This document shows, piece by piece, positions 1 through 41,514 of a stretch of DNA of 41,514 nt (the first letter of the stretch is position 1; every line of letters starts with the position of its first letter). Position numbers and translations under genes: made by a program. The stretch is from Bacteroidetes bacterium CG18_big_fil_WC_8_21_14_2_50_41_14. Lineage in GTDB: Bacteria > Bacteroidota > Bacteroidia > Bacteroidales > F082. The notes beneath the pieces are model-generated. The model had not been told where the DNA came from. It saw only the letters and a list, made by a program, of their open reading frames with translations, and ran no database searches. Location: the NCBI GenBank assembly GCA_002771745.1, contig PCUL01000441.1, forward strand, positions 1,683 to 43,196, in the 5' to 3' direction.

Positions 1-240
1 GCCTGACAGACTCACACCACAGGACTCCGCAAGGAACTGAAAAATGGTTGGCAGCCAACACCGGGAGGAAAAGACGGAGTAATCCATCAACCCCAAATCC
101 CGGAATCAGAAAGATGCCTCTCTACGGAGAATTATCCGGATGAAAGCGGCGAAGATAGCTAGCCACAAGCAAAAAGGCTACGGCCAGTTTGCAAGTGAAC
201 AGGGAATGTGTTGAATAAACAGGTTCCCTGTTTTTTTTAT
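1..240 (+). ncRNA. unidentified structured transcript end
   Basis: This stretch has no convincing reading frame. Two frames stay open for 45-55 codons, but one has no start codon and the other runs in from the window edge without recognisable motifs. It has many complementary segments: 24-29 with 75-80 (ACTCCG/CGGAGT), 47-51 with 55-59, 119-130 (TCTC-TACG-GAGA, a UNCG-type tetraloop) and 160-164 with 176-180. CCGGG at 61-65 could pair with CCCGG at 99-103, which would form a pseudoknot. It ends in an intrinsic terminator. It could be a small RNA, a 3' untranslated region or part of a retroelement RNA. I do not recognise RNase P RNA, tmRNA, SRP RNA or a cobalamin riboswitch in it. Confidence 0.25.
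198..238 (+). terminator. intrinsic terminator
   Basis: AACAGGGAA (198-206) pairs with TTCCCTGTT (224-232), a 9-bp stem, and the following run of eight T residues (231-238) makes a classic plus-strand terminator. The T run reaches the stop codon of the minus-strand gene that ends at 237. Confidence 0.75.
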
Positions 241-1151
241 GGGCGTACTACAAGCAAATCTTCCAGCGACGACTTTAATTCAGTAAACGAAAATTGAAAT
301 CCTGTCTGTAAAACTTTGTTTGCCGAAACTGCCGATCCTTCCAATACCAAGGCCGACATCTCACCCATAAAAAGCTTCATGATTAATCCGGGTACAGGCG
401 GCAGAAAATAAGGACGGTGCAATACCCTGGCGATCATTTTCATCAGCTCATTATTGGTATTTTGGGCAGGTGCCACCGCATTATACACGCCGTCCGGGAG
501 ACTTTGTTCCAGTCCGGCAACAATGAGGTTACACAAATCATGAATGTGTATCCAGGGGACAAACTGCCGTCCGCTTCCCAACGCAGCACCTAACCCATAT
601 TTCACCGGCAAAGCCATTTTAGGCAAGGCCCCTTCTTTTGCATCCAGCACCACGCCTAGCCGATATTGGATGGTTTTGATTCCCAGTTCCCTGAATTTGC
701 CGGTTGCTTCTTCCCAATTTCGGGTAGTGGTGGCCAGAAAATCTGTGCCAGGCGGGTCGGTTTCGGTAAAAACATGTGGACCTGTGGTAGTTCCGTAATA
801 GCCAATGGCGGAAGCTGCAATCACTACTTCAGGAAGATTAGCACTTCTTTTAAGTTGACTGATAATCAGTTCGGTTGATTTCACCCTGCTGTCCACAATT
901 TCCTGTTTACGTTCGTCCGACCATGGTTTATCTGCAATGCCTGCACCCGCCAGGTGAACGATGGCGTCCGAAAATTCGATGGCCGCCGGGTCGAGGCTTT
1001 TTGCTTTAACATCCCAAAAGTAGGTTTTGATAGACGATCCTTTTTCAGGATTTCTGGAAAGCCAGGCCACCTGATATCCTTTTTGGGTGAGCAAGACCGT
1101 GAGGTGTTTGCCAACCAATCCGCTTCCTCCGGTAATCAGTATATTTTTCAT
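237..1151 (-). CDS. TIGR01777/SDR39U1-family NAD(P)-dependent epimerase
   Basis: 304 residues, the usual size for this family. The protein opens with a Rossmann dinucleotide-binding fold whose glycine motif GGSGLVG lies at residues 8-14. It continues with an extended-SDR-like core (ASAIGYYG near 112) and ends in a C-terminal segment that resembles the DUF1731 domain of YfcH-type proteins. Family members are cytosolic and bind NADP(H), but their physiological substrate is not established, so only the fold can be assigned. The start ATG directly precedes the first beta strand (MKNILITGG), so no upstream start is needed. The gene is monocistronic in appearance, about 100 bp downstream of the MarR-like gene on the same strand. 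Confidence 0.85.
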   Translation of the reverse strand: MKNILITGGSGLVGKHLTVLLTQKGYQVAWLSRNPEKGSSIKTYFWDVKAKSLDPAAIEFSDAIVHLAGAGIADKPWSDERKQEIVDSRVKSTELIISQLKRSANLPEVVIAASAIGYYGTTTGPHVFTETDPPGTDFLATTTRNWEEATGKFRELGIKTIQYRLGVVLDAKEGALPKMALPVKYGLGAALGSGRQFVPWIHIHDLCNLIVAGLEQSLPDGVYNAVAPAQNTNNELMKMIARVLHRPYFLPPVPGLIMKLFMGEMSALVLEGSAVSANKVLQTGFQFSFTELKSSLEDLLVVRP

Positions 1152-1251
1152 CTGTTATTTATTTTAGTTTTATAGGACAGATGGAATACGCCATGATTAA
1201 CAATAATATCATCTCCTTTTGATGATTCTTGAATCATGGCTATTTCATGGT

Positions 1252-1914
1252 CTAATTATTTATGTATCTGTCTAGCAATAGGTTTATATCCGATGTTTTA
1301 TCACTTTGGTGGATGTGCCAGTGAAAAGCACTCAGTTTCTCCATGACCTGTGTGGCCTGCACCAGCTCTTCATCCGACAGGTTGCCCCGGATGATTCTTG
1401 CTGCCTTGTACATTTCATAAAATGCAGCAATGATGGTTTCTCTTCCTTTTGAAGTCAACTCCAACCGCTTGGAACGTTTGTCGTTTACATCGGCATATTC
1501 CAGGATCAATTCCGAAAGAATCAGCCGCCTTAAGACTTCCGTCCCGGAAGAAATTTCCATCAGTTGCAGGTTGATCAGCTCCGATTTAAGAAGGCCCGGA
1601 GTTTTGATCAGCGAGGCCAGCAACCCAAATTCTTCCAGGGTTTTTATTCCGGTCGTCACCAGCGCTTTTTTTACATAATGCCTTCCAAACCGGTATAATT
1701 CGGTTAACATCGTAGAAAACTCTACCTCCGGAAACCGCTCGGGCAGATGGTGTTCAGCCATGGAAAAATCCGGCATGTTGGTACTGACGGGTGATACGGA
1801 CAGTAGTTCCTTTTTGAGGTAATTGGAAAAATCCATGAGGTTGTTTCCCTTTTGTTCCGATTCAAATTTCTCCAGATAGGGAAGCAACTTCTTCAACAAC
1901 TGATAATCGCTCAT
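1252..1914 (-). CDS. MarR-like winged-helix transcriptional regulator
   Basis: 220 residues, longer than a minimal MarR protein (about 140-150) because of a 60-70-residue N-terminal extension. The winged-helix part runs from about residue 70 to 200. The wing signature is recognisable around 142-160, where the segment DKRSKRLELTSKGRE matches the DxRxxxxxLTxxG pattern of MarR proteins. Ligand and target are unknown. The gene is divergent from the TonB-dependent receptor at 2029 with a 114-bp shared AT-rich region, so autoregulation and control of that receptor are the simplest inference. No cysteines suggest a redox switch. Confidence 0.75.
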   Translation of the reverse strand: MSDYQLLKKLLPYLEKFESEQKGNNLMDFSNYLKKELLSVSPVSTNMPDFSMAEHHLPERFPEVEFSTMLTELYRFGRHYVKKALVTTGIKTLEEFGLLASLIKTPGLLKSELINLQLMEISSGTEVLRRLILSELILEYADVNDKRSKRLELTSKGRETIIAAFYEMYKAARIIRGNLSDEELVQATQVMEKLSAFHWHIHQSDKTSDINLLLDRYINN

Positions 1915-1929
1915 GGGCTAATTTTTTTA

Positions 1930-1937
1930 CAAAATTA
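1930..1937 (-). promoter_or_regulatory. -7 element (TAATTTTG) for the MarR-like gene
   Basis: Read on the minus strand this is TAATTTTG, matching the Bacteroidota -7 consensus TAnnTTTG. It lies 15 bp upstream of the ATG and would leave a very short leader. No TTTG is present at the expected -33 distance. Confidence 0.3.
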
Positions 1938-1959
1938 ATCAATTAATACAATTATATAA

Positions 1960-1967
1960 TATATTTG
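1960..1967 (+). promoter_or_regulatory. -7 element (TATATTTG) for the TonB-dependent receptor
   Basis: TATATTTG matches TAnnTTTG and lies 61 bp upstream of the receptor ATG. It sits inside an AT-rich, partly self-complementary region shared with the divergent regulator. A matching -33 TTTG is not seen. Confidence 0.35.
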
Positions 1968-2028
1968 CAAAATAATATACATATACATAGTAAACGCAAC
2001 TACAATTTTACATTGAAAATACTACCCA

Positions 2029-4449
2029 ATGACTGCACAACTCAATCATTATAAATCCAGGATTGTTCATTCAACTGTTATTTCTTTGATATTCATTTAT
2101 TTGATTGGCTTTTCTTCCACAATAATGCTGGCTCAAACAGGAACCGTTTCGGGGCGTATCATCGACAAGGTAACCAATGCACCCATTGCATTTGCGAATG
2201 TGATTGTGGACAATACCCTACTGGGAAGCACCACCGACATCGATGGGAAATTTACCATTACCAAAGTACCGGCGGGATATGTACAGCTGATGTCGACCTA
2301 TGTGGGTTACAAACCTGTCAGAAGCCGGGATATTTTCGTGAGCCCAAAAATGGAAGCTACGGTGGAGCTTGCTATGGAACCTGCAGAAAACCAGCTGGAA
2401 GAAGTGGTAATCAAAGTGGATCCGTTTCAAAAACGCATTGAATCGCCCGTTTCGATGCAAACCATTGGCATAAGAGAAATAGAAACCAACCCGGGTAGCA
2501 ACCGTGATATTTCGCGTGTAATACAATCATTTCCGGGAGTAGGTTCTACGCCCAATTTTCGCAACGATGTTATTGTACGTGGCGGCGGTCCCAGCGAAAG
2601 CCGCTTTTTTCTGGATGGCGTAGAAATTCCCGTGCTCAATCACTTTGCAACTCAAGGCGCGTCGGGAGGTCCGGTAGGGATTATCAATGCCGATTTCATT
2701 TCTCAGGTAGAATATTATTCGGGAGCTTTTCCTGCCTCGGACTACAATGCGTTGAGCGGAGTTTTTGAGTTTACCCAAAAGGATGGGAATTCAAATCACC
2801 TGTTTGGACAAGTGGCATTGGGTGCCAGTGAGGCATCGCTAACGCTTGAAGGGCCGGTTGGCGACAAGGCAACCTATCTGTTTTCGGTTCGGCGATCGTA
2901 TCTTCAATTTTTGTTTTCTGCCATCGGATTGCCTTTTTTGCCTACTTACAACGATTACCAGTTTAAAACAAAAATCCGCTTTAACACCCGCAATGAGCTT
3001 AGCATCATCAGTTTGGGGTCACTTGATAAACTGAAACTCAATACCGGGATCAACAATCCTGATGCTTCCCAGGAATTTATTCTTACAGAACTTCCGGTAA
3101 ACAATCAGTGGAGTTATACCATTGGAGCTGTGTATAAACATTTTATGAAAAACGGCTATCAGCAGCTGGTGATAAGCAGAAATAAGCTGAACAATCAGTT
3201 TGAAAAATATCCCGAAAACAACGAAAGTCTGCCAAAAACATTCGATTATCAATCCAATGAAACAGAAAATAAAATTCGTTATGAATACCACCTTCAAAAT
3301 CATGGTGTAAAATATAGTTACGGCATCAGTGGCGAATATGCCAGTTATGATAACCGGACATACCAGGCTATTTATTTAAATGATTCCCTTACGGAAATCA
3401 ACTATCAAACCAAGTTCAACTTGTTTAAATATGGTGCTTATGGACAGGTTTCAAAACCATTTTTTAAGGAAAGACTGAATCTTTCATTGGGAATCCGGGT
3501 TGATGCCAATACTTTTTCCAGTACCATGAACAATCCCTTCGATCAGCTTTCGCCTCGATTTTCAGCTTCTTATCTGCTCATGGATGGCTTTACCTTCAAT
3601 GCCAATGTGGGCAGGTATTATCAACTACCGGCCTACACCACCCTTGGTTATGCCAACAATATGGACGCGTTGGTAAATAAAAATGCCACCTATATTGGCG
3701 CTAATCATTACATTGCCGGTTTTGAACATCTTGTAAACCAACACATCATGTGGTCGGCAGAAGGGTTTTTTAAGGATTATTTTCACTATCCCATCGACCT
3801 GAATACCGGAGCCAGCGTAGCCAATACCGGAGCTGAGTACAGTAGCGTTTCAGGAGCCGTCCCGGTAAAATCCATTGGTAAAGGTCAGGCCTATGGTTTT
3901 GAGCTCTTGAACAGGATGAAATACAGTAAATTTACTTTTATTGGATCGTTTACCTATGTAAGGAGTTTGTTTACCGATATAAAGGGAGACTACATCCCTT
4001 CTTCATGGGACAACCGCTATCTGATTACCTTAACAGGTACAAAAGATTTTAAACGAAACTGGAGTTTTGGTGCAAAATGGAGGTTAGTAGGTGGTTTGCC
4101 ATATACACCTTACGATTTGCAAACGTCGGCTAATGTGCAGGCCTGGGATGCAAAAGGAGGTCCCTACCTGAACTATGATCAGTTAAATGCGAAACGGGCC
4201 CTTGCTTTTCATCAACTGGATATCCGGGTCGATAAAAAATATTTTTACAACAAGTGGACGCTCATGTTTTATCTCGACATCCAAAATCTGTACAACTTAC
4301 AAAATGAAGGACAACCTTATATCATCAGAGAGAAAAATGCAGATGGCAATTTTAGTACCATCAACAACGGACAGAATTATGTGCTGAAAAGCATTCCAAA
4401 CACTTCGGGTACGGTGTTGCCAACCATTGGCGTGATGGTGAAATTCTAA
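2029..4449 (+). CDS. TonB-dependent receptor with CarboxypepD_reg-like domain
   Basis: 806 residues. A hydrophobic export signal (about 14-35) is followed by a carboxypeptidase-regulatory-like domain at 37-120 (TVSGRIIDKVTNAPIAFANV start). The plug domain at about 130-245 contains VIVRGGGPSESRFFLDGVEIP. A beta barrel then runs to the C-terminal residue, Phe806, as expected for outer membrane insertion. It is shorter than SusC proteins (about 1000 residues) and has no SusD partner, so it is more likely a receptor for a small ligand (metal chelate, vitamin or peptide) than a polysaccharide importer. No diagnostic substrate motif is visible. A MarR-like gene is divergent from it, and a long hairpin follows the stop codon. 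Confidence 0.88.
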   Translation: MTAQLNHYKSRIVHSTVISLIFIYLIGFSSTIMLAQTGTVSGRIIDKVTNAPIAFANVIVDNTLLGSTTDIDGKFTITKVPAGYVQLMSTYVGYKPVRSRDIFVSPKMEATVELAMEPAENQLEEVVIKVDPFQKRIESPVSMQTIGIREIETNPGSNRDISRVIQSFPGVGSTPNFRNDVIVRGGGPSESRFFLDGVEIPVLNHFATQGASGGPVGIINADFISQVEYYSGAFPASDYNALSGVFEFTQKDGNSNHLFGQVALGASEASLTLEGPVGDKATYLFSVRRSYLQFLFSAIGLPFLPTYNDYQFKTKIRFNTRNELSIISLGSLDKLKLNTGINNPDASQEFILTELPVNNQWSYTIGAVYKHFMKNGYQQLVISRNKLNNQFEKYPENNESLPKTFDYQSNETENKIRYEYHLQNHGVKYSYGISGEYASYDNRTYQAIYLNDSLTEINYQTKFNLFKYGAYGQVSKPFFKERLNLSLGIRVDANTFSSTMNNPFDQLSPRFSASYLLMDGFTFNANVGRYYQLPAYTTLGYANNMDALVNKNATYIGANHYIAGFEHLVNQHIMWSAEGFFKDYFHYPIDLNTGASVANTGAEYSSVSGAVPVKSIGKGQAYGFELLNRMKYSKFTFIGSFTYVRSLFTDIKGDYIPSSWDNRYLITLTGTKDFKRNWSFGAKWRLVGGLPYTPYDLQTSANVQAWDAKGGPYLNYDQLNAKRALAFHQLDIRVDKKYFYNKWTLMFYLDIQNLYNLQNEGQPYIIREKNADGNFSTINNGQNYVLKSIPNTSGTVLPTIGVMVKF

Positions 4450-4450
4450 G

Positions 4451-4482
4451 TTAGTAGAGATTTTTCAAAAAATCTCTACTAA
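4451..4482. terminator. long perfect hairpin after the receptor gene
   Basis: TTAGTAGAGATTTT (4451-4464) and its exact complement (4469-4482) form a 14-bp stem with a 4-base loop, starting 2 bp after the receptor stop codon. There is no T run behind it, so it may work as an mRNA-stabilising 3' end or a weak terminator. Confidence 0.5.
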
Positions 4483-4494
4483 ATCGTTGAGGCC

Positions 4495-4533
4495 ACTCCG
4501 AAAACCCAAAAGCAAAAAAAACTTTTGCGGAGT
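4495..4533. repeat. second interrupted hairpin in the 4450-4636 gap
   Basis: ACTCCG (4495-4500) pairs with CGGAGT (4528-4533) and CAAAAG (4507-4512) with CTTTTG (4522-4527), giving a 12-bp stem with a 6-base bulge. It lies 12 bp after the previous hairpin. The remainder of this gap, up to the M48 gene, is AT-rich and holds a near-match TAACTTTA to the -7 consensus at about 4557. Confidence 0.35.
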
Positions 4534-4636
4534 TAAACTTCTCGTTTAATTATGATTAACTTTACCGATGCAAATGGATAGCTATCATAGTTCCTCAACT
4601 AACAGCTACCATTAAATTATCTAAATACGAAATGCC

Positions 4637-5503
4637 ATGAAAGCTCCCCTTTTTATCAAAGCACTCACTATTTTAATTCTTTTCTCTTGCAGTACGGTGC
4701 CACTCACGGGACGTAAACAGCTCAATATGATTCCAGGAGATCAAATCATGGCCATGAGTTTTCAGCAATACAGCGATTTTTTAAAAGAAAATCCACCTGT
4801 TACCGGGACCAAAGATGTCCAGATGGTGAAAACTGTTGGCCGCAATATTGAGTCAGCGGTTGAAAAGTATCTGGCAGACAATAAATTATCCTCCCTTTTA
4901 AATGGATACCAATGGGAGTTTAACCTTGTAAACGATAATGCCATCAACGCCTGGTGTATGCCTGGCGGCAAAGTGGTGGTTTACAGCGGAATTCTTCCGG
5001 TTACTCAGAATGAAACAGGGTTGGCAGTGGTGATGGGTCACGAGATTGCCCACGCGATTGCTGAACACGGCAATGAGCGTATGAGCCAGGAATTGCTGCG
5101 GTCGGCAGGATCGGTTGGTTTGGAAGTGGCATTGAATGAACAGCCCGAGCAAACCAAAAATCTCTGGATGATGGCTTATGGTGCCGGAACGGAAGTGGTC
5201 GCTATTTTGCCCTACAGCCGTATGCACGAAAGTGAAGCCGATCACCTGGGACTTATTTTTATGGCCATGGCCGGTTACAATCCGGAAGAATCAGTGGCCT
5301 TTTGGCAACGCATGAGTGCTGCCAGCAACGGCCAGAAACCACCTGAATTTCTCAGTACCCATCCATCCGATCAAACCCGCATTAACAACCTCAATAAGTG
5401 GATGCCACAAGCCATGAAATACTATACTGGTAAAAAAAATCCAACCAATCAGCGGAAAGGAAATTCGGCGAAAACAATTAAGATATTAGGGAATCCCAAA
5501 TAA
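4637..5503 (+). CDS. M48-family zinc metalloprotease lipoprotein
   Basis: 288 residues. A lipoprotein signal with lipobox LFSC puts the acylated Cys at residue 18. The zinc-binding motif HEIAH lies at 135-139, and a downstream glutamate in HESEAD (about 195-200) supplies the third ligand. The order matches small M48 peptidases of the LoiP/BepA type, which act on misfolded outer membrane proteins. It lacks the C-terminal TPR domain of BepA, so it resembles LoiP in architecture. The tail is basic and low in complexity. It probably sits on the periplasmic face of the outer membrane. It follows the receptor by 187 bp with hairpins between, so it is probably a separate unit. Confidence 0.88.
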   Translation: MKAPLFIKALTILILFSCSTVPLTGRKQLNMIPGDQIMAMSFQQYSDFLKENPPVTGTKDVQMVKTVGRNIESAVEKYLADNKLSSLLNGYQWEFNLVNDNAINAWCMPGGKVVVYSGILPVTQNETGLAVVMGHEIAHAIAEHGNERMSQELLRSAGSVGLEVALNEQPEQTKNLWMMAYGAGTEVVAILPYSRMHESEADHLGLIFMAMAGYNPEESVAFWQRMSAASNGQKPPEFLSTHPSDQTRINNLNKWMPQAMKYYTGKKNPTNQRKGNSAKTIKILGNPK

Positions 5504-5527
5504 TACATTGGCTAATTCCATGAAGAG

Positions 5528-5561
5528 GCTGATTCCTTAATGGTTATTAAGGAAAATTAGC
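5528..5561. terminator. hairpin between convergent genes
   Basis: GCTGATTCCTTAAT (5528-5541) pairs with 5546-5561 across a GGTT loop, with one G-T pair and one bulge. It lies between the M48 gene and the convergent CNNM gene and could end both transcripts. It lacks a strong T run. Confidence 0.4.
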
Positions 5562-5663
5562 GTTTGTTAATAGTATATCCACGTGGTGTTGTTTACTATT
5601 CAAACGTGATTGTATCAGAAACAAGCAATTTATTAGAAAAGCAGGTTAAATCGACAAAGCGGC

Positions 5664-6932
5664 TTATTCGTCAATTTCAATTTTCACCTCATCCAGCCTG
5701 CTTCCGGAGCCTTTAAGTATAGTAAAAAGATAAGGCGATACGTGTATTTTTTCGTTCAATACCGGGATGCTTTGGTGTTGATAAATAATAAATCCGGCCA
5801 GTGTTTCGTATTCGTCATTTAACGGTATGCTGAGTTTGTATTTTTCGTTTAAATATTCAACTTCCAATCGGGCGGAAAAAATATAACTGTTATCCGTCAA
5901 TTTTATTTCTGTTTCTTCTTCTATATCGTATTCATCTTCAATGTCGCCAAAAATTTCTTCAATCACATCTTCCATGGTGACGATACCTGAGGTTCCCCCA
6001 AATTCATCCACCACGACGGCAACACTTTTATGGTTTTTAATAAAGCTTTGCAGCATATCGCGTGCCGACATGGTTTCGGTTACCAGATTAACAGGTCTTA
6101 CAATTTGGCGGATGGTTGTGGGATTGCTAAACATATCGTAGGCATGCACATAACCCACTATCAGATCGATTGTTTTTTCAAAAATCATAATTTTTGAATG
6201 CCCGGTTTCGGTGAGGTAATTTCTGAGTACTTCCACACTTTCACCAATTTCCAGGGCCTCAATCTCAGGGCGTGGTACCATGCATTCCCTAAGTTTAACA
6301 TGTTTAAAGTCAATTGCATTCTGAATCATCACCATTTCCTGGTTCAACTCCTCTGGTTGTTCATTTTCCGGAGTATAATCCCTCACGTATTCTTCCAAAT
6401 CAATGGAGGTAAAAATATAAGGCTCATCGGCAAGTTGTACCCGCAACACTTTTCTTAACAACAATTCTGATATCCCGATATAAACAACAATCAAAGGATA
6501 GAAGAGGTAATAGAAGAGCCATATCGGTATGGCGAAAAACTTCAAATTAGCGTTGGGGTTAATACGGAAAAGAACTTTTGGGATAAACTCCGCGACGATC
6601 AGAATGAGTAAAGTTGAAAGGATGGTTTGTATCAACAAGACAAGATAACCGGAAGAATAACCCTCCGGGAGGTGACTAACGATAATGGGTTCCAGTACAC
6701 GGGCGGTAGAAATCCCGTATACCACCAACGCGATGTTATTGCCCAGCAACAGGGAGCCAATAAACCGCGATGGATTGTTGTAAAATGCTGATAGAATAGC
6801 GGCGGGAAGGAGCTTGCGCTTTAGGTCCAACTCCTGTTTAAGCTTGTTAGAACTTACAAAGGCGATTTCCATTCCTGAAAAAAACCCTGAAAGGATCAAC
6901 ATGCTTATGATAATAATACCGTCTGTGCTCAT
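5664..6932 (-). CDS. CNNM/CorC-like membrane protein with DUF21 and CBS domains
   Basis: About 422 residues from the chosen start. Three to four membrane segments form a DUF21/CNNM domain (residues 1-170). A CBS pair follows (about 205-330, with VAVVVDEFGGTSGIVTMEDV), then a C-terminal CorC_HlyC domain. Relatives are magnesium or cobalt transporters; the related GldE of gliding Bacteroidota has the same layout. An ATG 12 bp further upstream (6944) exists, but a good -7 element at 6950-6957 would place transcription start on top of it, so the ATG at 6932 (MSTDGIIII) fits better. It lies 213 bp downstream of the LptC gene on the same strand and seems to have its own promoter. Confidence 0.85.
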   Translation of the reverse strand: MSTDGIIIISMLILSGFFSGMEIAFVSSNKLKQELDLKRKLLPAAILSAFYNNPSRFIGSLLLGNNIALVVYGISTARVLEPIIVSHLPEGYSSGYLVLLIQTILSTLLILIVAEFIPKVLFRINPNANLKFFAIPIWLFYYLFYPLIVVYIGISELLLRKVLRVQLADEPYIFTSIDLEEYVRDYTPENEQPEELNQEMVMIQNAIDFKHVKLRECMVPRPEIEALEIGESVEVLRNYLTETGHSKIMIFEKTIDLIVGYVHAYDMFSNPTTIRQIVRPVNLVTETMSARDMLQSFIKNHKSVAVVVDEFGGTSGIVTMEDVIEEIFGDIEDEYDIEEETEIKLTDNSYIFSARLEVEYLNEKYKLSIPLNDEYETLAGFIIYQHQSIPVLNEKIHVSPYLFTILKGSGSRLDEVKIEIDE

Positions 6933-6949
6933 GTGCAAATACAAAAATG

Positions 6950-6957
6950 CAAAAGTA
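6950..6957 (-). promoter_or_regulatory. -7 element (TACTTTTG) for the CNNM gene
   Basis: Minus-strand TACTTTTG matches TAnnTTTG and would start transcription near 6943. It decides between two in-frame start codons in favour of 6932. Confidence 0.45.
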
Positions 6958-7048
6958 TCGAATAAAGTGGAATTTTTTTATCTCAATTCGAAACAAGTCA
7001 ATTTCTTGATATGAATGGTTCGTAAGATTTTAATAAATTCCTTGGTTT

Positions 7049-7090
7049 GGAGTATTGGAGTTATCAAGTTGTGGTAATTGCAAATACTCC
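7049..7090. repeat. inverted repeat between the LptC and CNNM genes
   Basis: GGAGTATT (7049-7056) and AATACTCC (7083-7090) are exact complements 26 bp apart. The pair lies in the roughly 200-bp gap where the envelope operon could be terminated or processed before the CNNM gene. I see no gene in this gap. Confidence 0.3.
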
Positions 7091-7144
7091 ACCACTCCAT
7101 TTCGCCGTTGTCACTCATAAAATATTTCTTTCGAAGTCTGGTAG

Positions 7145-7717
7145 TTAAGGATTTTCGGGTTCATCATCTTCCAGTTCCAGCTCACCCCGGATATGGTAAA
7201 TTTCTCTGTTACTGAACGATTCGTTGGCACTCATGCTATCTCCGTAGATGACCTTGTCAGGGGTTACAATTTTTACAAAGGTTCCGGATCTGATGGTTTT
7301 TTTCTTCCGGTCCCAGTACAAGTTTTCAGTAAACAATTGTTCATTTGTCAGGTAATTTTTAACGACTACATCATTTCGGGCACTCATATTTTTAGTTCGC
7401 TCGTACATGATGCCATAGTTAGCCCTAATAGTGGATGTTTTTTGACCTATGGAGTCGAAAATGATGACTTCAAACCCTTCTGCGAATTCAGTATATGCAT
7501 CATTTCCATCAAACTTTTCCATTAATGGACTGATTAATTGCACCTGAATCCTGGCTGAATCGGATCGTGTATAGTTAATATTAAAGGCTTTCATCACAGG
7601 CAGTGTATCCTGACTGGTTATTTCCTTGATGGTTTCAAGAGAGTTTTCGCAAGAAAAAAAGACCCAGGTCATGAGTATGACAAGGGTCAATAGTTTGATT
7701 TTTTTTAAGGATATCAT
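7145..7717 (-). CDS. lptC: LptC-like lipopolysaccharide-export lipoprotein
   Basis: 190 residues. It starts with a lipoprotein-type signal (LVILMTWVFFSC, Cys23). The rest is the beta-rich fold of the LptC/YrbK family, ending with the typical motif around GDSMSANES (about 158-166). LptC links the LptBFG transporter to the LptA bridge and passes lipopolysaccharide across the periplasm. The Bacteroidota version is commonly lipid-anchored rather than membrane-spanning, as seen here. It starts 15 bp after the TPR gene and is very likely co-transcribed with it. The symbol is used by family resemblance; lptA/lptB are not in the window. Confidence 0.8.
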   Translation of the reverse strand: MISLKKIKLLTLVILMTWVFFSCENSLETIKEITSQDTLPVMKAFNINYTRSDSARIQVQLISPLMEKFDGNDAYTEFAEGFEVIIFDSIGQKTSTIRANYGIMYERTKNMSARNDVVVKNYLTNEQLFTENLYWDRKKKTIRSGTFVKIVTPDKVIYGDSMSANESFSNREIYHIRGELELEDDEPENP

Positions 7718-7732
7718 GATAAGTGCAGGCGG

Positions 7733-9127
7733 TTACCTGGCAGCCCTCACGGTGGTTTCTTCGTTTATCCAGCACTCAACTTTATACGAATCGCCTTCAT
7801 TCAAGTTGTGGAAGAAAAGCAATTCCGTGGGAGGAAAATACTTTTGATAAGTGGCAATACGGACGTTCATTTTCTCGGATAAATCAGGTTCAATACGTTT
7901 GGCCTGATTATATTTATCAACGGCTACCCAATAAGCTACTTTTGTTGTCAGCTCATCGGTGCCGCAATCTTTGGCGCCAGCTGCATAACTATCGCCAATA
8001 ATAACATAGGGGGTGCCGGCGGTTGGATTTAGAGCGGCTGCCTTAAGAGCCACCTGGCGTGCTGAGGAGTATCTTTCAAGGTTCAGGTAATCTTCCGCCA
8101 AAAACATCAACGAATTATAGGCCTTGCTTTCGTTATCCATTTTGGAGGCTTCCTCCAGGTAAGGGATGGCTTCCTGGTACTTTTTTTCCAAAAGCATCAT
8201 TTTACCAATGAGGTAGGCCGACTCGGGGGACGGCTCAACTTTATATAGATTTATGGTGGCCTTAAAATACAAAGGTGCCTCAACACATTGTTTTTTATCA
8301 AGCAACTTTGTAATCTTTTTTAGCAACCCAATATCATCTGGTGTTGCATCAAATTTCTTTTGATAGATACGAACAAGATCAATACAGTTGGCAAATGGTT
8401 CAAATGTGATTTCAATATTTCCTTTTATATTTTCCCATTGTTCGATTTCTTTTGTGTTGCCGGACTTAGTATATTTCTCAATATTACTGTCTATGTAATC
8501 GCTAAGTATGTCGTAGGCATCTACAATAGCGGCTGTATCCGTTTCACCTGATTTGGCCATGCGTGTCAACGACCTGAAATAATAGATGAAGATCGGTCCT
8601 TCGGAGTTGGCTTTTTCAAGCGCGATAGATTTGCCCAGAATTTCATAGACCTCTTTATAACGATCAGGATTAACCTGATAGAGGTCAACCCCTTTTCGTC
8701 CTAAAATTTCGCCTTCTTGCGAAGCCCCTGATCTGTAGTGAATTGGGAAAAATTCAATTCTACGGTCATAAATCATCATTAGGGTGTCGATGAGGGTGGC
8801 ATTCTTTTTAGGATCCTTGGTCTTAGAAATTTCAAAACCATACATTTTGGCACCATCAACATATACATTTTCTGTAGAACGCGGACAGTTTTGATAGACC
8901 CATCTCCATGATTTTAATGCATCATGAAGGGATGCGTTTTTGTAATCACTCTGTTTCCATTGTTTATAAAACTCCCTGTAAAGGGATAATTTCATCACAC
9001 AGGTCGCGCTATCTTTCCCATACTTTGAGCCATCATCCTGAGGATTATTGTCTATCACAGGATTTCCGGCCATGCTTAATAATGAAAATCCGATGCTGAT
9101 TAGTAATGTCAATGCCTTTAACTTCAT
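7733..9127 (-). CDS. periplasmic tetratricopeptide-repeat protein
   Basis: 464 residues with a cleavable signal peptide (MKLKALTLLISIGFSLLSMA). The body is helical, with TPR-like repeats best seen at about 295-400 (motifs such as YLIGKMMLLEKKYQEAIPYLEEA and SLMFLAEDYLNLERYSSA). The C-terminal half also includes a conserved-looking segment about a cysteine (AAGAKDCG). No catalytic motif is visible. Its place between an outer membrane protein gene and lptC, with gaps of 24 and 15 bp, points to an envelope-assembly or scaffold role, by inference. I recall the same order, coaX - OMP - TPR - lptC, in other Bacteroidota genomes. Confidence 0.8.
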   Translation of the reverse strand: MKLKALTLLISIGFSLLSMAGNPVIDNNPQDDGSKYGKDSATCVMKLSLYREFYKQWKQSDYKNASLHDALKSWRWVYQNCPRSTENVYVDGAKMYGFEISKTKDPKKNATLIDTLMMIYDRRIEFFPIHYRSGASQEGEILGRKGVDLYQVNPDRYKEVYEILGKSIALEKANSEGPIFIYYFRSLTRMAKSGETDTAAIVDAYDILSDYIDSNIEKYTKSGNTKEIEQWENIKGNIEITFEPFANCIDLVRIYQKKFDATPDDIGLLKKITKLLDKKQCVEAPLYFKATINLYKVEPSPESAYLIGKMMLLEKKYQEAIPYLEEASKMDNESKAYNSLMFLAEDYLNLERYSSARQVALKAAALNPTAGTPYVIIGDSYAAGAKDCGTDELTTKVAYWVAVDKYNQAKRIEPDLSEKMNVRIATYQKYFPPTELLFFHNLNEGDSYKVECWINEETTVRAAR

Positions 9128-9151
9128 TGTACCAGTGATTTATATTAGAGA

Positions 9152-10432
9152 TTAATGATATTGTTTTTTATAAAACCAAATTTCCTGTATTGATATCCCA
9201 AGCGAAAAGTTGATAAAGTTTTCCTGTATCAGTTGGTTATTGGTAGTACCTCTACGACCAATTTCTACACTCAGGTCAATTCCCGTTTTTGATTTCTTTA
9301 TAGGGAAGCCAAGTCCAAAACTTATGCCAAACTCACTAATTTGATTTCCGTAAAGATTTAAGTAGGAATGGTTGTAACGAGCACCTACCCGGTAAGTCAT
9401 TCGTTTATAAAGACTTGAGATGCTGCTGTGTTTAGGTTGCAATTCGCCTCCCACCGCTACTCTCCAGGCATTTGTTAGGTCATCGGAGACACCAAAAGCT
9501 TTATATTTTTTCCAATTTTGCCATTCAAAATCAACCCCAACAAGCCAATAATCTATTTTTTGATAGGTCGCCCCAATACCAATTCTTTGTGGCAACACCA
9601 GTGTTCCTTTTTCATCGGATTGATAGACGATGGTATCAATAACATATTCAACAACATCATCATAACCACCTAATAGGGTTTTCGATAAGAAGTCGCGTTT
9701 TGCATTTATGTTAAATGTGTTGGCATAGGTCACGCCGATGGTGGCTTTTCTGGTTTGATCCGAAATCAAATCATATTGAAGCCCGTAATCAAAAATAAAA
9801 TCACTTACTTTTAAACGACTTTCGCTTTTAGTGCCGAAAATATACGCCGAGTCGGGAAAATAAATCATACTGGAACGACTGGTTTGGCCAAATAAATAAG
9901 TAGCGTTAAAACCAATTCGCAGGTTTTCCTGAAGTTTAAAGCCATGTCCCCAGAAGATTTGATTGAGGCCGCCATCACCTGTGAAATTATGCAGAACATC
10001 ACTAAAATCGGGCACTTCAACGGTGGTTTGAATATTGTAACCTACTTTGCTAAATGGCAGAACGCCAAGTGCCATCCGATACCAACGAGTTACAGGAAAA
10101 CCAAACATCAGATAATTTAACGAAAGGTCGGAACCATGTTCGCTCATGGTAGTAGTCTTGTAGGTTGTTGAATTGCCATAAATCCCAACTTCAAACATAA
10201 ATGCCGAGGAATCCTGCACCACATAGGAGGCTGGATTTGAAGGGTTAAGCATGGTTGAGTTGGCAAAACCTATGGAGATACCTCCCATACCCATTACTGT
10301 GGAATTGATGTTGTTGCTGCGCAATTCTCCAAGGCCAAACCTTGAGTAAGGGCTATTAATGCCGGTTTGACCCAACACGGCAATGCCGGTTAGTACCAGC
10401 AAAAAGGAAATGGTTATTTTAACTACTTTCAT
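9152..10432 (-). CDS. outer membrane beta-barrel protein, FadL/OMPP1-like
   Basis: About 426 residues from the ATG at 10432, which starts a clean signal peptide (MKVVKITISFLLVLTGIAVLGQ). An ATG 9 bp upstream is less likely. The mature part begins with INSPYSRFGLGEL, then an NPSNPASY segment, both typical of Bacteroidota barrels distantly related to FadL/OMPP1. Alternating hydrophobic strands run to the C-terminus. The substrate is unknown. The start overlaps the end of coaX by 14 bp, so the two are translationally coupled or at least co-transcribed. Together with the TPR protein and LptC it makes this an envelope operon. Confidence 0.75.
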   Translation of the reverse strand: MKVVKITISFLLVLTGIAVLGQTGINSPYSRFGLGELRSNNINSTVMGMGGISIGFANSTMLNPSNPASYVVQDSSAFMFEVGIYGNSTTYKTTTMSEHGSDLSLNYLMFGFPVTRWYRMALGVLPFSKVGYNIQTTVEVPDFSDVLHNFTGDGGLNQIFWGHGFKLQENLRIGFNATYLFGQTSRSSMIYFPDSAYIFGTKSESRLKVSDFIFDYGLQYDLISDQTRKATIGVTYANTFNINAKRDFLSKTLLGGYDDVVEYVIDTIVYQSDEKGTLVLPQRIGIGATYQKIDYWLVGVDFEWQNWKKYKAFGVSDDLTNAWRVAVGGELQPKHSSISSLYKRMTYRVGARYNHSYLNLYGNQISEFGISFGLGFPIKKSKTGIDLSVEIGRRGTTNNQLIQENFINFSLGISIQEIWFYKKQYH

Positions 10433-11153
10433 TAAAATCAAGGATTTTTTTTAACCCCTGTACTACAATATTTGGGGTTGCAAAGATGTCATTTTTTACG
10501 TATTTTTCAAAATATTTATAATCGCCGCCACTTATTACTACCTTAAGTCCTTTAAATAGGGCCTGATACTGATCTATTATACCGCTCACTTCTGCCAGAA
10601 CACCGTTTTTTACCCCACTGTTAATACAAGCAGTGGTCGAATTACCTATGAGCTCAGTTGACTGATCGTCCGTGTTTTCGATAAACGGTAAACCTCCGGT
10701 AAAAGTATGCAGGGCTTTGTATCGCATTTGAATTCCAGGACTGATACCGCCTCCAAGATACTGAAGTTTTGACGTGATGAGGTCGTAGGTGATGCTGGTT
10801 CCCGCATCGATTACCAATATTGTTTTCCCCGGAAAAAGAGACAAGGCTCCTGCAACGGCCGCTATGCGGTCTTTGCCAAGGGTTTGAGGTGTTGAATACT
10901 CAAGATTGAAAGGCAGGGGAGTCTGGTGGGTTAATTTAATGAAATGGGAATTATGATTGAGGTAATCATCAATTTCCGGAGGATAAGGAGCTACACTTGA
11001 CAGGATGGTTGATTGAATGGAGGGATATTCAATAAATAGTTTTTTTATGGCATCAATATCAAGTCGATCGGTCGATTGAATAGCAGATAAACTCTCTTCT
11101 TTAAAAAGAGCAAATTTTGCTTTGGTATTTCCTAAATCAATAACTAATTTCAT
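10419..11153 (-). CDS. coaX: type III pantothenate kinase
   Basis: 244 residues from the ATG at 11153 (MKLVIDLGNTKAKF), which begins exactly at the first ASKHA-fold strand. The longer frame adds only MPC. Motifs in order are the phosphate-1 loop DLGNTKAK (6-13), GKDRIAA (about 95-101), the DAGTSITYD phosphate-2 motif (about 120-128) and GGGISPG (about 138-144). The enzyme phosphorylates pantothenate, the first step of coenzyme A synthesis. The type III form uses ATP poorly, needs a monovalent cation and is not feedback-inhibited by CoA. It is the first gene of the envelope operon. A -7 element lies 20 bp upstream. Confidence 0.92.
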   Translation of the reverse strand: MKLVIDLGNTKAKFALFKEESLSAIQSTDRLDIDAIKKLFIEYPSIQSTILSSVAPYPPEIDDYLNHNSHFIKLTHQTPLPFNLEYSTPQTLGKDRIAAVAGALSLFPGKTILVIDAGTSITYDLITSKLQYLGGGISPGIQMRYKALHTFTGGLPFIENTDDQSTELIGNSTTACINSGVKNGVLAEVSGIIDQYQALFKGLKVVISGGDYKYFEKYVKNDIFATPNIVVQGLKKILDFNESS

Positions 11154-11173
11154 GCAAGGCATTGTGTTAGCAG

Positions 11174-11181
11174 CAAAAGTA
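11174..11181 (-). promoter_or_regulatory. -7 element (TACTTTTG) for the coaX operon
   Basis: Minus-strand TACTTTTG matches the Bacteroidota -7 consensus, 20 bp upstream of the coaX start. No clear -33 element is seen. Confidence 0.45.
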
Positions 11182-11221
11182 CGTTACGGAATCGAGTGAG
11201 ACTTAATTTTTTATGATTTTT

Positions 11222-11251
11222 TTTGAGAAATGAAAAAAAGGTGTATTTTTG
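11222..11251 (+). promoter_or_regulatory. promoter of tRNA-Phe
   Basis: TTTG (11222-11225), an 18-bp spacer and TATTTTTG (11244-11251) match the Bacteroidota -33/-7 pattern. The predicted start lies about 10 bp before the mature tRNA. Confidence 0.6.
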
Positions 11252-11267
11252 CACCTCCAAATGAGGA

Positions 11268-11340
11268 GGTACCATAGCTCAGTAGGTAGAGCAATGGACT
11301 GAAAATCCATGTGTCCCTGGTTCGATCCCGGGTGGTACCA
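11268..11340 (+). tRNA. tRNA-Phe (anticodon GAA)
   Basis: A 73-base cloverleaf. The acceptor stem GGTACCA pairs with TGGTACC, the D arm is GCTC/GAGC, the anticodon stem ATGGA/TCCAT carries the loop CTGAAAA (anticodon GAA), and the T arm is CCTGG-TTCGATC-CCGGG. The discriminator base is A and the CCA end is not encoded. A broken integrase gene begins about 140 bp behind it, the usual arrangement when an integrative element has used the tRNA as its target. Confidence 0.95.
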
Positions 11341-11353
11341 CTGATAACCAGTT

Positions 11354-11389
11354 ACTTATGAAATGTTAGCTTCTAATTGTTTCATAAGT
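11354..11389. repeat. hairpin just behind tRNA-Phe
   Basis: ACTTATGAAA (11354-11363) and TTTCATAAGT (11380-11389) are exact complements, with an inner TTAG/CTAA stem between them. It could be a tRNA-transcript 3' structure or a protein-binding site in the old attachment region. Confidence 0.4.
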
Positions 11390-11452
11390 AGCTCGTTAAC
11401 TTTTCATCGGTTTAAGGTTTGAAGCACCTTATTTCAATGTTTTTGGCAAAAT

Positions 11453-11473
11453 GTTTACTAATGGTTTACCAAT
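11453..11473 (+). repeat. tandem GTTTAC(T/C)AAT direct repeats, possible integrase arm sites
   Basis: GTTTACTAAT (11453-11462) and GTTTACCAAT (11464-11473) are direct repeats with an 11-bp period, one helical turn, directly in front of the integrase relic. Tyrosine integrases bind short direct repeats of this kind with their N-terminal domain. The role is inferred. Confidence 0.35.
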
Positions 11474-11482
11474 TTTTAAACT

Positions 11483-11873
11483 ATGTCAATTACATATCCA
11501 ACCATCAAAGTAGTTTAAAAGGACTATGACCGGCAGGACGGGGCTAAAAACACATTTATCAGGCTGACTATCTCCCGGAAAATGAAATATTATCCGTTGA
11601 ATGTGTATGTAAAGCCTGGACATTTAAAAAAATCCCTTGAATCAAAAGTAGATCCGGAACACAAAGAAAAAAAATTCTTTGCTCGATCACTACGAATTGA
11701 GAGCAAAGAAGATCCTTTTTGATTATCGAATTAGTGAGAAGCCGCTCACCTTTATCAATTTCCATGAACATTTTTATAATGTCTCCTATGGTAGTGATTC
11801 GTTTTATGACTTTTACGAAGCTCAGGTTAAGCTATTGAAAGGCAAACTTGCCCCAAGTTCACCGGACAAGTAG
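11483..11873 (+). pseudogene. broken tyrosine recombinase (N-terminal part)
   Basis: The first reading frame gives MSITYPTIKVV, then a stop (11516-11518), then an arm-binding-like domain with FIRLTISRKMKYYPLNVYVK, as in Bacteroidota phage-type integrases. At a run of eight A (11667-11674) the frame slips, and the next frame continues the same protein with LLDHYELRAKKILFDYRI and FINFHEHFY, the start of the SAM-like core-binding domain, ending at 11873. The catalytic domain (R...HxxR...Y) is missing. It therefore has at least one nonsense mutation, one frameshift and a 3' truncation. Its position behind tRNA-Phe marks an old integration. The next 235 bp contain no gene I can support; one frame (11890-12027) is open but has no start codon. 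Confidence 0.7.
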
Positions 11874-12054
11874 TTGCACAATCTATACGCAGAGTGGAAG
11901 TTCGGCCTCGTTACCGCTACGCTCAAACTGGGAGTCTGCAAAGGAGGCTAAAATTGCACTCTTTGATCAAGCTTTGTTTGCAACTTTGGCTTGTGTATCA
12001 AAACAATATGCTGCAATTGAGCTATAGAATTAGGCTGGCCAAAAAGAAATTTTT

Positions 12055-12091
12055 AAAAAAAAAGGACAGGGATGTAGAAGAATCCCTGTCC
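12055..12091 (-). terminator. intrinsic terminator of the haem lipoprotein gene
   Basis: GGACAGGGAT (12064-12073) and ATCCCTGTCC (12082-12091) make a perfect 10-bp stem with an 8-base loop. On the minus strand it is followed by nine T (complement of 12055-12063), 20 bp after the lipoprotein stop codon. Confidence 0.8.
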
Positions 12092-12110
12092 ATTGTATAA
12101 AATTGTTTAT

Positions 12111-13340
12111 TTATTCCCAGAACTTCAGAAAATATGACTCCGATGTCCTGTGTTCATAACCATGGCGTGAATTATCAAATTCTGCTATGTTGAACAAGTA
12201 TTCTTTTGAAAAATCGGTGAATTGAATATCGTCATCATAACCTGTATTTAATTTTCTGGCAAATTCGGCAGTCCATTTTCCATTGTTCCAAACAGCACCA
12301 AATAACAGATCGGCGCGGCTACCATCCGTTTGACGAAGAATTCGTTCCGGTATAACTGCAGTCAGAGCTGTGTATTTTGACCAATAGGTTGAGGCGTCAG
12401 CATCGCTAACTCCATTTGTGGCATCACCCACGCATTCACCTGCATCAATTTCAGCTTGAGTAAGTGTCATTGCATCAGCATAATCAAGTGGATTTTTTTC
12501 CATATATTTCGGACGGCTTTTATCGCCAATACGATTATGAGAATAAGCACTGGTTCCGGCATCGCCATAACGTCCGCCATCTTCTCCATTTGTAGCATCA
12601 TCAGCCCAAACATCTACATATTTATCATCCGCGTAACCAATCATAGAAAATGTACCTCCTGTAACTTCAAAAGTAGCAGGGTCGATTGTTAGGTTTAAAC
12701 CGGTAGCTGATGTGTAAGCAGTACCTCGTGCAGCCTTACTATGCCACATATCAGCACGTCCGCTTGTAAGCCAAGCATCGTCAACAATACCGTGTGAACT
12801 TACATGAGGATCGGTGTCTGTTGGATAATACATGTGGCATTTAGTCATACAGCCGCCTGTATTATATGGCGAACCTGAAATGTCACCCATAGGCCAGAAG
12901 AAAGACATACGATCTTCTGATTGCTCCGTATGCGCATTTCTATTCCAAACTGTACCATCCCATACCCATGAGTTACCTCGTGTGAAGCTGGCAGTAGGAT
13001 CATTCCATTCAGTTAAAAAGTAAATGTTGTCACCGCTGTAAACTGTTTTAACAGTAACAGAAATATCACTGTTATAGGCATGACATGATGTGCAATTGCC
13101 AATTTGCGATGGGTCGTTAGGAGGATTGTTTGTCTCACCCAATGCAACCACTAAAGCCGGAACATCCGTCCATAAATTATCTACCACGCCATCAACTGCC
13201 GGGGAGCTACTGACTTTCACAGCATTAAGTTTTGTTAAATCATAATCTGGTGGTGAATCCGGTTTGTCCTTTTTACAACTTGAAGTAAATGTCAAAATTG
13301 CAAAAGCAATAAAAACAAAAAATAAATTGAATTTTTTCAT
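12111..13340 (-). CDS. haem-binding EB_dh-type lipoprotein (CxxCH and CxxxCH)
   Basis: 409 residues. The lipoprotein signal ends at TSSC (Cys22). A c-type haem motif CTSCH lies near residues 83-87 and a second, atypical CMTKCH (CxxxCH) near 163-168. The segment DMWHSKAAR (about 196-204) resembles the DxWHWKAAR motif of ethylbenzene-dehydrogenase/DMSO-reductase haem-binding (EB_dh, PF09459) proteins, where it helps ligate haem. The fold is DOMON-like and beta-rich. It is probably exported and lipid-anchored, with a role in electron transfer or redox sensing. No reductase or oxidoreductase gene is adjacent. A NarL-type regulator and its kinase lie immediately upstream on the same strand, separated by a promoter and tandem boxes. 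Confidence 0.75.
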   Translation of the reverse strand: MKKFNLFFVFIAFAILTFTSSCKKDKPDSPPDYDLTKLNAVKVSSSPAVDGVVDNLWTDVPALVVALGETNNPPNDPSQIGNCTSCHAYNSDISVTVKTVYSGDNIYFLTEWNDPTASFTRGNSWVWDGTVWNRNAHTEQSEDRMSFFWPMGDISGSPYNTGGCMTKCHMYYPTDTDPHVSSHGIVDDAWLTSGRADMWHSKAARGTAYTSATGLNLTIDPATFEVTGGTFSMIGYADDKYVDVWADDATNGEDGGRYGDAGTSAYSHNRIGDKSRPKYMEKNPLDYADAMTLTQAEIDAGECVGDATNGVSDADASTYWSKYTALTAVIPERILRQTDGSRADLLFGAVWNNGKWTAEFARKLNTGYDDDIQFTDFSKEYLFNIAEFDNSRHGYEHRTSESYFLKFWE

Positions 13341-13395
13341 GTTAAATTATTTAGTTATTTAAAAAGTTTAATCTATCTTACTCATTAACTATTGG

Positions 13396-13427
13396 CAAAA
13401 TTAAATGGAAGCAACTCATCAGACAAT
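13396..13427 (-). promoter_or_regulatory. promoter of the haem lipoprotein gene
   Basis: On the minus strand ATTG (13424-13427), a 20-bp spacer and TAATTTTG (13396-13403) match the Bacteroidota promoter. Predicted transcription start is near 13389, with a leader of about 50 bases. Confidence 0.5.
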
Positions 13428-13436
13428 CGCAATATA

Positions 13437-13473
13437 TACGTAATTTTATGTACCATAAACTACGTAGTTTTAT
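13437..13473 (-). promoter_or_regulatory. tandem operator boxes TACGTA(A/G)TTTTAT
   Basis: TACGTAATTTTAT (13437-13449) and TACGTAGTTTTAT (13461-13473) are 13-bp direct repeats with one mismatch, 24 bp apart. The first is part of a 7-2-7 inverted repeat TACGTAA-TT-TTATGTA (13437-13452), the geometry of NarL sites. The second lies in a perfect 14-bp palindrome AAACTACGTAGTTT (13457-13470). Both are at about -50 to -85 from the predicted lipoprotein start site, the place for an activator. The likely binder is the NarL-like regulator encoded next door, by inference. Confidence 0.5.
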
Positions 13474-13527
13474 AAATGAAATAGGGCAGTAACCAGGACT
13501 AAACCACCAGTAGATGAGTTGGATAAT

Positions 13528-14181
13528 CTAATCGAAGTGGATTAAATTGTTTTTAGAAGCATATTTTAGCAGGCCAACCACAGTGTTAACCTTAAGTTTC
13601 TGCATCAGGTTTCTACGATGAGTTTCAACCGTTCTTAAACTGATATGCAGTTCATCGGCTATTTCCTGGTTGTTTCTGTCATCTGATATTTTTTGCAAAA
13701 TATCGATCTCTCTTCGAGTCAAATGAATCGAATCCTGTTCATGGATGGCAGAATTTTGATTCAGTACTTTATCAATCATTTTTTCAGACAACTCTCCACT
13801 CAAATAACGCTTATGCCTCAAAACAGTTTCAATGGCGTTATAAAACTCCTCTTTCTTCGAGTTTTTTATTAGATATCCCATTGCACCTGCTTTTAATGCC
13901 TGAGATACATATTCATTATCATCGTGTTGGGTAAGGGCTATGATTTTTGTTTCAGGCAATTTTTTATTTAATATTTTTATGGCTTCAATACCGTTTAGTA
14001 TAGGCATGGAGATATCCATAAATATTACGTCAGGCGAAAGACTTAGTGCTTTATCAACTGCTTCCTGGCCATTAAATGCATGGCCAACGATTTTGAAACT
14101 TTTATTCAATCTTAAGATATCTTCAATTCCATTATGAATTATTTCATGATCATCAGCAATTAGAATATTTATTGTTTCCAT
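13528..14181 (-). CDS. NarL/FixJ-type response regulator
   Basis: About 217 residues from the ATG at 14181 (METINILIADDHE). The longer frame adds six residues and would overlap the kinase. The receiver domain has the acidic pocket DDHE, the phosphorylation site in DVIFMDISMP (about residue 56) and a conserved lysine in IKNSKK. A LuxR-type helix-turn-helix covers about 150-210 (LTRREIDIL, then IADELHISLRTVETHRRNL). It starts 2 bp after the kinase stop codon, so the two are one operon and almost certainly cognate partners. The next gene on the strand is the haem lipoprotein, whose upstream boxes are its most plausible target. Confidence 0.9.
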   Translation of the reverse strand: METINILIADDHEIIHNGIEDILRLNKSFKIVGHAFNGQEAVDKALSLSPDVIFMDISMPILNGIEAIKILNKKLPETKIIALTQHDDNEYVSQALKAGAMGYLIKNSKKEEFYNAIETVLRHKRYLSGELSEKMIDKVLNQNSAIHEQDSIHLTRREIDILQKISDDRNNQEIADELHISLRTVETHRRNLMQKLKVNTVVGLLKYASKNNLIHFD

Positions 14182-14183
14182 GT

Positions 14184-15959
14184 TTAGGTATTTTTGCAAG
14201 GTATTTCAATGATCAATTCAGTTCCCTTTCCTTGTTTTGAGTCAATAGTAAATGTGCCGCTATAGGTGGCAATTCTTTCCCGAATACTCATTAAACCGAT
14301 TCCCCTTCCGGATTGTTCATCACTTATAATGTCTGTATCAAAACCAATACCATTATCTTCTATAACAAGAGTTATCTGTTCATCCGTTTTGAACAGCTGA
14401 AAAGTAGCCTTGCTTGCTTTTGCATGTTTAACAATATTATTTAGCGATTCCTGGCATATTCTGTAAATTGTTTTTTCAAGTTTAGGATCAATTCGTCCTT
14501 CAAAATCATACGCATTGAATATGAATAATGTATTATTCAACTGGTTGGCTCGCTCAATAAGATTTCGCACAGCAGAAATAAGCCCGAAATCTTTCAAAGC
14601 CAAAGGAATTAGATTGTGCGACAGAATTCTTGTTTCCAGTATGGCTGCGTCAATCTGATTTTGAATATTTTGTATAGTATCAGTATCATACCGGCTTTCA
14701 TTTAATTTTTGAATTGAATAGGAAATAGATGTGAGCATTTGGCCCAGGCCATCATGGATATCCGTTGCTATATGCATTCGTTCCTGTTCTTGTGCCTCAT
14801 TTATAGCAATTACCCTATCCTTTCTGATTCGCTCAATTTTTTCCTCATTTGCTTTTTGTTCAGTTAAATCATGTACTACCAAAACCAAACCATCCATTGT
14901 ATTATCGGTGTTTTTAAGTATTGTACAAGTAATAAAGACAGGAATTGGTAATCTGCTTTTTGAAAACATTTGTGAATGTTTCCTTATAAAAAAAGCTAAT
15001 TGTTCTAAATCGATCTTTTCCGTTACCGGCTGCGGATGATTTTGAGAATCTTTATTAAAAAGGAACATAAGGGGCTTACCAATAAGTTCTGTTTCATTAT
15101 ATCCCAGTAATTTTAAAGTCGCATTGTTAATTGAACGAATATTACATTGTCTGTCAGTTACTACAAGTGCGCCAAACAAATTGTCGATAATACTTTTAAG
15201 ATACACCTCCGAAACAGTTGTCCTGTCGATAATGTCTAACATTGAGTTGAATGAGACCGCCAATCGCCTGAATTCTTCCTGAGAATCTATACTGACCCTA
15301 AAATTTCTGTTGCCAGCACTAATACTATTTGTTGCGGTAACCAAAGCCCGAATAGGTCTGGTGAAATTTCTTGCATACCAGATACCTCCAAATAGAATAA
15401 TCACCATAGCTGTGATGCCAACAAAAACGATTGTAAATGATCCATGCAAAATTGCTGTCCGACTTTTTCTTTCGTAATAATCAATTTCATTCTGAGTTTC
15501 CAAAATAAGAACATCTGCGATATTCAATCCTTTTGTAATTTCTGTTCGCATACTATCAAAAATAAGATCTTTATCCCTGGCCTTTAATAAGCCTTTGATA
15601 ATATGATCCATACCAACAGTTAAAGTATCTAATTCTGCCAGCAAATTTAAGTTATGTGCTTTGGTTATAACATAATGACACTCCTCAATACTTTCAAGCA
15701 ATTCCTGCGACAAATCCATTAATTTATTTAATGATATTGCCTCTTCAGAATAATTTAAATTACTAAAAACAATTTCCATTTTACTTAATGACATTTTTGT
15801 TTCCTGCAAAGTATTTAATTCGTGATATTCAAGTATAAGCTTGTCGGTGTTGTCTCTAAAAAGTATTGTAATAATCCGAACTCCTGCTATAATAATGATA
15901 ATCAGTAAAAGCATTGCTGTTACTGTTAATGTTAGTTTTCTTTGTAATGATAAATTCAT
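14184..15959 (-). CDS. HisKA_3 sensor kinase with HAMP and PAS domains
   Basis: 591 residues. Transmembrane segments at about 8-33 and 172-196 enclose a helical periplasmic sensor region of some 140 residues. A HAMP linker (about 198-250) and a PAS domain (about 260-370) follow. The HisKA_3 dimerisation domain has HDGLGQ near 405-410, and a HATPase domain ends with the glycine-rich GRGIGLMSIRERI. This is the NarX/DegS layout. The sensor region contains no cysteine pair or CxxCH, so no haem is bound by it directly. The PAS domain could hold a cofactor. It precedes its regulator by 2 bp. The start is the first ATG before the first membrane segment. Confidence 0.9.
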   Translation of the reverse strand: MNLSLQRKLTLTVTAMLLLIIIIIAGVRIITILFRDNTDKLILEYHELNTLQETKMSLSKMEIVFSNLNYSEEAISLNKLMDLSQELLESIEECHYVITKAHNLNLLAELDTLTVGMDHIIKGLLKARDKDLIFDSMRTEITKGLNIADVLILETQNEIDYYERKSRTAILHGSFTIVFVGITAMVIILFGGIWYARNFTRPIRALVTATNSISAGNRNFRVSIDSQEEFRRLAVSFNSMLDIIDRTTVSEVYLKSIIDNLFGALVVTDRQCNIRSINNATLKLLGYNETELIGKPLMFLFNKDSQNHPQPVTEKIDLEQLAFFIRKHSQMFSKSRLPIPVFITCTILKNTDNTMDGLVLVVHDLTEQKANEEKIERIRKDRVIAINEAQEQERMHIATDIHDGLGQMLTSISYSIQKLNESRYDTDTIQNIQNQIDAAILETRILSHNLIPLALKDFGLISAVRNLIERANQLNNTLFIFNAYDFEGRIDPKLEKTIYRICQESLNNIVKHAKASKATFQLFKTDEQITLVIEDNGIGFDTDIISDEQSGRGIGLMSIRERIATYSGTFTIDSKQGKGTELIIEIPCKNT

Positions 15960-16080
15960 GTAGTACTAAATATTTATGTGTATTCTAATCGTTACAATAC
16001 TTCGGTAAATTTTGATATAATTATCTGAATTACAGTAAATTAAATAAAATTAATTAGATTGTTGATAATCAGTATTTTAG

Positions 16081-16302
16081 ATGGTTATTCAAAACAATCA
16101 TCTAATCATGATTATCAAGACCAACCAAAACGTTAAATATCTTATTTACAATGTATTACAGAGAGTAATTTTTTGCAACATTAACAAAGCCCGTAAAAAT
16201 TTTATTATCAGCATTCTTTGGCATATTTTAAGCATCAAAGGTAGAATTAATCTCTTGCCGCTGGGGCGGTATAGTTCACTCCATATGAAAACTTTCGGAT
16301 GA
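16081..16302 (+). pseudogene. transposase N-terminal fragment
   Basis: A 73-codon frame containing KARKNFIISILWHILSIKGR and INLLPLGRYS resembles the first 60-70 residues of DDE transposases common in Bacteroidota (start of an IS4/IS1182-like protein), and then breaks off. No catalytic part and no terminal inverted repeats are visible in the following 350 bp. I rate it as the scrap of an insertion sequence, from family resemblance only. The rest of the gap (15960-16080 and 16303-16570) holds no gene I can support. Confidence 0.4.
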
Positions 16303-16572
16303 CAGTGAAAAAAAGTATGTGTTTACTCCTTCATATCATCCAACCTATTTTTCATTCTTTCTATTTTAATAGAATTAAAGATTTATTAACCATTTCTATT
16401 TGATATGAATTGTCCTTTTCTTCTTTCAATTGCTTTTTCCAGTGCATGCCACGCCGACCAGAAGACAACGAAAATTTAAACCAGGTTCGAAGTAACATTG
16501 TTAATAGTGAGACGGAAAAATGGAATGAAAAGTAATTGGTTGCAAATTATTGAGCTTTTGCTGTAATTATAT

Positions 16573-16580
16573 TACTTTTG
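16573..16580 (+). promoter_or_regulatory. -7 element (TACTTTTG) for the HicB-like gene
   Basis: TACTTTTG matches TAnnTTTG, 75 bp upstream of the gene at 16655. The nearest upstream TTTG is too close to be its -33 partner. Confidence 0.35.
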
Positions 16581-16654
16581 TTGCGTTGCTATAACACTAT
16601 TATTGAATTGTTAATGCGATGTAGTCATTACACATTAACCAAAACACATCATTT

Positions 16655-17047
16655 ATGTCTGACCGTAGCTTAAATTTCAAGACCAGGCTTGAGGATAAGA
16701 ATAACAATTCTGAGCTTCTTGTAAGTTTGAATATCGTTAGATTTCAAGATGGAGATACTGAAATACTTTATGCACCGGCATTGGAGGTATATGGTTATGG
16801 TAACAATTTTGAAGAGGCCAAACAATCGTTTGAAGTTTCTTTTCATGAATTTGTAAATTATACCCACAACAAAAAAACATTTACTTCTGAATTAGAAAGG
16901 CTTGGTTGGCACATTAAAGGCAGTAAGAAAAACAGAAAATACACCACTCCTGTGCTTTCAGAATTAGTTAGCAGTAACAGCCGTCTGGCTGAAATATTTA
17001 ACACCAAGAATTTAAGTACCTATCAACAAGAATACGCAATTGCATAA
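16655..17047 (+). CDS. HicB-like antitoxin protein
   Basis: 130 residues. The N-terminal half has the small beta-alpha fold seen in HicB-type antitoxins, with the telling segment YAPALEVYGYGNNFEEAKQS (about 39-58) and then FHEFVNYTHNKKTF and LERLGWHIK. Bacteroidota relatives of this form are encoded directly before a HicA-like RNA-binding toxin. Its stop codon is directly followed by an ATG, so a second gene was translationally linked, but that frame is only 25 codons long here. Such proteins bind the toxin and often repress their own promoter. Assignment rests on motif memory, not on a search. Confidence 0.55.
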   Translation: MSDRSLNFKTRLEDKNNNSELLVSLNIVRFQDGDTEILYAPALEVYGYGNNFEEAKQSFEVSFHEFVNYTHNKKTFTSELERLGWHIKGSKKNRKYTTPVLSELVSSNSRLAEIFNTKNLSTYQQEYAIA

Positions 17048-17125
17048 ATGAACACCTACAAAGCAAGCAACGTTTCATTAGTAGATTTTCAGTTGTTTTT
17101 GAGAAGAGCAAAAAACGGCAGATAA
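17048..17125 (+). pseudogene. truncated HicA-like toxin frame (25 codons)
   Basis: The ATG lies immediately behind the stop codon of the HicB-like gene (TAAATG). The frame reads MNTYKASNVSLVDFQLFLRR and ends at residue 25. The start resembles the first helix of Bacteroidota HicA-like toxins, which are about 65-80 residues long and carry a GGHE/H active-site segment that is absent here. It is thus probably an inactive remnant. It could instead be a genuine small protein. Confidence 0.4.
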
Positions 17126-17177
17126 TATTTTTTTCCACTTCATATCCATACTAAAGTGTTAAATAAAAGAAGATATT

Positions 17178-18194
17178 TTACTTCCCCATTTTATAAAACA
17201 GCTTCCCGGTAATCAGCAATCCTGCGAAAACAAAAGCGGCAAAAATCAAACTACTGGCAGCCAGTTGCATGCCTCCCGAAAGGATGTGACCACTGGTGCA
17301 ACCACCCGCCATCCGGGCTCCGAAAATCAAAATAAACCCACCTACAAACGCCCAGATAATGCGATCGAAAACCACCATTCCTTTGTATTTTTTCCAGTTC
17401 TCATGAATCAATCTCAGTTTAAAATCTTTTCTCATCAGCGACAAAACCAGCCCAGAAATAAAGGCTCCGGCCAGGAAGATCAACTCCCACCGTCCCGGTC
17501 CGGTAATCTTGGTAAAATAATCATTTTCAGTGGTTTTTGTAAGCATATCAATAGCATACGGATAAGAGGTTGAAGCACCGATAGGCCTGTTGGAGAAGGC
17601 GGTTAAAAAGACGATTGGGTTTAGAATGGCTAGTCCGATTCCCGAAATCAGCCATTTAAAATCTTTTGTTCCATCCATTTTGTGTAGCCAAAAGGAGGCT
17701 CCGATGAAAATGCCGCTTATGATAAAAAGGACGAGAAAAAACAGCATCTGGTTGGCTCCAAGGAGGGAGTTGAGCGAGATGCTTCCAAGATTTGGCCCCA
17801 GGATCGACTTAAATAACGGCAACCAAATGGTGTAAACCAATCCTCCTGCCAATCCTCCAACAATACCAATAAGTGCATCCAGCGAGCCTTCACCCAGCGA
17901 AATGGCCATGGTTCCGGGACAGTAGCCCAGAATGGCCATTCCGGTACCAAATAGAAGTCCACCTACCACAATACCGCCCACCAGCATGGGTTTTACGTGG
18001 TAAGATGCTAATCCCAGGCTAATTTCAATATTCAGCAAAAGGGCTCCAATGCCTATGGCTACTGCGATTGCTTTGGCAACGGTGAGGTTGTCAAGAGTGG
18101 CCATACCGCTTATGGTGTTGTACTTGTTCAGCTTCGCGTATTGCAAAATGGCACCGAACAAAAATCCTAAAATAAAAATGGTTATTATCATCAC
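17178..18194 (-). CDS. YeeE/YedE-family sulfur-compound transporter
   Basis: 338 residues with about nine hydrophobic membrane segments. The conserved cysteine motifs of the family are present: GYCPGTM (about 90-96) and GGCTSGHILSGG (about 300-311). In the characterised member TsuA these cysteines line the path for thiosulfate uptake. The protein is of TsuA length, so a single fused polypeptide rather than the split YeeE/YedE pair. No sulfurtransferase (TusA/YeeD) gene is next to it in this window. The ATG at 18194 begins the first membrane segment. A -7 element about 220 bp upstream suggests a long leader that contains a 61-codon open frame. Confidence 0.88.
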   Translation of the reverse strand: MMIITIFILGFLFGAILQYAKLNKYNTISGMATLDNLTVAKAIAVAIGIGALLLNIEISLGLASYHVKPMLVGGIVVGGLLFGTGMAILGYCPGTMAISLGEGSLDALIGIVGGLAGGLVYTIWLPLFKSILGPNLGSISLNSLLGANQMLFFLVLFIISGIFIGASFWLHKMDGTKDFKWLISGIGLAILNPIVFLTAFSNRPIGASTSYPYAIDMLTKTTENDYFTKITGPGRWELIFLAGAFISGLVLSLMRKDFKLRLIHENWKKYKGMVVFDRIIWAFVGGFILIFGARMAGGCTSGHILSGGMQLAASSLIFAAFVFAGLLITGKLFYKMGK

Positions 18195-18197
18195 ACA

Positions 18198-18383
18198 TCA
18201 AGTTAGGTTAGTAAAAAAGGGATGTCGTTGGTTTATATTATTTAGGTTCAATAGGTGATACTTGTTGTCAGGAATATTTCCCGAGTTGGAATAGACAGGA
18301 AAACCCATAGAATAATCTTTTTTTAAGGCATGGCATCTTAAAAAATTGGAGTGGGCATCGGTTGTATTGGATAGATGTTGCAT
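18198..18383 (-). CDS. possible 61-residue leader reading frame
   Basis: The frame starts about 24 bases after the predicted transcription start of the YeeE/YedE transcript and ends 3 bp before its ATG. The product (MQHLSNTTDAHSNFLRCHAL...) has no signal, membrane segment or motif I know. Position is the only argument for it. It may be a leader peptide, a gene remnant or chance. Confidence 0.2.
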   Translation of the reverse strand: MQHLSNTTDAHSNFLRCHALKKDYSMGFPVYSNSGNIPDNKYHLLNLNNINQRHPFFTNLT

Positions 18384-18413
18384 TTGTCCTTAAGCAGGAA
18401 TTGCAAAAGTACT

Positions 18414-18421
18414 TCAAATTT
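18414..18421 (-). promoter_or_regulatory. -7 element (TACTTTTG) upstream of the YeeE/YedE gene
   Basis: Minus-strand TACTTTTG would start transcription near 18407, leaving a leader of about 210 bases before the transporter ATG. A TTG lies 16 bp upstream. Confidence 0.4.
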
Positions 18422-18470
18422 TATTGGCAAGGCGTTGCTGTGTTTTCGAATTTACAGAATCCAAAATGAT

Positions 18471-19751
18471 CTATTTAGTTTCAGGAGCCGAATAAAAATC
18501 AATCATTTCCTGAATAGCCTCTTCGCATACCGGACAAAACGCATCGCCCTTAAAAGTCTTCATCAGGCAGTCGTGACGGGGGCGGTACATTCCTTTGGCC
18601 ACATAGCCGCCACCTTCAAAAGCGCCTGTTTTCATGTAAAATTCTTCCAGGTCGGGTGTTGGTATGGGCGTTTGTTTTTTTATATGGTTTTGCCACTTAC
18701 TTTCAAAATCTACCAAGGTAGTGATATTGGGTTCCCATGGCTCGATAGCTAAGTTATAAAAATCGTTGTAAGAGGTCGATGAATCAAAGTATTCATCGGC
18801 CAGTCCGGCAAAACCGTGTCCCAGTTCATGGATAAAAATCTTTGCCGATTTCTCATTGCTGTTCACGCTCACATTGTAGTAATTGTAGATGGCTCCGCCC
18901 CCATACTTTTTGTTGTTCACCAGGATATAAATTTGATCGTAAGGGGCATTGGCGGCCAGGTCGCGCACACTTTTATCATCATAGGTCATGCAGTAGCGTT
19001 CGCTATCGAAGGTGTAAAAGCTGGTGTTTAGCACTGTACTTTTCCAAACTCCATCGGCAGGTATATCGTTTCCCGATTCTTTGGAAGGAGCCCACACGCC
19101 TCTAATATTGAATTTGTCCTTGTTTTTATCATAAGGAGCAAATTGAAACAGCCCATCTGCAAATTTTTTACAATCCGACACAAACAATCCCATTTCGTCT
19201 GTTGTATACCCATCCGGAAGTATCACGATGTCCACCTTTTCGATCGAAACGCCACTTAGGTAAACGTCAAATGAAGGGTAAACCAAACGCCGGTCTTTTT
19301 TTATAAAGTAATTGGCAGGATCGACTTGATGCTCCATTTGTGGTTCCATGATTCCATCCCAGTTGCGGGCATACAGCACTACCTTTACAGGATTCTTTGG
19401 ATAAGGAAAAACCACGGATTCTGAAAATGTCCTCCTGAGGGTGTTGGATTCATCGGTTGTTTGCCATTCACCAAAAAGGGTGTTGTAACCTCTTGAATAC
19501 AAGAGCGAATCGCTTGTAAGATCAAATACCTTAACATAATAATTACCATAGTTAAAAGTATCCACCAGGTTTACTTTCGATCCTCCCCAAAAGGGTTCGT
19601 CGATGAGTTCATCGAAGGAATATTGTTGAGAGTTGTGGTTGCCACTGTGGTAATAATCCATTCGCAGGGTGTGGTTTTCAAAAAACCGATCGAATTGAGC
19701 CATTGACTGACCAGACAGGAAAAGGCACAAAATAATGAGGAAATGTTTCAT
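18471..19751 (-). CDS. M64-family (IgA peptidase-like) secreted metallopeptidase
   Basis: 426 residues with a signal peptide (MKHFLIILCLFLSGQSMAQ). An N-terminal beta-rich M64_N domain (about 20-150) precedes the peptidase domain. The zinc site HELGHGFAGLADEY (about 315-328) has the HExxH motif with the downstream GLADEY typical of M64. The C-terminal part carries CLMKTF and FCPVCEEAI, probably a structural cysteine cluster. The family is named after an IgA1-cleaving enzyme of a gut Clostridium, but most members have unknown substrates. It is divergent from the ECF sigma gene, and both have well-formed promoters in the 139-bp gap. Confidence 0.85.
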   Translation of the reverse strand: MKHFLIILCLFLSGQSMAQFDRFFENHTLRMDYYHSGNHNSQQYSFDELIDEPFWGGSKVNLVDTFNYGNYYVKVFDLTSDSLLYSRGYNTLFGEWQTTDESNTLRRTFSESVVFPYPKNPVKVVLYARNWDGIMEPQMEHQVDPANYFIKKDRRLVYPSFDVYLSGVSIEKVDIVILPDGYTTDEMGLFVSDCKKFADGLFQFAPYDKNKDKFNIRGVWAPSKESGNDIPADGVWKSTVLNTSFYTFDSERYCMTYDDKSVRDLAANAPYDQIYILVNNKKYGGGAIYNYYNVSVNSNEKSAKIFIHELGHGFAGLADEYFDSSTSYNDFYNLAIEPWEPNITTLVDFESKWQNHIKKQTPIPTPDLEEFYMKTGAFEGGGYVAKGMYRPRHDCLMKTFKGDAFCPVCEEAIQEMIDFYSAPETK

Positions 19752-19773
19752 TGTTGAATGTTAAACTAAGGCA

Positions 19774-19804
19774 CAAAGTTAACAAAAGAGAGTTGTTGGC
19801 AAAA
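19774..19804 (-). promoter_or_regulatory. promoter of the M64 peptidase gene
   Basis: On the minus strand TTTTG (19800-19804), an 18-bp spacer and TAACTTTG (19774-19781) match the Bacteroidota promoter, 22 bp upstream of the ATG. Confidence 0.6.
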
Positions 19805-19820
19805 AGATGAATACTATTCT

Positions 19821-19850
19821 TTTGATACCAGCTCATCTGTATTAATTTTG
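19821..19850 (+). promoter_or_regulatory. promoter of the ECF sigma gene
   Basis: TTTG (19821-19824), an 18-bp spacer and TAATTTTG (19843-19850) match the housekeeping promoter, 40 bp upstream of the GTG start. The sigma gene would thus be transcribed by the primary sigma factor. Confidence 0.6.
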
Positions 19851-19890
19851 TAACCAATCGGTCGTAACTGCGTCCAATGATAAAAAGCTT

Positions 19891-20445
19891 GTGAGTAACG
19901 AAGACCATTCCATCGTAAATCGTATTCGTCAGGGAGATTCCCAGTCCTACGCTGTATTGGTTGATCGTTACAAAGACCGGGTGTTTTCGCTGGTGTTGGG
20001 CATCGTGGTTTCGCGTGAGGTGGCCGAAGAAGTCGCTCAGGATGTGTTTATCAAGGCTTACAGTTCGATAAACAAGTTCCGCGAAGAATCGTCATTTTCA
20101 ACCTGGCTCTACCGCATTGCCTACAATACCGCCATTTCGGAAACACGAAAACGAAAAATGCCAATGGTTTCGCTGGAAGAACGTGAACATGTTACTGCCA
20201 GGATTTCGTATGAGGACGATGACCTTGTAGAAGAAAGACATCAGCAGTTAAAACGTGCAATTACAGAATTGAACCCCGAAGAACAGTTGATTCTTCAGCT
20301 TTATTACCGGGAGGAAAAGTCTGTTGAAGACTTATCCTTGTGCTTAAACCAGACGAATGCCAATATCAAAATAAAGTTGTTTCGGCTTCGGAATAAAATC
20401 AGGTCGTTGATGGAAGAAATGACCCGATTGGCTGTTTTTTTATAA
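19891..20445 (+). CDS. ECF-type RNA polymerase sigma factor
   Basis: 184 residues from a GTG start (MSNEDHSIVNRIRQGDSQSY), with no ATG at a sensible place upstream. The sigma-2 region spans about 22-90 (DRYKDRVFSLVLGIV, then the -10-binding helix VFIKAYSSINKF, and FSTWLYRIAYN). The sigma-4 region spans about 120-175 (LNPEEQLILQLYYREEKSVE with a helix-turn-helix). There is no sigma-1 or sigma-3. It is followed 13 bp later by a small membrane protein that is the obvious candidate partner. Which signal it answers cannot be told from sequence. Confidence 0.9.
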   Translation: MSNEDHSIVNRIRQGDSQSYAVLVDRYKDRVFSLVLGIVVSREVAEEVAQDVFIKAYSSINKFREESSFSTWLYRIAYNTAISETRKRKMPMVSLEEREHVTARISYEDDDLVEERHQQLKRAITELNPEEQLILQLYYREEKSVEDLSLCLNQTNANIKIKLFRLRNKIRSLMEEMTRLAVFL

Positions 20446-20458
20446 ATTTGCGTGACTT

Positions 20459-20881
20459 ATGGATAAAGAAGATCAATACATCAAAAACTTTTTGCAGCAG
20501 CAACCTGTGGAGCAGGCTCCCGAAGGATTTACTTCACGGGTGATGGAAGCAGTGCAGCTACAGGAAAAATGGAAAATGGCCAGTTCCCCTGTCGGTGATT
20601 GGATATACGGTTTGATCGCCATTGGAGCCGTTGGAATCGGAATCCTGGTTTATTTTCTTTTCGACCCGCAAAGCCTCCTGGCTTTTTCCGGAGATATCCG
20701 GGAAACCATAGTTCAACTTTACACACAAATGCATCTACAGATCAGCATGCCGGTTCTTTTTCAGGGGGTTGGGATCAATACCTTTACTATTGGTATGGTG
20801 CTTATTCCGGTTACGTTGCTGATTATCGACCGAATCGTTTCCAAAAAAGTTTTCAGGTTGAACTCCTACTTTATCGCGTGA
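20459..20881 (+). CDS. small membrane protein, putative anti-sigma factor
   Basis: 140 residues. A charged cytoplasmic N-terminus (MDKEDQYIKNFLQQQPVEQ, then APEGFTSRVME) is followed by two membrane segments at about 47-68 and 103-126. The N-terminal stretch resembles the short sigma-binding segment of Bacteroidota anti-sigma proteins. The zinc-binding HxxxCxxC of ZAS anti-sigma factors is absent and there is no periplasmic sensor domain. Function is inferred from the 13-bp spacing to the ECF sigma gene. Confidence 0.55.
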   Translation: MDKEDQYIKNFLQQQPVEQAPEGFTSRVMEAVQLQEKWKMASSPVGDWIYGLIAIGAVGIGILVYFLFDPQSLLAFSGDIRETIVQLYTQMHLQISMPVLFQGVGINTFTIGMVLIPVTLLIIDRIVSKKVFRLNSYFIA

Positions 20882-20897
20882 TCAACACCAGGTTGAT
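20881..20897. terminator. short hairpin between convergent genes
   Basis: ATCAAC (20881-20886) pairs with GTTGAT (20892-20897) over a 5-base loop between the anti-sigma candidate and radA. It is weak and lacks a T run. Confidence 0.25.
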
Positions 20898-20905
20898 AAT
20901 CCGAT

Positions 20906-22267
20906 CTAAATCAACTTCTTAACCAGCTCCGTAACCCGGGTTAAAGGCACAACTTCAATATTTAGCTTTTTAATATCCAGGCCTTTTAAGCCATACTTGG
21001 AGACAAAAATCTGTTTAAACCCCAGTTTTTCCGCTTCAGCGATGCGGCTTTCCACCCGCGATACGGCCCTGATTTCACCGGACAATCCCACCTCACCCGC
21101 AAAACAAATGTCGTGTCCGATGGCGACTTCTTCGGCTGATGAAAGGATGGCGGCCACCACCGCCAGATCGATGGCCGGATCTTCCACACGCAAACCACCC
21201 GCGATATTCAAAAATACATCTTTGGTGCTCAGCCTGAAACCACTTCTTTTTTCAATAACGGCCAACAGCATGTTTAACCGCCGCAAATCGAAACCGGTAG
21301 ACGAACGCTGTGGTGTTCCATAAACCGCCGTTCCAACCAGGGCCTGGGTTTCAATCAGCATAGGCCGCTGACCCTCTATCATGGCTGCAATGGCTACGCC
21401 ACTGGTTTCTTCTTCGCGTTGACTGAGCAACAGCTCGCTGGGATTGGTGACCTCGCGCAAACCTGCTGCTCCCATTTCATAAATTCCCAGTTCCGAGGTG
21501 CTTCCATATCGGTTCTTGATGGATCGAAGGATTCTAAAACCATAATGCTGATCGCCCTCGAACTGAAGCACTGCATCCACCATATGTTCAAGTACTTTAG
21601 GCCCGGCCAGATTGCCATCTTTGGTGATGTGGCCGATGAGTAAAACGGGTGTATTGCTCAGCTTGGCGAAGCGTTGCAACTCACCGGCAGTTTCACGGAT
21701 TTGCGAAATGCTGCCGGCCGTTGAATCGATGGTGTCGGTGTGCATGGTTTGAATGCTGTCGATAATCACCAGGTCAGGAGCCAGTTCCAACGTATGTTGA
21801 AACAAATCGGTGGTGGAAGTTTCATTGAGGATATAGCAATCAGGATTGTTACCTTTCAATCGGTCGGCGCGCATTTTGATCTGTTGAGGGCTCTCTTCAC
21901 CGGAAAGGTACAGAATTTTCTTCCCTTTCAGGTTGATGGCCATTTGCAGCAACAACGTCGATTTTCCGATACCCGGTTCACCGCCAATCAACACAATGGA
22001 TCCGGGAACCAATCCTCCACCCAGTACACGGTTAAATTCGGTACTCATGGTATCGATGCGGTCTTCGCGCTGGTTTACAATCTGATGGATTTGTATCGGA
22101 GCTGATTTGGTTTTTCCGGCGACAAAACCAGGTTTTGTTTCGGATGGTTTGCTGACTACCTCCTCAACAAAAGTATTCCATTCGCCACATGCGGGGCATT
22201 TTCCGATCCATTTGCCTGAAGCATTGCCGCAGTTGCTACAGAAATACATGGTTTTTGCTTTGGCCAT
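20906..22267 (-). CDS. radA: DNA repair protein RadA
   Basis: 453 residues, full length. A C4 zinc finger (CSNCGNASGKWIGKCPACGEW pattern, residues 10-30) is followed by a RecA-like ATPase core with Walker A GGEPGIGKST (95-104). The RadA-specific KNRYG motif lies near 250, and a C-terminal Lon-protease-like domain completes it. RadA is a hexameric helicase-like motor that moves DNA branches during recombinational repair. The start ATG lies directly before the zinc finger. A -7 element (minus-strand TAACTTTG, 22298-22305) lies 31 bp upstream. Confidence 0.96.
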   Translation of the reverse strand: MAKAKTMYFCSNCGNASGKWIGKCPACGEWNTFVEEVVSKPSETKPGFVAGKTKSAPIQIHQIVNQREDRIDTMSTEFNRVLGGGLVPGSIVLIGGEPGIGKSTLLLQMAINLKGKKILYLSGEESPQQIKMRADRLKGNNPDCYILNETSTTDLFQHTLELAPDLVIIDSIQTMHTDTIDSTAGSISQIRETAGELQRFAKLSNTPVLLIGHITKDGNLAGPKVLEHMVDAVLQFEGDQHYGFRILRSIKNRYGSTSELGIYEMGAAGLREVTNPSELLLSQREEETSGVAIAAMIEGQRPMLIETQALVGTAVYGTPQRSSTGFDLRRLNMLLAVIEKRSGFRLSTKDVFLNIAGGLRVEDPAIDLAVVAAILSSAEEVAIGHDICFAGEVGLSGEIRAVSRVESRIAEAEKLGFKQIFVSKYGLKGLDIKKLNIEVVPLTRVTELVKKLI

Positions 22268-22297
22268 GAGGCGATTACTTAGTGGTTATTTGATGCG

Positions 22298-22305
22298 CAA
22301 AGTTA
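22298..22305 (-). promoter_or_regulatory. -7 element (TAACTTTG) for radA
   Basis: Minus-strand TAACTTTG fits TAnnTTTG. No -33 TTTG is seen at 18-20 bp. Confidence 0.4.
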
Positions 22306-22360
22306 ATTATTTGACCGGTTGTAAGGCATTTTTATTTTGGGAACCCATCCTAAATCAGGA

Positions 22361-24253
22361 TCAAACGGGGAGAGTAAAGGTAAAAACGCTTCCCTTTCCT
22401 TCGGTGCTTTTAATGGTGATACTTCCTCCCATCTTTTTTATAAAATCATGACACAACACCAAACCAATTCCAGTACCTTTTTCCTGATTTGTGCCGGGTC
22501 GTGTTATAAACGAATCCAATTTAAAAAGTTTTGGCAGGTCGCTTTCGCTGATACCAAGTCCGTGGTCAATTACCGAGATACCAACCTCATGTTCCAGGCG
22601 GACGACTTTTATCAACACGGTTCCACCGGGATGCGAAAATTTTATGGCATTTGAAATCAGGTTTCGCAACACCACCAAAAACATATTTCGGTCGATGTTG
22701 GCCATGATATCCTGATCAACTTCATTGGTGATGGTGATCTGTTTTTCGAGCGCATTGTTTTCGAGGAGCCGGATTGTTTCTTCCACAAGCGGCAAAATTT
22801 TCAACTGATTGGGTTGAAATAAAAATGAATTGGTTTGCAGGCGTGCCCAGTCGAGCAGGTTTTCGAGCAATTTAAATCCCTGTAATGAAGACTGGTGCAG
22901 CGATTCAAGAAATTCCTTGATTTGTTTTTCATCGTAGAGTTCGAGGTTATCATGCAGAATTTCGGTAAACGAGATCATGATGCTTAACGGGCTTTTCAGG
23001 TCATGGGCGATCATGTTAAAAAACCGGTCCTTGGTGGCATTGGCAAGTTCTAATTCTTTGTTTTTGTGAGCTATGATACTGTTTTTTGCCTGTAGCTTTT
23101 TATTCAGATTTGTTTTATTCCGGTTATTCCGCCATTGTAGCAACACTACCAACAAAAATAAAAGCGCTCCCGAAGTATAGATGCTGATCCACAGGTTTTT
23201 GTTTTTAAGCTCCTGTTTTTGCTTGTCAAAAGTTAGCTGAAGAGCCCGGTTTTCAGCCTCTTTTTGAAGCAGGTGCAGGTGGTTCATCTCGCTGGCTTGT
23301 TCTTTACTAAAAAGGCTGTCGGTATACGATTTGTAATCAACATAATACCGGTAGGCCAGCAGATAATTGTTTTGGCGAAAATAGATGTCAGAAAGAATGA
23401 GGGAGATGTTTTGTAGATCCCAAAGTGTATTTAATTCATGTGCCAGCGAATCACTTTTAATCGCATATTTTAATGCCTGATTCGAATTGCCCAGCATGAG
23501 CGACGATTGGGCCATTCCTGCCAGAGCATAACACAACTCCCATTTATTGTCGAAGGTGCTACTTTCAATAACAACTGAAAACTCCTTGAGCGAATTATGG
23601 TACTCTTTTTTATTCAGGTAAATGTTTCCCAACAGGTTTTTATTTAGCATATATTCTGTTGTATCGCCCATTAGTTTACATAGCAGGATGGCTTTGTTTA
23701 CACAGAACATGGCACTGTCGTATTCTTTCATAGCATTAAAAGTAATGGCCAGATTGAACCAGTTTCTTTCCTCAAGCAACGTGTCGTTAATGTTAATGCA
23801 AATGGATATCGACTTTTTATGATTTAAGATGGCTTCATCGAATTTTTCCTGAATATTTAATATCATGGCCACATTGTTCAGCCCGGCAGCTATACCCCGA
23901 TCATCATATAATTCACGAAAAAGAGCCAGCGATTTAGTAAATTGATCCAGTGCTTTGTAATAATCGCCCTGAATGTACTGAACACCGCCGATTTTACTCA
24001 GAAGGGTAGCTTCCTCGAACTGGTTGTTTTGTTCAATACTGACATTCAATGCTTTTAAGTAGTAGAATTCAGCTGAATCGGGCTGTTCAAATTTTAAGGA
24101 ATCGCCTAAATGTTTAAAATAATCTCCCTGAGCCTGTTGGTCATAACCCGTGGCCTGGCTTTTAAACTTTCCCTGTTCAGGGTTAGATTGTCCAAAAACC
24201 ATGGATATTGAAAATAATAGAAATCCAAGAAAAAGGGAATTGGTGGCTTTCAT
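22361..24253 (-). CDS. TPR-type sensor histidine kinase
   Basis: 630 residues. A signal peptide or anchor at the N-terminus (MKATNSLFLGFLLFSISMVFG) precedes a periplasmic array of tetratricopeptide repeats (about 40-320). A short coiled coil, one membrane segment near 350-370 and a second coiled coil follow. HisKA has the phospho-acceptor in MIAHDLKSP (about 415), and the HATPase domain has NLISNAIKF and GTGIGLVLC. No receiver or DNA-binding domain is present. It is divergent from another histidine kinase at 24472 and no response regulator is adjacent, so its partner must be elsewhere. Confidence 0.88.
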   Translation of the reverse strand: MKATNSLFLGFLLFSISMVFGQSNPEQGKFKSQATGYDQQAQGDYFKHLGDSLKFEQPDSAEFYYLKALNVSIEQNNQFEEATLLSKIGGVQYIQGDYYKALDQFTKSLALFRELYDDRGIAAGLNNVAMILNIQEKFDEAILNHKKSISICININDTLLEERNWFNLAITFNAMKEYDSAMFCVNKAILLCKLMGDTTEYMLNKNLLGNIYLNKKEYHNSLKEFSVVIESSTFDNKWELCYALAGMAQSSLMLGNSNQALKYAIKSDSLAHELNTLWDLQNISLILSDIYFRQNNYLLAYRYYVDYKSYTDSLFSKEQASEMNHLHLLQKEAENRALQLTFDKQKQELKNKNLWISIYTSGALLFLLVVLLQWRNNRNKTNLNKKLQAKNSIIAHKNKELELANATKDRFFNMIAHDLKSPLSIMISFTEILHDNLELYDEKQIKEFLESLHQSSLQGFKLLENLLDWARLQTNSFLFQPNQLKILPLVEETIRLLENNALEKQITITNEVDQDIMANIDRNMFLVVLRNLISNAIKFSHPGGTVLIKVVRLEHEVGISVIDHGLGISESDLPKLFKLDSFITRPGTNQEKGTGIGLVLCHDFIKKMGGSITIKSTEGKGSVFTFTLPV

Positions 24254-24405
24254 TATTAGTTGTTAAGATTTCAAACGGATGGTTATATTATTCGGGATCA
24301 TATTACAAGTTGGCTAAATTATAAAAAACAAATCACCCGTACAACAGTATAATTCAGGCATTTCAATCAACTATTACTTTTTTACTTCTGAGTATAATGC
24401 GTCAT

Positions 24406-24413
24406 TATTTTTG
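24406..24413 (+). promoter_or_regulatory. -7 element (TATTTTTG) for the propeller kinase
   Basis: TATTTTTG fits the consensus, 58 bp upstream of the kinase ATG. No good -33 partner is found. The rest of the 218-bp divergent region shows nothing else I can name. Confidence 0.4.
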
Positions 24414-24471
24414 GTATTTTAGATGTTAGTTTATTTGGATAGAATCCTTTGAGAATAACTTACTTTTTAAA

Positions 24472-27400
24472 ATGAGTTTACATCCCATACGATCGATATT
24501 ACTTATTTTCCTATGGTTATATATCACTGATATGCATGCCATTGACGATAAATATTATCAAATCGACAAGCGAATTTTCATTCAACAGGGATTAAGTCAA
24601 AGCCGCATTTTGTCCATTATCGAAGACGATCGGGGGTTTATGTGGTTTGGTTCAGCCGATGGTCTTAACAGATATGATGGTTACGCCACTAAAATTTTCA
24701 GACACAAAGTAAACGACAGTACATCACTGCCGAATAATTTTATTAATTCAATGGTAGAGGATCAGGATGGAAATATTTGGGTTGGAACCAAGGATGGGGC
24801 GGCGCTTTTTAACCCTTATACCGAAACCTTTGTTTCGTTCAGAGAAACTGATTCGGCCAAGAATGAACTGGGTGCCAACCTGATATCCTCCTGTGCACTC
24901 GATAGTAACCAGGATTTGTGGTGTGGTACATTTGGTTATGGAATTTTTAAAATTGATCACAATACCTTTGAAAAACAGTACTTTTTATATAGCCCGGATG
25001 ATTCGCTGCACCTCAACCACATTTCAAAAATTTTTATCGACAGTCAAAACCACCTGTGGTTGGGTGCTTTTCATGACAATATGATGATCAGCTACGATAT
25101 TACCAAAGATGAGTTGGATAGATATCCCATGGAGGGAATTAAGGCATCCGAACACAAACAATTTAGACCCAACGCGTTTTTTGAAGACAGTCAGCACAGA
25201 ATCTGGGTCGGTTTGGTGGATTATATGTCAACAAAGGGAAGTTTATATTATATGGAAAGCGGCCAATCGTTATTTAGGAATTATAAGGATATCATTGAAA
25301 GCGACTTTGCAAGTATTTATTTTGACAGTTTTAATTCGATTGTATCCATAACCGGAAACAAAGAAGGGCAGTATTGGTTTGCAAGTTTGCTTAGCGGAAT
25401 TTTTAGTTTCAAATTTGGTGAAACACCGGTTGCCAACTATACTGTTTCGCCTCAAAAAGATGCTACCATCAACTTTCTTTGTTTAGGCAGTAACAACATC
25501 TTATGGATTGGCACCAATGGTTACGGAGTTGAATTGTCCGTCCCCGACAAATCGGATTTTAATCTGATTAGCAGCAGAATAAATTCAAGATTCCCCATTG
25601 CAAGTATTCGCACTTTTAACGAAGACGATTATAATTACTGGGTAGGAGGTTATAACGGACTGGTAAAAATCAGCAAGGATTTCGAGAAATTTGAAACGGT
25701 TTACGAAGGAAGTATCTATACCTTAGCAGGTGATATGCACGATAAAAATCTGTTGTGGGCCGGTTCGGAAGGTGGAGGTTTGCTGAAGTACAACAAGGAA
25801 AAAAACCTGTTTACCCATGTTGAACTGAACTCAGGTAAATTGGATGACTTTAACATTAAATACATTTACATAATAGTACCTTATTCCGACACTTTGCTGT
25901 TAGTAGGTACTGGCCAGGGACTGATTGGATACAATCCTCATAATCTAACCGTTACTCCTTTTCCGTATTTATCAAATCAGGGGACATTACTCGACATTAC
26001 GGTCAGAACTATTTCCAATGACAGATCAGGAAACATACTGATTGGATATATAGATGGCAAAATTGGACGATTGGACATGGCGCAACAAGTGGTTAAAAAT
26101 TACAGTGTCATTCCCGGTCTACAGGATGTAAATAGCTTTAATCCAATTAACTGCATTTATCAGGATCCTGAAAGTAATTTTTGGATAGCTACCACCAACG
26201 GACTCATCAAATACAATATAAATACCGCCGAACTCAGGCTTTATACCGAAGATGACGGACTGCCCAACAGTTTTATTTATGGAATTCTGCCGGATAAATC
26301 GGGCAATTTATGGTTAAGTACCAACAATGGAATTTCTTCGTTCTCGCCTGGCGACCAGCTTTTTAAAAATTTTGATGTAAGCGATGGACTGCAAAGCAAT
26401 GAATTTAATACGGGGGCTTATTTTGAAGGTAACAACGGAATGTTTTTCTTTGGCGGTATAGGAGGTTTTAATTATTTCAACCCTACGAAGATAAAACAGA
26501 ACAGCATTCCCCCAAAATTAGAAATTACCGGTATCAAAATTGACAATAAATACTTAAAATTAACCAAGGATCAACATACACATCAAACGCTTACAATTCA
26601 ACCTGATGAGGAAGTGTTTACCATTGAATTTGCAGGCCTCAGCTATATCAATGTGGACAAAAACCAGTATAAATACAAGATAGTTGAATTGAACCATGAC
26701 TGGGTGGATCTCGGCGGCCAGCATCAGATAACCTTTAATAACATGCCACCCGGCAGCTATCATCTGGAAATTCTGGCCTGCAACAACCATGGATTGTGGT
26801 TAACAAAGCCTTATACAATGACCATTGTTATCCTGCCTACCTTTGTTGAGTCGGTGTATTTTAAATGGTTACTTATATTGCTGATAATTCTGTTGGTGTT
26901 TTTGGGAGTCAGGATCAGGTTGCGTCAAGTTACAAAACAGAAAAACAGGCTGCAAATATATGCCGACCAGCAAACAGCCAGTTTGAAGGAAGCCAATAAA
27001 ACACTTAAGGAGGAAATCACAAAACATCAGACTACGGCCAATGAACTGGAAGCTTCCAATAAAACCAAAGACAAATTTTTATCCATTATCGCTCACGATT
27101 TGATGGGGCCGTTTAGCGTAATAGTTGGATTTTCTGAATTGTTGTTGGATCAAGATAATTCTATTGGCGAAGCCGAAAAACAGGCCTTTATTAAATCCAT
27201 TCACAACTCCACCAAAGAGCTCGTTTCGCTGTTAAACAATCTGTTGCAGTGGTCGAAACTCCAGAGCCGCTCATTAAAATGCAAACCACAACTTATCCAA
27301 TTGAAGAATATTATCGTTGAATCGAGCACCTTGCTGAGTGGAAATATTAATGAAAAACAGATCGATTTTAAAGTAGATGTAGCTGACGGCACAACCCTGT

Positions 27401-27759
27401 ATGCGGACAAAAATATGGTTTCTACCATCTTACGTAACCTGATTTCCAACGCCATCAAATTTACTCCCAACCACGGAATTATTGAAATAAAATCTGAAAC
27501 ACGCGATGATAAGGAGTTGATTACCATTTCGGATACAGGAGTTGGCATCCCCGATAAAAATCTGGAAAAGATATTCAACCCTGAGGAAACCATCACCACA
27601 AAAGGGACCAATAACGAATCGGGGACTGGTCTCGGATTGAGCCTGGTTTACGAGTTTGTGATCATCAACAACGGCAAAATATGGATTAAAAGCACGGTAA
27701 ACAAAGGCACAACATTTTATTTCACATTACCAAAAACCAATTCAGTTACCAAAATCTAA
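24472..27759 (+). CDS. two-component-propeller sensor histidine kinase without output domain
   Basis: 1095 residues. A signal peptide precedes a periplasmic double-propeller region of Reg_prop repeats (about 30-670), with motifs such as DDRGFMWFGSADGLNRYDG and GNIWVGTKDGAALFN. A Y_Y_Y domain (about 690-775) and one membrane helix (about 793-815) follow. A coiled coil, HisKA (SIIAHDLMGPF, near 880) and HATPase (NLISNAIKF, GTGLGLSLVYEF) end the protein. Classical hybrid two-component systems of Bacteroidota add a receiver and AraC-type domain after this point. Both are missing and the frame ends cleanly with the kinase. It is followed after 7 bp by GH92, so it probably senses a glycan-derived ligand. 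Confidence 0.9.
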   Translation: MSLHPIRSILLIFLWLYITDMHAIDDKYYQIDKRIFIQQGLSQSRILSIIEDDRGFMWFGSADGLNRYDGYATKIFRHKVNDSTSLPNNFINSMVEDQDGNIWVGTKDGAALFNPYTETFVSFRETDSAKNELGANLISSCALDSNQDLWCGTFGYGIFKIDHNTFEKQYFLYSPDDSLHLNHISKIFIDSQNHLWLGAFHDNMMISYDITKDELDRYPMEGIKASEHKQFRPNAFFEDSQHRIWVGLVDYMSTKGSLYYMESGQSLFRNYKDIIESDFASIYFDSFNSIVSITGNKEGQYWFASLLSGIFSFKFGETPVANYTVSPQKDATINFLCLGSNNILWIGTNGYGVELSVPDKSDFNLISSRINSRFPIASIRTFNEDDYNYWVGGYNGLVKISKDFEKFETVYEGSIYTLAGDMHDKNLLWAGSEGGGLLKYNKEKNLFTHVELNSGKLDDFNIKYIYIIVPYSDTLLLVGTGQGLIGYNPHNLTVTPFPYLSNQGTLLDITVRTISNDRSGNILIGYIDGKIGRLDMAQQVVKNYSVIPGLQDVNSFNPINCIYQDPESNFWIATTNGLIKYNINTAELRLYTEDDGLPNSFIYGILPDKSGNLWLSTNNGISSFSPGDQLFKNFDVSDGLQSNEFNTGAYFEGNNGMFFFGGIGGFNYFNPTKIKQNSIPPKLEITGIKIDNKYLKLTKDQHTHQTLTIQPDEEVFTIEFAGLSYINVDKNQYKYKIVELNHDWVDLGGQHQITFNNMPPGSYHLEILACNNHGLWLTKPYTMTIVILPTFVESVYFKWLLILLIILLVFLGVRIRLRQVTKQKNRLQIYADQQTASLKEANKTLKEEITKHQTTANELEASNKTKDKFLSIIAHDLMGPFSVIVGFSELLLDQDNSIGEAEKQAFIKSIHNSTKELVSLLNNLLQWSKLQSRSLKCKPQLIQLKNIIVESSTLLSGNINEKQIDFKVDVADGTTLYADKNMVSTILRNLISNAIKFTPNHGIIEIKSETRDDKELITISDTGVGIPDKNLEKIFNPEETITTKGTNNESGTGLGLSLVYEFVIINNGKIWIKSTVNKGTTFYFTLPKTNSVTKI

Positions 27760-27766
27760 TTCATTT

Positions 27767-30079
27767 ATGAGCAGGAAAGTAAACATGATGATGGCCATTT
27801 TCGTTGCCATTTTCAATAATTTGGCAGTAAGCCAGGAAGCGAATGCCGATCTCGCTTCGTTTGTAAATCCGTTTATCGGCACAAAAAATATGGGCCATAC
27901 ATTTCCGGGTGCAACGGTGCCTTTCGGGATGGTACAGTTAAGCCCTGAAACAGGAAACCAACCCATGTACATCAACGGACAATACAACAAAAAGGTGTAT
28001 AGCTACTGTTCTGGTTATCAATATAACGACAGCACCATTTTTGGATTTAGCCATACCCACTTTAGTGGAACCGGTCACAGCGACCTGGGCGATTTTCTGA
28101 TCATGACCACAACGGGTCGCCTCATGCTGGAGCCAGGGGAGGCTTCATATCCCGGCAGCGGGTATTTTTCACGGTTCTCACACGACCAGGAAACGGCTAC
28201 ACCAGGCTATTATCAGGTGGAGCTTTCAACCTATGGAATCAATGCCGAGCTTACAGCCACCGAGCGGGTAGGATTTCATCAGTATACCTTTCCCCAATCG
28301 GATAGCGCACACATCCTGCTCGATTTAATGGCTAACATTTACAATTACGATCATAAAAATGTATGGACATTTGTGCGTGTCGAAAATGACACGTTGATCA
28401 CCGGCTATCGCCAAACTACGGGCTGGGCGCGCACCCGAATACTGTATTTCGCAATGGTTTTTTCAAAGCCTGTAAAATCTTATGGACATAAAAAGTACGA
28501 CCACTCCCCTTACAAAGGTTTTTGGCGGAAGTTTAATGAATCGGAAAATTTTCCTGAGATGGCCGGAAGAAATATCCGGGCTTATTTCAACTTCAAAACC
28601 GAAGAAAGCGAGAAGATCAAAATCAAATTCGCCCTTTCAGCGGTAAGTACCGAAGGTGCTCTGAAAAACCTGCAGGCCGAAATTCCGGGATGGGATTTTA
28701 ACCAGATAAAAGACCAGGCCTGCCAAAAATGGAACAGGCAACTTGATAAAATTCAGGTAAAAACAACCACAGAAGTTCAACGGGAAACCTTTTATACCGC
28801 ATTGTATCACACCATGTTAAGCCCGGTGGTATTCGAGGATGTGGACAGCAACTATCGTGGTTTGGATGACAACATTCATCAGTCAGACGGTTTTACCAAT
28901 TACACCATTTTTTCGCTTTGGGACACTTACCGAGCATTGCACCCGCTTTTCAACCTGATTGAAACCTCGCGCAATGCGGACATGATCAACTCCATGCTGG
29001 CACATTACGATCAGAGTGTACACCACATGTTGCCGGTGTGGAGCCATTACGCCAACGAGAATTGGTGCATGATTGGATATCATGCGGTTTCGGTGCTGGC
29101 CGATGCTGCTGCAAAGGGTAACACCTCCTTTGACTTGCAGCATGCGCTGGAAGCGGCAAAAAGCACCTCGCAAGTGGCTTATCTTGATGGCCTTGGCGAC
29201 TATATGAAATTTGGCTTTGTGCCTGAAGACAAAAGTGCCTCCTCCGTTTCTAAAACACTGGAATATGCTTATGACGACTGGTGTATTGCGCAGTTGGCTT
29301 CCTTTTCCGGCGACAGCCTGACGGCATCCTTGTATTTGAAACGGTCATCCAATTACAACCATGCATTTAACCACAAATCCCGCTTTATGCAGCCCAGGTT
29401 ATCAGATGGAAGCTGGAAAAAACCTTTCGATCCGCTGCAAACCCACGACCAGGGATTTATTGAAGGTAACGCCTGGAATTATGGATTGTATGTACCACAG
29501 CAGGTTGACAGTCTGGTGAGCATGATGGGGGGCAAAGCAACGTTTTCGGTTCATCTCGACTCGCTGTTTACCATGCACCTCGACGACAGCTACTTTGAAC
29601 AAACCGAAGACATTACACGCGATGGTATTATTGGAAACTATGTGCATGGCAACGAGCCCGGACACCACATTGCCTACCTGTACAACTGGACCAACGAGCC
29701 ATGGAAAACGCAGTCAAGGGTGCGTATGATCATGGAAACCATGTATGGGGCTGCTCCGGATGGCCTTTGCGGGAACGATGATGCCGGACAAATGTCAGCC
29801 TGGTACATTTTTAGTGCGTTGGGTTTTTACCCTGTCTGCCCGGGTTCAGCGGAATATGCCTTGGGGAGTCCTTTGGTGAAAGAAGCGGTTATCCATTTTG
29901 AAAACGGAAACACGCTGAACATCATGGCTAAACATCAAAGCTCTGAAAATGTGTATGTAGAAAAGGTATATTTTAACGGCATGGAATTGCAATCGTCCTT
30001 TATAAATCATTTTGAACTCATGAAGGGAGGGGAGCTTTTATTTATTATGTCGCCGAACCCTGATTACGGCGATAGGTAA
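27767..30079 (+). CDS. GH92 alpha-mannosidase
   Basis: 770 residues with a signal peptide. The N-terminal beta-sandwich begins with FVNPFIGTKNMGHTFPGAT, a GH92 hallmark. The (alpha/alpha)6 domain carries GNEPGHHIAYLYNW (about 625-638), which holds a catalytic acid and calcium-site residues, and GNDDAGQMSAWYIFSALGFY near 665-685. The enzymes are calcium-dependent exo-alpha-mannosidases with inverting mechanism that trim N-glycans or yeast mannan. Linkage specificity cannot be read here. It is the second gene of an operon with the propeller kinase (7 bp gap). No SusC/SusD pair or other glycosidase is nearby, so this is not a full polysaccharide utilisation locus. Confidence 0.93.
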   Translation: MSRKVNMMMAIFVAIFNNLAVSQEANADLASFVNPFIGTKNMGHTFPGATVPFGMVQLSPETGNQPMYINGQYNKKVYSYCSGYQYNDSTIFGFSHTHFSGTGHSDLGDFLIMTTTGRLMLEPGEASYPGSGYFSRFSHDQETATPGYYQVELSTYGINAELTATERVGFHQYTFPQSDSAHILLDLMANIYNYDHKNVWTFVRVENDTLITGYRQTTGWARTRILYFAMVFSKPVKSYGHKKYDHSPYKGFWRKFNESENFPEMAGRNIRAYFNFKTEESEKIKIKFALSAVSTEGALKNLQAEIPGWDFNQIKDQACQKWNRQLDKIQVKTTTEVQRETFYTALYHTMLSPVVFEDVDSNYRGLDDNIHQSDGFTNYTIFSLWDTYRALHPLFNLIETSRNADMINSMLAHYDQSVHHMLPVWSHYANENWCMIGYHAVSVLADAAAKGNTSFDLQHALEAAKSTSQVAYLDGLGDYMKFGFVPEDKSASSVSKTLEYAYDDWCIAQLASFSGDSLTASLYLKRSSNYNHAFNHKSRFMQPRLSDGSWKKPFDPLQTHDQGFIEGNAWNYGLYVPQQVDSLVSMMGGKATFSVHLDSLFTMHLDDSYFEQTEDITRDGIIGNYVHGNEPGHHIAYLYNWTNEPWKTQSRVRMIMETMYGAAPDGLCGNDDAGQMSAWYIFSALGFYPVCPGSAEYALGSPLVKEAVIHFENGNTLNIMAKHQSSENVYVEKVYFNGMELQSSFINHFELMKGGELLFIMSPNPDYGDR

Positions 30080-30099
30080 CGAAAAAGGATGCGCTCTCA

Positions 30100-30345
30100 T
30101 TATTCCAACTCACGGTGTTTGTTGTCACAAAATGCCCCTTGTCCGCTATGGCGGCACATACACCATTTCACCAGTTGCGGTTCTTCAATTACTACCTTTT
30201 CGGGTTTAAAACGGGTACCTTTGTGCGATTCATCGCAAAATGGCTGATTAACTGATCGACCACAGGCACACCAAAAATAAATTCCCGGCTCCATGACCAG
30301 TTTTAACGAATGCTTTTGTACAATAATAGGTTGATCATCATCCAT
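30100..30345 (-). CDS. small protein with two CDGSH-type iron-sulfur motifs
   Basis: 81 residues with two copies of the CDGSH pattern: CACGRSVNQPFCDESH (about 26-41) and CMCRHSGQGAFCDNKH (about 62-77). Each offers three cysteines and one histidine for a 2Fe-2S cluster. Tandem CDGSH proteins are soluble redox or cluster-transfer proteins of unclear role. The second motif has GQGAF in place of the usual proline, a common variant of the second site. It lies 63 bp downstream of the carboxylase beta-subunit gene on the same strand and may be co-transcribed. It converges on the GH92 gene with a 20-bp gap. Confidence 0.88.
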   Translation of the reverse strand: MDDDQPIIVQKHSLKLVMEPGIYFWCACGRSVNQPFCDESHKGTRFKPEKVVIEEPQLVKWCMCRHSGQGAFCDNKHRELE

Positions 30346-30408
30346 GGCATAACTGATTGATACAGAAATTAAAATTCCACAAGAAACCTATTAGAAAACC
30401 GGATTAAG

Positions 30409-31944
30409 TTACAGAGGTATATTTCCATGCTTTTTTGGTGGATTGGAAGCCGATTTATTGGCCGTCATTTCAAGGGCTTCGAGAATTTTTAGCCGGGTAT
30501 CGTGTGGGTAAATGATTTCATCGATATAACCCAGTTGTGCGGCTTTGTATGGACTTGCAAAATTTTCGCGGTATTCGTCCACTGCTTTTTTTCGAGCTTC
30601 CGCGTTTAAGTCGTTCTTATAGATAATATTAACAGCCCCTTCAGGTCCCATCACGGCAATTTCAGCAGTAGGATAAGCATAATTCATGTCGGCGCCAATG
30701 TGTTTGCTCGACATCACATCATAAGCCCCACCGTAAGCTTTGCGTGTGATAATGGTAATTTTGGGCACAGTGGCTTCCGCGAAAGCGTAAAGCAACTTCG
30801 CTCCGTGCTTGATGATGCCACCAAACTCCTGGGTCGTTCCGGGAAGAAATCCGGGAACATCTTCAAAAGTAATCAGTGGGATATTAAATGCATCGCAAAA
30901 GCGCACAAAACGAGCCGCCTTGGTTGAGCTGTCGATATCTAAAACCCCTGCCAACACCTGTGGCTGATTGGCGACTATACCTACCGGTTTACCACCGATA
31001 CGGGCAAAACCAACGATAATATTTTGGGCATAATGAGGCTGTACTTCCAGAAAATGTTCGTGATCAATCACGGGCAGGATGATATCGAACATGTTATACG
31101 GTTTGTTGGGATCAATGGGAACCACAGTGTCCAACATGGAAATCTGGCGCTTATGATCATCGGTACAGATTTTCTGTGGCGGATCTTCCATGTTGTTGGA
31201 AGGTAAAAAGCTCATCAACTCACGTACCATCATCATGGCCTGTTCATCGTTATCAGCAATAAAATGAGCTACCCCGCTTTTTTTGTTATGCGCCATGGCA
31301 CCGCCCAGGTCTTCTTTCGTGACTTCCTCATTGGTAACAGTTTTGATCACATCCGGTCCGGTAACAAACATGTAGGAGGTTTCTTTCACCATCAGAATAA
31401 AATCGGTAATGGCAGGTGAATATACCGCGCCACCAGCACAAGCGCCCAGAATGGCCGATATTTGAGGGATAACGCCTGAGCTTCGTACATTGCGATAGAA
31501 AATATCAGCATATCCGGCCAAACTTTCAACCCCTTCCTGAATACGTGCACCTCCTGAATCGTTCAGTCCAATCACGGGTGCGCCCATCTTCATGGCTAAA
31601 TCCATGATTTTGATAATTTTATCCGCATTGGCGCGACTTAACGATCCCCCAAAGACGGTAAAATCCTGTGCGAACACATACATCAAACGGTTTTCAATTT
31701 TGCCATAACCTGTTACCACACCATCACCTAGGAATTTAGTTTTTTCCATGCCAAAATCGGTGGAGCGGTGCGTAACAAACTTGTCTATTTCTACAAATGA
31801 TCCCGGGTCGAGCAACAATTTAATTCGTTCGCGTGCGGTTAAGCGCCCCATTTTATGTTGTTTGTCTATGCGTTCTTGTCCGCCTCCCAATTCGGCTTTC
31901 AGGCTTTTTTCTTCTAAGAGTTGTATTTTTGATGTTAACGGCAT
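30409..31944 (-). CDS. acyl-CoA carboxylase beta subunit (carboxyltransferase)
   Basis: 511 residues, the full length of PccB/MmdA-type carboxyltransferases. The N-terminal half binds the acyl-CoA ([20 protein letters not shown], about 125-145). The C-terminal half binds carboxybiotin ([20 protein letters not shown], about 365-385). It moves the carboxyl group from biotin to an acyl-CoA, most likely propionyl-CoA. Sequence alone does not exclude acetyl-CoA or methylmalonyl-CoA decarboxylation. The operon order biotin carboxylase - biotin carrier - beta subunit, with gaps of 7 and 49 bp, supports an ATP-driven carboxylase. Confidence 0.92.
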
Positions 31945-31993
31945 GGTAGTAGATATTAGGTATTATTCGGTGAAATTGAAACAATAAACAGGA

Positions 31994-32509
31994 TTATTCA
32001 AGCATGATCAATGGTTGATGCCCATCGATGTTATCGCCTTCTTTTACCAGGACTTTTGTAATGAGCCTGTCTTTAACAACTTTGTATTCGCTTTCCATTT
32101 TCATGGCCGAAACAATGATCACGGTTTCGCCGCCTTTCACAAGGTCGCCTTCCTTAACGAGAATCTTGACAACCTTACCAGGCATGGGTGTAGAGATAAA
32201 ATTAAGGTCATCGTCTTCTGCCTTTCGGCGGCTATTTTTATACTTTGTCTCCGCATCAATAATTTCAATGTTAAAGGCATTGTACAAGGTGTTTACAAGG
32301 TATTTTTTGTTTTCTGTCGGGAGGAGTTCAACATTGTATGAAATGCCATCCAAAAGAATAGAATATACACCATGCTCAACCTCAACTATATCGATGGAGT
32401 ATATTCGGCCATCAATGCTCATTTCTGCAACATGTCCTTCTGTTTCAAGCAATTCTATTTGTACTGTTTCCTCGTCCAGTTTTATTTCGTAAGCCATATC
32501 ATACTTCAT
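31994..32509 (-). CDS. biotin carboxyl carrier protein
   Basis: 171 residues. The N-terminal 80-90 residues form a beta-rich segment without a clear family. The C-terminal biotinyl domain (about 100-171) has the lysine in AMKMES (about 136-141) that receives biotin, and the TPMPGKV start typical of the fold. It carries the carboxyl group between the biotin carboxylase at 32517 and the carboxyltransferase at 30409. The gap to the upstream gene is 7 bp. Confidence 0.9.
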   Translation of the reverse strand: MKYDMAYEIKLDEETVQIELLETEGHVAEMSIDGRIYSIDIVEVEHGVYSILLDGISYNVELLPTENKKYLVNTLYNAFNIEIIDAETKYKNSRRKAEDDDLNFISTPMPGKVVKILVKEGDLVKGGETVIIVSAMKMESEYKVVKDRLITKVLVKEGDNIDGHQPLIMLE

Positions 32510-32516
32510 TATGGTG

Positions 32517-34025
32517 TTATGATCTATTCAAATTATTTCTTCTGCCAGTATTTTTCCAATTGCTTGCAGGTCGCTTACAAAAGGTGTTTTTCTTTACCGT
32601 TTCTATTTTGCTCAGGTAATCGAAAAAAGCTGTCATGGCCGCCACATCTTTTAAGCGACGGGATGCATGTGTATGAGGTTTGAGCAGCTCTTCATGATCC
32701 TGTATAAAATGGGTATTGTATTTCCCCTCAACAAAAGCAGGTACTTCCATGATGCGGTTAAGAAAGGGGATAGAAGTTTTAATACCTGTAATTTTATAAG
32801 CATGGAGGGCGCGTCGCATTCTGTCGATGGCTTCCCGGCGAGTTGGTGCCCATACGATCAGTTTTGAGATCATCGGGTCGTAATAAATGGGAATTTCATA
32901 CCCGGCATACACATATCCATCATGTCGAACTCCCAGCCCTAGGGGCTCAGTAATGTGCCTGATGGTTCCAGGGCTTGGCATAAAGTTGTTGTCAGGATCT
33001 TCAGCATAAATACGTACTTCAATGGCATGTCCTATTTGTTTCAGGTCTTCCTGTTTAAAGGGAAGTTCTTTTCCATTGGCAATATCAATCTGAATTTTTA
33101 CCAGATCCACGCCGACCACTCTTTCGGTGATGGGATGTTCCACCTGTAGGCGGGTATTCATTTCAAGAAAGAAGTAATTCAGGTTATCATCTACGATGAA
33201 TTCAATGGTGCCTGCACCACTGTAGTTTACGGCTTTGGCTGCAGCCACAGCATGTTCACCCATTTCGCAACGCACCTCTTCGGTCATGATTGGGGAGGGA
33301 GTTTCTTCTACTACTTTCTGATGCCGGCGCTGCACCGAACATTCACGCTCAAACAAGTGAACACAATTGCCGTGCTTGTCGGCTACAATTTGAAATTCGA
33401 TATGATGAGGCGAATTAATATATTTCTCGATATAAACAGCATCATTTCCAAAGGCTGCTTTGGCTTCGGATCTGGCCGCACTGATGGATGAGATGATGTC
33501 TTCTTCCTTTTTCACCAGCCGCATCCCTTTTCCACCACCACCAGCACTGGCTTTTATCATCACCGGGAGACCGATTTGATGGATGGTATCCACTGCCTCC
33601 TTTAAGTCGGAGATCGGTTTTATGGTTCCGGGCACCACCGGCACGTTGGCACTCTGCATTTTGATCCTGGCCGTAATTTTATCGCCCATGGTATTGATGG
33701 CATGGGGTGAAGGACCAATAAAAATAATCCCTTCCTTTTCGCACCTTTCTGAAAACTCTGCGTTTTCTGATAAAAAACCGTATCCGGGATGGATGGCGTT
33801 GGCACCACTTTTCTTGGCTGCCGCGATAATGTTGTCGATTACCAGATAACTTTCGTTGGAAGGAGCCGGTCCGATACAATAGGCTTCATCGGCAAAACGC
33901 ACGTGCATCGAGGTGCGATCAGCTTCGGAATATACGGCCACCGATTCGATTCCCATCTCACGACAGCTGCGCATGATCCTGATGGCAATCTCACCCCGGT
34001 TGGCAACCAAAATTTTTTTGATCAT
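32517..34025 (-). CDS. biotin carboxylase subunit of acyl-CoA carboxylase
   Basis: 502 residues, AccC-type. The N-terminal domain (MIKKILVANRGEIAIRIMRS), the ATP-grasp domain with the glycine loop SAGGGGKGMRLV (about 160-172), the catalytic EMNTRLQVEHPITE (about 290-303) and the C-terminal domain are all present. It uses ATP and bicarbonate to carboxylate biotin on the carrier protein. It starts the carboxylase operon. The 194-bp region upstream (34026-34219) contains no gene. It holds an imperfect inverted repeat GAACAC/GTGTTC (34116-34151) and a near-match -7 element (minus-strand TATCTTTA), so the operon promoter is probably there. Confidence 0.93.
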   Translation of the reverse strand: MIKKILVANRGEIAIRIMRSCREMGIESVAVYSEADRTSMHVRFADEAYCIGPAPSNESYLVIDNIIAAAKKSGANAIHPGYGFLSENAEFSERCEKEGIIFIGPSPHAINTMGDKITARIKMQSANVPVVPGTIKPISDLKEAVDTIHQIGLPVMIKASAGGGGKGMRLVKKEEDIISSISAARSEAKAAFGNDAVYIEKYINSPHHIEFQIVADKHGNCVHLFERECSVQRRHQKVVEETPSPIMTEEVRCEMGEHAVAAAKAVNYSGAGTIEFIVDDNLNYFFLEMNTRLQVEHPITERVVGVDLVKIQIDIANGKELPFKQEDLKQIGHAIEVRIYAEDPDNNFMPSPGTIRHITEPLGLGVRHDGYVYAGYEIPIYYDPMISKLIVWAPTRREAIDRMRRALHAYKITGIKTSIPFLNRIMEVPAFVEGKYNTHFIQDHEELLKPHTHASRRLKDVAAMTAFFDYLSKIETVKKNTFCKRPASNWKNTGRRNNLNRS

Positions 34026-34219
34026 TCTATTTGTGGTTTAAATTACATATATTCAGTTTATTAGGACTAAATACAGTTCACTTTTGAGGGGGTAAAGATA
34101 ATAAATTATGCTATCGAACACCTGAACATATGTTTATGTGGGCATGTGTTCAACAAAAATTATCCCTAAATAATAGTATAACATAAATTTAAGAAATGAG
34201 ATTTATTTTTGTGGGAATA

Positions 34220-34852
34220 CTATTTTCGTCCATAGTCGGCAGGTATTTCCCCCCAAATATCAGTCTTCCATTTAAGGATTTGATTAGGATAGGTATTGTT
34301 TCGAAGCCAGGATTCAGCGTTTTTCAACATCACAAAAAGCTGTTCATTTTTTGAAGTTTGCACCAATTTGGTATTCATTCGCTTGTTGCGCACCCAAGCT
34401 ATAGCAGTTTTGGAATCAGAATAGATGGGGTAATTCAGGTTGTGTTTTTGGCAATAAGCCAACGCCAACACTAAAGCTAGAAATTCACCAATATTTACCG
34501 TTCCCATTTTGTAAGGTCCCCTGGCAAATAAAGGGGTTTCTGTTTCGGTAAATACCCCTCTAAATTCCAATGTGCCCGGATTTCCAGCACAGGCTGCGTC
34601 AACGGAAATACTTTGCAGGATCGGCTTTTCTGCGCTGGTTAGTGTATTCAGGTCTTTCTTTCCTTTGGCTCCACGAATGATTTCGAAAGGATTTCCAAAG
34701 GCCTGTTGTGCTTCATCGTGTGAGGCAAACGATTTGTATTGCGCTCCAAGGTAGCCTGTTACCTGTTTTTTACATGCCTCCCAGTTGTCGTAGATGCCTG
34801 GTTGGACACCCTGCCATACCACATAATATTTCTTCCTTGAATTGATCGCCAT
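34220..34852 (-). CDS. ribonuclease H with N-terminal viroplasmin domain
   Basis: About 210 residues from the ATG at 34852. A longer frame would run into the end of the CPBP gene. The N-terminal viroplasmin/hybrid-binding domain (KKYYVVWQGVQPGIYDNW, about 5-50) recognises RNA-DNA hybrids. The RNase H core has the active-site aspartate in SVDAACAGNPG (about 90), a glutamate in NIGEFLAL and an aspartate in YSDSKTAI. It cleaves the RNA strand of hybrids and is a common Bacteroidota form of RNase HI. It starts 8 bp after the CPBP gene, so the two are probably one transcript. Confidence 0.88.
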   Translation of the reverse strand: MAINSRKKYYVVWQGVQPGIYDNWEACKKQVTGYLGAQYKSFASHDEAQQAFGNPFEIIRGAKGKKDLNTLTSAEKPILQSISVDAACAGNPGTLEFRGVFTETETPLFARGPYKMGTVNIGEFLALVLALAYCQKHNLNYPIYSDSKTAIAWVRNKRMNTKLVQTSKNEQLFVMLKNAESWLRNNTYPNQILKWKTDIWGEIPADYGRK

Positions 34853-34860
34853 AGGGCTCT

Positions 34861-35787
34861 TTAAATCTTTTTTATGATTCGGTCGGTTCCCAATCGTTGA
34901 TACAACATCACCATCAGCCATATTATCATCAGTAAACTGCCAATAATATAAACCATGTTTTGTGTGGTGCCAAACTTGTCCATTGAGAGTTGAATATAAC
35001 CATTGTAGTGCAGATAAAACAAGATTACCGAGCTGGCATTATTGACAAAATGAAAGAGGATGGGTATCCATAAATTTTGCGTGATAACAAAAAGGTATCC
35101 CAGCATCAAACCCATCATGAATCGCGGAAGGAAACCGTAAAACTGCAGGTGAAAAAAACTAAAAATAAAGGCTGAAATCACTACCGCCCAATGAATATTG
35201 TGGGTAATCTGGCGAAACAATTTTAATAAGACACCTCTAAAGAAGAGTTCTTCTCCCAAAGCGGGCATTAATGCAACAACTACCAGGTTAATCATGAGCA
35301 CATTGACTGAGTTTGTCGACAAGATGATCTCGACAAGTCCGTTTGCCTGCGTTTCTTTGTCCTTCATCCATTGTTCAATCCCCGCAAAAGCAGCAGGCAA
35401 CTGCATGTTTTCATTAATTGAGGTAAGAAATCCATTGAAGGGCAACGAACTATATACCAGAATGATGGTAATGAAAATTGCGACTGAACCAGGCCGGGAG
35501 TTCATGGATAGATAGCCCGAAATATTTTTGGATGTGAAAAAAACTAACGCGAAAACAGGAAGAAAAAACACACCAATCTGACTAAAAAACTGATAGAAAC
35601 GAAGGAAGGAAATTTCCTCAGGTGTTACCGGTGAAATAATCATTTGAGACAATGTCTGAAGTGACACATTTAACCAAACTTTTCCTATTAAAAGACCTGC
35701 CATGGCAGTAATCAGTGCAAAAATGAATACCAATCCGATGAACAATAGGAGCTTACGAAAGGGTGAAAGTGTTAATATATAATGCAT
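34861..35787 (-). CDS. CPBP-family intramembrane glutamic endopeptidase
   Basis: 308 residues with about eight membrane segments. The CAAX-protease/bacteriocin-processing (ABI) motifs are in order: EELFFRGVLL (about 198-207), a histidine in the FHLQFYGF segment, and HFVNNASSV (about 250-258). The paired glutamates and histidines form the active site of Rce1-like proteases in the inner membrane. Bacterial substrates are mostly unknown. It is divergent from the dus gene, with the two real start codons 86 bp apart. Confidence 0.85.
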   Translation of the reverse strand: MHYILTLSPFRKLLLFIGLVFIFALITAMAGLLIGKVWLNVSLQTLSQMIISPVTPEEISFLRFYQFFSQIGVFFLPVFALVFFTSKNISGYLSMNSRPGSVAIFITIILVYSSLPFNGFLTSINENMQLPAAFAGIEQWMKDKETQANGLVEIILSTNSVNVLMINLVVVALMPALGEELFFRGVLLKLFRQITHNIHWAVVISAFIFSFFHLQFYGFLPRFMMGLMLGYLFVITQNLWIPILFHFVNNASSVILFYLHYNGYIQLSMDKFGTTQNMVYIIGSLLMIIWLMVMLYQRLGTDRIIKKI

Positions 35788-35830
35788 TAGTAAGTTATTC
35801 GTATCAAACTTCTGATAGAACCAAAATTAA

Positions 35831-35838
35831 TATTTTTG
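35831..35838 (+). promoter_or_regulatory. -7 element (TATTTTTG) for dus
   Basis: TATTTTTG fits TAnnTTTG and lies 35 bp before the chosen dus start. It falls inside the longer reading frame, which argues that translation begins at 35874. Confidence 0.45.
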
Positions 35839-35873
35839 CCGTTGCTTTGCCGAACCAAAACTACAGGAACTAC

Positions 35874-36851
35874 ATGGTCAAAATTCGAGACATTAAACTG
35901 GGTGACTTTCCACTTCTTTTGGCTCCCATGGAGGATGTTACCGATCCGCCATTCAGGTATGTGTGTAAACTGATGGGTGCCGATATCATGTACACGGAAT
36001 TTATTTCATCTGAAGGTCTCATCCGAGATGCGGTCAAAAGTGTTAAGAAGCTTGATTTTGATGAGTTTGAACGACCCATTGGCATCCAAATATTTGGTCA
36101 CGATATCGAAAGCATGGTGAAAGCTGCACAATATGCCGAAAGTGCACAACCCGATGTAATTGACATCAACTATGGATGTCCGGTTCGAAAAGTGGTGGCT
36201 AAAGGAGCCGGATCGGGAATCATGAATGACATTCCGAAAATGGTGGAAATGACGGCTGCCGTAGTGAAAGCGGTAAAACTTCCGGTAACCGTAAAAACCC
36301 GTCTGGGATACGATGAAGAACACAAGGAAATTGTAGATATCGCCGAAAGGCTGCAGGATGTCGGCATCGAAGCCCTCACCATCCATGGCCGTACACGCCC
36401 TCAGCGGTCGAGCACCCCTTCCGACTGGACATTGATTGGAGAGGTAAAAAACAACCCCAGAATGCGCATCCCGATTTTTGGTAATGGAGACGTGATAGAT
36501 CCAATTTCGGCCAAATATTATAAGGACAACTTTGGCGTGGATGGACTGATGATCGCGCGTGGATCCTATGGAAATCCATGGATATTCAGAGAGATTAAAC
36601 ATTATTTAAAGACAGGAGAATTACTACTTGCACCGGATATCAACGAGCGTATCCTCATCAGCACCATGCAGCTTCAAAAATCTGTGGAATGGAAGGGGGA
36701 ATACCGCGGCATTACCGAAATAAGAAAGCATTGGGGTGATTATTTTAAAGGATTATCCCATTTTAAACCTTTCCGCATCAAACTGATGGAAGCCATAACC
36801 TTGGATGAAGTGATGTCTATACTGGCAGAAATCAGGTCAAAATATAGTTAA
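35874..36851 (+). CDS. dusB: tRNA-dihydrouridine synthase, DusB-like
   Basis: About 325 residues from the ATG at 35874 (MVKIRDIKLG), the usual DusB length. A frame extended upstream by 37 codons overlaps the divergent promoter region. The FMN-binding TIM barrel opens with LAPMEDVTDPPFR. The catalytic cysteine lies in DINYGCPVRKV (about 104), followed by KGAGSGIM, VKTRLGYD, the HGRTR motif and GNGDV. A helical C-terminal domain binds the tRNA. It reduces uridines in the tRNA D loop with NADPH. The subtype is judged from motifs only. Confidence 0.92.
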   Translation: MVKIRDIKLGDFPLLLAPMEDVTDPPFRYVCKLMGADIMYTEFISSEGLIRDAVKSVKKLDFDEFERPIGIQIFGHDIESMVKAAQYAESAQPDVIDINYGCPVRKVVAKGAGSGIMNDIPKMVEMTAAVVKAVKLPVTVKTRLGYDEEHKEIVDIAERLQDVGIEALTIHGRTRPQRSSTPSDWTLIGEVKNNPRMRIPIFGNGDVIDPISAKYYKDNFGVDGLMIARGSYGNPWIFREIKHYLKTGELLLAPDINERILISTMQLQKSVEWKGEYRGITEIRKHWGDYFKGLSHFKPFRIKLMEAITLDEVMSILAEIRSKYS

Positions 36852-36858
36852 GATGAAC

Positions 36859-36917
36859 CTGTTCTTTGTATCAGAACAGTCATGGCGGTTTTTATTTCAT
36901 GATATTTTCACATGAAA
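36859..36917. terminator. two hairpins between convergent dus and HAD genes
   Basis: CTGTTCT/AGAACAG (36859-36865 with 36873-36879) is followed by a short T run at 36889-36893 for the plus strand. TTTCATG/CATGAAA (36895-36901 with 36911-36917) could serve the minus strand. Confidence 0.4.
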
Positions 36918-36920
36918 AAG

Positions 36921-37565
36921 CTACTTTATGTCCAGACCCGGTTTGAGTTTGCCATCAACAAATAAATCGCGGACACGTTCGGGTTTTTGAAGCAGGTATG
37001 TTTTAAACCCAAGTTGTTTAGCTACTTCAATATTGTCTTCCCGGTCGTCGATAAACAGGGTTTTTCCAGGATCGAGATCATGCTGGTTAATCACAAATTC
37101 GTACACCTCCGGATTGGGTTTGCTCAGGTGCAAATCGAAGGAAAAATAAGCCTTGTGGAACAATTCATCGAATTCGCGATAGCCGAACCTGAGTTGCAAA
37201 TCGCGAACAAACAGATCGTAATGTATTTCGTTTGAGTTGCTAAGCAAGAGCGTGAGGTAATGCTTTTTTACCTGTTCTATCACGGCAATGCGTTCGCTGG
37301 GAATATCAAAAAGCAGGGCGTTCCAGGCCTCATCAAGTTGCTGGTCGGTGGCGTCAACCTGTAAAAAATCCCTGAGTTTGGTCCTAAAGACTTCCGGGGT
37401 ATGGATACCACGTTCAAATTTGGCAGCAATATCTTCCATAAAACCGGAGGTTAACAATTTTTCAGGGTCTTTTAATCCCAGGTTAATAAATTCATTTATT
37501 GTTAATTGCGGGTCGATATCTAAAATTACACCGCCAAAATCAAATATAATATTTTTTATTTTCAT
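36921..37565 (-). CDS. HAD-superfamily phosphatase
   Basis: About 214 residues from the ATG at 37565 (MKIKNIIFDFGGVILDID). An in-frame ATG five codons earlier is possible. Motif I, DFGGVILDID, has the second aspartate replaced by glycine/valine as in YihX-like and epoxide-hydrolase-N-type HADs. Motif II is LLLSNSNE, the lysine is in LSKPNPEVYEF, and motif IV is FIDDREDNIEVAKQLG. A helical cap of subtype IA follows motif I. Relatives of this layout dephosphorylate sugar phosphates or FMN. The exact substrate is open. Confidence 0.88.
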   Translation of the reverse strand: MKIKNIIFDFGGVILDIDPQLTINEFINLGLKDPEKLLTSGFMEDIAAKFERGIHTPEVFRTKLRDFLQVDATDQQLDEAWNALLFDIPSERIAVIEQVKKHYLTLLLSNSNEIHYDLFVRDLQLRFGYREFDELFHKAYFSFDLHLSKPNPEVYEFVINQHDLDPGKTLFIDDREDNIEVAKQLGFKTYLLQKPERVRDLFVDGKLKPGLDIK

Positions 37566-37703
37566 GCGTCCTGTTATCAATTGCGAATAAAAGTAATATT
37601 TAAATTAAAACGAACGGTCTTTCTTTGATTTTATTCACAATTTCCTTGTTAATATTTTGTTGAAGTACTAATTTAGCTACTGAAAATCAATAAAATTAAT
37701 AAA

Positions 37704-38702
37704 ATGAAAATCTCAACTCTTTTGGTTTGGGTAACCGTACTTTTCGCGATCATCCTCTTAGATTCGTGTACAAAAAACTGCAATTGTAATGATGATCCAT
37801 ACAGCGGAATGGTAACGGAAGATGAACTAAACAAGAGCATCATACAGGTTGTTACACGAAATTTTGCCACCGGGTTTGAAACCGTTTTTTTAAATTCATC
37901 CAATATAAAATTGGCCATCGGTGATAGTGCGTCCCAAGCCCATATGTGTCAATCTGTAATCAACCCTGTTAGGTTTTTAAGTGATAAGTCGGGTTATTTT
38001 TTCGTTGAAAGCAATCGCGCCTGGATGGTTGCCCATGCGTTAAAGCCTGAACTTATTGGCACTTATCGTTATAACAGTGTAGATATCAATGGCAAATATT
38101 ATGTTCGTGATATGGTAGAGATGATCAGTTACACAGGGGAAGGTTTTGTGGATTACTATTTTGAATATCCTGAAACCGGACAAAACGAGCAGAAAATCGC
38201 CTTTGTAAAAGCCATTCCTTCAGCTGAATTTTTTATTGGAACCGGTTTTTACGATTACCAGCTCGGTGATTATTTTACTTCGGATGAAGCTGCGATGGCG
38301 GTGGTTGAAAATGCGACAAAATCGATGGCAGAAGGCTTAAGCGGTGGCTTTGACATGTTGCCTGACTCGATGGATCGTGTGATGTTTTGTCGTGAGTTTA
38401 TTGATCACATCCGTTTTTTCGACAACAATTCAGGCTACTTTTTCATGTATGATTTTAATTGTGTGAACGTGGCCCATGGCACACAAAAAAACCTTCAGGG
38501 GCAAAATCTTTTCGATTATCAGGATTCAAAAGGAAATTATGTAATTAGGGGATTGATGGATGTGGTTAAATCATCTGGTTCAGGATATTACGATTATTAC
38601 TGGAACAACCCTGTCAGTGGCCTTGAAGAACCAAAGAAAGCCTTTGTTTATAAACTGCCAGGTATCGATTATTTTATTGGAAGCGGGGTTTATTTTGAAT
38701 AA
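37704..38702 (+). CDS. lipoprotein with two tandem Cache domains
   Basis: 332 residues. The lipoprotein signal ends at LLDSC (Cys22), then an asparagine- and cysteine-rich linker (CTKNCNCN). Two single-Cache-like domains follow, at about 50-190 and 200-332. The repeat is visible as KSGYFFVESNRAWMVAHA versus NSGYFFMYDFNCVNVAHG, and FIGTGFYD versus FIGSGVYFE. Cache domains usually bind small ligands as the sensor part of chemoreceptors or kinases. Here there is no membrane helix or signalling domain, so the protein would be an anchored binding protein. Neighbours (HAD phosphatase, DUF255 protein) give no clue to the ligand. Confidence 0.8.
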   Translation: MKISTLLVWVTVLFAIILLDSCTKNCNCNDDPYSGMVTEDELNKSIIQVVTRNFATGFETVFLNSSNIKLAIGDSASQAHMCQSVINPVRFLSDKSGYFFVESNRAWMVAHALKPELIGTYRYNSVDINGKYYVRDMVEMISYTGEGFVDYYFEYPETGQNEQKIAFVKAIPSAEFFIGTGFYDYQLGDYFTSDEAAMAVVENATKSMAEGLSGGFDMLPDSMDRVMFCREFIDHIRFFDNNSGYFFMYDFNCVNVAHGTQKNLQGQNLFDYQDSKGNYVIRGLMDVVKSSGSGYYDYYWNNPVSGLEEPKKAFVYKLPGIDYFIGSGVYFE

Positions 38703-38703
38703 T

Positions 38704-40803
38704 TCAATCAGTATTGATTTGCTTGAGTGCCGTACTGGTTTTCTCAACAGGCAGTTTACAAGTATGGTTTCTACAGACATAAATCATGGTTTTATGCACC
38801 ACCAGCTTTCCGGAAAGCAGAGGCAAATTTTCATTATCGCCTCCCATAAACAAACAGGTTGGCAGGTAGTTTAATTGCATTTCATGACTTTTAGCAACAG
38901 CATCCTCTCCCATAATGGCCACTTCAAAGGGTTCAAAAGTTTCCAATCCCATCAAAATAGCCCAGTTGGCATACCAGGGTCCCGAACTTTTCACCATATC
39001 CATCACCTGACCCAACATGAGGGTTGATATCCGGCGGTAATTCATGTTGTCATAGTAAGACCCAAGCTTTAACAACACGTTGGCCATCACCGAATTGGAA
39101 GCCGGAATCACATTGTCTGCGAGTTCGTATTTCCGGGCGATTAAAGCTTCACTTTTATCAGAAGTATAATAAAACATGGCCGTCTGCGGGTTGTAAAAAT
39201 GCTCCAGACAATAATCTGCCAGATTTTTAGAGGATTCCAGCCATCGAATATCAAAGGTTACCGAATACAGATGTAGGTAAGCTTCAGCCAGCAAGGCATA
39301 ATCATCCAAGAAGGCATTAATGGAGGCTTTACCGTTCATGAAATTCCGGTACAAACCGCCATCCGCCTTCAACATATTGTTCCGGATAAAATGCGCATTT
39401 TTCAAGGCTTTTTCAAGATACTCTTGTTTGCCAAGCGCCTGAAAAGCATTTACATAAGCTTTCAGCATCAGGGCGTTCCAGGCAGTAAGCACTTTGTCAT
39501 CGGTGGAGGGTCTGATACGCTTTTCGCGAAAGCGGAACAACTTTTGATCGGCCTTGGCTAGTAGTGCATTAAAGGCGGGCAATGCCATTTGATGGTGCCC
39601 GGCAAACGCTTCTTTTGAAGAAACCGGAAGCAGAATATTTTTGCCCTCTTCCCAATTTCCATGCTGAGTAACCTGATAGTATTCAAAGACTAAATCCTGA
39701 TCATTTCCATTCAGGGCATTTAACATTTCCTCCGTAGTCCAGACATAAAAACGGCCTTCTTCGCCTTCGCTATCCGCGTTAAGCGATGAATAAAATCCAT
39801 TCTCAGGACTGGTGAGTTCCCGTTCAACAAAATCCAGTGTTTGTTCAATAATTTCCCTATACCGGTCCTTTTTTGTGATTTGAAAGGCATGTGAATAAAG
39901 GCTTACTATCTGTGCATTGTCATAGAGCATTTTTTCGAAATGAGGAACTTTCCAGTATTCATCCACCGAGTAACGGGCAAAACCGCCACCTATCTGATCA
40001 TAAATTCCTCCCTTTGCCATTTCGTCCAGGGTGTTTAAAACGGCATTCAGTGATTCCTGGTTTTCAGTTAAATAGTGATATTGAAGGAGAAACTCCCATG
40101 TCACAGGCAAAGGAAATTTGGGTGCACGCTTAAACCCGCCATAATTGAAGTCAATCTGAGGTTTCCAGATATTCCAAAGTGAATTGTATTCCCTGTTGTT
40201 AAACTCCTGATCCGGTTTTGCCGGTTTACCATCCAGCGGTTCAGAACTTACTCCTACAGCCAGTTTTCTGGCATATTCGGCTACTTTTTCGTAATCAGTT
40301 TGGTAGAGATGACTGATTTGCTTCAACACCTCCATCCACCGCGATTTGTTGAAATAGGTACCGGCGAAAAAGGGCTTTCCATCGGGCATCGCGAAGGCAT
40401 TCAATGGCCAGCCACCTTGTCCGTTAATTAACTGAGCTGCATCCATATAGATACGGTCGATATCGGGCCGTTCTTCGCGATCTACTTTTATACAGACAAA
40501 GTTTTCATTCATAAACGCAGCCACTTCCTCATCAGAAAAACATTCATGCTCCATCACATGACACCAATGACAGGCAGCATATCCAATGCTAATGATGAGG
40601 GGTTTATTCTGATCTTTCGCCATTTGAAGGGCTTCCTCGCCCCATTCCTGCCAATGCACAGGATTGTCGGCATGTTGCTGAAGATAGGGACTTGAAGCAT
40701 TTTTTAGTTTATTCATAACAGTTGATTTTTTAGTTTGCGGATCTTGCCCACCACAGGAGTTGATGAATAATAGTATTCCGGTTAGAAATAAAATAGTTCT
40801 CAT
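38704..40803 (-). CDS. DUF255 thioredoxin-like lipoprotein (YyaL/SSP411 family)
   Basis: About 699 residues from the ATG at 40803, which begins a lipoprotein signal ([17 protein letters not shown]). A longer frame lacks support because a -7 element covers 40808-40815. The N-terminal thioredoxin-like DUF255 domain has [20 protein letters not shown] and the motif [10 protein letters not shown] (about 80-90). A large (alpha/alpha)6 barrel similar to N-acylglucosamine epimerases follows. Most bacterial relatives are cytosolic and start at the equivalent of [12 protein letters not shown] (about residue 30). The lipid anchor is thus a notable feature, or else the internal start is used. Function of the family is not settled. 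Confidence 0.85.
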
Positions 40804-40807
40804 GGTG

Positions 40808-40815
40808 CAAACGTA
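40808..40815 (-). promoter_or_regulatory. -7 element (TACGTTTG) for the DUF255 gene
   Basis: Minus-strand TACGTTTG fits the consensus only 5 bp upstream of the lipoprotein ATG. If used, the mRNA would be nearly leaderless or translation would start further in. Confidence 0.35.
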
Positions 40816-40897
40816 AATTAAAATATGTAAATTAGCATCGGTTTTCTTCAATTGAATAGTTTCACATTTCATTCGCACACTTTAAATTTAAATCCTC

Positions 40898-41185
40898 ATG
40901 AAAACATCAAAATTGAACCTTTGGATCATGTTAGCCATGTCGGTCCTTTTAGTTACTTCATGTACACCCGGAAGTGAAGAATTTGTAGAGCAATCTGCCG
41001 GATTCTTCATGGGTTTGTGGCACGGTTTTATTTCATTTTTTACCTTTATCATCAGTTTGTTTTCCGATCAGGTAGGCATTTATGAAACCAACAATAACGG
41101 AGCCTTGTATAACCTTGGTTTTATATTGGGAATATCGATCTTTTATGGCGGTGGGACTAAGGGAACTTGCGGGAGAAGAAGGTAA
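40898..41185 (+). CDS. small membrane lipoprotein of unknown function
   Basis: 95 residues. A lipoprotein signal (MLAMSVLLVTSC, Cys22) is followed by a short acidic stretch, a long hydrophobic aromatic segment (about 36-58, SAGFFMGLWHGFISFFTFII), a loop with DQVGIYETNNNGALYN, and a second hydrophobic segment (YNLGFILGISIFYGGG). The tail ends in GTKGTCGRRR. The frame is intact and I recall similar short proteins in other Bacteroidota. No function is known to me. It is divergent from the DUF255 gene. Confidence 0.65.
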   Translation: MKTSKLNLWIMLAMSVLLVTSCTPGSEEFVEQSAGFFMGLWHGFISFFTFIISLFSDQVGIYETNNNGALYNLGFILGISIFYGGGTKGTCGRRR

Positions 41186-41285
41186 CGCGCATTGGGAATC
41201 TGAATCTTGGATAGAATTTTAATGAAAAGGGGTGCTATCGTTAATTATTACGCAAAAATTAGAAAATTAATTAAATATTTATTGT

Positions 41286-41293
41286 TAGTTTTG
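41286..41293 (+). promoter_or_regulatory. -7 element (TAGTTTTG) for the CAT tRNA
   Basis: TAGTTTTG fits TAnnTTTG and would start transcription near 41300, about 40 bp before the tRNA. No -33 element is seen. The rest of the 41186-41285 gap shows nothing I can name. Confidence 0.4.
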
Positions 41294-41294
41294 C

Positions 41295-41326
41295 ATCCCG
41301 AAATTGAAACCATCCAATTTTGGGAT
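41295..41326 (+). repeat. hairpin in the leader of the CAT tRNA
   Basis: ATCCCGAAATTG (41295-41306) pairs with CAATTTTGGGAT (41315-41326), a 12-bp stem with one G-T pair and an 8-base loop, 13 bp before the tRNA. Confidence 0.45.
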
Positions 41327-41339
41327 TGAATAGAATCCA

Positions 41340-41413
41340 GGGCCTATAGCTCAGTTGGTTAGAGTCCCTGACTCATAATCAGGTTGTCCCAGGTTCAAGT
41401 CCTGGTGGGCCCA
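41340..41413 (+). tRNA. tRNA with anticodon CAT (Met elongator or Ile2)
   Basis: A 74-base cloverleaf. The acceptor GGGCCTA pairs with TGGGCCC (one G-T pair), and the anticodon stem CCTGA/TCAGG has the loop CTCATAA. The T arm is CCAGG-TTCAAGT-CCTGG, the discriminator is A and CCA is not encoded. Initiator features (three G-C pairs in the anticodon stem) are missing, so it is elongator Met or, if the C is lysidinylated, Ile2. The junction after the D stem reads GAGTC, giving C at position 26, where a purine is usual. Confidence 0.9.
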
Positions 41414-41422
41414 CTAACCAGT

Positions 41423-41466
41423 AAAACCGCTTGATTCACAAAGTGTGGGTCAGCGGTTTTTTTTTC
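41423..41466 (+). terminator. intrinsic terminator of the CAT tRNA
   Basis: AAAACCGCT (41423-41431) pairs with AGCGGTTTT (41452-41460) and is followed by more T residues, 10 bp after the tRNA. The last 48 bases of the window show nothing further. Confidence 0.75.
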
Positions 41467-41514
41467 TTATGTGTTACTGCTATATTCTTTACAGCCAGAA
41501 ACTTGATCGGTTTT

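Follow-up and report, generated by a model that had tools for sequence, protein, structure and literature searches.

A Conserved Tandem Operator and Promoter Predicted Between a NarL-Type Response Regulator Gene and a Haem Lipoprotein Gene in Uncultured Bacteroidota

Genes at the Locus

The window, that is, the whole stretch of 41,514 nucleotides analysed here, belongs to a genome assembly of 4.49 Mb in 466 contigs and carries neighbouring genes for a sensor histidine kinase, a response regulator, and a lipoprotein with an EB_dh haem-binding domain (Table 1). The regulator combines a receiver domain with a GerE helix-turn-helix domain, both Pfam matches lying above the cut-off, and is a member of the NarL/FixJ (LuxR-type) response regulators; it is one of 14 proteins with a GerE match in this genome. 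In the kinase, a predicted four-helix sensor between two membrane helices is followed by HAMP, PAS, HisKA_3 and HATPase domains. The translated lipoprotein displays, by eye, a lipoprotein signal and one CXXCH motif (CTSCH). Its gene and that of the regulator run in the same direction and are separated by an intergenic gap of 187 bp, inside which the boxes described below are found. Neither EB_dh nor the full-length kinase was detected in the four congeners searched, and the kinase–regulator–EB_dh module (12111-15959 of the window) may be gained or lost as one unit.

TABLE 1. Genes, boxes and predicted regulatory elements of the locus, in window coordinates.
Feature	Position	Strand	Remarks
EB_dh haem-binding-domain lipoprotein gene (predicted target)	12111-13340	-	409 aa; PF09459 90.4 bits (cut-off 33.3)
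-7 element, TAATTTTG	13396-13403	-	20 bp after TTG
-33 element, TTG	13424-13426	-	directly after site 2
Putative operator site 2, TACGTATATATTGCGA	13427-13442	-	predicted centre -43.5; abuts -33 element
Spacer between sites, CATAAAAT	13443-13450	-	8 bp; 6-8 bp in 17 aligned promoters
Putative operator site 1, TACGTAGTTTATGGTA	13451-13466	-	7-2-7, TAC-N10-GTA; predicted centre -67.5
Box 1 of the earlier note, TACGTAATTTTAT	13437-13449	+	
Box 2 of the earlier note, TACGTAGTTTTAT	13461-13473	+	
NarL-type response regulator gene	13528-14181	-	217 aa; PF00072 96.1 bits, PF00196 64.4 bits
Sensor histidine kinase gene	14184-15959	-	591 aa; directly upstream of regulator gene

Two Boxes and a Predicted Promoter

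An earlier note on this DNA had drawn attention to two 13-bp direct repeats in the gap, and both are present, with one mismatch and a start-to-start distance of 24 bp. The 7-2-7 inverted repeat and the 14-bp palindrome that it described are also found: the plus-strand 16-mer at 13437-13452 pairs at six of seven arm positions (by eye), and AAACTACGTAGTTT at 13457-13470 is a perfect palindrome. A single 13-mer with up to two mismatches occurs at chance level (five matches against 3.24 expected); thus, it is the pair and not the box that is significant. The arrangement TACGTA-N18-TACGTA occurs once in the window and in none of 100 dinucleotide shuffles, and TACGTA-N16..18-TACGTA is absent from 20,000 first-order Markov 187-mers. 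Across the genome, TACGTA-N16..20-TACGTA is confined to a single place, reported on both strands owing to the self-complementary pattern.

As TACGTA equals its own reverse complement, both strands allow a reading of the repeat. The minus-strand register is fixed by conservation, by the abutting TTG and by the direction of the target gene, and the 24-bp repeat distance then runs from the TAC of site 1 to the TAC of site 2. The boxes are therefore real, but the putative functional register is 13466-13427 on the minus strand and includes bases that had been left unmarked. Instead of one 7-2-7 repeat plus a separate palindrome, the conserved form consists of two tandem 16-bp elements on the gene strand, and the sites are predicted to span about -75 to -36 rather than -85 to -50.

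On the gene (minus) strand, the layout in the window is [TAC-N10-GTA] N8 [TAC-N13] TTG N20 TAATTTTG. Site 1 reads TACGTAG-TT-TATGGTA and fits a 7-2-7 inverted repeat with TAC...GTA as its outer letters. In site 2, the left half is strong and the right half degenerate, without GTA, such that only the left half fits the NarL-type form. The accessible text of one source gives the NarL heptamer consensus as TACYYMT (PMC4886647). The heptamers TACGTAG, TACCATA and TACGTAT agree with it at five, four and six of seven positions, respectively (by eye). The description of the boxes as unlike this consensus thus holds for the inner bases (TACGTAN/TACCATA here), whereas site 1 retains the NarL-type outer letters TAC...GTA and the 7-2-7 dimensions.

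The promoter that had been predicted before the lipoprotein gene is borne out at the level of sequence. Bacteroidota sigma-ABfr promoters, in the accessible parts of the sources, have TAnnTTTG at -7 and TTG or TTTG near -33 (PMC7366714; PMC9723704). The stretch TTG-N20-TAATTTTG at 13426-13396 matches this consensus, is kept in relatives and is a predicted promoter of this class. With TAnnTTTG set at -12 to -5, as in the available text of PMC9723704, the transcription start is predicted near 13391.

Conservation of the Layout

A contig scan returned ten EB_dh orthologues with 59-78% identity, five in Bacteroidota assemblies (L012-L015 and L017) and five in Methanococcoides (L016 and L018-L021). 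The operator layout lies upstream of four of the ten (L012, L013, L014 and L017), and L012 retains a 30-bp core exactly. The same kinase and regulator precede EB_dh in L012, L013 and L017; the check proposed in the earlier note, namely conserved boxes at the same offset in relatives with the regulator beside EB_dh, thus gave a positive result in all three. L014 also has the layout before EB_dh, though its kinase–regulator system is on another contig of its genome. In L015 and the five Methanococcoides loci, a matrix derived from eight site-1 sequences gave no match above 12.0 bits; the eight themselves score 19.9-24.2 bits. L015 has an OmpR-type regulator and another kinase; no composite (the two sites joined to the promoter) stands before its EB_dh gene, and a profile search found no full-length sensor kinase in its genome. 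For this reason, the operator appears to go with the regulator, not with the target.

A loose composite regex gave one match each in L015 (3351) and L016 (3610), neither before EB_dh, and none in L018-L021; these and a match at window position 19841 (minus strand), likewise not before EB_dh, were taken as background. When 100 relatives and 395 genomes of the class were searched for EB_dh, two distant homologues (30 and 33% identity) were found besides that of the window. The composite is absent from both loci, one of which (L022) has a 14.7-bit site inside the gene, and no new EB_dh loci appeared among 99 relatives of G492, the genome of L013. As a separate observation, the EB_dh lipoproteins of the Methanococcoides archaea, which are 59-64% identical to that of the window, stand without the operator layout, and EB_dh transfer between Bacteroidota and archaea is possible.

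Ten promoters were aligned first on the gene strand, and 17 in all. The ten have in common [TAC-N10-GTA], with TAA or TGC in two cases, a spacer of 6-8 bp, and then [TAC-N13]. TTG follows site 2 in nine of ten, with TTT in its place before chrA. By a regex for TTG and TAnnTTT-like boxes, eight of the ten have the -33/-7 pair with 20 bp between; by eye, TAACCTTG stands at 20 bp in the promoter of a ferredoxin-like gene, and in that of chrA the TTT is followed after 19 bp by TATTTTTA. The conserved bases are defined by nine primary promoters, each from a different genome and beside the regulator gene (the window, L012, L013, L017 and L066-L070). In site 1, TA, GT and the final GGTA are invariant and C is kept in 8/9, with 11 of 16 positions shared by eight or nine promoters. 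Site 2 keeps TAC and the last base A in all nine, as is also true of TTG (15/17 overall, TTT in the other two) and TANNTTT. Outside these elements, the best-kept base is a C just before site 1 (8/9), and no position of the 20-bp spacer between TTG and TAnnTTT exceeds 6/9.

Loci Chosen by the Kinase Sensor

The 250-aa sensor of the window kinase was used as the query in a protein search of 100 relatives. Besides the window, five genomes matched at E 1e-15 or better with 27-32% identity, and none of the four congeners did. Regions of 14.9-18.0 kb around the five kinase loci were examined. By alignment, the kinase is followed by a NarL-type regulator in all five, that of L068 being interrupted by an N run of the assembly. 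The loose regex had been written from the ten previously aligned promoters before it was applied to these loci. It matched once per locus, always in the gap that follows the regulator gene. The gene beyond this gap codes for an 8-CXXCH cytochrome in 5/5, with a type IX secretion tail in 4/5. In L069, the match lies inside the mechanically extended 5' end of the cytochrome ORF, and the cytochrome likely starts at a later ATG (MRKFLQ...).

Three off-target places in about 125 kb, comprising the window and eight kinase-free EB_dh loci, put a chance match in a given gap at about 1 in 100. On account of this low background, five matches in five expected gaps are far from chance. The five loci suggest that the target changed while the operator stayed with the regulator, and this test is a more independent step than the strict-pattern count described below.

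Co-occurrence of Composite and Kinase

For wider searches, the strict pattern GGTA-N6..8-TAC-N13-TTG-N20-TANNTTT was used. Among 100 relatives it occurs at 16 places in 14 genomes, and the reversed pattern at 10 places. All six kinase-bearing relatives have it once each, at the expected place; of the 94 without the kinase, eight have it, at 10 places. The corresponding Fisher value of 2.5e-6 is overstated, since these loci share ancestry; in addition, most of the sites were already known when the pattern was drawn up. A triplet that the pattern leaves free, 10 nt ahead of GTA, sets the two groups apart: the six composites from kinase genomes have TAC five times and TAA once, whereas only three of the ten from other relatives have TAC. 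Among the five Bacteroidota EB_dh genomes, the pattern was found in G491, G492, G493 and G495 and was not found in G494. A strict search of six genomes gave nine places against four for the reversed control. Because reversed controls are not far below the real counts, single genome-wide strict matches mean little. Genome-wide searches with a lone 13-mer or 16-mer are uninformative, since in the window's genome the reversed controls matched more often (49 vs 10 and 18 vs 2).

A nine-row sensor profile was then run against 23 genomes, made up of the five Bacteroidota EB_dh genomes, the six kinase-bearing relatives, the four congeners and the eight relatives with unexplained composites. The full-length sensor was detected in ten, and all ten have the strict composite, a result that is partly built in, since most of these promoters were known before the pattern was set; nine of the ten had also supplied profile rows, only G493 being new. 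The full-length kinase was absent, by the same search, from G494, the four congeners and the eight genomes with unexplained composites. Four of these 13 (G002, G004, G045 and G092) gave partial matches to the C-terminal part of the sensor profile only.

Three composites from kinase-free genomes deserve mention on their own account. In G005 (contig C64, L134:6311), TACCCTTAAGAGGGTA N6 TACCGTCCTGATTGTA TTG N20 TACTTTTG has the same layout with other inner bases and is found 84 bp downstream of another LuxR-type regulator gene. In G061 (contig C3, L132:9659, minus strand), TACCCAATTTATGGTA N7 TACAACGAATGTGGTA TTG N20 TACTTTTG begins 107 bp before a sulphite-reductase-flavoprotein-like gene, and no NarL-type regulator was recognised by eye in the 19-kb stretch. 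The third, in G078 (contig C58, L133:7741, minus strand), also with other inner bases, precedes a cysteine-synthase-like gene by about 590 bp, and no ORF of 60 aa is listed for the interval. As a lead only, these cases suggest that other regulators may use the layout too.

Other Target Genes

In two genomes with EB_dh orthologues, G492 and G493, the composite precedes electron-transfer genes. G492 has the promoter form before four consecutive genes, for EB_dh, a chromate-transporter family protein (the weakest case), a 4Fe-4S membrane protein and a cytochrome c lipoprotein, two of which the strict pattern matches. G493, the genome of L014, has it before EB_dh on contig C74 and, on contig C205, before an 8-CXXCH cytochrome and a cytochrome c lipoprotein; two further promoter copies occur in this genome. 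The kinase and regulator of G493 are on contig C13, separate from the composites on C74 and C205; therefore, the operator is independent of an adjoining regulator gene. L017 (5697-8384) encodes a single protein of 895 aa that joins an EB_dh domain, a multihaem cytochrome and a type IX secretion tail, which suggests that EB_dh lipoproteins and 8-CXXCH cytochromes may act together.

With a single strict composite, the window's own genome does not allow a regulon to be demonstrated. It also encodes a homologue (39-43%) of the cytochrome lipoprotein from L013, and the locus of this homologue yielded no site of at least 8 bits. Among the window's best 15 matrix sites, down to 7.1 bits, none directly precedes the kinase gene, and hence autoregulation by way of this motif is not indicated. 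Among the 13 other GerE loci of the genome, L109 and L111 have a loose tandem TAC-N10-GTA match.

Regulator and Sensor Proteins

The recognition helix ISLRT(V/T)ETHRRN is found in 9/9 regulators, with SLRTVETHRRN in the window. The window regulator aligns nearly end to end with the structures of VraR and NarL. At the base-contact positions of NarL, which we take to be K188, V189 and K192, it has E, T and R, and inner bases other than those of NarL fit these substitutions. Its best sequence match is of the VraR/LiaR type (PDB 5hev; full-length, E 8e-45). VraR/LiaR systems respond to cell-envelope stress, and they differ from the system of the window in kinase type and role.

The sensor was modelled as a four-helix bundle (mean pLDDT 76, pTM 0.54) from a four-row alignment. 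Its three top structural matches are NarQ fragments, the best at E 1.3e-3, with TM-scores of 0.48-0.57 and 14-15% identity. No structural match reached E 0.001, and a chemoreceptor (8c5v), in fourth place, has a higher TM-score; the likeness to the NarQ fold is therefore a lead only. HAMP is present in 9/9 kinases. With its HisKA_3 core, HAMP domain and predicted four-helix sensor, the window kinase resembles E. coli NarX and NarQ as far as the model goes, but has PAS in place of their GAF-like domain. A nitrate-binding P-box motif, G-x-x-R, is described for sensor helix 1 of NarX/NarQ in the available text of PMC8199190. This motif was not found around helix 1 in any of the nine kinases, and no Arg is invariant in the sensor; instead, E44, E47, H102, E154 and E158 are invariant in the nine sensors. 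A cation, a metal or haem would be our guess at the ligand.

A Predicted Promoter Switch and Its Alternatives

The architecture, its conservation and its co-occurrence with the kinase are supported by sequence, and together they make it likely that the boxes belong to an activating operator of the adjacent NarL-type regulator, a promoter switch for two dimers. The membrane kinase, through its four-helix sensor, would phosphorylate the regulator, and two regulator dimers would then bind side by side at the 7-2-7-type elements, centred at about -67.5 and -43.5. The inner dimer would touch the -33 TTG, and together the dimers would bring RNA polymerase to the haem lipoprotein gene at its TTG-N20-TAnnTTTG promoter. 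The operator claim of the earlier note is thus supported by conservation and co-occurrence and corrected in register and offset; that the regulator binds, that phosphorylation is needed and that the outcome is activation rather than repression, we infer.

Repression of the lipoprotein promoter by the same regulator is an unlikely reading. Site 2 touches the -33 element, where a dimer could block polymerase. Against this, the -7 element and the predicted start both lie outside the two sites, and in-line dimers that end exactly at -33 resemble the activator geometry of ogt and yeaR in the accessible parts of the literature. Slightly less probable still is that a different transcription factor encoded elsewhere binds the boxes, with the regulator gene adjacent on account of the target only. 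Regulator binding is deduced from sequence, and the three kinase-free composites (G005, G061 and G078) retain TAC-N10-GTA, as such a factor would allow. It would not readily account for a composite in 10/10 kinase-bearing genomes though their targets differ (EB_dh or 8-CXXCH cytochromes), nor for its absence before EB_dh of L015, whose genome is without the kinase, and TAC-N10-GTA is a known site shape of the NarL family in the source text available.

The inverted repeat might instead form an RNA hairpin, which could, for example, terminate the regulator transcript or act within a 5' UTR; TACGTAGTTTATG can pair with CATAAAATTACGTA in the window (-8.8 kcal/mol), and two of nine stretches have folds clearly more stable than those of shuffles (z -2.61 in L017, z -2.45 in L070). 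This reading is very improbable, as the window itself has z -0.68, seven of the nine stretches, the window included, lie between z -1.49 and +0.98, no T run follows the element, which is upstream of the predicted promoter, and the TAC/GTA letters are kept where the pairing is not. That a functionless AT-rich repeat arose by chance, which the frequency of the single 13-mer alone would permit, is refuted for practical purposes by spacing, composite and conservation.

Relation to Known Systems and Significance

The closest parallel to the predicted activating operator is E. coli ogt, where, in the accessible text, NarL requires a tandem pair of 7-2-7 sites, centred at -44.5 and -77.5 with one next to -35, and where activation is also obtained from one engineered site at -67.5 (PMC7419079). 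Both cases pair a NarL-family regulator, which in the window aligns with NarL itself, with two 7-2-7 elements arranged in tandem, of which the downstream one adjoins the -35/-33 element. The predicted centres differ (-67.5/-43.5 here vs -77.5/-44.5), as do the centre-to-centre distance (22-24 bp vs 33 bp for ogt in the available text), the promoter, which here is of the Bacteroidota class TTG-N20-TAnnTTTG, and the targets, which are haem proteins and not ogt. Among the papers listed by full-text searches of a largely open-access literature set, no operator of a NarL-type regulator from Bacteroidota was evident. Tandem NarL-family sites are known in kind; what appears new is their sequence and spacing here, together with the class of promoter and the set of targets.

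The switch probably acts as an activating circuit in respiration or electron export, since in relatives it precedes genes for multihaem cytochromes and for other proteins of electron transfer. A broader idea, hinted at by the different inner bases of the three kinase-free composites, is more speculative and perhaps doubtful: [TAC-N10-GTA] N6-8 [TAC-N13] TTG N20 TAnnTTTG could serve NarL-type regulators across Bacteroidota as a common template, in which the outer TAC/GTA and the distances are fixed by regulator–polymerase geometry and the inner bases give the identity of the regulator. Here they would be the code of one sensor family that is without the nitrate motif, has a conserved Glu/His cluster and commands multihaem cytochromes.

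For a two-component system of uncultured Bacteroidota, an operator, a promoter and a start are thereby predicted at base resolution, and the system seems to control electron-transfer haem proteins. With its fixed geometry, the pattern may be used to look for targets of the system in other genomes, and as a way into what this kinase senses in place of nitrate.
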